From: Thermomonas paludicola
GTDB taxonomy: Bacteria > Pseudomonadota > Gammaproteobacteria > Xanthomonadales > Xanthomonadaceae
Assembly: GCF_024498955.1 (NCBI RefSeq)
Contig: NZ_CP093311.1
Span: forward strand, 1,922,001-1,986,000
Reading direction: 5' to 3'
Length of the DNA: 64,000 bases
In this document: piece after piece, positions 1-64,000 of the stretch
Layout of the letters: each line of letters begins with the position of its first letter
How positions within the stretch are numbered: the first letter of the stretch is position 1
The notes under the pieces: generated by a model
What the model saw: the letters and a program-made list of their open reading frames with translations, nothing else
The model's database searches: none
What the model was told of the DNA's origin: nothing
Translations under genes and position numbers: made by a program

Positions 1-438
1 CAGACTCTCCATGCCCCATTCCTTGCGAGCCGTGTTGAACACATGGCTCAGGATCTGGAGCCGGCGCAGCACGGATGCTGGCGCAAGTTCCTTCAGCCAC
101 CTGTCACGCAGGGCGGCGACGTCGGAGCCGCGGATTCGGGAAACCATCCGGGACGCCAACTCGGTCTGCCGCCAAGTGTTGAGGAAGGACACTTCCCGCT
201 CATAGCTGCGTTTGCGAGGCGAGACCTCCTTTTCGTAGCGGTCGAGGAGCTCACGCAGGGTTGTGTTCTCTGCTTCGCTGCGATCCAGCCAGACGCCTCG
301 CGCCATCTCCGACTCGATCATCTGTGACCAAGCCTCTGCTTCGGCCTTGGTCTCGAACGTCTTGCTCTGAACCGGCCACCCCTTCCGGCGGATCTGGGCC
401 TCCCACTGGCACGGCCCTCGCTTTCGCAGCGTTGCCAT
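1..438 (-). CDS. tyrosine recombinase (phage-type integrase), N-terminal part, runs off the window
   Basis: The reverse-strand frame opens at an ATG (complement of 436-438) and stays open for 146 codons to the window edge. The product starts MATLRKR and contains [20 protein letters not shown] and the SAM-like core-binding region [13 protein letters not shown]...[18 protein letters not shown]. This is the usual N-terminal arm-binding plus core-binding architecture of genomic-island and phage integrases. The catalytic domain (R-H-R-Y) would lie outside the window. The gene reads away from a tRNA-Ala 3' fragment 126 bp upstream, the normal setting for an integrase next to its attachment site. 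Family assignment is from motif pattern only; specificity for tRNA-Ala is inferred from position. Confidence 0.88.
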
Positions 439-462
439 TGTCTTCGAGCATCCATCGGTGGC

Positions 463-548
463 TGTGGCAAAATTGTGGCAGAAATAGCTTTTCATCTCAA
501 CCAGAATTCATTAAACCCTCTATACGTAAGGGTTTCAGCCAGAATCCA
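463..548. repeat. short direct and inverted repeats between int and the att junction (possible arm-type/Xis sites)
   Basis: TGTGGCA occurs twice, at 463-469 and 474-480, exactly 11 bp (one helical turn) apart. CCAGAATTCA (501-510) recurs as CCAGAATCCA at 539-548. Between them lies an inverted repeat, AAACCCT (513-519) and AGGGTTT (529-535), with a 9-nt loop. Clusters of short repeats between an integrase gene and its attachment core are typical arm-type or excisionase binding sites. The role here is inferred from position; the hairpin could also be part of the int promoter region. Confidence 0.5.
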
Positions 549-563
549 AAGGATCCGATTTTC

Positions 564-611
564 TCATTCGCAATGACGAGGTCGGGAGTTCGATCCTCCC
601 TGGCTCCACCA
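564..611 (+). other. attachment-site junction carrying the 3' part of tRNA-Ala(CGC)
   Basis: The sequence fits tRNA positions ~29-76. Anticodon loop TTCGCAA is at 567-573 (anticodon CGC), the 3' anticodon stem at 574-578, variable loop AGGTC, T-stem GGGAG, T-loop TTCGATC, stem CTCCC, acceptor strand TGGCTCC and ACCA at 608-611. The U at position 70 of the acceptor strand matches the G3:U70 alanine identity pair. The 5' acceptor, D-arm and outer anticodon-stem pairs are missing: the bases at 562-563 no longer pair with 577-578. This is what remains on one side when an element inserts into the 3' half of a tRNA gene; an intact copy is expected at the other element end, outside the window. Confidence 0.8.
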
Positions 612-624
612 ATATCCAAACGTC

Positions 625-656
625 AACGCCTGCCATTTCGGCGGGCGTTTTCGTTT
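625..656 (+). terminator. rho-independent terminator downstream of the tRNA-Ala fragment
   Basis: A 10-bp stem, AACGCCTGCC (625-634) with GGCGGGCGTT (640-649, one G-T pair), closes a 5-nt ATTTC loop and runs into TTTTCGTTT. It lies 13 bp after the tRNA CCA, where the terminator of the original tRNA-Ala gene should be. This supports 612 onward being native chromosome. Confidence 0.8.
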
Positions 657-809
657 GCGGTGGCAGCACGCATTCGCCCATCCCGGCATCTCCGGCACCC
701 TGCCCGGCATTCAAGGTTCCAGCGCACGTGGCGATATAGTTGGTGGAGGTCGTGCCGCGGGCGTCGGGCCGTGCCCCGTCCGCGCCGAACCACGAACCGG
801 GGTACACGC

Positions 810-3494
810 ATGCGCAATATCGGGGCAGGAATGACGTCGATCGTGGCGCGCACGGCGCTGGTGCTTGGCATCGTTGCCACGCTGTGCTTCGCCGGGGCCG
901 CCTGGATGATCCAGAAGAAGGCGGCGCAGGTGCAGGAAGCCACCGCACTGGACGAACTGGAACAGCTGGCGCGGGCCGAAGCCGCCAAGGTGCGCGGCTC
1001 CACCACCGAGACCCTGTCGCGCGTGCGCGGCCTGGCCGACGCCACCCAGGCGATCATGGTCCGTGGCAACGGCGAGCGTGGCGAGGCCTCTGCGCTGGTG
1101 CGCCGTTTTGCCGAATCCGACCCGGCGGTGTTGGGCTACTGGCTGGAACTGGAGCCCAACGGGTTCGACGGACAGGATGCCAAATTCGCGCGCAGCTGGC
1201 CCAACGGCGAGCCCGACGCCGACGGACTGAAAGCCTTCGTCGCCACGCTGCAACCGGGGCAACAAGTCAGCACCGACGCCGGCCGGATGTCGGTGTACTG
1301 GACCCGTTCTGCTGCAGGCGAAGTCTCGCTGCAGGATGCGGTGGGCGGCGGAAACGATCTCAAGGTCGAAGGCCCGGACGCCGAAAAATATTACGCTGCG
1401 GTGCGTGAGCGCGGCGACGAGCTGATGTTCGAGCCCTATTCCGATGATGTTTCGGGCAAACAGGTGCTGATGACCAGCCTGATGGTGCCGCTCAAGCTGG
1501 ACGGCCGTTTCCGCGGCGTGGCCGGCGCCGATATCAGCCTGGATGCGATCCAGGCCAGCCTGGCGAAAGTGCGCCCCTACCAGCGCGGCGTGGTGCGCCT
1601 GCTGTCGCCGAAGGGGCTGGTGCTGGCCGCGCCGGAAAAAGAATTGCTGGGCAAACCATGGAAGCAAAACCTGGACGCCGTGCTGGCGGCGGTGGCCGAA
1701 GGCAAGACCGTGCGCCAACGCGAGTTCGGCGCGGTGGTTGGCAGTGAGGTGTTCCGCGTCTATGTGCCGGTCACCGTGGGTCACGCGCCGGACGCCTTCG
1801 TGCTGATGGTATCGGCCCCGGTCGATACGGTGATGGCGGGCGTGGCGCAGGTACGCAACCGGGCGCTGCTGGTTGGCGCGCTCAGCGTGCTGGTGCTGGT
1901 GCTGGTGGTCGCGGTGCTGCTGCGCACACTGGTTGGCGCCCCCCTGCGCGGCATCGTGCAGGGCGTGAACGCGGTGGCCGGCGGGCAGCTGGATTACCCC
2001 ATCGCCGCCGGTGGCGACGACGAAGTCGGCCAGGTGTCGCGCGCGCTGCGAAAGATGCAGACCGATCTGAAAGCGCGCCTGGACACCGAACGCAAGATTG
2101 CCGCCGAGAACCTGCGCGTGCGCATCGCCCTGGACAATGCCGGCACCGCGATGCTGATCGCGGACGCCGACGGTCACGTGGCTTACGCCAACCCGGCCAT
2201 GCGCAACCTGCTCGGGCTGCACCGCCAAATCCTTGCGCGCCACCTGCCACGGGCCAACCTCAAGCAGCTGGAAGGCCAGCCGCTGGCACTGCTGCAGCCG
2301 TCCAGCAGCACGGATCTGGGCCGCATCGAGGCGATCGAACAGCGCGAGCTGGTGTTCGGCAATGCCGTCTTTGTGCAGACCGCCGCGCCCGTCATCTCCC
2401 CGGCCGGCGAACGCCTGGGCGTGGTGGTGGAGTGGCGCGATCGCAGCCAGGAAGTCGCGGTGGAATCGGAAGTCGGTGCGGTCATCGAGGCCGCCGCCGC
2501 CGGCGATTTGTCCAGACGCATCGATCTTGCCGGCAAGAACGGCTTCTTCCTCCACCTCGCCGAGGGCGTGGACAGCATGCTGGACACCAACGCCGCGACC
2601 ATTGCCGACGTGCAGCGCGTGCTTGGTGCGCTGGCCGAAGGCGATCTCACCCAGCGCATCACCGCCGACTACCACGGCGTGTTCGGGCGCATGCGCGACG
2701 ACACCAATGCGACCGTCGAGCACCTGACCGAAACCATGCAGCGCGTGCGCCGCGCGGTCGATTCCATCCACAGCGCAGCCCGCGAAATCGCTGCCGGCAA
2801 CAGCGACCTGTCGACCCGCTCCGAACAGCAGGCTGCCAGCCTGGAGGAGACCGCTGCGTCGATGGAAGAATTGACCTCGACGGTCAAGAACAACGCCGAG
2901 TCCTCCAACCAGGCGCGCCAGCTCGCCACCGGCGCCGCCGACATCGCCTCACGCGGCGGCAAGGCGGTGGACCAGGTGATCGAGCAGATGACCGGCATCA
3001 CTGCTGCATCTCGGCAGATTGAAAACATCATCGGGGTGATCGATGGCATCGCCTTCCAGACCAACATCCTGGCCCTGAACGCCGCGGTGGAAGCCGCGCG
3101 TGCAGGCGAACAGGGCCGCGGCTTCGCGGTGGTGGCCAGCGAGGTGCGCTCGCTGGCGCAACGCTCCGCCGAGGCGGCGAAGGAGATCAAGGGCCTGATC
3201 GGCAGCTCGGCGCAACGGGTGGACCAAGGCGCGGCAATGGTTGCGGTGGCCGGCAACACCATGCGCGAAATCGTGGAGTCGGTACGCCGGGTCAGCGACC
3301 TGATGGCGGAAATCTCGGCCGCCTCGCAGGAGCAGAGCAGCGGCATCGAGCAGGTCAACCAGACCATCACCCACATGGACGGCGTCACCCAGCAAAACGC
3401 GGCGATGGTGGAACAGGCCACGGCGGCCGCGCACTCGCTGCAGGAACAGGCCGACGACCTCGCCGCAGCGGTAGCCGTGTTCCGCATGCAATGA
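810..3494 (+). CDS. methyl-accepting chemotaxis protein (Cache-HAMP-PAS-HAMP-MA)
   Basis: Transmembrane chemoreceptor of 894 aa. A first membrane segment (about residues 8-34) is followed by a long periplasmic region (about 35-350) of dCache type. A second membrane helix rich in Leu/Val lies at about 352-374, then a HAMP linker, a PAS-like segment (about 437-560, with [13 protein letters not shown]), a second HAMP (about 602-655, GDLTQRI) and the MA signalling hairpin with tip [20 protein letters not shown] near 740-760. There is no C-terminal CheR/CheB pentapeptide. The start follows GGGG at a plausible distance; an in-frame ATG 21 bp downstream is an alternative. The PAS-to-MA half resembles the second receptor at 24695-27037. 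No che or flagellar operon is nearby, so it is an orphan receptor; its ligand is unknown. Confidence 0.92.
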
Positions 3495-3560
3495 CCCGTT
3501 CAAGGCCCGAACGAGCGCGCCACGCCGCAGCTGTCATGGGGCGCCCCTGGACGCCAGGCA

Positions 3561-3587
3561 ACAAAAACCCGCCTGGATGGCGGGTTT
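3561..3587 (-). terminator. terminator of the tRNA-Thr transcript
   Basis: A perfect 9-bp stem AAACCCGCC/GGCGGGTTT with loop TGGAT. Read on the minus strand it is followed by a T-rich tail (TTTTTG, from 3561-3567), so it terminates leftward transcription coming from the tRNA. It may also block read-through from the chemoreceptor on the plus strand. Confidence 0.75.
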
Positions 3588-3630
3588 CATGAACGTCAGG
3601 CGTCCGTGCGGACTGCCTGGCACCGGTACA

Positions 3631-3706
3631 TGGTGCCGGAAATAGGAATCGAACCTACGACCTACGCATTACGAATGCGCCGCTCTACCAACTGAGCTAT
3701 TCCGGC
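3631..3706 (-). tRNA. tRNA-Thr (anticodon CGT)
   Basis: The minus strand folds as a complete 76-nt tRNA with encoded CCA. It shows acceptor GCCGGAA/TTCCGGC, D-arm GCTCAGTTGGTAGAGC, anticodon arm GCGCA-TTCGTAA-TGCGT with anticodon CGT, variable loop AGGTC, and T-arm GTAGG-TTCGATT-CCTAT. Anticodon CGT reads ACG threonine codons. A TACAAT hexamer on the minus strand (3717-3722), just upstream of the 5' end, is a likely -10 box; no good -35 is visible because that region overlaps the ispH 3' end. Confidence 0.96.
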
Positions 3707-3734
3707 AAGGTCGGCGATTGTATCGCCCGCCGGC

Positions 3735-4685
3735 TCAGTCCGCCAGCGGGCGAAGCTCTTTTGGCAGGGCAAAGATCATGTTTTCCGGATCGCCGTGCAG
3801 TTCGCGCACATTGGCGGCGCCGAGTTCCTGCAACCGGGCCAGCACGCCCTGGACCAGCACTTCGGGGGCGGAAGCCCCGGCCGTGACGCCCACCCGAACG
3901 CCACCCGCCACCCAGGCCGGGTCGATTTCATCGGCACCGTCGATCAGCCAGGCGCGCGCCCCTTCGCGCTGTGCCAATTCGCGCAGGCGGTTGGAATTGG
4001 ACGAGTTCGGCGAACCGACCACCAGCACCACTTCGCAGCCGCTGCGCACCAGCTCGCGCACGGCGTCCTGGCGATTCTGGGTGGCATAGCAGATATCGTC
4101 GTGCTTGGGCCCCTGGATGGCCGGGAACTTCAGCTTGAGCGCGGCGATGATCTCGCGCGTGTCATCCACGCTGAGCGTGGTCTGCGTGGTGTAGGCGCAG
4201 TTGCCGGGCTGCTTGAGCTGCAGCGCGGCGACATCCTCGATGTCCTCGACCAGATGGATCTCGCCATCATTGCCACGCTGGCCCCACTGCCCCATGGTGC
4301 CTTCCACCTCGGGATGCCCGGCATGGCCGATCAGCACCATGTCGCGGCCGCTCCGGCTCTGCCGGCTGACCTCCAGGTGCACCTTGGTGACCAGCGGGCA
4401 AGTGGCATCGAACACCTTCAAGCCGCGGCGCTTGGCTTCGGCGCGGACCGCCTGCGACACGCCGTGGGCGCTGAAAATCACGGTGGCGCCGTCCGGCACT
4501 TCGTCGAGTTCCTCGACGAACACCGCGCCGCGCGCCTTCAGGTCATCGACCACGAATTTGTTGTGCACCACTTCATGGCGCACGTAGATCGGCGCACCGA
4601 AAATCTCCAGGGTCCGCTTGACGATTTCGATGGCGCGATCGACGCCGGCGCAGAAGCCGCGGGGGTTGGCAAGCAGCACGCTCAT
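3735..4685 (-). CDS. ispH: 4-hydroxy-3-methylbut-2-enyl diphosphate reductase
   Basis: Last step of the MEP isoprenoid pathway: reduction of HMBPP to IPP and DMAPP, using a [4Fe-4S] cluster. The product is 316 aa, normal family length. The three cluster cysteines are visible in ANPRGFCAG (Cys12), [12 protein letters not shown] (near 96) and [11 protein letters not shown] (near 198). The substrate-binding motif [11 protein letters not shown] is present. The ATG at 4685 gives the canonical [14 protein letters not shown] start and lies 7 bp after the lspA stop. It is the last gene of murJ-ribF-ileS-lspA-ispH. The upstream pathway enzyme Dxs is also in the window (28348-30255). Confidence 0.97.
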
Positions 4686-4692
4686 GGGTGGG

Positions 4693-5193
4693 TCATCCTT
4701 CCTTCCGCGCCGGCTTGCCGGCCAGCAGGCCGAACAGGCCGATGCCGATCGCCCCGCCCAGCACGGCGCTGTCGGCGATGTTGAACGCTGGCCAGTAGTG
4801 CTCGCCCACATGCCACTGGATGAAATCCACCACGTGGCCATGCAGGAACCGGTCCACCACGTTGCCCAGCGCGCCGCCGATCACCAGCGACAACGGCAGC
4901 GCCTGCCTCCAGTCGCCGCGCGGCGTGCGCGCCAGCATCCATGCCATCAATCCGCTGATGGCGAACGCAAGCACCACGAAAAACCATTTCTGCCAGCCAC
5001 CGGCATCGGCCAGGAAGCTGAACGCCGCGCCGGTGTTGTAGGTGCGATACCAGTTCCAGAATCCGTCGATCACCGGGACGGCGGCGTACTCGGGCAGTGA
5101 CTTGAGCACCCAGGCTTTCGACCATTGGTCCAGCGCGAGCACCAGCGCCGAGGCGCCCAACCACGGCAGTGCATTCGGCTTCGCGGACGCCAT
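4693..5193 (-). CDS. lspA: lipoprotein signal peptidase (signal peptidase II)
   Basis: Inner-membrane aspartyl protease that removes signal peptides from diacylglyceryl-modified prolipoproteins. The 166-aa product has four hydrophobic segments and both catalytic aspartate motifs, [10 protein letters not shown] and FNIADSAV. The ATG at 5193 shares one base with the ileS stop (TGATG), implying translational coupling; in-frame starts further upstream would lie inside ileS. Likely clients in this window include LptE and the lipoprotein-type M2 peptidase. Confidence 0.96.
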
Positions 5194-8042
5194 CAGAACC
5201 ATGCCCGCGCTTCTCCGTCGCCGTCGATATTGCCCACGCAGCGCAGGCACAGCAGCGGGTGCGATGCGTCCGCGCCCACGTCTTCGCGATGGTGCCAGCA
5301 GCGCACGCACTTCGGCTTGGTGGTGGCCTGCGCCAGCACCTCGATGCCCTTGGCATTGGCATCCGGCACCACCCGCACGTCGCCGCTGATCAGCAGGAAG
5401 CGCAGCTCATCCGCCATCGGGGAAAGCCAGTTCTGGTCAGCCACGCCGCAACGCAGCTCGATCTCGGCTTCGAGCGAGGCACCGATCTGCCCGGCCGCGC
5501 GAATCGGTTCCAACACGCGGGTCACCTGCTCGCGCAGCTCCAGCAGCCCGTCGAAATCCGTGGCCGACAGCGGCGCATCCTCCGGCAATGGCGCCAGCCC
5601 TGCATACCATGTCGCCAGCAGCACGTTGCGTGCATGCTCGCCCGGCAGATGACCCCACATTTCATCGGCGGTGAAACTGAGGATCGGCGCGATCCAGCGC
5701 ACGAAGCCTTCGGCGATGCGGAACATCGCGCTCTGCGCGCTGCGCCGCCCGCGCGAATCCTCGCGCATCGTGTACAGCCGATCCTTGGTCACGTCCAGGT
5801 ACAGCGAACCCAGGTCCACGCTGCAGAAGTTCATCAGCGCCTGCACTACTGCGGCGAAGTCGTAGCGCGTGTAGGCCGCGGCGATCTCTTCCTGCACCTG
5901 CCAGGCGCGATGCACGATCCAGCGATCCAGCGCCACCATGTCGTCGAGCGCGCACAGGTCGCGCGCGGGGTCGAAGCCATGCAGGTTGCCGAGCAGGAAG
6001 CGCGCGGTGTTGCGGATGCGCCGATAGGCGTCGGCATTGCGCTTGAGGATTTCCTGCGACAGCGACATTTCGTTGCTGTAGTCGGTGGAGGCAATCCACA
6101 GGCGCAGGATGTCCGCGCCCAGCGTCTTCATGATGTCCTGCGGCTCGATGCCGTTGCCCAGCGACTTGGACATCTTGCGCCCGTGCGCATCGACGGTGAA
6201 CCCGTGGGTCAGGCACTGCCGGTAGGGCGCCGCCCTGTCGATGGCCACGCCGGTCAACAGCGACGACTGGAACCAGCCGCGATGCTGGTCCGAGCCCTCC
6301 AGATACAGGTCGGCCGGCTTGCCCAGCCCGCGTTCCAAGAGCACGCATTCGTGGGTCACGCCGGAGTCGAACCAGACATCGAGGATGTCGGTGATCTTGT
6401 CGTAGTCCCTGGCTTCATCGCCCAGCAGCTCTGCGGCATCCAGCGCATACCAGTCGTCGATGCCGGCCCGCTCCACCCGGTCGGCCACCGCGCGCATCAA
6501 TTCAACGCTGCGCGGATGCGCGTCACCGGTTTCGCGATGCACGAACAGGGCAATCGGAACGCCCCAGGTGCGCTGCCGGCTCACGCACCAATCCGGCCGA
6601 CCTTCGATCATCCCGGCGATGCGCGCCTGGCCCCATTCGGGGTACCAGGTCACGGTATCGATGGCAGCCAGCGCGTCGCGGCGCAGGTGGGCCTGGTCCA
6701 TCGAGATGAACCACTGCGGGGTGGCGCGGAACGCGATCGGCGTCTTGTGCCGCCAGCAGTGCGGATAACTGTGATTGAGCTTGCTGAAAGCCAGCAGCGC
6801 ACCGTTGCCGCGCAGCACCTCGACCAACGCATCATTGGCCTTCCACACGTGCAGACTGGTCAAGTCCACATCACCGGCAGGAGGCGTGGATGGCAGGTAC
6901 ACGCCGCGCCCATCCACCGGGTTCAACTGCGCCGCCGTGTATTTGTCGACCAGCCCGTATTTCTGGCTGACCGCGAAGTCTTCCTGACCGTGGCCGGGCG
7001 CCGTATGCACGGCACCCGTGCCGTCTTCGGCGGACACGTGGTCGCCCAGCAGGATGGGAATATCGCGCTCGGCATAAAACGGGTGCGCGAACAGCATGCC
7101 TTCCAGCTTCTCGCCAACGGCACGACCATGGAGGACGACGCCCTCGACGCCATAGCGCGCGAGCGCTTTCTCCGCCAGATCGGCCGCAAGCACCAGCCAG
7201 CGACGGCTGCCGTCAGCCTTGGCCGGGCCTTCCACCAGCACATATTCCAGTGCCGCTCCCAGCGAAATCGCCAGCGACGCCGGCAGCGTCCACGGCGTGG
7301 TGGTCCAGATCGGCACCGCCACGTCAACGCCTTCCGGCAACTCGCTGCCGAATGCACGGCTGACCGCCTGCGAATTGCGCGCGACGTAGGCCACATCGAC
7401 GGCGGGCGAGAGCTTGTCCTGGTATTCGATTTCGGCCTCGGCCAGCGCACTGCCGCAGTCGAAGCACCAATACACCGGCTTCACGCCGCGCAGCAGGTGG
7501 CCGTTTTCCACCACCTTGGCCAACGCGCGGATTTCGTTGGCTTCAAAACGGAAGTCCAGCGTCTTGTACGGATTTTCCCAGTCACCCAACACGCCAAGCC
7601 GTTTGAAATCGCGCCGCTGCACGTCGATCTGGGCATTGGCATAGTCCCGGCACTGCTGGCGGAACTCGGTCGCATCCAGCTTCACGCCGACCTTGCCGAA
7701 TTTCTTCTCGATGGCGATTTCGATCGGCAACCCGTGGCAGTCCCAGCCCGGGATGTAGGGCGCATCGAAACCGGCCAGCGTCTTCGACTTGACGATGATG
7801 TCCTTGAGGATCTTGTTGACGGCATGCCCGAGGTGGATCGAGCCGTTGGCATACGGCGGACCGTCGTGCAGCACGAACTGCGGGCGGCCCTTCGCCGCAT
7901 CGCGGATCTGCGCGTACAGGCCTTCGGCTTCCCAGCGCGCCAGTGTTTCCGGCTCGCGCTTGGGCAAGTCGCCGCGCATCGGAAACGCGGTTTCCGGCAA
8001 CAGGATGGTGGCTTTGTAGGGGTTTTCGTTGTTGTCGCTCAC
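5193..8042 (-). CDS. ileS: isoleucyl-tRNA synthetase
   Basis: Class I aminoacyl-tRNA synthetase of 949 aa. The HIGH region is [12 protein letters not shown] (residues 63-74), the KMSKS loop is [11 protein letters not shown] (near 620), and a C-terminal zinc-finger KCVRCWHH...CLRC is present. A long editing (CP1) domain lies between. The start is taken as GTG at 8042, because it overlaps the ribF stop as GTGA and yields [31 protein letters not shown], matching the usual beginning of this family. An upstream in-frame start would lie inside ribF. It sits between ribF and lspA in a coupled minus-strand operon. Confidence 0.97.
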
Positions 8043-8992
8043 GCCAGGGCTCGCTGTGGTTCGTGTTGATTGAGGAGTGCCCTGGCCCATGCGTCGTCGC
8101 GCTGCATTTGCGCGACCAGCGAAGGCAGGTCGGGGAATTTTTCTTCGTCGCGCAGCTTGGCGACGAACTCGACCTCGATCCGGCGCCCGTACAGGTCACC
8201 ATCGAAATCGAACAGGTGCGCCTCCAGCAGCGGCTCCACGCCGTTCACCGTGGGCCGGGTTCCGAAGCTGGACACCGACGGCAATGGCGTCTCGGCGATG
8301 CCATGTACCCAGGTGGCATAGATGCCGCGCAGCGCGGGCGTCTTGCCGCGGTAGCGCAGGTTGGCGGTGGGGTAGCCCAGGCTGCGGCCCAGTTGCCGGC
8401 CGTGCACCACGTGCCCGCCAATCGCGTAGGGCCGACCCAGCAGCCTCGCTGCCTGCGCGAAATCACCGGCCACCAGCGCGGCACGGATGCGCGTGCTGGA
8501 CACGCGCTCGCCGTCCAGCAACACCGGCTCGATGGACTGCGCGGAAAAGCCCAGCGCGGCGCCCGCTGTTTGCATCAGCGCAAGATCGCCGGCACGCGCA
8601 TGCCCGAAGCGGAACTGCGGCCCCACCCAGACTTCTCGCGCGGACAGGCGCTGCACCAGCACCCGGCGCATGAACTCGGTGGCCTCCATCGCCGCGAATT
8701 TCGCGTCAAAGCGCAGCAACCCAACGCCATCGCATCCCAGCGCGCGCAGGCCTTCCACTTTCGCGCGCGGCAGCATCAATCTGGGCGGCTTGCCTTCACG
8801 GGCGAAGAACTCGCGCGGCAAGGGTTCGAAACTCACCGCGACCGCAGGCACGCCAAGGGCGCGCGCACGCGCGACAGCGCGGCCGACCAGCGCGCGATGA
8901 CCCAGGTGCAGGCCATCGAAGGCACCGATGCAAACCACGCTGCCTTGCGGGCACAGTGCCTGCCCGGTGGCGTCGCGAAACAGGAGCTTCAT
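8039..8992 (-). CDS. ribF: bifunctional riboflavin kinase / FAD synthetase
   Basis: Converts riboflavin to FMN and then FAD. The 317-aa product has an N-terminal nucleotidyltransferase half with [18 protein letters not shown] and SSTRIRAAL. The C-terminal riboflavin kinase half contains [20 protein letters not shown]. The reading frame stays open far upstream into murJ, but the ATG at 8992 gives the canonical MKLLFRD start. The stop overlaps the ileS GTG. The ribF-ileS-lspA-ispH order is the usual gammaproteobacterial arrangement. Confidence 0.96.
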
Positions 8993-9033
8993 GGTGAATC
9001 GCAAGTATAGCTGCGGTGCAGCATAAGGGCCGG

Positions 9034-10665
9034 TCAGTGCTCGCGGAAATCGCGTGGGCGGAAGCCCAGCACCAGCATCGCCAGCGCATAGCTCACTGCC
9101 CCGCCGCCCACCAGCGCGCCCAACCAACCCACCCGCTGCCATTTCCCGGCCACGGTGAAGTCGGGCGCCAGGTGCAGCCCCGCCAGCACCACCATCGCCA
9201 TCGCCGCATTGGCCAGCAGCGCACGCAACAGGAAGCGCCTCCAGCCCGGCTGCAGGTCGAATACATCGGCCTTGCGCAGCCAGCGCCAGAGCAGGGCCAG
9301 GTTGAGATAGCTGGACAGTGCGGACGCCAGGCCCAGCGCGAAATGCAGGCCCGGCACCCGCGCCAGGGTCGCCAGTACTCCGCCATCCCGCGCCGCCTCC
9401 GGCACCCACAGCTGATACAGCAGGGCAAGGATGCCGACGTTGAACGCCATGTTGGCCACCATGGCCACCAGCCCGGCGCGCACCGGCGTGCGCGTGTCCT
9501 GCCGCGCATAAAACGCGGGCAACACGGTTTTCACCAGGGCAAAGGCGGGCAAGCCGAAACTCAGGCCAAACACCGACAGCGCGGTCATGCGCGCGGCTTC
9601 GGCGGTGAATTTGCCGTATTGGAAGATGGTCGCGACCAGCGGCAGCGACAGCAGCATCAGGCCCAGCATCGCCGGCAGGATGATGATCAGCGTGGTGCGC
9701 AGCCCCCAGTCCAGCGATTTCGAAAACCCGGCGCGATCGGTGTTGACGTGGTGGCGCGACAGGGTCGGCAGGATCACCGTTCCCAGCGCAATCCCGAACA
9801 CGCCCAGCGGGAATTCCAGGAACCGATCGGCGGTGGACAACCAGCTTTGCGAGCCATGCACCAGCATCGCGGCGATGAAGGTGTCGAACAGCAGGTTGAC
9901 TTGCGCCACCGACGACCCCAGCAGGGTGGGCACCATCAGCCGCATCACCCTGCGGATGTCCGGGTGCCGCCAACCCCAGCGCGGCAGCGCCAGCAGGTCA
10001 AGCTGGGCCAGCTGCGGCAGCTGGAACAAGAGCTGCAGGACACCCGCGGCCAGGATCGCCCAGCCCATGGCCATGATCGGCGGATCGGTGAATTTCGAGC
10101 CCCACAGCGCGCCGGCGATCATGCACAGGTTGAGGATGATCGGGGTGAACGCCGGCCAGCCGAACCGGTGATAACTGTTGAGCGCGCCGGCCGCCAGCGC
10201 GGTCAACGAGACGAACAGCAGGAACGGGAACGTCAACCGCAACAGATCGATGATCAGCTGGTTCTGCCCGGGCGCGGGGTCGGCCTGGGTAAACGCCGTG
10301 GCCAGCTGCGGCGCGAAGATCATGCCCAGCGCGGTGACCAGGAGCAGCACGCCGCCCAGGGTCCCGGCGGTACGCGCCATCAGCGCCTTCAACGCATCGT
10401 GGCTGCGGGTTTCCTTGATTTCGGTGAATACCGGCACGAAGGCGGTGGAAAACGAGCCTTCCGCAAACAGGCGACGCATGAAGTTCGGGATGCGGAACGC
10501 GACCCAGAACGCATCGGTCATCCAGTTGGTGCCGAAGGTGGTGTTGAACACCTGGTCGCGCACCAGCCCGAACACCCGGCTGATCATCGTCATGCCGCCG
10601 AACGACAGCACCCCGCGCACCATGCTGCGTGGCTTGCCGCCGTCCTGCGCTGCCCCTGGATTCAT
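9034..10665 (-). CDS. murJ: lipid II flippase
   Basis: Multi-pass inner-membrane flippase (MurJ/MviN, MOP superfamily) that moves lipid II to the periplasm for peptidoglycan synthesis. The product is 543 aa with about 14 hydrophobic segments. The conserved beginning is GGMTMISRVFGLVRDQVFNTTFG followed by NFMRRLFAEGSFSTAFVPVF. The ATG at 10665 (MNPGAAQ) is chosen; an internal ATG at 10623 (MVRGVLSFGG) is possible, and neither has a strong Shine-Dalgarno. It is divergent from rpsT, a widely conserved arrangement, and is the first gene of the minus operon ending in ispH. Confidence 0.96.
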   Translation of the reverse strand: MNPGAAQDGGKPRSMVRGVLSFGGMTMISRVFGLVRDQVFNTTFGTNWMTDAFWVAFRIPNFMRRLFAEGSFSTAFVPVFTEIKETRSHDALKALMARTAGTLGGVLLLVTALGMIFAPQLATAFTQADPAPGQNQLIIDLLRLTFPFLLFVSLTALAAGALNSYHRFGWPAFTPIILNLCMIAGALWGSKFTDPPIMAMGWAILAAGVLQLLFQLPQLAQLDLLALPRWGWRHPDIRRVMRLMVPTLLGSSVAQVNLLFDTFIAAMLVHGSQSWLSTADRFLEFPLGVFGIALGTVILPTLSRHHVNTDRAGFSKSLDWGLRTTLIIILPAMLGLMLLSLPLVATIFQYGKFTAEAARMTALSVFGLSFGLPAFALVKTVLPAFYARQDTRTPVRAGLVAMVANMAFNVGILALLYQLWVPEAARDGGVLATLARVPGLHFALGLASALSSYLNLALLWRWLRKADVFDLQPGWRRFLLRALLANAAMAMVVLAGLHLAPDFTVAGKWQRVGWLGALVGGGAVSYALAMLVLGFRPRDFREH

Positions 10666-10704
10666 GCCTGCACCGCCGGCCCGGCCGGGGCAACGGGCGC
10701 TTTG

Positions 10705-10733
10705 TTGACCCAAGCCATTGAATCGTCCATAAT
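10705..10733 (+). promoter_or_regulatory. sigma70-type promoter of rpsT
   Basis: TTGACC (-35, 10705-10710), a 17-bp spacer and CATAAT (-10, 10728-10733) lie about 90 bp upstream of the rpsT start. The match and spacing are close to consensus, fitting a strongly expressed ribosomal protein gene. Confidence 0.7.
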
Positions 10734-10823
10734 TCTTGGTCTTCCAGATTCGTTCGTTCGTGGGCCATTGTGCCAGCGGGCGTTCCCCGTAGCCAAAACC
10801 CCAGACTCTCCAGGATTTCCGCC

Positions 10824-11090
10824 GTGGCCAATATCAAGTCCGCCAAGAAGCGCGCCAAGCAGACCGTCGTGCGCAACGAACGCAACGTCGCCCAGCGCTC
10901 GCAGCTGCGCACCGCCGTCAAGAAAGTGATCAAGGCGATCGACGCCAATGATTCCGCCGCTGCCCGCGACGCGTTCACCATCGCCCAGCCGCTGCTGGAT
11001 CGTTTCGCTGCGCGCGGCCTGATCCACAAGAACAAGGCCGCCCGTCACAAGGCTCGCCTGACTGCGCGAATCAAGGCGCTGGCTGCCTGA
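10824..11090 (+). CDS. rpsT: 30S ribosomal protein S20
   Basis: Small basic 16S-rRNA-binding protein of 88 aa starting [13 protein letters not shown], with an Arg/Lys-rich first helix and a [15 protein letters not shown]-terminal segment. The start codon is GTG at 10824, preceded by AGGA at a normal distance; the longer open frame from 10770 adds residues absent from the family. It is monocistronic, with a promoter at 10705-10733 and a terminator at 11114-11139. Confidence 0.97.
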
Positions 11091-11113
11091 GCCCAGGCGC
11101 CTCGCTGAATCGG

Positions 11114-11139
11114 AAAACCCGGCCTTGGCCGGGTTTTTT
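11114..11139. terminator. bidirectional terminator between rpsT and obgE
   Basis: An inverted repeat AAAACCCGGCC/GGCCGGGTTTT with a TT loop is followed by T residues on the plus strand (11134-11139). On the minus strand it gives a TTTT tail. It lies between two convergent genes, so it can serve both. Confidence 0.85.
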
Positions 11140-11157
11140 GTTGCCCGCAGCAGGCGC

Positions 11158-12237
<1,080 letters not shown>

Positions 12238-12276
12238 TTATGGAAAGCGGGTGGGGAGTCGGACCTGACGCAAACG

Positions 12277-12297
12277 AAAAACCCCGCCGAAGCGGGG
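12277..12297 (-). terminator. terminator after rplU-rpmA
   Basis: Read on the minus strand, GCCCCGC-TTC-GCGGGG-like pairing is followed by TTTTTCG (12277-12281 on the plus strand are A). It sits 25 bp after the rpmA stop and before obgE, so it likely attenuates rather than fully separates the operon. Confidence 0.65.
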
Positions 12298-12321
12298 CTG
12301 TTCGCGAACCATCGCCCTGGC

Positions 12322-12582
12322 TTACTGCGCAGTGACGATGTTGACGGTGCGGCGCTTGTTCGGACCCTTGGTGGTGAATTCCACCTTGCCATCGATCAGC
12401 GCGAACAGGGTATGGTCGCGGCCGAGGCCGACGCCGGTGCCCGGATGGAACTGGGTACCGCGCTGGCGAACGATGATGTTGCCGGCTTCGATGGCCTGCC
12501 CACCGTAGATCTTCACGCCGAGGTACTTCGGATTCGAGTCGCGGCCGTTGCGGGTCGAACCACCAGCCTTTTTGTGTGCCAT
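12322..12582 (-). CDS. rpmA: 50S ribosomal protein L27
   Basis: The 86-aa protein begins [17 protein letters not shown] and contains [18 protein letters not shown], characteristic of L27, whose N-terminus reaches the peptidyl-transferase centre. It lies 12 bp downstream of rplU in the standard L21-L27 pair. Confidence 0.98.
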
Positions 12583-12594
12583 GACTGCGTCTCC

Positions 12595-12912
12595 TTACTT
12601 GCTGCCACCGGCAATGCCGGTGATCTGGATTTCGGTGTAGTGCTGCCGATGGCCCATCTGCTTGCGATGGTGCTTGCGGCGGCGGAACTTGACGATGCGC
12701 ACCTTGTCGGCACGGCCGTGGCCGACAACCGTCGCGGTGACGGCAGCGCCCTTGAGCGCATCGCCCAGGGTGATGCCATCGGCATCGCCAAGCATCAGCA
12801 CATTGTCAAACTTGATCTCGCTGCCGGCTTCGACTTCGAGCTTTTCGACGCGGAGCGTTTCGCCCTGCATCACGCGGTATTGCTTACCGCCGGTGACCAA
12901 AACTGCGTACAT
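12595..12912 (-). CDS. rplU: 50S ribosomal protein L21
   Basis: The 105-aa protein begins [14 protein letters not shown] and ends with the basic stretch [16 protein letters not shown], as in L21. The ATG at 12912 is used; the open frame extends 21 codons further upstream into the promoter leader but matches no family member. It is transcribed with rpmA from the promoter at 12988-13017. Confidence 0.98.
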
Positions 12913-12987
12913 GATCGTGCTTCCTGTGACTCTGGTTTCTGTAGTTATTCTCGGAGCTGCCCGGGATCGAGCCAAGGCAGAAGCGGA

Positions 12988-13017
12988 ATTGTAGGGGATT
13001 CATGGGCTTAGGGTCAA
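12988..13017 (-). promoter_or_regulatory. sigma70-type promoter of rplU-rpmA
   Basis: On the minus strand, TTGACC (complement of 13012-13017), an 18-bp spacer and TACAAT (complement of 12988-12993) lie about 75 bp upstream of the rplU ATG. The boxes are near consensus and suit a ribosomal protein operon. Confidence 0.7.
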
Positions 13018-13054
13018 ATGCCTGCGCCGGGCGTGGCAATGCCCCGGCACGGGC

Positions 13055-13525
13055 CTACGCCCGGTGGTAAGGATGGTTGGCCAGCAGCGCAACGGCGCGA
13101 TAGAGCTGCTCGGCCAGGATCAATCGCACCAGCATGTGCGGCAGGGTCAGCGGCCCCAGCGACCACTGCTCATCGGCGCGGGCGATGACGTCGGCCGCGT
13201 GGCCTTCCGGGCCGCCGATCAGAAAGGCCAGATCCCGGCCCTGCCCGCGCCAGTGCTCCAGCCGAACCGCCAGTTGCTCGGAGCTGTGCATCCTGCCACG
13301 CCCGTCCAGCGCCACCACGTGCGCGCCCTTCGGCAGCGCGGCCAGTACCCGTGCCCCCTCATCCGCCATCGCACGAGCGGTATCGCGCCCCTTGCCGCGC
13401 ACGCCCGGCTCCACTTCCACCAGTTCCAGCGGAAGCCCGTGCGACAGGCGTTTCTGGTATTCGGCAAATCCCTGCGCCACCCAGCCAGGTGCGCGCTCCC
13501 CGACGGCAACCAGGCGCGCCTTCAC
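13055..13525 (-). CDS. rlmH: 23S rRNA pseudouridine-1915 N3-methyltransferase
   Basis: SPOUT-class methyltransferase acting on pseudouridine 1915 of 23S rRNA in the assembled 70S ribosome. The 156-aa product has the knot motifs FLIGGPEGH and SLGPLTLPHMLVRLILAEQLYRA, with the C-terminal Y-H-R-A tail typical of RlmH. The start is GTG at 13525 (VKARLVAVGERAPGWV), 12 bp after the rsfS stop. It ends the leuS-to-rlmH gene string. Confidence 0.96.
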   Translation of the reverse strand: MKARLVAVGERAPGWVAQGFAEYQKRLSHGLPLELVEVEPGVRGKGRDTARAMADEGARVLAALPKGAHVVALDGRGRMHSSEQLAVRLEHWRGQGRDLAFLIGGPEGHAADVIARADEQWSLGPLTLPHMLVRLILAEQLYRAVALLANHPYHRA

Positions 13526-13537
13526 CGGGAGCCGGGG

Positions 13538-13933
13538 TTACTGGTCCTGCTCTGGAGGCTGGTCACCCACCGACCACAACCGTTCCAGCGCGTAGTACTC
13601 ACGCACTCGCGGCAGCATGACGTGGACGATCACGTCACCCAGGTCCACCAGCACCCATTCCGCTTCGCGCTCGCCTTCCACGCCCAGCGGCGCGACGCCC
13701 AGCTGCTTGGCAAAGCGCACCACTTCGTCGGCGATCGACTTCACGTGGCGGGTGGAGGTGCCGGACGCGACGACCATGAAATCGCAAACGCTGCTCTTGC
13801 CGCGCACGTCGATTTGCACGGCGTCCTTCGCCTTGAGCTCTTCCAGACCGGCATGGACGACCCCCAGCAAGGCCTCCACCGATGGCGGTGGCGTGGGCAG
13901 GCTGGTTTTGATGACGTGGGCGGCAGTAGTCAA
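13538..13933 (-). CDS. rsfS: ribosomal silencing factor RsfS (Iojap family)
   Basis: Binds L14 and blocks subunit joining under starvation. The 131-aa product carries the Iojap core: DVRGKSSVCDFMVVASGTSTRHVKSIADEV, EGEREAEWVLVDLGDVIVHVM and REYYALERLW. There is no suitable ATG. A TTG at 13933 is chosen because it overlaps the nadD stop as TTGA, which implies re-initiation coupling. The frame is open further upstream within nadD. Confidence 0.95.
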   Translation of the reverse strand: MTTAAHVIKTSLPTPPPSVEALLGVVHAGLEELKAKDAVQIDVRGKSSVCDFMVVASGTSTRHVKSIADEVVRFAKQLGVAPLGVEGEREAEWVLVDLGDVIVHVMLPRVREYYALERLWSVGDQPPEQDQ

Positions 13934-14631
13934 GGGCAATCGCTCTGGTGTGATGTTCTCAGTATAACGGCCGCGCCGGCATAGAGATTGAGGCGGCCGA
14001 TATAGGCCGCCACTTTGGGCGGAACCCACTCCTGCCACGGCTCCTTGTTCTGGATGCGCCAGCGCAGCTCCGTCGATGACTCCGGCTGCAGGTGCGCCAG
14101 CGGCAGCAACGCAAAGCCGCCAAGCGGGCTCTCCACCAACGCGCCGGGAGGCAACCAGCGGTCGTTGATTTCGGCCAGCACGGCGGGCGCGGCCTCGCGC
14201 AGGCGGACGACATCCACCTCGGCACCCGGTCGCTGCACGGCGACGAGGTGGCCCAATTCGAACAGCTCGCGCCAGCGATGCCATGTCGCCAGCTGCCGCA
14301 GCGAATCGCTGCCGATCAGCCAGGCAATCGGCGCATCCGCGCCAAGTTCGGCCCGCAGCTCGGCGAGGGTATCCACGGTATAGGACGGCCCGGAGCGGCC
14401 CAGCTCGCGCCGATCCACCCTCAGCCCCGTTTCGCCATCGATCGCCAACGCGAGCATCTGCGCGCGCTGTTCGGCGCTGGCAGCGGTCCCGGGCTTGTGC
14501 GGCGGATCACGTGCCGGCAGCAACGCCACGTCTGCGGCCAGCGCGTCGCGCGCGGCGCGGGCGATGGCCAGATGCCCGTTGTGCACGGGATCGAAACTGC
14601 CGCCGTAGAACACGCGCAGCCTCGGGTTCAC
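13930..14631 (-). CDS. nadD: nicotinate-nucleotide adenylyltransferase
   Basis: De novo NAD synthesis: adenylation of nicotinate mononucleotide. The 233-aa product has the nucleotidyltransferase signature FYGGSFDPVHNGHLAIARA, GPSYTVDTLAELRAEL and IGSDSLRQLATWHRW. The start is GTG at 14631, overlapping the holA stop as GTGA; it gives VNPRLRVFYGGSFDP, matching family starts. The adjacent order holA-nadD-rsfS-rlmH is conserved in gammaproteobacteria. Confidence 0.96.
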   Translation of the reverse strand: MNPRLRVFYGGSFDPVHNGHLAIARAARDALAADVALLPARDPPHKPGTAASAEQRAQMLALAIDGETGLRVDRRELGRSGPSYTVDTLAELRAELGADAPIAWLIGSDSLRQLATWHRWRELFELGHLVAVQRPGAEVDVVRLREAAPAVLAEINDRWLPPGALVESPLGGFALLPLAHLQPESSTELRWRIQNKEPWQEWVPPKVAAYIGRLNLYAGAAVILRTSHQSDCP

Positions 14632-15668
14632 GAAGCCAGCAGACACAGCGCGCCTTTGTCCGCCACTGCCAGCAACAGTCGCTCCAACTGTTGCCAGGCA
14701 TCGGAAGATTCCTTGCCGGGCCGCACCCGCCCCTTGGAGACGCGATCCACCCCGCCAGCCTCGACCAACAGCCGCTGCCAGCGTTCGGGCGAATGCCGCG
14801 CCAGCGCACGCTTGTACACGGCCTGCTTGGAATCCCAGATCCGCAGCGCCTTGCATTCCGCTGCGAAATTGCGCGCTCGCGCCAGCGCGGCCACGGTATT
14901 CAATTCTTTCACCACCATCCCCATCAACGCCGGGATCGCCTCGCCTTCGGCCTTCAGCCCGGCCACGATGCGCGCCACCTGCGCCGCCTGTCCATTGAGG
15001 GCGGCATCCACCAGCCGGAACACGTCGTAACGCGCCGAATCTGCCACCAACGCGTCCATCCGCGCGGCATCCAGCACTTCACCCTGTCCCTGCAACAACA
15101 GGGCGAGCTTGTCGATTTCCTGCGCCGCCGCCAGCAGATTGCCCTCCACCCGCTGCGCCAACCGTGCCATTGCGTCGGGCGTGGCCTTCACGCCGCGACT
15201 GCGCAGGCGCTGCCCTATCCAGCCCGCCAGTTCATGCGGCTTGACTGGCCAGGCCACGGCCACATGGCCGGCACGGGCAATCGCCTCACTCCACTTCCCG
15301 GCATGCGCCTTCGACCATTCCCCCGCCACCACCAGCAACACCACATCCGCAGGCGGCGAGGCGCAAAAACCGGCAAGCAGCTTTGCGCCCTCGGCGCCGG
15401 GTCTTCCGGTCGGCAAGCGCACTTCAACCAAGCGCTGGCTGGCGAACAAACTGGGGGCGTGGATCGAAGCATCGAGGCCGCCCCAGTCGGCGTCGCGCCC
15501 TTCCATATCGTGGACTTCACGTTCGCCGATGCCCTGCGCGCGCGCGGCGGCGCGCACCGCGTCAGCCGCCTCCAGCACCAGCAAAGGCTCGCTGCCCGCC
15601 AACAGGTAAGCGGGGCGCAGTGGCTCTGCGGACAGGTGCTGCAGGAGCCGGTCGACGCCAAGTTCCAT
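14628..15668 (-). CDS. holA: DNA polymerase III subunit delta
   Basis: Clamp-loader delta subunit that opens the beta sliding clamp. The 346-aa length is typical. It has the N-terminal AAA+-like fold with PAYLLAGSEPLLVLEA (beta-clamp-binding region) and LPTGRPG, the SPPADVVLLVVAGEW core, and the C-terminal helical collar. It lies 23 bp downstream of lptE, as expected for this cluster. Confidence 0.95.
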   Translation of the reverse strand: MELGVDRLLQHLSAEPLRPAYLLAGSEPLLVLEAADAVRAAARAQGIGEREVHDMEGRDADWGGLDASIHAPSLFASQRLVEVRLPTGRPGAEGAKLLAGFCASPPADVVLLVVAGEWSKAHAGKWSEAIARAGHVAVAWPVKPHELAGWIGQRLRSRGVKATPDAMARLAQRVEGNLLAAAQEIDKLALLLQGQGEVLDAARMDALVADSARYDVFRLVDAALNGQAAQVARIVAGLKAEGEAIPALMGMVVKELNTVAALARARNFAAECKALRIWDSKQAVYKRALARHSPERWQRLLVEAGGVDRVSKGRVRPGKESSDAWQQLERLLLAVADKGALCLLAS

Positions 15669-15691
15669 CGTGCTGATCGCTGCCCGCAGGC

Positions 15692-16201
15692 CTAGCGCAC
15701 GCCGCCCTGGCGGGAGGAGGCATCCACCCGGCGCAGGATGGCCGCCGCCATGTCGCGCTGCAGCTCGCGCACCAGAAGCTCGCGTTCGCTGGTCTTGCCG
15801 ATGGAATCCACCGCCGGCGCAAGATAATCGCGCGCCAGCTCCACTGCCTGTTGAGGCACCGCTGTACTGCCATCCGCGCGACGCAGGCTGAACACCACCG
15901 CGTAGCGCAGCGCGTATTCCTGCGCGCGACCGGACTGGTCATGGCTGATGGGGGTATCGGCCCACTGCTCGGACAGCACCTGCAGGGTAGCGACGCCTTC
16001 CGTTGCATCGACCGATGCCGGCTGCGCGCCCGCACGCTGCAAGCCCTCGGCCAGCAAATCGGCCAGCGGGCTGAAGGAGTCCACCCCCAGTACCCGCACC
16101 GGCCCCAGGTTGGACGGCAGGTTGAGTGCATTGCGCAGGTGGAAGCCGCAGCCAGACAGCAGCGCGGCGGACAGGGCGAGGATGGCGAGGCGGGATTTCA
16201 T
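15692..16201 (-). CDS. lptE: LPS-assembly lipoprotein LptE
   Basis: Outer-membrane lipoprotein that plugs the LptD barrel and delivers LPS to the cell surface. The 169-aa product starts MKSRLAILALSAALLSGCGFHLR, with lipobox LSGC at the end of the signal peptide and the family hallmark GCGFHLRN. An in-frame ATG 27 bp upstream is possible but would lengthen the signal peptide abnormally. It lies between leuS and holA, the conserved setting. Confidence 0.94.
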   Translation of the reverse strand: MKSRLAILALSAALLSGCGFHLRNALNLPSNLGPVRVLGVDSFSPLADLLAEGLQRAGAQPASVDATEGVATLQVLSEQWADTPISHDQSGRAQEYALRYAVVFSLRRADGSTAVPQQAVELARDYLAPAVDSIGKTSERELLVRELQRDMAAAILRRVDASSRQGGVR

Positions 16202-16238
16202 GTGGGGGAGTCTAGGCGAAAACGGCAAGGCATTTGCC

Positions 16239-16266
16239 CGTCATTCCCGCGAAAGCGGGAATGACG
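16239..16266. repeat. REP-like extragenic palindrome
   Basis: A perfect 12-bp inverted repeat, CGTCATTCCCGC (16239-16250) and GCGGGAATGACG (16255-16266), with a GAAA tetraloop sits in the 72-bp gap between the leuS stop and the lptE start. Elements of this look are dispersed in many proteobacterial genomes. It could be a transcript-stabilising hairpin or a pause site. Only one copy was seen in this window. Confidence 0.7.
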
Positions 16267-16273
16267 AGCGCGA

Positions 16274-19349
<3,076 letters not shown>

Positions 19350-19922
19350 GCCGCCACGCGGCCCACAGCCACCAGCCGAACCACAGGCCAAACGCCAGCC
19401 GCTGCGCCAAACCCACCCAGAGGCCGATCGGCGCCAGCACCGCCAGCAGGGGCACCAGCACGCCCGCCAGCACGCATGTGGAGGCAAACAGCGCGCCCCT
19501 GCGCGCGCCCAGCGCCAGCAGCAGCATGGCCGGCACGAACGCGATCCACCACAGCATCCAGGCCAACACATGCAGCCGGTTGGCGGGGCTGTCGATTTCG
19601 CCAAACGTCATCGGCAGCAGGCCCTGCGCGCCGTAGGCAAGCGCCGACAGTTGCGCCAGCGCCAGCCCGATGCGCGCCGACCAGCCGTGACGGTGCAACG
19701 CATCGCGCATGGACTGCGCCACCAGCAACAGGCACACGCCAGGCAGCAAAAACGCGCCGGCATTGAACAGCATCGCCCAAGGCAAGCCCGACGCCCCGCG
19801 CAACGCGAGTGGGTGGAGGCGGTGGGAATACCCGGGCAGGCCGTAGCCGGCCAGCAGCACCGCAAGCACGAACGAGGCCGTGGCAAGCAGGCTCCATGCA
19901 ACCACGCGGCGATTGGCCTTCA

Positions 19923-20138
19923 TCACGCACGACTCCAGTGGAACACCTCTTCGATGCGCACGCCCAGCGCGTCGGCAATCCGGAACGCCAGCTCCAGCGA
20001 TGGCGCGTACTTGCCGGCCTCCAGCGCGATGATGGTCTGCCGGGTGACCTTGCAGGCATCGGCCAACGCCTGCTGGGTCAACTCGCCGCGCGCGAAGCGC
20101 AGGCGCCTGATGTCGTTGCTGATCGTCGTGCCGGTCAT
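19923..20138 (-). CDS. small Xre-family HTH transcriptional regulator
   Basis: The 71-aa protein is a single Cro/CI-type helix-turn-helix: [40 protein letters not shown] and [20 protein letters not shown]. No sensor domain is present, as in the stand-alone short regulators often encoded with small membrane proteins. The ATG at 20138 overlaps the preceding stop (ATGA), and its stop overlaps the next start. It probably autoregulates its cassette through the palindrome at 21260-21279, which is an inference from context. Confidence 0.9.
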
Positions 20139-20590
20139 TGGCGATCGCGGCGATACAGCATCGCCACCGTCAGATGCCCGCCAATGTTGGCCACCACCAC
20201 GCCCAGCAACAGCAGGCCGGGAAGCATGCAATGGTTCGCCGACAGCGCTTCGCGCCCGACATCGAAAGACAGCGCCAGCGCCAGCAGCGCACCCCAGCAG
20301 GAGGCGGCAATGCGGAAGGCGCGGTCGGCCTGCGCGCGGATCGCGGCATCGCGCTCGTCCTCCATCGTCTCCCCGCGCCTGCGTTCCTCCGTCGCTGCAC
20401 GAAGGCGGAAGCCGTAGGTCAACGGCAGCGCGATCAGGGTCGCGACGATGCCGATTTCGCGCCCATCGAGAACCGCGCCGAACAGGAGGTACAGCGCCAT
20501 GCCCGCGAACATCGCCGCCATCCGCCACGCGAAGCGTTCGCCGAACGCCTGCGCGTCGGAGCGGGCCAGTCTCCGCCCCAGCAGGTTCAT
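20135..20590 (-). CDS. small membrane protein with DERD motif (DUF2178-like)
   Basis: The 151-aa protein begins [16 protein letters not shown]. It has hydrophobic helices around [52 protein letters not shown] and [14 protein letters not shown] cytoplasmic loop carries [20 protein letters not shown]. The D-E-R-D-x-x-I pattern followed by two helices recurs in the neighbour at 20587-21240, suggesting the two are diverged relatives. Start and stop overlap both neighbours by ATGA. Family name is tentative; no enzymatic motif is visible. Confidence 0.65.
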
Positions 20591-21240
20591 GCCTGCACTC
20601 CACGGCGGTCGCGCCAGTAAAGGAACGCCGCCACCGCCTGGTCGAACCACAGGCCCCACAGCAGCGCCAGCATCAGCATCTGCGCGATGAAGGGATAGCT
20701 GAACTGGCGCAGCCGCTCGGTGTCGGAAAAACCCAGCATCACCGCGATGCCGATCACGCAGACAGCGGTGGCGCCGCGCGCCCATTGGCTTGCGACCAGT
20801 TCGATCCGCGCGTCGCGCTCGTCGGCCAGCACCTTGCCGGCCCAGCGCTGCTTCAGCACATGCGACAGCACCAGCCAGGCCACGAACAGGGTGCCGATGG
20901 CGCGGCCGGCCGGGGCGGCCTCGGGGTTGCGGCCGATCGGCACCTCCGGCAGGAACAGATGCGCCTTGAGCAGACTGGCGGCGATCACCGCACCGACGAA
21001 GGCAACGCCGACCCAGGCCTGCCATTCGCCCGGCGCGACCTGCGCCTCCTCCTCGCTCTGCGGGACATCGTGCAGCCGGGCCACCGAGAACCACACCGCC
21101 GCGACGAACAGGCACGTGCCCAGCCAGCCCACCGGAAACGGAATGTCGCGGTAGTCGCCGCTGAAGAACAGCGCCAGCCCGATGCCGGCCACCACCAGCC
21201 AACCAATGAAACGGGTACGCGGGGACAAGCCCATGATCAT
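20587..21240 (-). CDS. membrane protein with DERD motif (DUF2178-like), first gene of the Xre cassette
   Basis: The 217-aa protein has about six hydrophobic helices, with [20 protein letters not shown] preceding the last pair ([13 protein letters not shown] and [20 protein letters not shown]). It shares the D-E-R-D-x-x-I plus two-helix layout with the next gene. ATG at 21240 is favoured by GGAG 5 nt upstream; MGLSPRTRF at 21234 is an alternative. It is preceded by a promoter and operator-like palindrome. Function unknown; in related loci such proteins are controlled by an adjacent short Xre regulator. Confidence 0.65.
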
Positions 21241-21259
21241 GTCAACTCCAGCGGACTAA

Positions 21260-21312
21260 ATGTAATGTTCAATTTACATCGCGGTCTCCTGATGTCAACT
21301 ATTTTTTACATC
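21260..21312 (-). promoter_or_regulatory. promoter and operator-like palindromes of the Xre/DERD cassette
   Basis: On the minus strand, TTGACA (complement of 21293-21298), a 16-bp spacer and TAAATT (complement of 21271-21276) form a promoter. An inverted repeat ATGTAA (21260-21265) and TTACAT (21274-21279), 8 bp apart, covers the -10 and start point. A second weak dyad GATGT/ACATC (21291-21295 and 21308-21312) flanks the -35. TTTACATCG occurs twice, 31 bp apart. This fits repression by the Xre protein encoded at 19923-20138; binding is inferred. Confidence 0.6.
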
Positions 21313-21371
21313 GGCTTGCGAATGCGCCCTTCGTCGCCATCTACTTGGGCATACCCCCACCTGACGACGCC

Positions 21372-22244
21372 ATGACCGACGCCCTCCATCCCCACGTATT
21401 CGACGCCACTGCCGCCCGTTTCGAGGACGAAGTGATCCGCAAGTCCGTGGAAACCCCCGTGCTGGTGGACTTCTGGGCCGAATGGTGCGGGCCGTGCAAG
21501 ACGCTGGGGCCGATCCTGGAGAAGCTGGCGGCCGAGTATCACGGCGCGTTCGTGGTGGCCAAGGTGGACGTGGAAAAAGAACAGGAACTGGCCGCCGCGT
21601 TCCAGATCCGCTCGGTGCCGACGATGGTGCTGTTCAAGGACGGGCAGATGCTCGGCGCGATTCCCGGCGCGCTGCCGGAAGGCCAGTTGCGCGAGATGCT
21701 GGCGCAAGTGGGCATCGAGCCTGCGGCCGCGCCGGCGGAGGAGGCCGTGCCCGAAGCCGCCGCGCCGGTCGATCCACACGAGGACGTGATGCGCCTGCGC
21801 AAGGCCATCGAGGCCGAACCGGACAAGGACGAACTGAAGCTGGACCTGGCGCTGGCGCTGCTGCAGACCGGCGCCGCGGTGGAAGCCGAACAGCTGCTGG
21901 ACAAACTGCCGGCCAACCTCGCCACCGACGACCGCACCGTGAAGGCGCGTGCGCGGCTCGGTTTTTCCGCCCTGCTCAAGGACGCGCCTCCCGCGGACGT
22001 GCTGGAAGCGGCCATCGCCGCCGATCCGGGCGACCTGCGCGCGCGCCACCTGCTGGGCGTGCGCCGGCTGGTGGGCGGCGACGCGGAGGCCGGGCTGGCG
22101 CAGTTCATCGAGATGCTGCGCCGCGACCGCGCCTACGCTGACGGGCTGGCGCGCAAATCGCTGATCGACGCGTTCCGCGTGGTCGAGGACGACGACCTGG
22201 TCGGCCGCGTGCGCCGGCAGATGTCGGCGCTGCTGCTGGTCTGA
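21372..22244 (+). CDS. thioredoxin-TPR protein (CnoX/YbbN-like chaperedoxin)
   Basis: The 290-aa protein has an N-terminal thioredoxin fold with active site FWAEWCGPCKTLGPIL and cis-proline segment IRSVPTMVLFKDG. After an Ala/Pro/Glu linker come helical TPR-like repeats (about 140-290, e.g. DELKLDLALALLQTGAAVEA). This matches YbbN/CnoX-type proteins that protect folding clients under oxidative stress. E. coli CnoX lacks a reducing CXXC, whereas this one keeps CGPC, so it may be redox active. The next reading frame (DUF4442) begins 2 bp after the stop. Confidence 0.88.
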   Translation: MTDALHPHVFDATAARFEDEVIRKSVETPVLVDFWAEWCGPCKTLGPILEKLAAEYHGAFVVAKVDVEKEQELAAAFQIRSVPTMVLFKDGQMLGAIPGALPEGQLREMLAQVGIEPAAAPAEEAVPEAAAPVDPHEDVMRLRKAIEAEPDKDELKLDLALALLQTGAAVEAEQLLDKLPANLATDDRTVKARARLGFSALLKDAPPADVLEAAIAADPGDLRARHLLGVRRLVGGDAEAGLAQFIEMLRRDRAYADGLARKSLIDAFRVVEDDDLVGRVRRQMSALLLV

Positions 22245-22246
22245 CC

Positions 22247-22693
22247 GTGCGCGCCGGCCTGTTCCGCCACGGCCTCAACCTGTGGCCGCCGTTCCTGTTT
22301 GCCGGCATCCACCTGACCGAGCTCGCGGACAACTATCGGCATGCGCGGGTGGAGCTGCGCATGCGCCCCTGAAATCGCAATTATGTCGGCACCCACTTCG
22401 GCGGCAGTCTGTTCGCGATGACCGATCCGTTCTGGATGCTGATGGTGCTGCATCATCTGGGCCGCGACCACTATGTCTGGGACAAGGCCGCTGAAATCGA
22501 ATTCGTGAGCCCCAGGCGCGGCACCGTCCACACGCATTTCGCACTGGAAGACGGCCTGCTGGACGAACTGCGCCTGGCTGCCAGCGACGGCAAAGCGCTG
22601 CGCTGGTTCCACAACGACGTGGTGGACAGCCAGGGTCAAGTGGTGGCGCGGGTACGCAAACAGCTCTATGTCCGTCGCAAACCGCACCGCTGA
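22247..22693 (+). pseudogene. DUF4442 (hotdog-fold thioesterase-like) gene with an in-frame TGA
   Basis: Starting at GTG 22247, a single frame runs to TGA at 22691-22693 and encodes a ~148-residue DUF4442-like protein. It is interrupted once, by TGA at 22370-22372 (codon 42). The sequence around it reads VELRMRP-stop-NRNYVGTHFGG; family members have Trp here (P-W-x-x-N), so a TGG-to-TGA change is the simplest explanation. Both halves are otherwise intact: NLWPPFLFAGIHLTEL before, and SLFAMTDPFWMLMVLHHLG after. The next in-frame ATG (22418) would give only 91 aa. It may be a young pseudogene or a base-call error. Confidence 0.8.
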
Positions 22694-22756
22694 GTGTTCC
22701 ATTGGGCCGCGCCCACGTCGTATGCTCCGGGCGGGCCTGGGGAAGCAAACAGCACA

Positions 22757-24742
22757 GTGATCGACAAGACGAATCCCGGCATCGACGGATACCGCATCCT
22801 GCGGGTGATTGGCCACGGCGGCATGTCCACCGTGTATCTGGCCGAACAGGCATCGCTGGAGCGCAAGGTGGCGCTGAAGGTGATGCTGGCCGATGCGCTG
22901 GCCGATGAAATCAGCCGCGCGCGCTTCGAGAACGAGGCGCGCATCATCGCCCGGCTGGAACATCCCAACATCGTCGGCATCTTCGAAGTCGGGCGCACCA
23001 CCGACGGCTTGCCGTTCTATTCGATGCCGCACCTGTCCCATGGCCACCTGGCGCAGCGCAAGCTGGCCGGCGACCAGCCCAAGGTGACGGCGATCCTGCG
23101 CAGCCTGTTGCAGGCACTGGATTACGCGCATGTGCGCGGGGTGGTGCACCGCGACGTCAAGGCTGAAAACGTGTTGTTCGACGACAGCGACCGGCCGATG
23201 CTGGCCGACTTCGGCATCGCGCTGCGACGCGGCAGCAACCCGCGCCTGACCAACGCCGGCCTTGCGGTGGGCAGCACCGCCTACATGCCGCCGGAGCAGG
23301 CGCGCGGCCAGGAAGTGGACCGTCGCGCCGATCTCTACAGCATCGGCGTGCTGACCTGGGAAATGCTGATGGGCCGGCTGCCCTACAACGCCGGCGATTC
23401 GCTCTCGATGGCGGTCAAGCATGTGCAGGAACCGGTGCCCCGCCTGCCGCCGCCGCTGAAGCACTGGCAGGGCTTCATCGACAAGGCGATGGCCAAGCAA
23501 CCCGGGCAGCGTTTCTCCAGCGCGCACGAGATGTTGGCCGCGCTGGATGCACTGGAACAGCGCGCCGGCAAGGCATTTGCCGTCGTGGAGGTTCCCGAAG
23601 GCACGCCGTCTTCACCCGCCGCGCGCCAGCCGCGACTTTCGCGCGGGGCCTGGCTGGCGCTGGGCATCACCGCGCTGGCCGCGCTGGCGCTGGGCCTGCT
23701 GCAGTTCATGCCCGGCCGGGAAGCCACGGCGCCCGCGGGCACTTCGATCGCCGCGCCTGCCGTGGCGGATACGGCGGGTATGGCGGATACCGTGAGCGTT
23801 GCGCCAGCCGACGGCGCGCAGCCCGGCTTGACGCCCGTCACCGACGCTGCCCATCTCACCAGCGGGCTCAGCGCCTATGTTGCCAATGCCGAAGACCAGC
23901 TGCGCACCGGCCGGCTGCTGACACCCCCCAATGCCAATGCCTGGGACAGTGTGGAAGCCGCACGGCTTGCCGACCCAACGCATGCCGACACGCTGCGACT
24001 GACTGCCCTGTTGTTTGATGCGCTCGGCGACTTGGCCGATCGCTCGCTGCGCGGCGGCGACACTGCCACCAGCCGCCTGGCGTTCCAGCACGCGCAAACG
24101 CTGGACCAGCGCCGCGGCGGCACCGGAGCCGCAATCACCCTGCTGCGCCAACGCCTGGACAAGGCGCTGGAAGATCGCCTGAACCTGCAACTGGCAAGAC
24201 CCGACACCCGCAGGACAGCCTCGATCCTGCTGGGACAAATGGCCTGGCTGGGGTTGAGCGACGACCGCCAGCGGGCGCTGCAGGCGCACATCCTGGCGGC
24301 CGGCGGCCCGCCGCCCGCTGCGACAACGGCACGCGTTGCGGCAGCGCCCGTTGCCACCGCGCCAACCGCGATCATCACCGTGCAGCGCGCCGACTATGCG
24401 CGCTTTGCGGCAGCCGCCGGACGCGGCGCCGCCGAATGCGGCAAAGGCTTCTTCGGGCGCACCCTGAAATGGAACAATACCGGCGGCGAGCGCCGGCCAG
24501 TGGTCTGCGTCTCCATGGCCGATGCGCTGGCCTACGCCGCCTGGCTGGGCGCGCAGGATGGCCATCGCTACCGCATCCCCAGCGCTGGCGAGCTGCGCAA
24601 CCAACCGGAATCGATCGCAAGCTGGGTGTCGCTGTGCGCAGATCACGCCTGCCAGCAGCGCATGGTCAGCGGGAAACCGCAGCCGCTTGATGCCTCACGC
24701 GGCTATGACGACGTCGGCATCCGCCTGGCGCGGGTGGACTGA
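22757..24742 (+). CDS. membrane-anchored Hanks-type Ser/Thr protein kinase with C-terminal FGE/SUMF1-like domain
   Basis: A 661-aa fusion. The N-terminal kinase (about 8-275) has all key motifs: Gly loop VIGHGGMSTVYLAE, VALKV (catalytic Lys), VVHRDVKAENVLF (HRD, N), LADFGIAL (DFG) and GSTAYMPPEQARG. A membrane helix (about 296-318, WLALGITALAALALGLLQF) is followed by a variable Ala/Pro-rich region. The tail (about 540-661) has CGKGFFGRTLKWNNTGGERRPVVCVSMADALAYAAWLG, RYRIPSAGELR and a VGIRLARV end, resembling formylglycine-generating-enzyme-like or kinase-sensor FGE domains. The start is GTG at 22757; GTG at 22694 is possible. The last 48 bp overlap the convergent chemoreceptor gene. Confidence 0.88.
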   Translation: MIDKTNPGIDGYRILRVIGHGGMSTVYLAEQASLERKVALKVMLADALADEISRARFENEARIIARLEHPNIVGIFEVGRTTDGLPFYSMPHLSHGHLAQRKLAGDQPKVTAILRSLLQALDYAHVRGVVHRDVKAENVLFDDSDRPMLADFGIALRRGSNPRLTNAGLAVGSTAYMPPEQARGQEVDRRADLYSIGVLTWEMLMGRLPYNAGDSLSMAVKHVQEPVPRLPPPLKHWQGFIDKAMAKQPGQRFSSAHEMLAALDALEQRAGKAFAVVEVPEGTPSSPAARQPRLSRGAWLALGITALAALALGLLQFMPGREATAPAGTSIAAPAVADTAGMADTVSVAPADGAQPGLTPVTDAAHLTSGLSAYVANAEDQLRTGRLLTPPNANAWDSVEAARLADPTHADTLRLTALLFDALGDLADRSLRGGDTATSRLAFQHAQTLDQRRGGTGAAITLLRQRLDKALEDRLNLQLARPDTRRTASILLGQMAWLGLSDDRQRALQAHILAAGGPPPAATTARVAAAPVATAPTAIITVQRADYARFAAAAGRGAAECGKGFFGRTLKWNNTGGERRPVVCVSMADALAYAAWLGAQDGHRYRIPSAGELRNQPESIASWVSLCADHACQQRMVSGKPQPLDASRGYDDVGIRLARVD

Positions 24743-27037
24743 GCCGGCACTGCGCAAGCGAAACCTGGATGCCAATTCGTTCAGCAGCCGCGCCTGCTCC
24801 GCCATGGAGCGCGCCGCGGCACTTGCTTCTTCCACCAGCGCCGCGTTCTGCTGGGTGGTGCCGTCCAGCTGCGTCACCGCCTCGTTGACCACGTTCAACC
24901 CGGTCGCCTGCTCGTCGGTCGCGGCGCTGATTTCGGCCACCACGCCCGACACCTTGCCCACCTCGCCAACCAGCTGACGAATGGTCCCGCCCGCTTCGTG
25001 CACCTGTCGCGCACCTTGATTGACAGCCTGCACCGAGGCGTCAATCAGCGCCTTGATTTCCTTCGCCGAACCCGCCGACCGCTGCGCCAGCGTGCGCACT
25101 TCGCCGGCAACCACCGCAAAGCCGCGCCCCTGCTCGCCCGCGCGCGCCGCCTCCACCGCCGCATTGAGCGCAAGGATATTGGTCTGGAAGGCGATGCCAT
25201 CGATCACGCTGATGATTTCCTCGATCCTGTGCGACGCCTCGGTGATGCGCTGCATGGTGTTCACCGCCGCGGCGACCACCACGCTCCCCTGCTCGGCAAT
25301 GGTGGAGACGCCTTCCGCCAGCGCACGCGCATTGCGCGCACTGTCGGCGTTGTTCTGCACGGTGGAGGCCAGTTCTTCCATCGAGGAGGCGGTTTTTTCG
25401 AGGCTGATCGCCTGCTGCTCGGTGCGTACCGACAAATCGTCGTTGCCAGCGGCAATTTCCGCGGCCGCCGCGCTGATGACCGCCACCATCTCCTGGATCT
25501 TGCCGACCATTTCTTCCAGCCGGTCGCCGGTTTCGTTGACGCTTTCCGCCATGTCCCCGAAGGCGCCCCGCAACCCGGTTTCCGAACGCTGTGTCAAATC
25601 ACCCTGCGCCAGCGCGCTCAGCACCCGCTGGATGCCACCGAAGGCGGTACTGACGCCACCCAGCATGCCATTGAGGCCACGCGCCAAGGCGAGATGGAAC
25701 CCATGCTTGCCCTGCTCGTTGATCCGCCCATCCAATTCACCATGCATGGCGCCGGTGACCAACTGCTCGATCTCGCTTTCGATGGCCAGTTCGTCGGTAC
25801 GATCCTGCCATTCCGCCACATAGCCGATGACCCTGCCGTTGTCGCCCTGGACGCGGGAGACGCTGACATCGAACGTCGCCCCTGCAAGCGAGAGCCGCGC
25901 GACATGCGCGCCCATCCCGGCACTGCCGGAATCCGCCCATCGCGCGGGGATGATTTGATACCGCGCCAGGCTGCCACCGACGATGGCGTCGGCCCGGCAC
26001 TGGGGGTTCCATGCAGCCAGTGCCGGCTGGCGGCGCTGGAACGTTTCCAGCATCGCACGATTGGCGAACACGACCTTCTGGTTCGAGTCCGCGATCATCA
26101 TGTTCGTCGCCGCCGACGCCATCGCCTCGCGCGTCATCGCGCGCTCGCGGCGCAGATCTTCCACCTGGAAGCCCAACCGGATCTGCATCGACTTGATGCC
26201 CAGCAGGATGCCGCCGATTTCATCATCGCGGGCGGTATCGATGCCGTGGGTGAACACGTCGCCGGCGATGGCCTGGAGCGCGCGGCGCGCGTCGTCGCAG
26301 CGCCCCACCACATCGCGCGACAGCCACCAGGCCGAATACAGGGAAAACGCGAGGCCGGCCAGCACCAGCCCCCACGCCACAAGACTGCGGCTCCCCGCCA
26401 GCAGCACCGCTGCCGCCAGCGCCGGCCCAAAGGCGGAAAACAGGTACAGCCGCGTGGTCAGCGGCAACTTCCAGAGCGGGTTGAGCTTCTCCGCAACCGG
26501 CACCGGCTCGATCCGCCCGTTGCGCAGCCTCACATTCTTCAGCGCGCCTGCGCGCATGGCAGCGTAGTCGCGCTCGGCCTCGGCCACCTGCGCGCGCGTC
26601 GGCTTGCGCCGGACCGACATGTAGCCGGTGATTTTGCCGGCGGCGTCCAGGATCGGCGTGATATTGGCATCCACCCAGTAATGGTCGCCATTCTTGCAAC
26701 GGTTCTTGACCATGCCCACCCAGGGATGACCGCTTTGCAGTTGCATCCACAGGTCGGCGAACGCCACCGCTGGCATGTGCGGATGACGGATGACGTTGTG
26801 CTGCCGGCCCAGCAGTTCGTCCTCGGCAAAGCCGCTGATTTCGCAAAAATACTCGTTGATATAGGTGATGATGCCGCGCAGGTCCGTACACGACACGATC
26901 AGCTCACCGTCGCGGAATTCCACTTCCCGATCGGTGATCGGCTGCTCCAGCAGTTCCTTGCGTGACAGCGGGCGGCCCGCTCGCGGCGTCGATGTGCTGG
27001 CGGATGGCATCACGGACGTACTCGCGGCCTCACTCAT
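24695..27037 (-). CDS. methyl-accepting chemotaxis protein with Aer-type PAS domain
   Basis: The 780-aa receptor begins with a cytoplasmic PAS (about 35-150) with ITYINEYFCEISGFAEDELL, HNVIRHPHMP and GMVKNRCKNGDHYWVDANI, the layout of Aer-like redox sensors. A pair of membrane helices (about 196-240) follows, with no real periplasmic domain. Then come a HAMP, a second PAS-like segment (about 330-450), a further HAMP (GDLTQRS) and the MA hairpin with [20 protein letters not shown] near 610-630. GGAG precedes the ATG at 27037; the longer open frame upstream crosses the intergenic region. Overlaps the kinase gene 3' end by 48 bp. It shares its PAS2-to-tail architecture with the receptor at 810-3494. 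Confidence 0.92.
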   Translation of the reverse strand: MSEAASTSVMPSASTSTPRAGRPLSRKELLEQPITDREVEFRDGELIVSCTDLRGIITYINEYFCEISGFAEDELLGRQHNVIRHPHMPAVAFADLWMQLQSGHPWVGMVKNRCKNGDHYWVDANITPILDAAGKITGYMSVRRKPTRAQVAEAERDYAAMRAGALKNVRLRNGRIEPVPVAEKLNPLWKLPLTTRLYLFSAFGPALAAAVLLAGSRSLVAWGLVLAGLAFSLYSAWWLSRDVVGRCDDARRALQAIAGDVFTHGIDTARDDEIGGILLGIKSMQIRLGFQVEDLRRERAMTREAMASAATNMMIADSNQKVVFANRAMLETFQRRQPALAAWNPQCRADAIVGGSLARYQIIPARWADSGSAGMGAHVARLSLAGATFDVSVSRVQGDNGRVIGYVAEWQDRTDELAIESEIEQLVTGAMHGELDGRINEQGKHGFHLALARGLNGMLGGVSTAFGGIQRVLSALAQGDLTQRSETGLRGAFGDMAESVNETGDRLEEMVGKIQEMVAVISAAAAEIAAGNDDLSVRTEQQAISLEKTASSMEELASTVQNNADSARNARALAEGVSTIAEQGSVVVAAAVNTMQRITEASHRIEEIISVIDGIAFQTNILALNAAVEAARAGEQGRGFAVVAGEVRTLAQRSAGSAKEIKALIDASVQAVNQGARQVHEAGGTIRQLVGEVGKVSGVVAEISAATDEQATGLNVVNEAVTQLDGTTQQNAALVEEASAAARSMAEQARLLNELASRFRLRSAGSVHPRQADADVVIAA

Positions 27038-27151
27038 GTTCCGACTCCCGTTTGGAATGTGTGCGGCGAACCAGGCAGGCTCGGCCGTCATCCTTCGGTT
27101 AACGGCACGGCGGCACCCGAGTTGAGGGTGGCGCTGCCTTAGAATGCGCAC

Positions 27152-27853
27152 ATGACGCCCCCTCTTTCGCTTACCCAACGCCTGCAACGCCTGTTCCTGA
27201 CCGGCCTGCTCACCCTGCTGCCGCTCTGGCTGACGTGGGTGGTGGTGAAATTCGTGTTCGTGCTGCTGGGCGGGCTCAGCAAGCCGCTGGTCGAGCCGGG
27301 CCTGCAAGGCATGGCGGAAGGCAACCCACGCACGTTTGGCTGGCTGGTGGAGCCGTGGGTGCAAAACGCGATCGCGCTGGTGGCCACGGTCGCCGTGATC
27401 CTGCTGGCAGGCTGGCTGACCCGGCGCGTGATCGGGCAACGCCTGCTGCGCTGGTTCGAGGTGCTGGTGGCACGCATCCCGCTGGCCAGCACCATCTACG
27501 GCAGCGCGCGCAAGCTGCTGGACATCCTGCAGACCAAGCCGGATGGCGCCCAGCGCGTGGTGCTGATCGACTTTCCGCACCCTGAAATGAAGACCTTGGG
27601 TTTCGTCACCCGGGTCATGCGTGAACAGGGCACGGGGCGCGAGCTGGCAGCGGTGTACGTGCCGACCACCCCCAACCCGACCTCGGGCTATCTGGAAATC
27701 GTGCCGGTGGAAAAACTCACCCCCACCGACTGGACCGTGGATCAGGCCATGAGCTTCATCATCAGCGGTGGCGCGGTGGCACCCGACAGCATCCCGTTCA
27801 CGGCACCGGCCACCGGCGCCGTGAACGATCCGGCGAAAACGCCCGCTGCCTGA
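27152..27853 (+). CDS. DUF502 family membrane protein
   Basis: The 233-aa protein has two N-terminal membrane helices (about 16-45 and 72-95) separated by a short loop with a WLVEPWVQN segment. A soluble domain follows with ARIPLASTIYGSARKLLDIL, VVLIDFPHPEMKTLGFVTR and VYVPTTPNPTSGYLEIVPVE, all typical of DUF502. Family members are found near envelope or signalling genes but the function is not established. Divergent from the chemoreceptor over a 114-bp gap. Confidence 0.9.
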   Translation: MTPPLSLTQRLQRLFLTGLLTLLPLWLTWVVVKFVFVLLGGLSKPLVEPGLQGMAEGNPRTFGWLVEPWVQNAIALVATVAVILLAGWLTRRVIGQRLLRWFEVLVARIPLASTIYGSARKLLDILQTKPDGAQRVVLIDFPHPEMKTLGFVTRVMREQGTGRELAAVYVPTTPNPTSGYLEIVPVEKLTPTDWTVDQAMSFIISGGAVAPDSIPFTAPATGAVNDPAKTPAA

Positions 27854-27934
27854 TCCCGATCAAGGCAGCCTGACCGCGCGCGACCGACCATGTCGCCACC
27901 GCGCACCGCGCATCCTGCCCCTTCGGAGTTGCCC

Positions 27935-28171
27935 ATGTTGTTCGATGTCCTCGGTCTGGTCGACGAAAACACCGCCCGTTCCATCGCATTTGCCGTGCAT
28001 GCACTGGACCCCCAGGCCAAGATCACCGCCAATCTCGAACGCGGTCGCCTGCTGGTGGAAGGCAATCTGAAGGAAAACGACATCAGCGATGCCCTGCGCG
28101 CCGCCGGCTTCCCGGCCACGCTGGCCCCGGAGCATCCCGAGGGCACCACCTGCTGCGGCAGCTGCAGCTGA
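27935..28171 (+). CDS. HMA-like small protein with C-terminal Cys cluster
   Basis: The 78-aa protein begins MLFDVLGLVDENTARSIAFA and continues VHALDPQAKITANLERGRLLVEG and ALRAAGFPATL, the beta-alpha-beta-beta-alpha-beta pattern of heavy-metal-associated (HMA/CopZ-like) domains. The usual N-terminal CxxC metal loop is replaced by LGLVDEN. Instead, cysteines cluster at the C-terminus in TTCCGSCS. CGGAG lies 8 nt before the ATG. It could be a metal-binding or sensor-type protein; metal and partner are unknown. Confidence 0.7.
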   Translation: MLFDVLGLVDENTARSIAFAVHALDPQAKITANLERGRLLVEGNLKENDISDALRAAGFPATLAPEHPEGTTCCGSCS

Positions 28172-28200
28172 CCGCCGCGCGTCTTTGTTTTCAACGCCTG

Positions 28201-28219
28201 GGCCCGCATTGCGGGCCTT
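28201..28219 (+). terminator. possible weak terminator after the HMA-like gene
   Basis: A 7-bp stem GGCCCGC (28201-28207) and GCGGGCC (28211-28217) with an ATT loop is followed by TTGTG. The U-tract is poor, so it may only pause polymerase before dxs. Confidence 0.35.
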
Positions 28220-28347
28220 GTGCGTCCTGCGGCCTGCGCACCGCCGCACAGTGAAAGCGGACTTTCAAAACCTGCGTGCGAGGCCGCATCCGCATCGGGC
28301 GCGGCGCCTGCGTTGCCCCCATCCGCCACCAGCGCGACAATACCGGG

Positions 28348-30255
28348 ATGATCGACGCTTCCCGCTACCCCCGCCTGTCACAGATCGACAGTCCCGCCGA
28401 CCTCCGCCAGTTGCCCGAATCGGAGGTGCGCGCCGTGGCCGACGAGCTGCGCGCCTACCTGATCGAATCGGTCGGGAAATCCGGCGGGCATTTTGGTGCC
28501 GGGCTGGGCGTGGTGGAGCTGACCACCGTCCTGCATTACCTGTTCGACACGCCCGACGACCGCATCGTCTGGGATGTTGGCCACCAGTGCTATCCGCACA
28601 AGATCCTCACCGGCCGCCGCGACCGCATCCACACGGTCAAGCAGAAGGACGGCGTGGCGCCGTTCCCCAAGCGCGAGGAAAGCGAGTACGACACCTTCGG
28701 CGTCGGCCATTCCTCCACCTCGATCTCGGCCGCGCTGGGCATGGCGATCGCCAATGCGCGCGCCGGCAACGACCGCAAGATCGTGGCCGTGATCGGCGAC
28801 GGCGCGATGACCGCCGGCATGGCCTGGGAAGCACTGGGCCACGCTGGCGGCATGGACGAAGAGCCCAACCTGCTGGTCATCCTCAATGACAACCGGATGT
28901 CGATCAGCGAGGCCGTCGGCGGGCTGACCAAAATGCTGGGGCGCATGACCGGCAACCGCACACTCAACGCACTGCGCGAGGGCGGCAAAAAACTGCTGGG
29001 CGACAAGCACAGTCCCCCGGCGCGCTTCGTCAAGCGCTGGGAAGAGCACTGGAAAGGCATGTTCGTGCCCTCCACCCTGTTCGAGCAGATGGGCTTCCAC
29101 TACACCGGCCCCATCGACGGCCACGACACCGACGCCCTGCTGGCGGCGCTGAAGACGCTCAAGGGCCTGAAGGGCCCGCAGCTGCTGCACATCATCACCA
29201 CCAAGGGCAAGGGTTACGAACTGGCCGAGGGCGACCAGATCGGCTATCACGCGGTGTCGCCGTTCGACCCGTCCATCGGCGTGGTCGGCAAGCCCGCCGC
29301 GAAGAAGCCCACCTACACCGACGTGTTCGGCGACTGGCTGTGCGACATGGCCGCCGCCGATCCCAAGCTGCTCGGCATCACCCCGGCGATGCGCGAAGGC
29401 TCGGGGCTGGTGCGCTTCAGCCAGGAATACCCGGACCGCTACTTCGACGTCGCCATCGCCGAACAGCACGCGGTCACGCTGGCCGCCGGCATGGCCTGCG
29501 AAGGCGCGAAACCCGTGGTCGCCATCTACTCCACTTTCCTGCAGCGCGGCTACGACCAGCTGGTGCACGACGTCGCCATCCAGGCGCTGGACGTGCTGTT
29601 CGCCATCGACCGCGGCGGCGTGGTCGGCCCGGACGGCGCCACCCACGCCGGCAACCTCGACCTCAGCTACCTGCGCTGCGTGCCGAACATGCTGGTGATG
29701 GCGCCGGCCGACGAAAACGAATGCCGGCAGATGCTCAGCACCGGATTTCGCCATGAGGGCCCGGCCGCGGTGCGCTACCCGCGCGGCACGGGGCCGGGGG
29801 TGGCGGTGCAGCCGACGCTGGACACGCTCCCCGTGGGCAAGGCCGACGTGCGCAGGCGCGGCAGCCGCATCGCCTTGCTGGCCTTCGGCGCACTGGTGCC
29901 GGCGGCGGAAAAAGCGGGCGAGGAATTCGGCCTGACCGTGGTCAACATGCGTTTCGTCAAGCCGCTGGACCGCGCCCTGATCCTCGAATTGGCCAATACC
30001 CACGCAGGTTTCGTCACCCTGGAAGACAACGTGGTGGCCGGCGGTGCCGGCAGCGGCGTGGCCGAACTGCTCCACGAGGCACGCATCACCCTGCCGATCC
30101 TGCACCTCGGCCTGCCGGATGCGTTCCAGCATCACGCCAGCCGCGAACAGTTGCTGCAGGACGCCGGCCTGGATGCGGCCGGCATCCGCGCGGCGCTGCT
30201 CGGGCGGTGGCCGGAATTGGTGGCCACCGCGGTACCGCGCGCAGCGGCGTCCTGA
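28348..30255 (+). CDS. dxs: 1-deoxy-D-xylulose-5-phosphate synthase
   Basis: TPP-dependent first enzyme of the MEP pathway, joining pyruvate and glyceraldehyde 3-phosphate; also supplies DXP for thiamine and pyridoxal. The 635-aa length is typical. Visible motifs are [16 protein letters not shown], the TPP site [20 protein letters not shown]...LNDNRMSIS, and the transketolase-type pyrimidine domain with [17 protein letters not shown]. The ATG at 28348 gives [14 protein letters not shown]; a 24-codon upstream extension is unlikely. It works upstream of IspH (3735-4685). Monocistronic, convergent with the GumN-like gene. Confidence 0.97.
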
Positions 30256-30270
30256 GCAATCCGCGCCGGC

Positions 30271-31311
30271 TTATTCGTCCGGCGCGATGACCGTGTAACC
30301 CTTCTGCTGCAGCTTGGCCAAGTAGCCATGCTGGCCCAGCAAGTCGTTGAGGGGCAGCATGGCGAAGGTCACCGCGTTTTTCCCGAGCGCAGTCTCGGCA
30401 GCGGCCATCCATTTCGCCTGCACGCGCGATTGCGCATCGCCAAACCCCACCCGCTTGCCAATCCCGACTTCGGTCATGGCGGCCCGGCACGCTTCCCACT
30501 GGTAAGCCGGCGGCAGCGTCCGCAACCCGGCAATGTCGCCCGTGGCCCAGGCGTTGGCGCGGGCGCGCATCGCGTCGATATCGGTCTCGATCCGGGTCAT
30601 GGTGTTGTCGAAACACAGACTGTCGTCCAGCGTGGTTTTCGACCATTCGACAAGCAGCGGTTTCGGATCCGTGATCGGGATTTCCTCCTTCACCACGGTC
30701 ACGACCGGATGATGCGTTTCAATCACCTTTTCGATCACCGGCCAAATCGATTTGCCGCTGTCCAGGTCGTTCTTCTTCATCGCCTTGCCATACAGCTCTT
30801 GCACGGCGAACAGCGGGCGCATTTTCTCCACGCCGCCATCGCTGCCGATGTACCGCCCCTTGAGGGTCAGCCAGCGCGCATAGGATGCCGGCGCGACCAC
30901 GTCCTGCAGACGCTTGCCGTCCGGGTTGTTGCGCGCGCCAAGCAACTTCGGCAACAGCAACAATCCCTTGAACCAGCCGGTCTTGACGTCGAGGGTCACG
31001 TAAGGCGACCGAATCACCTCCTGCGCACCGGCAACCACCTGCTCCACTTGCCGGGACTGCCACTGCATTTTTGCCGGCAGCGGGCTGAGGGTTCCGAGAA
31101 TGTACAGCTCATGCCGAGCATCCGGGCTGCGCACCAGCCACAGCCCGGGCCCGGGCTGTTCGCCCTCGACGACCACCGCTGCCTCGGTTCGGATGCCGTC
31201 GCTGGCGGGCGCTGCCGGAACAGGCACCGGTGCCTGTCCTGCCTGTTGCGCATGCAGCGGCACCGACCACAACACCGCCGCCACCGCCATCACCAGCATG
31301 GTATTCCGCAT
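30271..31311 (-). CDS. TraB/GumN family exported protein
   Basis: The 346-aa protein has an N-terminal signal peptide (MRNTMLVMAVAAVLWSVPLHAQQ). The TraB/GumN fold follows, with LWLVRSPDARHELYILGTLS, PAKMQWQSRQVEQVVAGAQE and the C-terminal LLGQHGYLAKLQQKGYTV. GumN-like proteins are common in Xanthomonadaceae; the family is related to Tiki-type metalloproteases, but activity of this member is unproven. An upstream in-frame start at 31389 would remove the signal-peptide appearance, so 31311 is chosen. No gum cluster is present here. Confidence 0.85.
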   Translation of the reverse strand: MRNTMLVMAVAAVLWSVPLHAQQAGQAPVPVPAAPASDGIRTEAAVVVEGEQPGPGLWLVRSPDARHELYILGTLSPLPAKMQWQSRQVEQVVAGAQEVIRSPYVTLDVKTGWFKGLLLLPKLLGARNNPDGKRLQDVVAPASYARWLTLKGRYIGSDGGVEKMRPLFAVQELYGKAMKKNDLDSGKSIWPVIEKVIETHHPVVTVVKEEIPITDPKPLLVEWSKTTLDDSLCFDNTMTRIETDIDAMRARANAWATGDIAGLRTLPPAYQWEACRAAMTEVGIGKRVGFGDAQSRVQAKWMAAAETALGKNAVTFAMLPLNDLLGQHGYLAKLQQKGYTVIAPDE

Positions 31312-31456
31312 CCGTCGACTCCTTCGCACCGTGGGGGAAGCGGAGTGTGACGGCAACTGGCGACGCAAGTTCAACCGCCGCCTGAACATGCAACCGCACG
31401 CCGCGCTGATCCGTGGGATGCTTCCGCTATCACGACGACTTCCGGAGCACTACGCG

Positions 31457-31846
31457 ATGGCTATCCGCATCGTTCGTTTGGGATCCCCGCGCGCCGACGG
31501 CGAGGGGCTGCGCATCGGCACCGTGCGGCGCCCGCCGCGCGGGGTTGCAAAAGCGGAATTCGCCAGCCGCGATTTCTATGACGTCTGGTTTCCCAGCGTG
31601 GCGCCCAGCCAGGAAGCGATGGATATCGCCCACGCTGCACGCACGCCGGCACAGTGGACGGCCTTCTTCCGTCGCTACCGCAGCGAAATGAAAAAACCGG
31701 AATCGGCGCATGCCATCGCGCTATTGGCCGCGCTTTCGCATGCCACGGCATTCAGCGTGGGCTGCTACTGCGAGCAGGAAGAACATTGCCACCGGCATGA
31801 GCTGCGCAAGCTGCTGGCGGAAGCAGGCGCCGTGCTCGACGAATGA
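31457..31846 (+). CDS. DUF488 family protein
   Basis: The 129-aa protein has DUF488 hallmarks: an early RLGSPRADGEGLRIGTVRRP, DFYDVWFPSVAPS, WTAFFRRYRSEMKKPE and the Cys-rich GCYCEQEEHCHRHELRKLL near the C-terminus. The frame is open upstream (MQPHAALIRG...), but MAIRIVRLGSPR is the usual start. The function of this small family is unknown. Its stop is followed after one base by the convergent glycosylase stop. Confidence 0.85.
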   Translation: MAIRIVRLGSPRADGEGLRIGTVRRPPRGVAKAEFASRDFYDVWFPSVAPSQEAMDIAHAARTPAQWTAFFRRYRSEMKKPESAHAIALLAALSHATAFSVGCYCEQEEHCHRHELRKLLAEAGAVLDE

Positions 31847-31847
31847 C

Positions 31848-32522
31848 TCAATCCTGCGAGCGGGCCGTTGCCTGCTTCGCGGGACTTGCAGCATCCGCGA
31901 TCCGCCAAAGATAAAAGCTGGCGTAGCTGCGATACGGCCCCCAACCGTCGCCACGCGCAGCCAGCGCCTTTGGCGTCGGCATCGCTTCCAGCTTGTCCAC
32001 CACCTGCGCGCCCTTGCGGATGCCAAGATCATCCACCGGCAATACATCAGGCCTGCCAAGCCGGAACATCAACATCATCTCCACCGTCCAGCGCCCGATG
32101 CCACGCACCGGCACCAGCGCGGCAACGATGGCGTCATCGCTCATCATCGCCATCTGCCGCAGGCCGGGGATTTCGCCCGCTTGCTCGCGCCGCGCCAGGT
32201 CGCGCAATGCCAGCGCCTTGTTGCCCGACACGCCGCAGGTGCGGAGCGCGGCATCATCGATGCGGGCAAGCGTGTCGCAGTGGAAGCGATCACTGCCAAT
32301 CGCCGCTTCAACCCGGCCAACGATGGTCGCTGCGGCCTTGCCGCTGAGCTGCTGGTACAAGATTGCGCGGGCCAACGCGTCCACCGGGTCGAAGGATTTG
32401 CGCCAGCGCGGGTCAGCCGGAATCGGCCCGAGCCTGCGCATCCACGCCCCCAGCCTGCGGTCGCGCTTGCACAGGTATGCGAACGCCGCCTCAGGGTCGA
32501 ATCCGCGTGCTTGCCGTGGCAT
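31848..32522 (-). CDS. DNA-3-methyladenine glycosylase II-like (AlkA/HhH-GPD)
   Basis: Base-excision repair glycosylase of 224 aa. It contains the helix-hairpin-helix VPVRGIGRWTVEMMLMF and the catalytic aspartate in DVLPVDDLGIRKG. The preceding ILYQQLSGKAAATI segment is typical of AlkA-type enzymes. It lacks the N-terminal AlkA domain of E. coli AlkA, like the short bacterial and yeast MAG forms. It probably removes alkylated purines. Next to DUF423 with an 18-bp gap. Confidence 0.9.
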   Translation of the reverse strand: MPRQARGFDPEAAFAYLCKRDRRLGAWMRRLGPIPADPRWRKSFDPVDALARAILYQQLSGKAAATIVGRVEAAIGSDRFHCDTLARIDDAALRTCGVSGNKALALRDLARREQAGEIPGLRQMAMMSDDAIVAALVPVRGIGRWTVEMMLMFRLGRPDVLPVDDLGIRKGAQVVDKLEAMPTPKALAARGDGWGPYRSYASFYLWRIADAASPAKQATARSQD

Positions 32523-32540
32523 CGTCGCGTTGCCTGTCGA

Positions 32541-32915
32541 TCAACTGCGCAGGCGGTCGCAAGCATGCAGCAGCCATCCGCTGATCATCAGCGTGCCACC
32601 GAATGGCGCCAGCGCGGGCGCCAGCCCCAGCAACGCCGCCGCCAGCAGGCTGCCGCAGAACAGGAACACGCCCAGCAACAACATCACCAGCGCCAACAGC
32701 GCCAGTGGTCGCTGCGCCAGCGGCGCCAGCGCGGTCAAGGCCAGGCCGTGGGCAAAGGCGAACACGGCCGCCTGCAGCAAGCGACCTTGTGCAGCGGGGT
32801 CGGCAGCGTGCATGGCATAGGCCGCCAGTGCCACGGACAGACCGGCAACCAGGCTGCCGATGGAGGCGAGGTAGCGCCGATAAACGACGACGAAAGGCGT
32901 GCTGGAAACGTTCAT
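32541..32915 (-). CDS. DUF423 family membrane protein
   Basis: The 124-aa protein has four hydrophobic helices, an N-terminal basic YRRYLASIGSLVAGLSVALA segment and Ala-rich helix 2. The LLGVFLFCGSLLAAALLG and APFGGTLMISGWLLH ends are characteristic of DUF423/YwdK. Function unknown; the family is widespread and not essential in species tested. Confidence 0.88.
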   Translation of the reverse strand: MNVSSTPFVVVYRRYLASIGSLVAGLSVALAAYAMHAADPAAQGRLLQAAVFAFAHGLALTALAPLAQRPLALLALVMLLLGVFLFCGSLLAAALLGLAPALAPFGGTLMISGWLLHACDRLRS

Positions 32916-32953
32916 CCCGGTATTGTGCCAACAAGCGCTGGCGCAAATGCAAA

Positions 32954-32973
32954 CGCCGCGTCGAAACGCGGCG
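32954..32973 (-). terminator. possible terminator between the SRPBCC-like and DUF423 genes
   Basis: CGCCGCG (32954-32960) and CGCGGCG (32967-32973) form a 7-bp stem with a 6-nt loop, followed on the minus strand by TTTGC. The T-run is short, so termination would be weak. The flanking 100-bp gap has a second GC-rich dyad around 32990-33010. Confidence 0.35.
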
Positions 32974-33015
32974 CTTGCTGGATGCTTCCGGTCGCCGGCG
33001 GAGCCGGCGGCAGGG

Positions 33016-34080
33016 TTACTTCTTCACCGGCCAGTAAACATCGAACTGGCCGTTTTCGGTGAACGCGCCGGCCACACCCGACTTGTAGTCTTCAAAGGCG
33101 CGACCGGTCACCTCGTGGCCATGGGTCGCCGCCCATGCATGCAGGGCTTTACGTGCATTCTCCAGCCCGGCCATGTAACCGGTGAAGGTTGCCATCGCCG
33201 CCTTGGACGGCGGGTTGTTGGCGAACTTCACCGGCCCCTGGGTGTTCACCTTGCCGATCGTCCCGCCGCCCGTGCGACGCACCGGCTGCACCACGTCGAA
33301 GGTATAGGTTTCACGCCCCAGATCGGTGGTGACGATGCGCAGCGGGCCGACAGCTTCGAGGCCATTGGCTTCGATCACGCGCTTGATCCACTCGGCGTTG
33401 GAATTGATCGACGACTGGATCGCGGCATTCGAACGATCCACGGCGCCCGCGCTCACAACGAGCACGTCCTCGGCCGGGCGATCGACCATCTTCATCCCGG
33501 CCAGGGTGCTGCCCTTCTCCGCATAATCGATGTTCGGCACCGATGCCAGCACGGTGGTCAGGCGCGCCAGCCCCATTTTCATGTCGTCGCCAACGTGGCG
33601 GCTGACGTACAGGCCGGCGTAGCGGCCCAGCAGGTTCCAGCCGTAATCGACATCGTAGGTCTGGATGATTTCGACGTTGCGGTTGTTGCGCCCGGTGGGC
33701 TTGAAGCGGAACTCGGTGCGCTTGTTGTCGCCACGCTCGATGTTGTCGATGGCAATGGCGATTTTCTCGCGCGGCACGCTCTCGACGATTTTCCACGAGC
33801 CATTGCCCAGGCCCTTCTCTTTCGAGCTGTAATCAAGCTGCGCGCCTTCGCCTTCTTCCGGGCCGGAGAGGGTCAGCTGCATGCGCGGATCACGCAGCAC
33901 CAGCGGATTCCAGTCCTTGAAGCGGCGGAAGCTGTTGAGGGTATCGAACACGATGGTCATCTTGCGATTGGTCTCCGTCTTCTCCACCAGATGGCGCGAA
34001 GAAGGCAGCACCAGACCTACGATCACGTAGAGCAGGGTCACGATCACGAGGGAAATCAGGATCTCGAGCAAACGAGTCAT
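33016..34080 (-). CDS. membrane-anchored SRPBCC/polyketide-cyclase-like protein
   Basis: The 354-aa protein has one N-terminal membrane anchor (LLEILISLVIVTLLYVIVGL). A domain about 30-175 follows with ETNRKMTIVFDTLNSFRRFKDWNPLVLRDPRMQLTLSGP and GNGSWKIVESVPREKIAIAI, the START/SRPBCC layout also called polyketide cyclase. The C-terminal half (about 200-350) has a GyrI-like look, with MKMVDRPAEDVLVVSAGAVD and a closing FTENGQFDVYWPVKK. Such two-domain proteins are seen in Xanthomonads but have no assigned function. A GGAGA motif precedes the ATG. Confidence 0.7.
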   Translation of the reverse strand: MTRLLEILISLVIVTLLYVIVGLVLPSSRHLVEKTETNRKMTIVFDTLNSFRRFKDWNPLVLRDPRMQLTLSGPEEGEGAQLDYSSKEKGLGNGSWKIVESVPREKIAIAIDNIERGDNKRTEFRFKPTGRNNRNVEIIQTYDVDYGWNLLGRYAGLYVSRHVGDDMKMGLARLTTVLASVPNIDYAEKGSTLAGMKMVDRPAEDVLVVSAGAVDRSNAAIQSSINSNAEWIKRVIEANGLEAVGPLRIVTTDLGRETYTFDVVQPVRRTGGGTIGKVNTQGPVKFANNPPSKAAMATFTGYMAGLENARKALHAWAATHGHEVTGRAFEDYKSGVAGAFTENGQFDVYWPVKK

Positions 34081-34213
34081 TCAGGAATCTCCGGGGAAGG
34101 CCGCAGGCGGCCCCAAGCCGCACAGACCCGACATCGTAACAAACTGCAGCGCCCGGCGGCGAGGGCCAATCGCACGCAAATCGCGACGGCCCGCACCAAT
34201 CCGGACAATGCCT

Positions 34214-34855
34214 TCAGACCAATTGCAGTTCGAAAGCCTTGAGCACTGCCCGCGTACGGTCGCGTACGCCGAGTTTGCTCAGGATGTTGGACACGTGGTT
34301 CTTGATGGTGCCCTCTGCCACCCCCAGCGAATTGGCGATTTCCTTGTTGGAAAACCCGCTCGCCATCAGCCGCAGGATCTCGGTTTCGCGGTCAGTCAGG
34401 GGGTCGGGGCGATCCAGGCTGACGAACTCGTTGCGCATGTGTTCCAGCCCGGACAACAGCCGCTGCGTCACCGCCGGTTGCACCAGCGAACCGCCGCCGG
34501 CCACGGCCTGGATGGCATCGACGAGCTGCTCCAGCGACACGTCCTTGAGCAGATAGCCCTTGGCCCCGGCCTTGATCCCGGCCAGCACCAGCGCATCATC
34601 GTCAAAGGTGGTCAGGATGATGGTGGGCGGCAGCGTCCCGGCCCGCCCCATCGCCTGCAACGCCTCCAGCCCGGACATCACCGGCATGCGCATGTCCATC
34701 AGCACCACGTCGGGCTTGACCTGCGGAATCTGTTCCAGCGCCTGGCGACCATCGGACGATTCGGCCACCACCTCGATGCCCTCCGCCAGCGACAGCAGCG
34801 AGCGAATCCCCTGACGCACGAGGGTCTGGTCATCGACCAACAAGACACGAATCAT
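34214..34855 (-). CDS. NarL/FixJ-family response regulator
   Basis: The 213-aa protein has a receiver domain with acidic pocket VLLVDDQTL, phosphoacceptor Asp in PDVVLMDMRMP (near 54) and conserved Lys in KGYLLKDVS. A LuxR-type HTH (about 148-210) follows with LTDRETEILRLMASGFSNKEIANSLGVAEGTIKNH. The ATG at 34855 overlaps the sensor kinase stop (ATGA), so the two are coupled partners. Target genes are not evident. Confidence 0.94.
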   Translation of the reverse strand: MIRVLLVDDQTLVRQGIRSLLSLAEGIEVVAESSDGRQALEQIPQVKPDVVLMDMRMPVMSGLEALQAMGRAGTLPPTIILTTFDDDALVLAGIKAGAKGYLLKDVSLEQLVDAIQAVAGGGSLVQPAVTQRLLSGLEHMRNEFVSLDRPDPLTDRETEILRLMASGFSNKEIANSLGVAEGTIKNHVSNILSKLGVRDRTRAVLKAFELQLV

Positions 34856-36051
34856 GCAACGACTCCTTCTGGCAAGCAGGCGGCGGCGTTGGGGGCCACC
34901 GGCAAAGTGATGGTGAGCTGGAGCCCCTGGCCGCGCCGGCTGGCGATCTCGAGCTTGCCGCCGTGCTGGCGCAGGCGCTCGCCCAGGCCACGCAGGCCAT
35001 TGCCCGGGCTGACCTGATCGCTGCCGCGGCCATCGTCGCGCACCCTCAAGACCACATTGTGGCCCTCGCGGCGCGCGCTGAGCCACAGGTAGCTGGCGTC
35101 CGCGTGCCGTACTGCATTGGTGATCGCCTCTTGCGCACAGCGCAGGAGGACATGGGCGCGCTCGGGGTCATCGACGGTGAGTGGCTGCTCGATGTCCATC
35201 TCGATCATCAATTTGGGGACGTTTTCGGCCAGCGGGCGCAGCGCTGCGGCAAGGTCGATGGCCCCGCCCTCGCGCAGTTGGCTGACCGCTTCGCGCACGT
35301 CGGTCAGCAGCAGGCGTGCCAGCGTATGCGCCTGTTGCACATGCTCCTTGACCCGGCCGTCGGACAGGTGGCTGGCCACCTCCAGATTCAGGCTCAATGC
35401 GGTCAGGTGGTGGCCCAGCAGATCGTGCAGCTCACGCGAGATGCGGGTGCGCTCGTTGACCCGCGCACTGTCGGCGAGAAGCGCACGGGTGGCGCGCAGC
35501 TCGGCATTGAGCCGGCGCTGCTCCTCCCGCGCCTGCGCCTGCTGCAGCGCAACAAGACTAACCACGAACACGAAGCCGGAAAACCCCGCATACAGCATCG
35601 ACTGCATCAACGCTTCCAGCGGCGGGAACCCAAGCCAGCGGATGAACACCGGCGCCACTGCCAACTGACTGATCAGCAGCCAGGCAGCGCCCAGCGGCAA
35701 CGGCAGCAGCCACGGCAGCACGCAGGCGGCCACCATCAACAGCACGCTCCCCAGCCCCGACCCATTGAAATAGCTGACGCCCAGCGCCGCCAACGTCAGC
35801 ACGACGAGCAGCAGGTAATCGAGCGCATTGCGCCCGCGGCCGCCCAGGTCACGGGTCAACCACGCATAGCCAGCACCGAACGCCAGGTAAGCCAGCCAGC
35901 CCTGCCACGGCATTGCGCGCAGCGCCAGTTCCGCCAACTCCTCGGCCAGCCTGGGCTTCAGCCAGGAATACAGCAGCGGCAACCCCACCATCGCCCAGGT
36001 GAACAGGCCGGCGTAGCGCAACAATCGCGTGTGTGAAATGCGTGCAAACAT
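34852..36051 (-). CDS. DesK/LiaS-type sensor histidine kinase
   Basis: The 399-aa protein has six hydrophobic helices in the first ~165 residues and almost no extracytoplasmic domain, like intramembrane-sensing kinases. The HisKA_3 phosphoacceptor segment is ERTRISRELHDLLGHHLTAL (His near 206). The ATPase has AQEAITNAVRHADAS, VRDDGRG and GNGLRGLGERL. It pairs with the downstream regulator through an ATGA overlap. The compact membrane sensor suggests detection of lipid or envelope state, an inference from architecture only. Confidence 0.92.
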   Translation of the reverse strand: MFARISHTRLLRYAGLFTWAMVGLPLLYSWLKPRLAEELAELALRAMPWQGWLAYLAFGAGYAWLTRDLGGRGRNALDYLLLVVLTLAALGVSYFNGSGLGSVLLMVAACVLPWLLPLPLGAAWLLISQLAVAPVFIRWLGFPPLEALMQSMLYAGFSGFVFVVSLVALQQAQAREEQRRLNAELRATRALLADSARVNERTRISRELHDLLGHHLTALSLNLEVASHLSDGRVKEHVQQAHTLARLLLTDVREAVSQLREGGAIDLAAALRPLAENVPKLMIEMDIEQPLTVDDPERAHVLLRCAQEAITNAVRHADASYLWLSARREGHNVVLRVRDDGRGSDQVSPGNGLRGLGERLRQHGGKLEIASRRGQGLQLTITLPVAPNAAACLPEGVVA

Positions 36052-36185
36052 GCAGCCTTATACCGCCTCCCGTGCCACACCGCCCTGCACCGAAGGTCAT
36101 GGTCGCGCGGTCGCCGCGCATGCGATAATCCGGACTTGGCCCGCCACTCGGGTCTGTCCGCAGGCAGTCAACGGAGTTTTCTGGA

Positions 36186-36785
36186 ATGTCGATCGCCATC
36201 CGCGACGTGCGCGAGCACGAGCTGGATTCCGTCCTGTCACTCAACAACGCGGCCGGCCCTGCGATCCTCCCCTTGGATCCGGCCCGGTTGCGCCAACTGT
36301 TCGACAGCGCCGAATATTTCCGCGTGGCCGAGCGCGATGGCGCGATGGCCGGCTTCCTGATCGGCTTCGGTTCGCACGCGGCCCACGAAAGCAGCAATTT
36401 CGCCTGGTTCCGCGAGCGCTATCCGGATTTTTTCTACATCGATCGCGTGGTGGTCGCCAGCCGTCGTCGCGGCGGCGGCGTGGGCCGCGCGCTGTACGCG
36501 GATGTGCAGAGCTATGCCGAACTGCGCTACCCGCAACTGGCCTGCGAGGTGTTCCTGGAACATGGTGCCGACCATGCCCTGCTGTTCCACGGCAGCTTCG
36601 GCTTCCGCGAGGTCGGCCAGCACGTGATGACGCAGCACGACGTGCGCGCGGCAATGCTGATGAAAACCCTGTGCAGCTACCCCTGGGTTCGCGAGACGTA
36701 TGGCGATGCCCTGCCGGATGTCGCCTGGCTGCAGCGCCCGCGCAGCCACGTGGCCGCAACCCCCACCCTCGGAACCTGCGCATGA
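36186..36785 (+). CDS. GNAT-family acetyltransferase
   Basis: The 199-aa protein has the GNAT core: YIDRVVVASRRRGGGVGRALYADV (acetyl-CoA loop R-x-x-G-x-G) preceded by FRVAERDGAMAGFLIGF. A C-terminal extension of about 40 residues is not part of the usual fold. Substrate unknown. Its stop overlaps the minC start as ATGA, so it is the first gene of the min operon here, a reproducible pairing worth noting. GGAG lies upstream of the ATG. Confidence 0.87.
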   Translation: MSIAIRDVREHELDSVLSLNNAAGPAILPLDPARLRQLFDSAEYFRVAERDGAMAGFLIGFGSHAAHESSNFAWFRERYPDFFYIDRVVVASRRRGGGVGRALYADVQSYAELRYPQLACEVFLEHGADHALLFHGSFGFREVGQHVMTQHDVRAAMLMKTLCSYPWVRETYGDALPDVAWLQRPRSHVAATPTLGTCA

Positions 36786-37546
36786 GCACGCGGATGGATT
36801 ACGCCCAGGCCGGCGAATTGAAATTTGGCCAGGTCGGCATCGCCAACCTGCGGGTGCGCAGCCTGGACGTGGCGCAGCTGGCCGAGGAGATGCGCGAACG
36901 CGTGCAGCGCGCGCCCAACCTGTTTGCGCGCGCAGCGGTGGTGCTGGACTTCGGCGGGCTCAGCAAAACCCCGTCCGCCGAAGACGCACAAGCGCTGCTT
37001 GAGGGTCTGCGCAATGCCGGCGTGCTGCCGGTGGCACTGGCATACGGCACCAGGGAAATCGACGCGCTTTCGCAACAGCTTGGCCTGCCGCTGCTGGCGA
37101 AATTCCGCGCCCAGTACGAAAGCGCCACCACAGCGCCAACCCCGGCATCGCTGCCGGAGACCCCGACGCCCGCCGCGGCCCAGCCGGCGCCGGCGGCGAA
37201 ACCGCCTTCCGGCAACGCGCCGGGGCATATCCAGACCACGCCGGTGCGTTCCGGGCAGCAGGTCTTTGCCGACCAGCGCGACCTGACCGTGCTGGCCACG
37301 GTTGGCGCAGGCGCCGAGGTCATCGCCGACGGCAGCATCCATATTTATGGCGCCCTGCGCGGGCGCGCGCTGGCCGGCGCGCAAGGCAACGAAGAAGCAC
37401 GTATCTTCTGTCGCGAGTTCCATGCGGAACTGGTGGCGGTGGCCGGGCACTACAAAGTGCTGGAGGACATCCCGCCGGAGCTGCGCGGCAGATCCGTCCA
37501 GGTCTGGCTGGAGCAGGGCCAACTCAAGCTCGCGGCGCTCGACTGA
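36782..37546 (+). CDS. minC: septum site-determining protein MinC
   Basis: Inhibitor of FtsZ ring assembly away from mid-cell. The 254-aa product has an N-terminal FtsZ-inhibiting domain with ELKFGQVGIANLRVRSLD and a Pro/Ala-rich linker (about 118-150). The C-terminal beta-helix domain contains DLTVLATVGAGAEVIADGSI and YGALRGRALAGAQGNEEARI (the MinD-binding RSGQ face is at VRSGQQVF). The ATG overlaps the acetyltransferase stop. A hairpin at 37561-37581 lies between it and minD. Confidence 0.95.
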   Translation: MSTRMDYAQAGELKFGQVGIANLRVRSLDVAQLAEEMRERVQRAPNLFARAAVVLDFGGLSKTPSAEDAQALLEGLRNAGVLPVALAYGTREIDALSQQLGLPLLAKFRAQYESATTAPTPASLPETPTPAAAQPAPAAKPPSGNAPGHIQTTPVRSGQQVFADQRDLTVLATVGAGAEVIADGSIHIYGALRGRALAGAQGNEEARIFCREFHAELVAVAGHYKVLEDIPPELRGRSVQVWLEQGQLKLAALD

Positions 37547-37560
37547 CACCAACACCATGC

Positions 37561-37581
37561 GGGACGGAGCTTGCTCCGCCC
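37561..37581 (+). repeat. hairpin between minC and minD
   Basis: GGGACGGAGC (37561-37570) and GCTCCGCCC (37573-37581) pair with one bulged A around a TT loop. It lies in the 86-bp minC-minD gap without a U-tract, so it could be a processing or stability element rather than a terminator. Confidence 0.4.
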
Positions 37582-37632
37582 ATCCAGCCGGATTTGCCCG
37601 GCACTGCAAACAACAAGACGGAGGACGCCAAC

Positions 37633-38445
37633 TTGGCCGAAATCATCGTAGTCACCTCGGGCAAGGGCGGCGTTGGCAAGACCACGACCAGCGCCAGCAT
37701 CACCACCGGCCTTGCGCGCCGCGGCAAGAAGGTTGCGGTCATCGACTTCGACGTCGGCCTGCGCAACCTCGACCTGATCATGGGCTGCGAACGCCGCGTG
37801 GTGTATGACTTCGTCAACGTGATCCATGGCGAAGCGACGCTCAAGCAGGCACTGATCAAGGACAAGCGCTTCGACAACCTGTTCGTGCTGGCCGCCAGCC
37901 AGACGCGCGACAAGGATGCGTTGAGCAAGGAAGGCGTGGAGAAGGTGCTGAAGGACCTGGCGGCAGAGGGCTTCGACTACATCGTCTGCGACTCCCCCGC
38001 CGGCATCGAAAAAGGCGCGTTCCTGGCCATGTACTTCGCCGACAAGGCGATCGTGGTGGTGAACCCGGAGGTCTCCAGCGTGCGCGACTCCGACCGCGTG
38101 CTGGGCCTGCTGGCTTCCAAGACCCACCGCGCCGAACGCGGCGAGGGGGACGTGGTGGCGCATCTGTTGCTGACCCGATACAGCCCGCAGCGCGTGGAAA
38201 ACGGCGAAATGCTGTCGATCAAGGACGTCGAGGAAGTGCTGGGCCTGGCGACGCTCGGCGTGATCCCGGAATCCGGCGACGTGCTCAACGCATCCAACAA
38301 GGGCGAACCCGTGATCATGGACCCCGAATCCATCGCCGGCCAGGCGTATGAGGATGCGGTGGCGCGCCTGCTGGGCGAAGATCGCCCGCTGCGCTTCACC
38401 ACGGTGGAGAAGAAGGGCTTCTTCAGCAAGTTGTTCGGGGGTTGA
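37633..38445 (+). CDS. minD: septum site-determining ATPase MinD
   Basis: Membrane-associated ParA-type ATPase that carries MinC and oscillates with MinE. The 270-aa product begins at TTG 37633, with GGAGG 8 nt upstream, giving LAEIIVVTSGKGGVGKTTTSA (deviant Walker A). The motifs VIDFDVGLRNLDLIMG and DYIVCDSPAGIEKGA and the C-terminal amphipathic membrane-targeting helix KKGFFSKLFGG are present. The open frame reaches 13 codons further upstream but lacks a ribosome site. Confidence 0.97.
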   Translation: MAEIIVVTSGKGGVGKTTTSASITTGLARRGKKVAVIDFDVGLRNLDLIMGCERRVVYDFVNVIHGEATLKQALIKDKRFDNLFVLAASQTRDKDALSKEGVEKVLKDLAAEGFDYIVCDSPAGIEKGAFLAMYFADKAIVVVNPEVSSVRDSDRVLGLLASKTHRAERGEGDVVAHLLLTRYSPQRVENGEMLSIKDVEEVLGLATLGVIPESGDVLNASNKGEPVIMDPESIAGQAYEDAVARLLGEDRPLRFTTVEKKGFFSKLFGG

Positions 38446-38448
38446 CGC

Positions 38449-38718
38449 ATGTCCATTTTCGACTTCCTCAAGCCCAAGAAGAACACCGCGCAGACCGCCA
38501 AGAACCGCCTGCAGATCATCATCGCGCAGGAGCGCAGCTCGGCCGGCGCGCCCGACTACCTGCCGCTGATGCGGCGGGAAATCCTTGAGGTGATCCGCAA
38601 GTACGTGAACGTGGACACCGACGCGGTGAAGGTCGATGTGGTCAAGGACGGCGAGCATGACGTGCTCGACATCTCGGTGTCACTGCCGGAACGCGGTGCC
38701 GCACCTGCCGGCGCGTGA
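38449..38718 (+). CDS. minE: cell division topological specificity factor MinE
   Basis: The 89-aa protein starts [20 protein letters not shown] (membrane and anti-MinCD segment). [20 protein letters not shown] and [16 protein letters not shown] form the topological specificity domain. It lies 3 bp after minD and completes the operon. Confidence 0.97.
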
Positions 38719-38736
38719 CCGCGGCGCCTGCGCGCC

Positions 38737-39213
38737 ATGCTGACGCTTGCTGACATCGGCTTCGAGGCCCCGGCAAGCTTGCTGGCGCGCTACGGCTTGT
38801 CGCTGGTGCGCGTGGCCGACGGCGCAGAGATTCCCGGCAGTTATTGGGGCGGCGCCGAAGCCGGCATCATCGGCAGCACGGTGCATGCGCGCGCGGATAC
38901 GCCGGTGCATTCGCTGTTGCATGAAGCCGGCCACCTGATCGTGCTGCCGCCTGAACGCCGCGCCTTGGTGCATACCGATGCCACCGACTCGGTTCCGGAA
39001 GAGGACGCCGTCTGCGTGCTGCAAGGCCTGCTGGGCGATGCCCTGCCCGGCGTTGGCCGCGCGCAGGTGTGGGCCGACATGGACAGCTGGGGCTATACCT
39101 TCCGCCTCGGCTCGGCGCGTGCCTACGTGGAGCAGGACGCCGAGCACGCGTGGCGATGGCTGCGCGAACGGGGCTTGATTGACGATCACGGCGCGCTGTC
39201 GGCGACGTCCTGA
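38737..39213 (+). CDS. small putative zinc-binding protein with HExxH motif
   Basis: The 158-aa protein contains SLLHEAGHLIVLPPERRALV, an HExxH motif usual in zinc metalloproteases, followed by an acidic PEEDAVCVLQGLLGDALPG segment that could supply a third ligand. There is no signal peptide, so it is probably cytoplasmic. It is 18 bp after minE and likely co-transcribed. No named family is recognised; protease function is only suggested by the motif. Confidence 0.7.
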   Translation: MLTLADIGFEAPASLLARYGLSLVRVADGAEIPGSYWGGAEAGIIGSTVHARADTPVHSLLHEAGHLIVLPPERRALVHTDATDSVPEEDAVCVLQGLLGDALPGVGRAQVWADMDSWGYTFRLGSARAYVEQDAEHAWRWLRERGLIDDHGALSATS

Positions 39214-39307
39214 CCCCGCCCGCCATCTCCAGCAAGCCCCGGACCGAACCCTGGCGGGCAGTCTGATAGCCTTGCTGCCTCGCCTGCCTGCCGCCAAGGA
39301 TCGCCCC

Positions 39308-41293
39308 GTGAAGCTTCGCCATGCCCTGCTCGCTGCCGCCGTGATCGGCACCCTCGGCCTGCCGGCCTGCAAGCGCGAACCCACGCCGGCGGCACCGGCA
39401 ACGCCCGCGCCACCGGCGGCAGGCGGCGAAACCGCCGACCAGTTCGTCGCCCGCGTCAATGAAGAAGTGCGCAAGTTCAGCACCGAACTGAACTCGGCGC
39501 AGTGGCTGTCCAATACCTACATCAACGGCGACAGCGAACTGGTCGCCGCCAAGGCCAACGAGCGCTGGCTGACGCAGCTCAATCTCTGGATCGAGCAGTC
39601 CAGGCGCTTCAACGGGACGCCGATGAAGCCGGAGACGGCGCGCGCCATCAAGCTGCTCAAGCTGTGGACCGCGATGCCGGCGCCCAAGGATCCGCACAAG
39701 CTCGAAGAACTGACCCGGATCGCCAGCCGCATGGAAGGCATGTATGGCGCCGGCAGCTACTGCAGCGGCGAAGGCGGCAACAAGACCTGTCGCGACATCG
39801 GCCAGCTCAGCGACGTGCTCGCCAAGAGCCGCGACTACGACACCCAGCTGGACGCCTGGCAGGGCTGGCACACCATCAGCGTACCGATGCGCAAGGACTA
39901 CACCCGCTTCGCCGAATTGGTGAACCAGGGCGCGAAGGAAATGGGTTTTGCCGATGCCGGCGAGATGTGGCGCTCCGGCTACGACATGAGCCCTGCCGAA
40001 CTGGCCGCGGAAAGCGACCGCCTGTGGGGCCAGGTCAGGCCCTTGTACGAACAGTTGCACTGCTACGCGCGCGGCAAGCTGGACGCGCAATACGGCAAGG
40101 ACAAGGGCGAGGTGGCCGGCGGCATGTTGCCGGCGCACCTGACCGGCAACCTGTGGCAACAGGACTGGAGCAACCTGTGGGACGTCCTGCAGCCCTACAA
40201 AAAAGCCGGCAGCCTGGACATCAACGCGGCGCTCAAGCGCATGGCCGACGCCGACCTTGCGCGTGAGCTGGGCAAGCCCGCTGCCAACGGTGCATCGGCC
40301 GCCGAGCACGTCTTCCTGGCCCAGCGCGCCGCGCAGCTGGACACCGCCAAGGCCATGGCCCAGCGTGCGCAGGATTTCTATGTCTCGCTGGGCATGCCGA
40401 AACTGCCCGACAGTTATTGGCAGAAATCGCAGTTCATCAAGCCGATGGAGCGCGACGTGGTCTGCCACGCCAGCGCCTGGGACATGAACATGCAGGGCGA
40501 CGTGCGCACCAAGATGTGCATCGCGCCCAACGAGGAAGAACTGACCACCATCTACCACGAGCTTGGCCATCTCTATTACGACCTGGCCTACAACAAGCAG
40601 GCGCCCCTGTTCCAGAACGGCGCGCACGACGGCTTCCACGAGGCCATCGGCGACACCATCGTGCTGGCGATGACGCCCAGGTACATGGCCTCGGTCGGGC
40701 TGGTGGCCGAACCGCAGCAGAGCCACGACGCGCTGATCAATGCCCAGATGCGGATGGCGCTGACCAAGGTGGCATTCCTGCCATTCGGACTGATGATCGA
40801 TCGCTGGCGCTGGGGCGTGTTCGACGGCTCGATCAAGCCCGACCACTACAACCAGGCCTGGTGGGAACTGAAAGCCAAGTACCAGGGCGTGGCACCGGTG
40901 ACCCCGCGCGGCGAGGAGTTCTTCGATCCGGGCGCGAAATACCACGTCCCTGCCAATACGCCTTACACCCGCTACTTCCTGGCCAACATCCTGCAATTCC
41001 AGTTCTACAAGGCCCTGTGCGGTGCCTCCGGCTACAAAGGGCCACTGTACGAATGCAGCTTCTACGGCAGCAAGGCAGCCGGCGACAAATACTGGGCGAT
41101 GTTGTCCAAGGGCAACAGCCAGCCTTGGCAACAAACGCTGAAGGAGTTGACCGGCGGCGAGACGATGGACGCCAGCGCGGTGTTGGAATACTTCGCCCCG
41201 CTGCAGCAATGGCTGAAGGAACAAAATGCCGGATCGCAGTGCGGCTGGAACCCGGCCGCCACCGCACCGGCTGTCGCCCACACCGCAGGCTGA
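39308..41293 (+). CDS. peptidase family M2 (angiotensin-converting-enzyme-like) dipeptidyl carboxypeptidase, lipoprotein
   Basis: The 661-aa product begins at GTG 39308 with signal MKLRHALLAAAVIGTLGLPAC; Cys in the LPAC lipobox suggests a periplasm-facing lipoprotein. It shows the zinc site TIYHELGHLYYDLAY and the downstream HDGFHEAIGDTIVLAMTP glutamate, the M2/ACE pattern. PLFQNGAHDG and a WWELKAKYQG segment also match. ACE homologues are known in Xanthomonas and relatives and remove C-terminal dipeptides. It probably takes part in peptide turnover in the envelope. Confidence 0.93.
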   Translation: MKLRHALLAAAVIGTLGLPACKREPTPAAPATPAPPAAGGETADQFVARVNEEVRKFSTELNSAQWLSNTYINGDSELVAAKANERWLTQLNLWIEQSRRFNGTPMKPETARAIKLLKLWTAMPAPKDPHKLEELTRIASRMEGMYGAGSYCSGEGGNKTCRDIGQLSDVLAKSRDYDTQLDAWQGWHTISVPMRKDYTRFAELVNQGAKEMGFADAGEMWRSGYDMSPAELAAESDRLWGQVRPLYEQLHCYARGKLDAQYGKDKGEVAGGMLPAHLTGNLWQQDWSNLWDVLQPYKKAGSLDINAALKRMADADLARELGKPAANGASAAEHVFLAQRAAQLDTAKAMAQRAQDFYVSLGMPKLPDSYWQKSQFIKPMERDVVCHASAWDMNMQGDVRTKMCIAPNEEELTTIYHELGHLYYDLAYNKQAPLFQNGAHDGFHEAIGDTIVLAMTPRYMASVGLVAEPQQSHDALINAQMRMALTKVAFLPFGLMIDRWRWGVFDGSIKPDHYNQAWWELKAKYQGVAPVTPRGEEFFDPGAKYHVPANTPYTRYFLANILQFQFYKALCGASGYKGPLYECSFYGSKAAGDKYWAMLSKGNSQPWQQTLKELTGGETMDASAVLEYFAPLQQWLKEQNAGSQCGWNPAATAPAVAHTAG

Positions 41294-41315
41294 CGGGCTC
41301 CGGCAGGCAGCATTG

Positions 41316-41341
41316 GCAAGGCCAGCGCACGCCGGCCTTGC
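41316..41341. terminator. hairpin between convergent M2 peptidase and MFS genes
   Basis: GCAAGGCC (41316-41323) and GGCCTTGC (41334-41341) form an 8-bp stem with a 10-nt loop in the 114-bp gap between convergent genes. No U-run follows, so intrinsic termination is doubtful. Confidence 0.35.
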
Positions 41342-41407
41342 TGCCCCGGCAACCACCCGCACGCGCTCCTGGCGGGCTGCCCGCGGGCATCCTGCAGACG
41401 CGCGTGA

Positions 41408-42655
41408 TCAGGGAACGACAGGTTCCAGCGCGGCAGGCTCTTGCGGCACCCGCAACACCCGCTGCATGGCATGGGTTTCCCACCACCAGAGCAACCAGCC
41501 GCCCACGGCGAACGCCGCGGCACCCAGCGCAAGATGCAGGGCCGAACCGCTGAGCAAGGGCGACAGCACGCCGGCAATGATCGCGTTCACCAGCAGCCCG
41601 AAGAACGCCTGCAGCGACGACGCACTGCCACGCTGGCGCGGATACATGTCGAGGATCGCGAGGGTGATGATGGGGAACGCCAACGCGATCCCGAAGGCAT
41701 TCAGGCTGATGGGCAGCACCGCCCATCGCCCGGACGGGCTGCCGGCCAGCAGGGTGCAGCCGATGTTCAACGCCATCGCCACGCCACAGCAGGCAAACCC
41801 GACATTCGCCAGCCGCGCGCCGTCGATGCGCCCCGCGGCTCGTCCGGACACGAATGCGCCCAGCATCATTCCACTGATCATCGGGATGAAGAACCAGCCG
41901 AACTGGCGCTCGCTCAATCGCATCAGATCCAGCACGAATGCGGGTGCCGACGCGATGTACAGGAACAAGGCGCCGAAGTTGAGCGCCGCAGCTGCGGACA
42001 AGCGCAAGAAACGCGGACTGCGCGCGATTCCTGCGTAGGCACGAAGCAGGGACGCAGGCCGCAATGGCAGCCGCGCCGCCGGTGGGTGCGTTTCCGGCAG
42101 GCCGCGCCAGACGACGGCCATCAACACCACCGCGAATGCCACCAGGAACCAGAAGATGAACGGCCAGCGTTGCCAGCCCAGCAGCCAGCCACCCAGCACC
42201 GGCGCCACCGCCGGAGCGATCCCGAAAATCATCGACACATGGCTCATCAGGCGCTGGGCATCGTGCCCGTGCAACACGTCGCGAATCACCGCGCGCCCCA
42301 CGATCAACCCCACGCCCGCACTCAGCCCCTGCAGGGCGCGGAACAGCAGCAGCTGCGGCAGCGTGGCCGCCAGCGCGCAGCCCGCCGAGGCCAGCGCAAA
42401 CACGCCAAGCCCGGCAAGAATCACCCGCCGCCGGCCAATCGCATCCGACAACGGCCCATGCACCACGCTCATGGCGGCGTAGGCCAGCAAATAGACGCTG
42501 ATGGTCTGCTGCATCGCCAGCTTGTCGACGCCCATCTGCGCACCGATCTGCGGAAACGCCGGGAACAGGGTGTCGATCGAAAACGGGCCGAACATCGCCA
42601 AGCCACCCAGCAGCACGGCCAGACGGCGAGTTGAAGGCGGGGCGTTCGCGGGCAT
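41408..42655 (-). CDS. Bcr/CflA-type MFS multidrug efflux transporter
   Basis: The 415-aa protein has 12 hydrophobic helices. Drug:H+ antiporter-1 features are present: FGPFSIDTLFPAFPQIGAQ (helix 1), the loop 2-3 motif GPLSDAIGRRRVILAG, LQGLSAGVGLIVGRAVIRD and motif C-like GIAPAVAPVLGGWLL. The ATG at 42655 (MPANAPPSTRR) is chosen; the frame continues upstream through the riboswitch region. Divergent from gcvP; substrate unknown. Confidence 0.9.
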   Translation of the reverse strand: MPANAPPSTRRLAVLLGGLAMFGPFSIDTLFPAFPQIGAQMGVDKLAMQQTISVYLLAYAAMSVVHGPLSDAIGRRRVILAGLGVFALASAGCALAATLPQLLLFRALQGLSAGVGLIVGRAVIRDVLHGHDAQRLMSHVSMIFGIAPAVAPVLGGWLLGWQRWPFIFWFLVAFAVVLMAVVWRGLPETHPPAARLPLRPASLLRAYAGIARSPRFLRLSAAAALNFGALFLYIASAPAFVLDLMRLSERQFGWFFIPMISGMMLGAFVSGRAAGRIDGARLANVGFACCGVAMALNIGCTLLAGSPSGRWAVLPISLNAFGIALAFPIITLAILDMYPRQRGSASSLQAFFGLLVNAIIAGVLSPLLSGSALHLALGAAAFAVGGWLLWWWETHAMQRVLRVPQEPAALEPVVP

Positions 42656-42702
42656 CGGCAGATTGTACGGAACCCGGCCAAACCTGCCGGCGCGGCGCCC
42701 TG

Positions 42703-42708
42703 TATAAT
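42703..42708 (+). promoter_or_regulatory. -10 box of the gcvP promoter
   Basis: A consensus TATAAT lies 7 bp upstream of the first riboswitch helix (42715). No recognisable -35 is found at normal spacing, so this promoter may rely on an activator or on the GC-rich upstream region. Confidence 0.5.
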
Positions 42709-42714
42709 CCCGCA

Positions 42715-42962
42715 CACACGGAGGGAGAAGCGCGCGGATCTCGTCCCGCAGCGCTGCCGAAGGCGCAACCGCCCGGAATCGCTCAGGCCCAAGACCGCCG
42801 TGTGACCACACTCTGGAGAGATCGGCACGCCATTCGTGGCAATGCCGGCGCCGAAGGGGCACGAAGCTGCGCGGAGCTCCTCCCCCGCCGCGCGCTTCCA
42901 AACTCTCAGGCAGAAGGACAGAGCGGGCATCCCCTTTACGCGCAATCGCGCTTCCGGATGCC
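42715..42962 (+). promoter_or_regulatory. tandem glycine riboswitch with start-proximal hairpin, controlling gcvP
   Basis: Aptamer 1 is closed by CACACGG (42715-42721) with CCGTGTG (42798-42804) and has the conserved GCTGCCGAAGGCGCAACC and GGAATCGCTCAGGCCCAAG. Aptamer 2 is closed by CTCTG (42811-42815) with CAGAG (42919-42923) and has GGAGAGATCGG, GCCGAAGGGGCA and AACTCTCAGGCAGAAGGACA. These are the hallmark sequences of cooperative glycine aptamers. Downstream, GGCATCC (42926-42932) can pair with GGATGCC (42956-42962), directly ahead of the gcvP ATG at 42966. Glycine binding is expected to turn expression on by freeing the start region; that mechanism is inferred from the hairpin. Confidence 0.93.
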
Positions 42963-42965
42963 GCC

Positions 42966-45872
<2,907 letters not shown>

Positions 45873-45906
45873 CGAGCGCGACACCCAGGCATCCCTCGCG
45901 ATGGGA

Positions 45907-45933
45907 AACAGGCCCCGCAATGCGGGGCCTGTT
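45907..45933. terminator. terminator between gcvP and the M1 aminopeptidase gene
   Basis: AACAGGCCCCGC (45907-45918) pairs with GCGGGGCCTGTT (45922-45933) over 12 bp, with a tight AAT loop, followed by CGTTTG. It separates two convergent genes. The U-tract is short, but the stem is strong. Confidence 0.6.
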
Positions 45934-45956
45934 CGTTTGCCGCTTCAGGATGAAGC

Positions 45957-48614
45957 TCAGATCCCGTGCTGCTTCAGCCACGCATCAATCTGCGGCATCC
46001 GCTGCGCGCGCAGCTTGACGCGGGTCTGGATGCCGTTGACCACGCGCTCTGCGTCGCGGCGCGATGTGGCCGCGATGTACTGGCTGGAGAACGCGGTGAT
46101 CTTGTCGGCCATCGCAAGCTTGTTGGAGCTGCTGCCCAAGCCGGGGTAATAGCGGGCGCGCGAGGTGGAATCCACCAGCTTGTCCACCTGCTCACGATGC
46201 GCGACGGCAAAATCAAAGGCGAGCTCCGGATGTTCCCACGACACGCCGGCGATCATCCCCGCGCTGTTGGTGGCGCCGGGCTCGTCGGTCAGCGCCATGT
46301 CCAGCGCACGCTGGGCCAGCATCGCGTCCTTGGCCCTGGACAGCAGGCCGTAGTACTGGTCACGCAGCATCGCCGATTTCTCCGCTTTCGCCATCGCGTG
46401 CAACCGGTCCCAGGTCGCGGCATCGGCATTGCGCGCCACCATGCCCAGCACGGTGCGGCGCAGATCCGGCGGCAGCGCGCCCGGATCGCTGGCAGAGGCA
46501 TCGAAGCGCCGCGTTGCCTCGGCCAGGACCTTGGCATCGCCCAGCGAACCCAGCATGGAAATCATGCTGGCGCGCAGTTGCCGGGTGGCAACCGAATCCT
46601 CCTTGCGGTTGCTCCAGCCCAGCTGCTCGAACTTCGGCGACAGCTTGGCGATCGCAAACGTGCGGAACGCCGCCTGCCGCTTGACATCTTCCTTGAGCAT
46701 GTCATCGATGCCACCCAGGCTGCCCGCGACCATCTGCCACAACTCGGGCGCCGCCGACAGCGGCACCTGCATGGCCAGATCCAGCGTGTCGGACTCCGGC
46801 TGCAGCCCCACCGCAGACAACGCGCTGGCGTCCAGCATCACGCCCATCTGATCGACCACCGGCAGCTTGGCAAAGCCCGCGGACAGCGCCTTGAACTGCA
46901 CCGGCGCATACAGGGTGCGGTAATAGCCTTTCTGCCCGACGTTGACCAATACCGGCGCGTCGCAGCCCGGCAACGTCAGGCTGGCCTTGCCATCGACCAA
47001 GGTACGCACGATGGCGCCCTGCCCCGCACGCGCGCTGACCGGCACGCGCCAGCGCAGCGGCGTTTTGCCGGGGCGATCCACGGTGTATTCGTCCTGCACC
47101 AGGCTCAGCACGGTATTGCCGCCGGTGCAGACGCTGCTGGCCTTGATCAACGGCACGCCGGGCTGCAGGGTGAAGTCATGCGCCACCTGCAGGAACTGCT
47201 TGCCAGGCGCCGCCTTCTCCATTTCCTCCCACAGCTCGTCGGTGACCGCATTGCCATAAGCGTGGCGCTTGATGTAGCTGCGCACGCCGTTGCGCCAGGC
47301 GCTTTCGCCCACATAGTCCTCCAGCATGGAAATGACCGCCGACCCCTTGCCGTAGGTGATCCCGTCGAAGGCCTGGCTGGCCTGCTCCACGGTGGTCAAA
47401 TGCTGGACGATGGGATGGGTGGTGGCGTAACCATCGCCGCCCATCGCGCCGCGACTGGTGAACGCGGCATCGACGCCGTTGGCATCCCATTCCGGATGCA
47501 GCTTTCGGGTCGTGCGGCCTTCCATCCAGGTGGCGAAGCCTTCGTTCAACCACAGGTCGTCCCACCAGCGCATGGTGACCAGATCGCCGAACCATTGGTG
47601 GGCAATCTCGTGCGCCGCCGTCGTGAACACGCCTTGCTTGTCGTTGTTGCTGGACGTGGCCGGATCCAGCAGCAGGCTGTATTCGAAGGTGAAGATCGCG
47701 CCCCAGTTTTCCATCGCGCTGAAGAACTGGCTGCGCCCGGGGGCGGCGATGTTGTCCAGCTTCGGCAACGGATAACGCACGCCGAAATAGTCGTTGTATT
47801 CGCGCAGGATGTCGCGGCTGGCTTCCAGCGCGAACTGCGCCTGCGCCACCTTGCCCTTCGCGGCGATGACGCCCACTTCCACGCCGTCGTCGGCCTTCAG
47901 CGTGGCGCGATCGAACTCGCCCACGCCGAGGAACAGCAGGTAGGTGGACATCTTCGGGGTGGTCGCAAAGGTCACCCGCTGCAGGCCACCGCCGATGTCG
48001 CGGATGTCCTTCGCCGGCATGTTGCTGACCACCATCTGGCCGGCCGGGGCATTGACCGCCAGATCGAAGGTGGCCTTGTAATTGGGTTCGTCCCAGGACG
48101 GGATGAAGCGGCGCGCATCGGAATTTTCGAACTGGGTGTAGAGCGCGCGCTGCTTGCCGGATTCGGTGGGGTAGTCCAGCGCGAACAGGCCATTGGCCTG
48201 GGTGCCGATCTTGCCGGTATAGCCGGTGCTCAGCACGTACTTGCCGGGCGCCAGTGCCTTGTCGAAGACAAAGGTCGCGGTCTGGGCGCCTGCATCCACG
48301 CTCACGCTGGCCGGCAGGACCGTGCCGGCGGCCGAGGTCAGCGTGCTGTTGGCGAACGTCATGTCGATCGCCTGCAGCACGATGCGGTCGGTGGATTGCA
48401 GCACATCGACATCGACCTTCAGCTTGCCGTCAAACGACATCGCCTGCGCGTGCGGGGTCACCTCGATGGCGTAGTGCGAGGGACGTACCGTGCGCGGCAA
48501 CTGGGAGGTGGTCAGCTCCTGCGGAATGCTGCCGGGCGTGGCCTGTTCGGCTGCTGCGGCAAAACTGCCGCTGGCCAGGGCCAAGGCAATGGCGGAAGTG
48601 AGGAGACGACGCAT
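45957..48614 (-). CDS. M1 family aminopeptidase, exported
   Basis: The 885-aa zinc aminopeptidase has a signal peptide (MRRLLTSAIALALASGSFAAAA). The exopeptidase motif is SAMENWGAIF (GxMEN variant), the zinc site is TTAAHEIAHQWFGDLVTM with the distal Glu in WLNEGFATWMEG, and an ERAP1-like C-terminal helical domain follows. The secretion signal distinguishes it from cytoplasmic PepN. It probably degrades peptides in the periplasm or outside; with the M2 peptidase it points to a proteolytic lifestyle. Confidence 0.93.
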   Translation of the reverse strand: MRRLLTSAIALALASGSFAAAAEQATPGSIPQELTTSQLPRTVRPSHYAIEVTPHAQAMSFDGKLKVDVDVLQSTDRIVLQAIDMTFANSTLTSAAGTVLPASVSVDAGAQTATFVFDKALAPGKYVLSTGYTGKIGTQANGLFALDYPTESGKQRALYTQFENSDARRFIPSWDEPNYKATFDLAVNAPAGQMVVSNMPAKDIRDIGGGLQRVTFATTPKMSTYLLFLGVGEFDRATLKADDGVEVGVIAAKGKVAQAQFALEASRDILREYNDYFGVRYPLPKLDNIAAPGRSQFFSAMENWGAIFTFEYSLLLDPATSSNNDKQGVFTTAAHEIAHQWFGDLVTMRWWDDLWLNEGFATWMEGRTTRKLHPEWDANGVDAAFTSRGAMGGDGYATTHPIVQHLTTVEQASQAFDGITYGKGSAVISMLEDYVGESAWRNGVRSYIKRHAYGNAVTDELWEEMEKAAPGKQFLQVAHDFTLQPGVPLIKASSVCTGGNTVLSLVQDEYTVDRPGKTPLRWRVPVSARAGQGAIVRTLVDGKASLTLPGCDAPVLVNVGQKGYYRTLYAPVQFKALSAGFAKLPVVDQMGVMLDASALSAVGLQPESDTLDLAMQVPLSAAPELWQMVAGSLGGIDDMLKEDVKRQAAFRTFAIAKLSPKFEQLGWSNRKEDSVATRQLRASMISMLGSLGDAKVLAEATRRFDASASDPGALPPDLRRTVLGMVARNADAATWDRLHAMAKAEKSAMLRDQYYGLLSRAKDAMLAQRALDMALTDEPGATNSAGMIAGVSWEHPELAFDFAVAHREQVDKLVDSTSRARYYPGLGSSSNKLAMADKITAFSSQYIAATSRRDAERVVNGIQTRVKLRAQRMPQIDAWLKQHGI

Positions 48615-48709
48615 GGGCGGGACCTTGTGTGATGCGGGGGAAGATCCCGGATCATCCTGCCTCGCGCGCGCTTCACCCAGCGCCGGAAGTCATGGTTGCC
48701 GCAACTGCG

Positions 48710-49363
48710 TCAGAGCAGGTGCAGCATCACCGACACGTAATGGCAAACGCTGCCGAGGATCACGAAGCCATGCCAAATGGCGTGCGCGTAGCGCTTTTGC
48801 GGGCGCATGTAGAACCAGGTGCCCGCCGTGTACGCCAGACCGCCGGCAAGCAGCCAGCACAGCGAACCCGTGCTCAACGCATGCAACATGGGTTTGATCG
48901 CCAGCATGATCATCCAGCCCATGCCGATGTAGATCAGCGTCGAAAGCCCCTTGAAGCGACCGGTGTAGAACAGCTTGAACACCACGCCGAACAACGCGAG
49001 CGACCACACGGTGCCGAACAACCACCAGCCGGTCGGCCCGCGCAGGCCGACCAGGGTGAACGGCGTGTAGGTGCCGGCGATCAGCAGGTAGATCGCGCAG
49101 TGATCGAACACCTTCAGCCGTCCCTTGACGACCGGGTGCGAGATCGCGTGGTACAGCGTGGATGCCGTGTACAGCAGCAGCAGGGCCACCACGAACACGA
49201 TGGCGCCCGCCAGCTGCCAGCCGTCACCGAAGATCGCGGTCAGGGTCACCAGCACCGCGCCCGCCGCCAGCGCCGCCGCTGCCCCGAGCCCGTGGGTCAG
49301 CGCATTGGCGAACTCTTCGCGCGGATGCAGGACGAAATTGTTGCCTGAGGAAACTTGCTGCAT
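48710..49363 (-). CDS. hemolysin III / PAQR family membrane protein (YqfA/TrhA-like)
   Basis: The 217-aa protein has seven hydrophobic helices and the PAQR motifs: EEFANALTHGLGA (helix 1 Glu and His), LYTASTLYHAISH, VFDHCAIYLLIAGTYTPF and AHAIWHGFVILGSVCHY. These conserved His and Asp positions suggest metal binding. Family members influence membrane fluidity in E. coli; hemolytic activity is not implied. Start MQQVSSGNNF. Confidence 0.92.
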   Translation of the reverse strand: MQQVSSGNNFVLHPREEFANALTHGLGAAAALAAGAVLVTLTAIFGDGWQLAGAIVFVVALLLLYTASTLYHAISHPVVKGRLKVFDHCAIYLLIAGTYTPFTLVGLRGPTGWWLFGTVWSLALFGVVFKLFYTGRFKGLSTLIYIGMGWMIMLAIKPMLHALSTGSLCWLLAGGLAYTAGTWFYMRPQKRYAHAIWHGFVILGSVCHYVSVMLHLL

Positions 49364-49570
49364 TGCGGCAGGATACTCCCTTCCGCTGCCAGCGGAAGAT
49401 CCCCGTCAACCGCACTGCCGTTGGGTTCCAGACGTTTGTGCGCGAAATGCAGTGCGCATGCCGGCGCGGATCGAACAACAGGGACATGCAGGTTTTCCGG
49501 CATCGGTCACCATTTCGCCGAGCGCGCCGGCGTACAGTCGCCATCGACACCTCCGGCAAGGCGCTCGACC

Positions 49571-49888
49571 ATGACCATCCCCGGCCTTTCATCGAACATC
49601 GCCGCCTCCGGCATGCAGGTGGCGGCGCAGCGGATGCAGGCGGCGGCCAGCAACACCGCCAATCGTGGCACCGAAGGCTTCCAGCGCCGTCGCGTCGAAC
49701 AGTCGGAGACAGCGACGGGCGGCGTGCAGGCCCGCGTCGTGCGCACCGAGGCGCGCAACGACGACACCGCAGCCACCGTGTCCGATGTGCTCGATGCCCA
49801 CCAGGCGGCTCGCGACTTCGCGGCAAGCACCGCCGCATTCCGCGCCCGCGAGGACACGCTCGGCACCTTGTTCGACGCTCTCGCCTGA
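49571..49888 (+). CDS. orphan flagellar rod/hook-like small protein
   Basis: The 105-aa protein begins MTIPGLSSNIAASGMQVAAQ and continues RMQAAASNTANRGTEGFQRR. This resembles the N-terminal helix and ANNxANxxTxGF motif of flagellar rod and hook proteins (FlgB/FlgC/FlgF family). The C-terminal half ([20 protein letters not shown]) also fits the C-terminal rod helix. The middle domain is nearly absent, making it much shorter than FlgC. No flagellar operon surrounds it. It may be a remnant, a regulator or an unrecognised rod-like factor. Confidence 0.65.
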   Translation: MTIPGLSSNIAASGMQVAAQRMQAAASNTANRGTEGFQRRRVEQSETATGGVQARVVRTEARNDDTAATVSDVLDAHQAARDFAASTAAFRAREDTLGTLFDALA

Positions 49889-49908
49889 GCGGGGTCCACA
49901 GACCCCGC
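49889..49908. terminator. hairpin between the rod-like gene and purA
   Basis: GCGGGGTC (49889-49896) and GACCCCGC (49901-49908) form an 8-bp GC-rich stem with a CACA loop, starting right after the rod-like gene stop. A second dyad TGAC-GCGG-GTCA follows immediately. No U-tract is present; it separates convergent genes. Confidence 0.4.
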
Positions 49909-49939
49909 TGACGCGGGTCAGCCTGGGGCCACCCCGGGT

Positions 49940-51244
<1,305 letters not shown>

Positions 51245-51355
51245 TCAATTGCTTGCGGCCATCGGGGCCGCTGGATGGATTGCACCCGGCCCGTCGCACT
51301 GCCTGAGTCAAGCCGCCATCGGGGCAGCGTGGGCAGTGCGGGGTGCCAGACACGG

Positions 51356-51382
51356 AAAAAGCCGAGGCGAACCCCGGCTTTT
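51356..51382 (-). terminator. terminator after the hfq-hflXKC-DUF2065 unit
   Basis: On the minus strand, AAGCCGGGG-TTCG-CCTCGGCTT forms a 9-bp stem (one G-T pair) with a TTCG tetraloop, followed by TTTTT. It lies in the 185-bp space between the DUF2065 stop and purA. Confidence 0.75.
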
Positions 51383-51417
51383 CGAAATTTTACGCTGTTC
51401 CGGCCCGCCAGGCGACT

Positions 51418-51606
51418 TCAGCCCCCGCGCACCAGGTACAGCGCCAGCAATCCGAGGATCAGCACCACGCCGCCAATCCTGCGCACATGCTCGTCCGGCA
51501 GGTTCAACAACTGCGCGGCAGCACGCTTCCAGCCGCCCGGGCTTGCAAACAGGAACAGCCCCTCGATGATCGCCACCAGGCACAGCGCCGCCCACAGGTC
51601 TGCCAT
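51418..51606 (-). CDS. DUF2065 small membrane protein
   Basis: The 62-aa protein has two membrane helices (DLWAALCLVAIIEGLFLF and IGGVVLILGLLALYLV) flanking FASPGGWKRAAAQLLNLPD, the standard DUF2065 layout. It sits 5 bp after hflC, its conserved genomic neighbour, suggesting a link to the HflKC complex; the function is not known. Confidence 0.9.
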   Translation of the reverse strand: MADLWAALCLVAIIEGLFLFASPGGWKRAAAQLLNLPDEHVRRIGGVVLILGLLALYLVRGG

Positions 51607-51611
51607 GAAGA

Positions 51612-52475
51612 TCAGCGGTCGTTGCGCAGGTATTGCAGGAACGGATCATTGCGCTCCAGCACGATCACGCTGTCGCCGCCGGAAAATGCCTTGCGATAGG
51701 CCTCCAGGCTGCGCTGGAAGGCATAGAACGCAGGGTCCCGGCTGGCCGCCTCGGCGTAGATGCGCGCCGCTTCGGCATCGCCCTCGCCGCGCAGCTTCTG
51801 CGCGTCGCGCTCGGCTTCGGCCAGGATCACCTGTTGGTCGCGATCGGCGCCGGCGCGGATTTCATTGGCCTGCTCCTCGCCTTCGGCGCGCAGGCGGCTG
51901 GCCACCTGCTGACGCTGGGCGCGCATGCGGTTGTACACGTCGTCGATGACGCGGCTGTCGGTGGGCAGGTCGAGCTGCTTGATGCGCAGATCAAGAATGC
52001 GCACGCCCAAGGTGGCCGCGCCGCGGTTGATCACGTCCAGCTGGCTTTTGACGATCTCGGTGCGGTCGCCCGACACCGCCTGCTGCAGCGTGCGCGAGTT
52101 GATTTCGTTGCGCAGCGCGTCCTTGATGATCGGCGCCAGGCGGGTGACCGCCGCCGATTCATCGCCGCCGGTGGCGCGGTAAAACGCGCGGGCGTCCTCG
52201 ATCCGGCCGACCGCGAAGAAATCCACGCTGACGTCCTTGCGCTCGGACGTCAGGTAGCGCTCGGGCTCGGCCGGCAGCACCTGGATGCGGCGGTCGAAAA
52301 TGCGCGCGGTCTCCACCAGCGGCCACTTGAAATGCAGGCCCGGCTGCAGGTTCACCCGCGACACGCGGCCCAGGTTGAGCACGATGGCGGTATGGCCTTC
52401 GTTGACCACGAACACCGAACCCATCAGCAGCACCAGTGCCGCCAGTGCCGTCGCCATCCATGCGGGGAATTTCAT
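51612..52475 (-). CDS. hflC: HflC, membrane protease regulator
   Basis: SPFH-domain subunit of the HflKC complex that surrounds and modulates FtsH. The 287-aa product has one N-terminal membrane helix, a stomatin/PHB domain beginning VFVVNEGHTAIVLNLGRV, and a charged coiled-coil with AEGEEQANEIRAGADRDQQ. The ATG overlaps the hflK stop (ATGA). FtsH is encoded upstream at 60717-62624. Confidence 0.96.
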   Translation of the reverse strand: MKFPAWMATALAALVLLMGSVFVVNEGHTAIVLNLGRVSRVNLQPGLHFKWPLVETARIFDRRIQVLPAEPERYLTSERKDVSVDFFAVGRIEDARAFYRATGGDESAAVTRLAPIIKDALRNEINSRTLQQAVSGDRTEIVKSQLDVINRGAATLGVRILDLRIKQLDLPTDSRVIDDVYNRMRAQRQQVASRLRAEGEEQANEIRAGADRDQQVILAEAERDAQKLRGEGDAEAARIYAEAASRDPAFYAFQRSLEAYRKAFSGGDSVIVLERNDPFLQYLRNDR

Positions 52476-53587
52476 CGCACCACCTCCTCGCGGCCCGTCG
52501 CAGGCCGCCCACTGCGGCCAGGGCGCGCCGCATCTTCCGTTCCGGCGTCACCCGCTGGCGACACGATGCTTGGCAGGAGCGCGGGCGATGGCGCAGGCGA
52601 CGCGGGTGCCGCCGTGCCCTCCATCGGCACGTAGATCAGCTGGCGGCTGTCGCCGCCAATGATCTTGCGATTCCGCGCCAGCACATCCTGCACGGTTTCC
52701 AGCCACAGCCGCTTGCGGGTCACGTCGGGCGCGCCCTTGTATTGCTGGACCAGCAGGCTGAAACGCTCGGCATCACCGGTGGCGCGGGCGATTTCGGCGG
52801 TCTTGTAGCCTTCCGAGACGGTACGCACGCGCGCCGCCTGGCCGCGCGCTTCGGGCACGATCTTGGCCGCATAGGCGCGCGACTCGGAGATCAACCGCTG
52901 CTTGTCCTGCTGGGCGCTGTTGACGTCATCGAACGCCGGCTTGACCTGCTGCGGGGGCCGCGCATCGGGCAGGTTCAATTCGGTCACCACCAGCCCGGTG
53001 CGATACGCCTCCAGCGATTTCTGCAGGCGTTCACGCGCCGACACCGCCAGCTGTTCGCGCGCACCCAGCACGGTATCGAGATCGGAGCGCCCCACCTGCT
53101 CGCGCACGGTGCTCAGCGCCGCCTGCTTGAGGACCTCATCGCCGTCGCGGGTGCCGAACAAGTACAGCTGCGGATCGACGACCCGGTATTGCACGTTGAC
53201 CGCGACCTCGACGATGTTCTCGTCGCGGGTCAGGACCGGCACCCGGTCTTCGTAATTCTTGATCTGCGTGGCGTTGACCTTGAACACCCGCTCCAGCGGC
53301 CACGGCAGCTTGAAGCTGGGACCCGGCTGCATCACCCGGTCGAACTTGCCGAAGCGCAGCACCACGCCGCGCTGCTGTTCGGCGATCAGCACGAAGCAGT
53401 TGTAGGCCAGCAACAGCACCAGCGCCAGGATGACCCAGCGCAGCGGGCTGCCGCCACCAACATCAGGCAGTTTGTCCAGCAGGCGCCTGAGGCCGTCGCC
53501 GGCCGGGTTTCCGGAGCCGCTGCCCGGTCGATTCCAGGCCATCCAGGCCGCTTTTGGCCCGCGCGGGCCGGTGTTCTGTGTGGTCAT
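52472..53587 (-). CDS. hflK: HflK, membrane protease regulator
   Basis: Partner of HflC. The 371-aa product has a Gly/Pro-rich N-terminus, a membrane helix (LRWVILALVLLLAYNCFVLI), the PHB domain (EQQRGVVLRFGKFDRVMQPG) and a long coiled coil. Its last ~45 residues are a low-complexity Ala/Pro tail (PASPAPSPALLPSIVSPA), longer than in E. coli. It is coupled to hflX and hflC by ATGA overlaps on both sides. Confidence 0.96.
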   Translation of the reverse strand: MTTQNTGPRGPKAAWMAWNRPGSGSGNPAGDGLRRLLDKLPDVGGGSPLRWVILALVLLLAYNCFVLIAEQQRGVVLRFGKFDRVMQPGPSFKLPWPLERVFKVNATQIKNYEDRVPVLTRDENIVEVAVNVQYRVVDPQLYLFGTRDGDEVLKQAALSTVREQVGRSDLDTVLGAREQLAVSARERLQKSLEAYRTGLVVTELNLPDARPPQQVKPAFDDVNSAQQDKQRLISESRAYAAKIVPEARGQAARVRTVSEGYKTAEIARATGDAERFSLLVQQYKGAPDVTRKRLWLETVQDVLARNRKIIGGDSRQLIYVPMEGTAAPASPAPSPALLPSIVSPAGDAGTEDAARPGRSGRPATGREEVVR

Positions 53588-54912
53588 GCGTGGGATTCTA
53601 CGGGAAGCGTCGGCTCCGCAGCCGACAAAAGGGAACGCAGCGGCAGGCCATCGGCCTGTGCCGCCAACCGCGTGGCATCGGCCAGCGCAAGGTCGATCGC
53701 AAGGGACCAGCCGTCGGCATCATGCTGCTCATCGCGCACCGCGCCCAGCGCATGCAGGCGCGCACGCAGGCGACCGGCATCGGTGGGCAAACGGATATCG
53801 CCGACGATGCGGCGCAGCCCCAGCCGCTCGGCCAGTGCCTCACGCAGCAGCTCAAGCCCGTTGCCATCACGCGCCGACAACCAGACCGCGCATCGCTCTT
53901 CGCCGCGCTGATCGATGCGTGGGCTGGCGCCTTCGATGCGGTCGATCTTGTTGAACACCAGCAACTGCGGAATGTCGCCGGCATCGATCTCGTGCAATAC
54001 GGCATCGACTTGCGCCATGCGCTCATCGCGCAGCGGGTCATCGGCATCGATCACGTGCAGCAGCAGGTCGGCTTCACGCGCTTCACTGAGGGTGGAACGG
54101 AACGCCGCGACCAGCTCGTGCGGCAGGTCGCGGACGAAGCCGACCGTATCGGCCAGCACCACGCCGCCGCCGGGCAGCGTGATCCTGCGCACGGTCGGGT
54201 CGAGGGTGGCGAACAGCTGGTCTGCGGCGTAGGCATCGGCGCCGGTCAGGGCATTGAACAAGGTGGATTTGCCGGCATTGGTGTAGCCAACCAGGGCCAC
54301 CCGAGGCAGTTCGCTGCGCACCCGCGCGCGGCGCATCTGGGTGTGCTGCACTTCGACTTTCTCCAGCCGCTTTTGCAGCACTTCCACGCGCTTTTGCAGC
54401 AGGCGACGGTCGGTCTCCAGCTGGGTTTCACCGGGGCCACGCAAGCCGATGGAGCCGCCGCGCTGGCGCTCCAGGTGAGTCCAGCCGCGCACCAGGCGCG
54501 TGGCCACGTGGCGAAGCTGGGCAAGTTCCACCTGCAACTTGCCTTCGTGGCTGCGCGCACGCTGGGCGAAAATATCCAGGATCAAGCCGGTACGATCGAC
54601 CACGCGGCGCTCCAGCGCCCGTTCCAGATTGCGCTCCTGGACAGGGGTCAACGCGTGATTGACCAGCACCAGATCGGCGCCGGTTGCCTCGCAGGCCGCC
54701 CTCACTTCCTCCAGCTTGCCGCTGCCGATCAGGATCGATGGATTGGGCTTGTCGATGCGCGCGTTCAACACCGCCGCCACGCGGGCACCGGCCGACCGCG
54801 CAAGCTCGGCAAATTCCTCCAACACGCCTTCGCCGGGCGGGCCACCGGCGTGCGGCTGGATCAGCAGTGCGTTTTCACCGCCACGTGAGCGTTCAAACAA
54901 TTGGGTCGACAT
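53584..54912 (-). CDS. hflX: ribosome-associated GTPase HflX
   Basis: GTPase that splits and rescues stalled ribosomes after stress. The 442-aa product has the HflX N-terminal domain with LIGSGKLEEVRAACEATGAD, a helical linker with GGSIGLRGPGETQLETDRR, and the G domain: LVGYTNAGKSTLFNAL (P-loop), DTVGFVRDLPHELVAAF (G3) and VFNKIDRI (G4). Start MSTQLFERSRGGE. It follows hfq by 51 bp, the conserved order. Confidence 0.97.
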   Translation of the reverse strand: MSTQLFERSRGGENALLIQPHAGGPPGEGVLEEFAELARSAGARVAAVLNARIDKPNPSILIGSGKLEEVRAACEATGADLVLVNHALTPVQERNLERALERRVVDRTGLILDIFAQRARSHEGKLQVELAQLRHVATRLVRGWTHLERQRGGSIGLRGPGETQLETDRRLLQKRVEVLQKRLEKVEVQHTQMRRARVRSELPRVALVGYTNAGKSTLFNALTGADAYAADQLFATLDPTVRRITLPGGGVVLADTVGFVRDLPHELVAAFRSTLSEAREADLLLHVIDADDPLRDERMAQVDAVLHEIDAGDIPQLLVFNKIDRIEGASPRIDQRGEERCAVWLSARDGNGLELLREALAERLGLRRIVGDIRLPTDAGRLRARLHALGAVRDEQHDADGWSLAIDLALADATRLAAQADGLPLRSLLSAAEPTLPVESHA

Positions 54913-54963
54913 TGGCTATCAGATGCGGGCGGCAAGCGGCAATTGCAAGCCCGCGCCGCCGCG

Positions 54964-55230
54964 TCATTCCGCGCCGGCCGGCTCGGGCAGTTCCGCGTCG
55001 TCGTCCTGGCCCGTGCTGCTGATGCGCACGTTGCGCGCCGGCACCACGGTCGAAATCGCATGCTTGTACACCATCTGACTGACCGTATTGCGCAGCAGGA
55101 TGACGAATTGATCGAACGATTCGATGGTGCCCTGCAACTTGATGCCATTGACCAGGTAGATGGAAACCGGCACCCGCTCGCGGCGCAAGGCGTTCAGGAA
55201 AGGATCCTGCAAGGACTGCGACTTCGACAT
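54964..55230 (-). CDS. hfq: RNA chaperone Hfq
   Basis: The 88-aa protein has Sm1 [20 protein letters not shown] and [20 protein letters not shown], plus the Sm2 signature [12 protein letters not shown]. It forms the hexamer that pairs small RNAs with mRNAs. The acidic tail [14 protein letters not shown] replaces the longer Ser/Thr-rich tail of enteric Hfq. The 120-bp gap to miaA probably holds its own promoter. Confidence 0.98.
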
Positions 55231-55350
55231 GAATTCCCCGTGACTCTCGTGCGTTATTGTTGTTTGTTCTATGTGAACCGACGCCCGTGGCGCTCCCCGG
55301 TTCCACGCCCACCCGCACTGCGGAGGGCGCCACCGGATGGTAGCGCATCA

Positions 55351-56328
55351 TCACGCGCAGCGCGCGCCGGAGGCTGGATTGCCGAGGAAGGCATCCACTG
55401 CGGCGCCCAGTGCCTCACTGCTTGCGGTTGGATCAAACCAACGCGCATCCAATTCGCCGCGCAGCCAGGTGTATTGGCGCTTGGCCAGTTGGCGCGTGGC
55501 GGCGATGGCACGTTCGCGGAACCCGGCGGCGGAAGAGTCGCCGTTCAAATGCTCCCACGCCTGCCGATAGCCCACTGCGCGTACCGCCGGCAAGTCCAGC
55601 GGCCGCGGGTGCGCGGCCAGCTCCGGCAGGGCGCGCAGGGCGCGCACTTCCTCCAGGAACCCCGCCGCCAGCATCGCATCGAAGCGCTGCTCGATGCGCG
55701 CGTGCAGGATCTCCCGCTGCGGTGGCGCCAACACCAGCTTGAGCACGTTCAGCGGCAGGCGTTGTCCGCTGGCATCCCGTTGCCAGGCGCTGATCGGGCG
55801 ACCGCTCAACCGATACACCTCCAACGCGCGCTGGATGCGTTGTGCATCGGTGGCGTGGATACGCGCCGCGGCGCCGGGATCAACCCGCGCGAGTTCAGCG
55901 TGCAGCGCCGCCCATCCATGCGCCTGCGCTTCCGCCGAGATCGCCGCGCGCGTCGCTGCATCGGCCGGCGGCATCCCCGACAGGCCTTCCAGCAACGCGC
56001 GGAAATACAAGCCGGTGCCACCGGCCAGAATCGGCAGCTTGCCGCGCGCCACGATGCCACCGATGGCCGCACGCGCATCGCCGGCGAATTCCGCCGCCGA
56101 ATACGGCTGCCACGGCTGGCGCAGATCGATCAGGTGATGCGGCACCTGCGCCAATTCGGCGCGCGAGGGCTTGGCTGCACCGATGTCCAGGCCACGATAG
56201 ACCAGCGCGGAATCCACGCTGACGATTTCGCCATCCAGCCGCTGCGCCAGCCGCAATGCGTATGCGCTCTTGCCCGAGGCCGTCGGGCCCATCAATGCGA
56301 TCGCGCGCGGGCGCACGTCGTGCCGCAT
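55351..56328 (-). CDS. miaA: tRNA dimethylallyltransferase
   Basis: Adds dimethylallyl to A37 of tRNAs reading U-starting codons. The 325-aa product has the P-loop [50 protein letters not shown] and the late [14 protein letters not shown]. Its dimethylallyl donor comes from the MEP pathway enzymes encoded in the window (Dxs, IspH). ATG overlaps the putP stop by one base (TGATG). Confidence 0.97.
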
Positions 56329-57830
56329 CAGTAGCCGCTTTCACGCAGGTTCAGCCGCACCTGCCGATGGCGACGCCGCACGGCGTCGTCCGGCGCCGGC
56401 GACAGCAAGCTGGCCACGACAATGGCGGCACTGGCAATCAAAAAGCCCGGCACGATTTCATACAGCGCGCTGCCGGTCTGCTTCCACAGAATCACGGTCA
56501 AGGCGCCGGTCACCATGCCAGCCAGCGCGCCCACTCCGGTCATCCGCGCCCACACCAGCGAGAACAGCACCACCGGCCCGAACGCCGCGCCGAACCCGGC
56601 CCAGGCATAGCTGACCAAGCCCAGCACGCGGCTGTCCGGGTCGCGGGCGATGAAGATCGCGAGCAACGCCACCGCCAGCACCATCGTCCGGCCGATCCAG
56701 ACCAGCTCGCCAGCGCCCGCTTTCGGTCGCACGAAGCCGTGATAGAAATCTTCGGTCAGCGCACTGGAACAGACCAGCAGCTGGCAGCTCAGGGTGCTCA
56801 TGATCGCGGCCAAAATGGCCGACAGCAGCACGCCAGCCACCCACGGATTGAACAGCGCATTGGCCAGCACGATGAACACACGCTCGTGATTGGCGACCAG
56901 CGGTTCCGCCTGCTGCGGATGCTGCGCCGCCCACGCAATGCCGGCCAGCCCCACCGCCATCGCACCCAGCAGGCACAGCGCCATCCAGGACATGCCGATG
57001 CGGCGCGCCTGCGGGATGACCGCCAGTGAATCGGCCGCCATGAAGCGCGCCAGGATGTGGGGCTGGCCGAAGTAGCCAAGCCCCCAGGCCAGCGCCGACA
57101 CCACCGCGAGCCAGCCACCGCTGCCGATCCACTGCAGGCGCGCCGGATCCACCGTTTCGATCGCGCGCAGGGTGGCACCGGGGCCGCCCAGGCCGAGGAT
57201 CACGATGACCGGCGTCAGCAGCAGCGCGAAGATCATCAACGTGGCCTGCACGGTATCGGTCCAGCTCACCGCCAGGAACCCGCCGATGAGGGTGTAGAGG
57301 ATGGTGGCCGCCGCGCCCCACCACAGTGCCTGGGCATACGGCAGTCCAAACACGCTTTCGAACAGGCGCGCGCCGGCCACGATGCCGCTGGCGCAATAGA
57401 CCGCGAAGAACACCAGGATCACCAGTGCGGACACGATCCGCAGCAGCTTGCCGTTGGCAGCAAACCCGCCGCCGGAAAAACGCGTCGTGAAATAGTCCGG
57501 CAGGGTCAGCGCGTTGTCGGTGCGCTCGGTATAGACGCGCAGCGGCCCGGCCACGAAGCGCCAGTTCAGCCAGGCACCTGCGCACAGGCCGATGGCGATC
57601 CAGGCTTCCGACAGCCCGGTCAGGTACAACGCGCCGGGCAAGCCCATCAGCAACCAGCCGCTCATGTCCGATGCGCCGGCCGACAACGCCGTCACGTAGC
57701 CACCCAGCGAGCGGCCTCCGAGGATGTAGTCATCCAGGCTGCGCGTGGAACGCCAAGCGGCAAAACCAATGCCGATCATGACCAGCAGATAGATGCCAAA
57801 GGTGATCAGCAGCGGGGTGCTGGCGGTCAT
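56328..57830 (-). CDS. putP: sodium:proline symporter-type transporter (SSS family)
   Basis: The 500-aa protein has about 13 membrane helices and the SSS signature [41 protein letters not shown] and [19 protein letters not shown], closely matching PutP. It probably imports proline with Na+; related substrates cannot be excluded. The ATG at 57830 is preferred over 57857. It lies between folP and miaA, an insertion relative to the usual folP-miaA-hfq neighbourhood, and is coupled to miaA. Confidence 0.9.
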
Positions 57831-57878
57831 GGGCGCGCTCCGATTGAACCGCCGCACTTTAACCCAGCGCCAGCGCCA

Positions 57879-58766
57879 TTACTCCGGCCAGACAATCTCC
57901 GGCCTGCCCGCATCCTTGCGCGGCATCGGCACCGCCGCGACGGCGTTCCACACCTTCAGCGCATCCACGGTCGCCGCCACGTCGTGCACGCGCAGGAAAC
58001 CGGCGCCATTCTGCGCAGCGATGACATGCGCGGCCAGCGACCCGGCCATGCGTTCGCGCGGATCGCCGCGCCCGGTGATCTCGCCGATGCTGCGCTTGCG
58101 TGAAAGCCCGGCGAGCACCGGCACGCCCAATTCGGTGAAGCGGCGCAATTGCGCCAGCAGCTGCATGTTGTGCTGCGTGGTCTTGCCGAACCCGAAGCCC
58201 GGATCGACGACGATGCGTTTTCTGTCGATACCCGCCATCTCGGCGGAGAAAATGCGCTCGGCCAGGAAACGATGCACCTCGGCTACCACGTCATCGTAGT
58301 GCGGCGCGTCCTGCATCGAGCGCGGCTCGCCCAGCATGTGCATCAACACCACCGGCACGCCCAGGCCGGCAGCAGCATCCAGCGCCCCGTCGCGACGCAA
58401 TCCATACACGTCGTTGATCATCCCGGCGCCAGCGGCAACCGCGGCGCGCATGACCTCGGGTTTCGAGGTATCGATGCTGATCGGAAGCGTCGTTTCTTTC
58501 GCCAACCGTTCGATGACCGGAATCACGCGGTGAAGCTCTTCTTCAAGCGACACATCGCTGGCGCCCGGGCGCGTGGATTCGCCGCCGATGTCGAGGATAT
58601 CCGCACCTTCCTCCGCCAACCGCAGCCCGTGCGCCACCGCCGCATCGGCATGCGCGTCGCCACCGGAAAACGAATCCGGGGTGACATTCACGATGCCCAT
58701 GACCCGGGGACGATCGAGCTTGAGGAGGCGGCCTGCGCAGTCGAGTTGCGGGGAGGTATCGAACAT
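57879..58766 (-). CDS. folP: dihydropteroate synthase
   Basis: Joins p-aminobenzoate to dihydropterin pyrophosphate in folate synthesis; target of sulfonamides. The 295-aa product has both signatures: GIVNVTPDSFSGG and ILDIGGESTRPGA, plus ISIDTSKPEVMRAAVAAGA, VVDPGFGFGKT and GLSRKRSIGEI. It lies 3 bp after the TPR gene. glmM, its common partner, is not present here. Confidence 0.97.
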   Translation of the reverse strand: MFDTSPQLDCAGRLLKLDRPRVMGIVNVTPDSFSGGDAHADAAVAHGLRLAEEGADILDIGGESTRPGASDVSLEEELHRVIPVIERLAKETTLPISIDTSKPEVMRAAVAAGAGMINDVYGLRRDGALDAAAGLGVPVVLMHMLGEPRSMQDAPHYDDVVAEVHRFLAERIFSAEMAGIDRKRIVVDPGFGFGKTTQHNMQLLAQLRRFTELGVPVLAGLSRKRSIGEITGRGDPRERMAGSLAAHVIAAQNGAGFLRVHDVAATVDALKVWNAVAAVPMPRKDAGRPEIVWPE

Positions 58767-58769
58767 GGA

Positions 58770-60584
58770 TCAGATCCCTACGGCTTCACTGGTGGTGGGC
58801 ATCGGCAGGCCAACCGTCTTGCAGAAGTCCGCCATCCTGGGGTCTTGCTTGTAGCGCATGAGCAGCGGATCGATCAGCAGATTGCCGATGCCGGGGTCGT
58901 GAACTTCGTGCGCCTTGTCCAGCCACCGGAACACGGCCTTGTCGTCGCGACGCAATGCCTGCACTTGCGCCACCTGGAACGGCGCAACGTCTCCATAGTC
59001 CTTGATCAACAACGCCAGCGCCGCATCCGCAGCCTGCCGATCCTTGCCGATCTGCAGCGCCATCGCGCGCGCAATGTCATGCCACACACCTTCGGGCTCG
59101 TTGTTGGCGGCATCAAGCGCCGCCTTCGCATCGCCGCGCTGGATTTCGATGATGGCAAGTTGGGCCCACGTTGAACTGCCCTGCGGGCTCAGCGCGATGG
59201 ACTTCCGGATCGCCGCCTCGGCGTCATCGATCCGTCCAAGTCCCGACAGGTAAGCGCTATACCAATTCCACCAGTTGGGCTGGAGTGGGTCCGATGCGAT
59301 GGCGTCACCGCTCAGCTTCACTGCCTCCGTCAACTGTCCCTGCAGGGCTTTCATGCTGGCAAGGCTGAATTTCGTTTGCAGGTTGGAAGGTGACAGCTGC
59401 TGCGCAGCTTCATACTCGGCACCCGCTCCCGCCCAGTCCAGAGTCTCATTCTCCAGCAACCAGCCTCGTGCCAGGTGCGCATCTCCCATGTCAGGTGCCA
59501 GCGCCAGCGCCTTGTCACCCGCCAGGCGGGCCTTCGCATACGCGGCCCTGGCGTCATTCCCCGTCAGATACAGCGCGGCCAGGGTTGTCCAATACCGCGA
59601 CAGCCGTGCCCACGCCATCGCATAACGGGGGTCCAGCGTCGTGGCATGCGTGTACTCATCAATGGCCCGACGAGTATCGCGCTCGTTGCCGAGATCAACC
59701 AGGAAATTCGCGCGCAAAAACGCGTTGTAGGCCTCCAGATTGCCGCTGGGCGGGCGATGACCCATCACGTCGGCAGTCGGTGACAGCAGCGCCACGTTCA
59801 GCGTATCGGCAATCGACTTGGAAAGCTCGTCCTGCAAGGCGAACAGGTCGCCGCCGGGCCGCTCGAACCGTCTGGAAAACACCGACGCCCCAGTGTGCGT
59901 ATCCACCACTTCCGCGCGCACCCGGATCTTGTCGCTGGAGCGCTGCACGCTGCCGGTCAGCAGGTAGGACACGTTCAGCTTGGCCCCGATGGTGCGGGGG
60001 TCGTCCTTGCTGTTGCGGAACAGGAATGAGGACGAGCGGCCACTCACCCGCAGCCCTTCGATGGAAGACAGTACATCGATGAGATTTTCCGACAAGCCAT
60101 CGGAGAAGAACCGTTGGCTCGGGTCGCCGCTGGCGTTCACCAGCGGCAGCACCGCAATCGATTTCTGCGCGGTAGCAGAGGCTGCATCGCCTGCAGCCGC
60201 CGCATCAGCCAGGCTGGTGGCATCCCGACGCAGCACGAACTGGTTGGTCGCAAGCAACACCACGGCGACGACCAGCACGCCGATGATCCAGATGTCCAGG
60301 CGGCGCCTGCGCGCGCGCTCCGCGCCTTCGTCCAATGCGATTTCGGACTCGCGCCTGACGCCGTCGGGGGTGAATTCGTAATACCAGGAAAACGCCACCC
60401 AGAACGGGAACCCGATCGCGCCCGCCGCCACGAACCAGCGCACCGACCAGTCCGGGATATCGAACACCGGCGCCAGCTGGGCAACCCCCTGCGCCAGCGC
60501 CCAGACTCCCCCCACGTACAGCGCCGCCGCACGCAGTACATTGCGCCGCTTGAGCTGCTGCATCAGTCCCGCAAACTTGCCCAA
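58770..60584 (-). CDS. membrane-anchored FlgO/adenylate-cyclase-associated TPR protein
   Basis: The 604-aa protein starts at TTG 60584, because AAGGAG lies 6 nt upstream and earlier starts fall within the ftsH terminator region. The N-terminus has two helices (NVLRAAALYVGGVWALAQ and VRWFVAAGAIGFPFWVAFSW), then a further helix LDIWIIGVLVVAVVLLAT. A FlgO-like domain follows with KSIAVLPLVNASGDPSQRFF and YLLTGSVQRSSDKIRVRAEV, then TPR repeats (about 310-580). No cyclase or HTH domain is present. Such proteins are common in Xanthomonads; the role is unknown. It sits between ftsH and folP. Confidence 0.8.
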   Translation of the reverse strand: MGKFAGLMQQLKRRNVLRAAALYVGGVWALAQGVAQLAPVFDIPDWSVRWFVAAGAIGFPFWVAFSWYYEFTPDGVRRESEIALDEGAERARRRRLDIWIIGVLVVAVVLLATNQFVLRRDATSLADAAAAGDAASATAQKSIAVLPLVNASGDPSQRFFSDGLSENLIDVLSSIEGLRVSGRSSSFLFRNSKDDPRTIGAKLNVSYLLTGSVQRSSDKIRVRAEVVDTHTGASVFSRRFERPGGDLFALQDELSKSIADTLNVALLSPTADVMGHRPPSGNLEAYNAFLRANFLVDLGNERDTRRAIDEYTHATTLDPRYAMAWARLSRYWTTLAALYLTGNDARAAYAKARLAGDKALALAPDMGDAHLARGWLLENETLDWAGAGAEYEAAQQLSPSNLQTKFSLASMKALQGQLTEAVKLSGDAIASDPLQPNWWNWYSAYLSGLGRIDDAEAAIRKSIALSPQGSSTWAQLAIIEIQRGDAKAALDAANNEPEGVWHDIARAMALQIGKDRQAADAALALLIKDYGDVAPFQVAQVQALRRDDKAVFRWLDKAHEVHDPGIGNLLIDPLLMRYKQDPRMADFCKTVGLPMPTTSEAVGI

Positions 60585-60660
60585 AGCCCACTCCTTGCGC
60601 AGGTGCCGGCCCAGTATCCGGAAACAGTCCGCCATCGGCAAATCCGCGGCCCGGCCCAAT

Positions 60661-60685
60661 GAAAAGGCCGGGACATGCCCGGCCT
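60661..60685 (-). terminator. terminator after ftsH
   Basis: AGGCCGGG (60665-60672) pairs with CCCGGCCT (60678-60685) around an ACATG loop, and on the minus strand is followed by TTTTC. It lies 32 bp after the ftsH stop and ends the rlmE-ftsH transcript. Confidence 0.8.
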
Positions 60686-60716
60686 GCCTTCACGCGCGCA
60701 CCACCGACGGCGCAGC

Positions 60717-62624
<1,908 letters not shown>

Positions 62625-62645
62625 GTCGTCCTTATGTCGCCTTCG

Positions 62646-63293
62646 TCACTTCAGTTGTGCCAGCTTGCCCTGCGCCAGCGCGTACACCTCCGGCGAGCGC
62701 TTGCGCGATGCCGCCGGTTTGCGGATCACCACCTTGGCATAGCGCCGCCGCAGTTCCCGCACGAACTCGTCGAATCCCGTTCCCTGAAACAGCTTGATCA
62801 GGAACGTACCACCGGGACGCAGCTGGCCATCGGCGAATTCCATGGCCAACTCGGCCAGATGCATCGCGCGCGGCTGATCCACCGCATCCATACCACTCTT
62901 ATTGGGGGCCATATCGGAAAGCACAAGATCCACCGGCTGCCCGCCAAGCATGTGCAGCACTTGGGATAGGACGGCATCGTCCCTGAAGTCTCCATGAAGG
63001 AACTCGACCCCGGCCAGCGAGGGCATTTCCAGAATGTCGCTGGCGATCACCCGCCCGGGCTTGCCCGGATCAAGGCGGTCCAGCTCCTGGCGGATCCATT
63101 GCGACCAGCCACCAGGCGCCGCGCCCAGATCCACCACCACCATGCCCGGCTTGAGCAGGCGATCGCGCTCCACCAGCTCCTCCAGCTTGTAGGCCGCGCG
63201 CGAGCGCATGCCTTCGGCTTGCGCCTTTTTCACGTAGGGATCGGAGAAATGTTCCTTCAGCCAGCGCTGGCTGGATTTACTGCGGGTGGCCAT
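62646..63293 (-). CDS. rlmE: 23S rRNA 2'-O-ribose U2552 methyltransferase
   Basis: SAM-dependent methyltransferase (FtsJ/RrmJ) modifying U2552 in the 50S A loop. The 215-aa product has [20 protein letters not shown] (catalytic Lys), the SAM motif [28 protein letters not shown] (catalytic Asp), [10 protein letters not shown] (Lys) and [10 protein letters not shown] (Glu), the K-D-K-E tetrad. It precedes ftsH, as in most proteobacteria. Confidence 0.97.
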
Positions 63294-63301
63294 GCCTGTC
63301 G

Positions 63302-63333
63302 TCCCCCTCGCCGCAAGGGGGAGGGTTGGGGTG
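63302..63333. repeat. REP-like GC-rich hairpin upstream of rlmE and yhbY
   Basis: TCCCCC (63302-63307) and GGGGGA (63317-63322) flank TCGCCGCAA and are followed by GGGTTGGGGTGGG. This layout resembles dispersed extragenic palindromes of Xanthomonads and pseudomonads. It lies in the 119-bp divergent intergenic region. Confidence 0.5.
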
Positions 63334-63412
63334 GGATCCGGATATCAGCCGCGGGCGGCATCCGGCCCCTGCATGATACCCTGCTGCCCCCCATGATTCC
63401 GCTGCGTGACGT

Positions 63413-63718
63413 ATGCCCATCGCCCTGACCAATGCCCAGATCCGCTTCCTGCGCGGGCAGGCACACGACCTGAAAGCGATGCTGCAGGTGGGTGGCAAGG
63501 GCATCACGGACGCGCTGGTGGCCGAGGTCGACGGCGCCCTGGAACATCACGAACTGATCAAGATCAAGGTGGCCGCCAGCGATCGCGAGCTGCGCGATGC
63601 GATGATCGCCGACTTGGCGGAACGCAGCGATGCGGCGCTGGTGCAACGCATCGGCAATGTCGCGGTGCTCTACCGTCCGGCCAAGGACAAGCGGCAGATC
63701 GTGCTGCCCCGCACCTGA
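63413..63718 (+). CDS. yhbY: YhbY/CRM-domain ribosome assembly RNA-binding protein
   Basis: The 101-aa single CRM domain protein has LTNAQIRFLRGQAHDLKAML, the GxxG loop VGGKGIT, and ALVAEVDGALEHHELIKIKV. YhbY associates with pre-50S particles. Divergent from rlmE over 119 bp, the conserved arrangement. Confidence 0.95.
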   Translation: MPIALTNAQIRFLRGQAHDLKAMLQVGGKGITDALVAEVDGALEHHELIKIKVAASDRELRDAMIADLAERSDAALVQRIGNVAVLYRPAKDKRQIVLPRT

Positions 63719-63723
63719 CCGCC

Positions 63724-64000
63724 ATGCAACTGAACCTGGAACATCCGGATTACCGGTATTTCCTGCGCGGGGCAAACGGCCACGGGGCGCTGGTCAACAC
63801 CCGCCAGCTGGCCAGCAGCTTCGTGATCGCGCCCGATGCCTTGATCGAACATTGGCCGGTGCAGGATGCGGCGGACATGGCGCCGGCCGACCTTGATCCG
63901 CTGTTGGCCCTGCAGCCGGAGATGATCCTGCTCGGCACGGGGGCCGTCCAGCGCTTTCCGTCGGGCGCCGTGATGGCCGCCTGCCTGCAACGGGGCGTAG
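63724..64000 (+). CDS. Mth938-domain (DUF498/NDUFAF3-like) protein, N-terminal part
   Basis: The frame opens at ATG 63724, 5 bp after the yhbY stop, and continues past the window end (92 codons seen). The product begins MQLNLEHPDYRYFLRGANGH and has VIAPDALIEHW, PEMILLGTGAVQRFPSG, the core of the Mth938/DUF498 family. That family is related to human complex I assembly factor NDUFAF3; the bacterial function is not established. Probably co-transcribed with yhbY. Confidence 0.85.
   Translation, partial: MQLNLEHPDYRYFLRGANGHGALVNTRQLASSFVIAPDALIEHWPVQDAADMAPADLDPLLALQPEMILLGTGAVQRFPSGAVMAACLQRGV

Follow-up and report, generated by a model that had tools for sequence, protein, structure and literature searches.

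The window analysed here, a stretch of 64,000 nucleotides from the chromosome of Thermomonas paludicola (G000:C1:1922001-1986000, in a genome of 2,717,354 bases on one contig), opens with part of an integrase gene, a cluster of short repeats, the 3' part of a tRNA-Ala gene and an inverted repeat. An earlier note had read these features as the right boundary of an integrative element in tRNA-Ala(CGC), the inverted repeat being the terminator of the tRNA itself. All four features were found in the order described, with the terminator supported by stem-loops in two related genomes (G008 and G009). The question is whether the tRNA fragment marks the end of an element and, if so, where the other end lies, how the insertion was made and what was inserted. 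The coordinates of the features are collected in Table 1.

Table 1. Features at the right end of the island and the first gene beyond it, in window coordinates.
Feature	Positions	Strand	Details
Tyrosine integrase gene, 5' part	1..438	-	Continues left to G000:C1:1921302; PF00589, E 2.5e-15; phrog_1 integrase, E 1.9e-53
Candidate integrase arm-type sites, TGTGGC-N5-TGTGGC	463..479	+	Short repeats TGTGGCAAAA and TGTGGCAGAA at 463 and 474
Predicted sigma-70-like integrase promoter	472..500	-	Overlaps the candidate arm-type sites; consensus scan, 9/12 matches, TG before second hexamer
Further short repeats	497..548		Direct: TCAACCAGAATTCA at 497-510 and TCAGCCAGAATCCA at 535-548; inverted: AAACCCT/AGGGTTT at 513-519/529-535
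attR core: displaced tRNA-Ala(CGC) 3' half, spanning anticodon loop to CCA	567..611	+	45-nt exact direct repeat
Native tRNA terminator, left on the chromosome side	617..657	+	Inverted repeat; 10-pair stem at 625-649, then T-rich DNA
First chromosomal gene past the island, presumed methyl-accepting chemotaxis protein	810..3494	+	78% identical gene in G016

A search of the genome with window positions 1-800 gave three matching places at E <= 0.001, namely the window itself, C1:1898699-1898755 (95%) and tRNA-Ala(GGC) (85%). The second of these falls on an intact tRNA-Ala(CGC) gene at C1:1898671-1898746 (plus strand), which holds the other copy of the repeat 23.9 kb to the left of the window copy and in the same orientation as the displaced half. 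The intact gene and the repeat of positions 564-611 that the earlier note had proposed to look for on the left are thus present, with a difference at position 566. The exact shared block consists of 45 nt (window 567-611, corresponding to C1:1898702-1898746) and runs from tRNA position 32, where the anticodon loop begins, to the CCA end. Window positions 564-565 also match the intact tRNA, and position 566 is mismatched (A versus G, tRNA position 31). Since the identity ends at this mismatch, homology is lost at the junction between the anticodon stem and loop, in agreement with the proposal that it is lost in the anticodon-stem region. Likewise, the DNA to the left belongs to an island of a mobile kind, as had been proposed, but the native chromosome resumes within 567-611 and not from near 564. 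Chance is excluded as the source of a 45-base exact repeat. The island between the two tRNA copies is 23,820 bases in length, and the GC content of this stretch including both copies is 0.596, compared with 0.671 in the left flank.

An intact tRNA gene at one end, a 3' fragment of the same orientation at the other, a tyrosine integrase inside and a length within 2-200 kb are the features by which Islander defines an island, and all are found here; a block of identity that begins at tRNA position 32 places the island in the anticodon-centred class A. As far as class A is described in the sections of the Islander report available to us (PMC4383910), its islands share with the present one a rebuilt tRNA at one end, a displaced 3' fragment at the other, an internal tyrosine integrase and a crossover in the anticodon loop; we see no essential difference, the host and the cargo being what differs. 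The earlier note had also held anticodon-loop sites to be less common than sites in the T arm. This must be rejected on the counts in Table 1 of the same report, as seen in those sections, which gives 2083 anticodon-centred islands and 1836 in the T-stem region (PMC4383910).

The state of the locus before insertion can be seen in relatives. The query for the empty site consisted of 602 bases made by joining the two flanks, in which the tRNA ends at position 346. It matched 60 of 60 genomes, mostly via the tRNA itself, and this tally was therefore left out; of the 59 other genomes, G008 and G009 were the two in which gene order was checked and showed an empty site with a similar terminator. Both match query positions 4-390, which extends beyond the tRNA and into the native terminator, and both carry rnd, tRNA-Ala(CGC), tRNA-Thr, ispH, lspA and ileS in native order without the island. 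The names rnd, ispH, lspA and ileS are our presumption from the character of the sequences; rnd gave no match in PHROGs. The uninterrupted, element-free sites that the earlier note had suggested looking for therefore exist, in two genomes of the genus. They are not identical to the site in the window, since both are without the chemotaxis gene, for which a counterpart was found only in G016 among the 13 stretches that were fetched; we take this gene to encode a methyl-accepting chemotaxis protein from its sequence character. The comparison also identifies the inverted repeat behind the displaced half. A terminator scan performed at chance level (one found versus 0.9 expected from shuffles), and the repeat is read as the native terminator because a similar stem-loop lies directly 3' of the uninterrupted tRNA in G008 and G009.

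Some further variation was observed around this site. In G016 (L040:1008-12383), about 11 kb without a second tRNA fragment lie between tRNA-Ala and the chemotaxis gene, possibly as another insertion. The tRNA-Ala(CGC) gene behind rnd varies within the genus, with starts of GGGGCCA, GGGGCGG and GGGGCTG and differences in both halves (L038-L040, L042-L047). A tRNA-Thr(CGT) gene, the other tRNA type used by related integrases, lies at window 3631-3706, 3 kb from the island, and a search of window 1-4000 with Rfam gave only this tRNA-Thr and low-scoring matches.

A tRNA fragment of this kind might also be a decayed pseudogene or an incidental duplication that lies beside an integrase gene by chance. 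Taken alone, the displaced half could pass for a pseudogene, and ARAGORN calls no complete tRNA at the fragment within window 1-656. However, this explanation deserves practically no credence: 45 identical bases are shared with an intact copy across a block of low GC content, the arm motifs described below are paired, and the intact tRNA at the far end together with the empty sites in relatives already refutes it. We therefore hold it as nearly certain that a genomic island of about 23.8 kb has been inserted into tRNA-Ala(CGC) by its own tyrosine integrase, and that window 1-611 forms the right end (attR) of this island.

The integrase frame is open from an ATG at window 495 in its longest form; however, the start is probably the ATG at 438 (residue 20), because 111 of 120 aligned homologues begin there. 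R215, K242, H329, R332, H354 and Y363/364, which we take to be the catalytic residues of a tyrosine recombinase, are conserved in at least 97% of the set formed by this integrase and the 120 homologues. Judged by this alignment, the island integrase retains what an active tyrosine recombinase would be expected to have at these positions. Among integrases of solved structure there are weak matches, for instance to 1z1b (E 2e-7), presumably lambda integrase. No counterpart at E <= 1e-60 was found in the other 98 of the 99 genomes searched. The promoter in Table 1 was the single one found by a consensus scan, compared with a shuffle mean of 0.1, and such a scan is by itself no evidence of function.

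When both strands of the 23.8-kb island are considered, the motif TGTGGC-N5-TGTGGC is present at exactly two places, one near each end (C1:1898829 and C1:1922463, the latter being window 463), and both pairs have the same orientation. An identically spaced pair lies near the integrase start in 35 of the 78 related loci considered below. These pairs are best read as arm-type integrase sites, and the further repeats at 497-548 are possible accessory-protein sites of the attP arm. Beside the left end lies a frame of 97 amino acids (L004:9247-9540). Homologues of it were found at E <= 1e-4 in 15 of the 78 related loci, and no Pfam family scored above its cut-off, the best match being a DeoR-type helix-turn-helix (E 0.045). 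By position and conservation, its product is the leading candidate for the role of directionality factor. The adjacent non-coding stretch L004:8940-9260 folds better than all of 100 shuffles (z -3.3); a search of 147 other relatives gave a single weak match to it. The longer stretch L004:8940-9540 is unremarkable in its folding (z -1.3) and gave no match to plasmids.

From this arrangement we infer that the island integrase exchanged strands within the anticodon loop (567-573), which is the likely exchange region, the crossover base being indistinguishable within the identical core. The 5' half of the chromosomal tRNA was thereby joined to a 3' half carried by attP, such that a whole tRNA was rebuilt at the left end. 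The island also provided the rebuilt tRNA with a new terminator, a stem-loop located 3' of it (L004:8759-8798). The chromosome's own 3' half and terminator were displaced to window 567-657. Excision would be the reverse reaction, probably aided by the 97-aa protein beside the left end, and the island may be mobile at present.

Related integrases were examined to see their attachment sites, using the best 80 of 153 confirmed loci, of which 78 were analysed (L111 and L117 were dropped, the match being cut at the start of the locus). In 48 of the 78 loci, the 300 bp upstream of the integrase match contain an antisense stretch of an Ala- or Thr-type tRNA that reaches from the anticodon loop to the T arm, and this repeated pairing of integrase and fragment further argues against an incidental origin of the fragment in the window. 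Each of these stretches has TTCGYAATG as its anticodon loop and extends into the T arm, a pattern that marks the presence of the loop and not the limit of homology; the 48 include L055 and L087, in which ARAGORN calls a whole tRNA at the same place. The sense arrangement was found in four loci, and neither arrangement within 300 bp in the remaining 26, some of which, among the more distant members, adjoin other tRNAs (Leu, Met, Arg and Ser). The start of the repeat was measured only where an intact tRNA sits in the same locus, which left 17 rows whose repeat is 14 nt or longer. This start lies at tRNA positions 26-32 in 13 of these rows, ten of which reach the CCA; of the other four, two (L059 and L063) have no more than an interrupted internal match and two (L113, Met, and L123, Arg) start later. 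Together, the 48 stretches and the 13 repeat starts indicate that a large part of the integrase family shares the anticodon-loop site. The integrases of Cupriavidus, Paraburkholderia, Dyella, Rhodanobacter and others (L052-L110) show 46-56% identity to that of the island, whereas the cargo of these loci is unrelated save for scattered restriction, umuDC and repC matches. In L051, the nearest relative among genome contigs, the match to island DNA is confined to the integrase. Among the sources that our literature search covered, which were seen in part, no publication on this exact island or integrase family was found.

The cargo is mosaic. At the right, beside the integrase, lies a type I restriction-modification locus (HsdM, HsdS and HsdR). 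Between HsdS and HsdR, a DUF3800 protein and its partner (L005:14070-15280) match the PADLOC candidates PDC-M04A and PDC-M04B. The island also carries an SRAP protein and UmuD- and UmuC-like proteins, the UmuC-like one falling below the NCBIfam cut-off. Furthermore, a RepA-like AAA protein matches the solved RepA 1g8y (E 1.2e-59), which we take to be that of the RSF1010 origin, and is accompanied by RepC (PF06504, E 3.1e-103), together forming a replication module of the RSF1010/IncQ type. A RepA helicase and a RepC initiator, as expected of an IncQ-type replicon, are thus present, and they adjoin as in RSF1010. In contrast to RSF1010, the island copy is chromosomally integrated, and a Pfam scan of 22 island frames brought up none of RepB primase, oriV iterons and mobilization genes, and no relaxase. 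The RSF1010-type repA and repC lie at L004:9537-11298, near the left att site, and a 21-bp array of 2.6 copies follows repC (L004:11614-11668).

This mixture raises the possibility that the block is a composite of at least two insertions at the same tRNA, in tandem or nested, as might be suggested by the plasmid-type repAC at the left, the restriction locus by the integrase at the right, the large amount of non-coding DNA between them, a GC content ranging from 0.53 to 0.65 in 1.5-kb windows, and the restriction of the L051 match to the integrase. However, a third copy of the tRNA 3' half is absent inside the block, a single integrase occurs among the frames scanned and each end has exactly one arm-motif pair, and we regard a composite as unlikely. 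Still less probable is a prophage or phage satellite in place of a plasmid-like island: although the integrase matches the phage family phrog_1 and several small frames are without identification, no structural or packaging family was found among the nine island proteins scanned against PHROGs, a scan made apart from the restriction proteins and short frames, and RepA, RepC and the RNA described next point to plasmid ancestry.

A non-coding, unannotated kilobase of the island outside the window (G000:C1:1912400-1913420, corresponding to L005:9400-10420) aligns with unannotated stretches of plasmids from Burkholderia, Azotobacter, Acinetobacter, Novacetimonas and E. coli. The copy on the Burkholderia glumae plasmid matches a Polaromonas naphthalenivorans plasmid of 58,808 bases (NC_008761), which is taken to be pPNAP05 from the organism and size. 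In the portion of Roth et al. (2021; PMC8637638) available to us, a circularly permuted (CP) group II RNA is reported on pPNAP05, of 59 kb, and the CP group II ribozyme is stated to have been called T-large RNA formerly. The segments of the island RNA begin with D5/D6-like stems, followed by an AATCC boundary, a short linker and a GGGCGACACGGAAACGG boundary; the permuted order of D5-D6 before D1, with conserved splice-boundary segments, is present across five aligned copies. The domains were named by comparison with the available text of PMC8637638 and not with a covariance model. On this comparison, the kilobase is a circularly permuted group II ribozyme with predicted activity. A reading as an undescribed RNA had been entertained and was dropped, as the plasmid matches together with that text identify the CP group II ribozyme (PMC8637638).

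Other searches with this RNA bear on its distribution. Rfam 15 gave only low-scoring, mostly microRNA-type matches below gathering scores on L005 and did not report the CP RNA; there was no match in 147 other relatives and none in phages, the E. coli copy likewise giving no phage match. The folding z scores of the given and reverse strands are nearly equal (-3.4 versus -3.3), so folding alone cannot tell the strand. In E. coli, the RNA was observed in 21 of 5426 complete genomes at 23 places, all on plasmids (about 3 kb or 27-35 kb), for example at L139:4980-5860 (NZ_CP124463.1), and none of the matches in the 22 listed records coincides with an annotated feature. A divergent neighbour in the island (C1:1911296-1911982, L005:8296-8982) is similar to proteins encoded next to the copies from B. 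glumae, E. coli and Azotobacter; in a comparison of 11 sequences, TTHC007 not among them, the E values ranged from 5e-11 to 3.5e-14. By this resemblance, the neighbouring protein appears to occupy the AcpG position. Its gene is flanked by a 39-bp tandem repeat with inner palindromes (L005:7865-7989) and by a ACTACGTAGT array (L005:9097-9146) with four 20-bp direct repeats (9195-9273). The words tRNA and genomic island are absent from the main text of PMC8637638 in the form available to us; compared with the RNAs reported there, the island copy differs in sitting in a mapped chromosomal island, and its activity is predicted.

The boundary in tRNA-Ala is itself ordinary and belongs to a known kind of element; the mildly unusual part is the presence of IncQ-type replication genes and a CP group II ribozyme within a mapped tRNA island. 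It may tentatively be suggested, as a rather doubtful extension, that this is a plasmid-turned integrative element that would shuttle between tRNA-Ala(CGC) and an extrachromosomal form copied by its IncQ-type RepA and RepC, with a functional CP ribozyme that would make small RNA circles in the plasmid lifestyle. The island is of value in that its limits are exact, both ends and an empty site are available, and its attP can be read. It also shows that a single anticodon-loop site, in tRNA genes for Ala(CGC) and Thr(CGT), is used repeatedly by a broad proteobacterial integrase family, and its cargo adds a mapped chromosomal island to the known places of the CP group II ribozyme.
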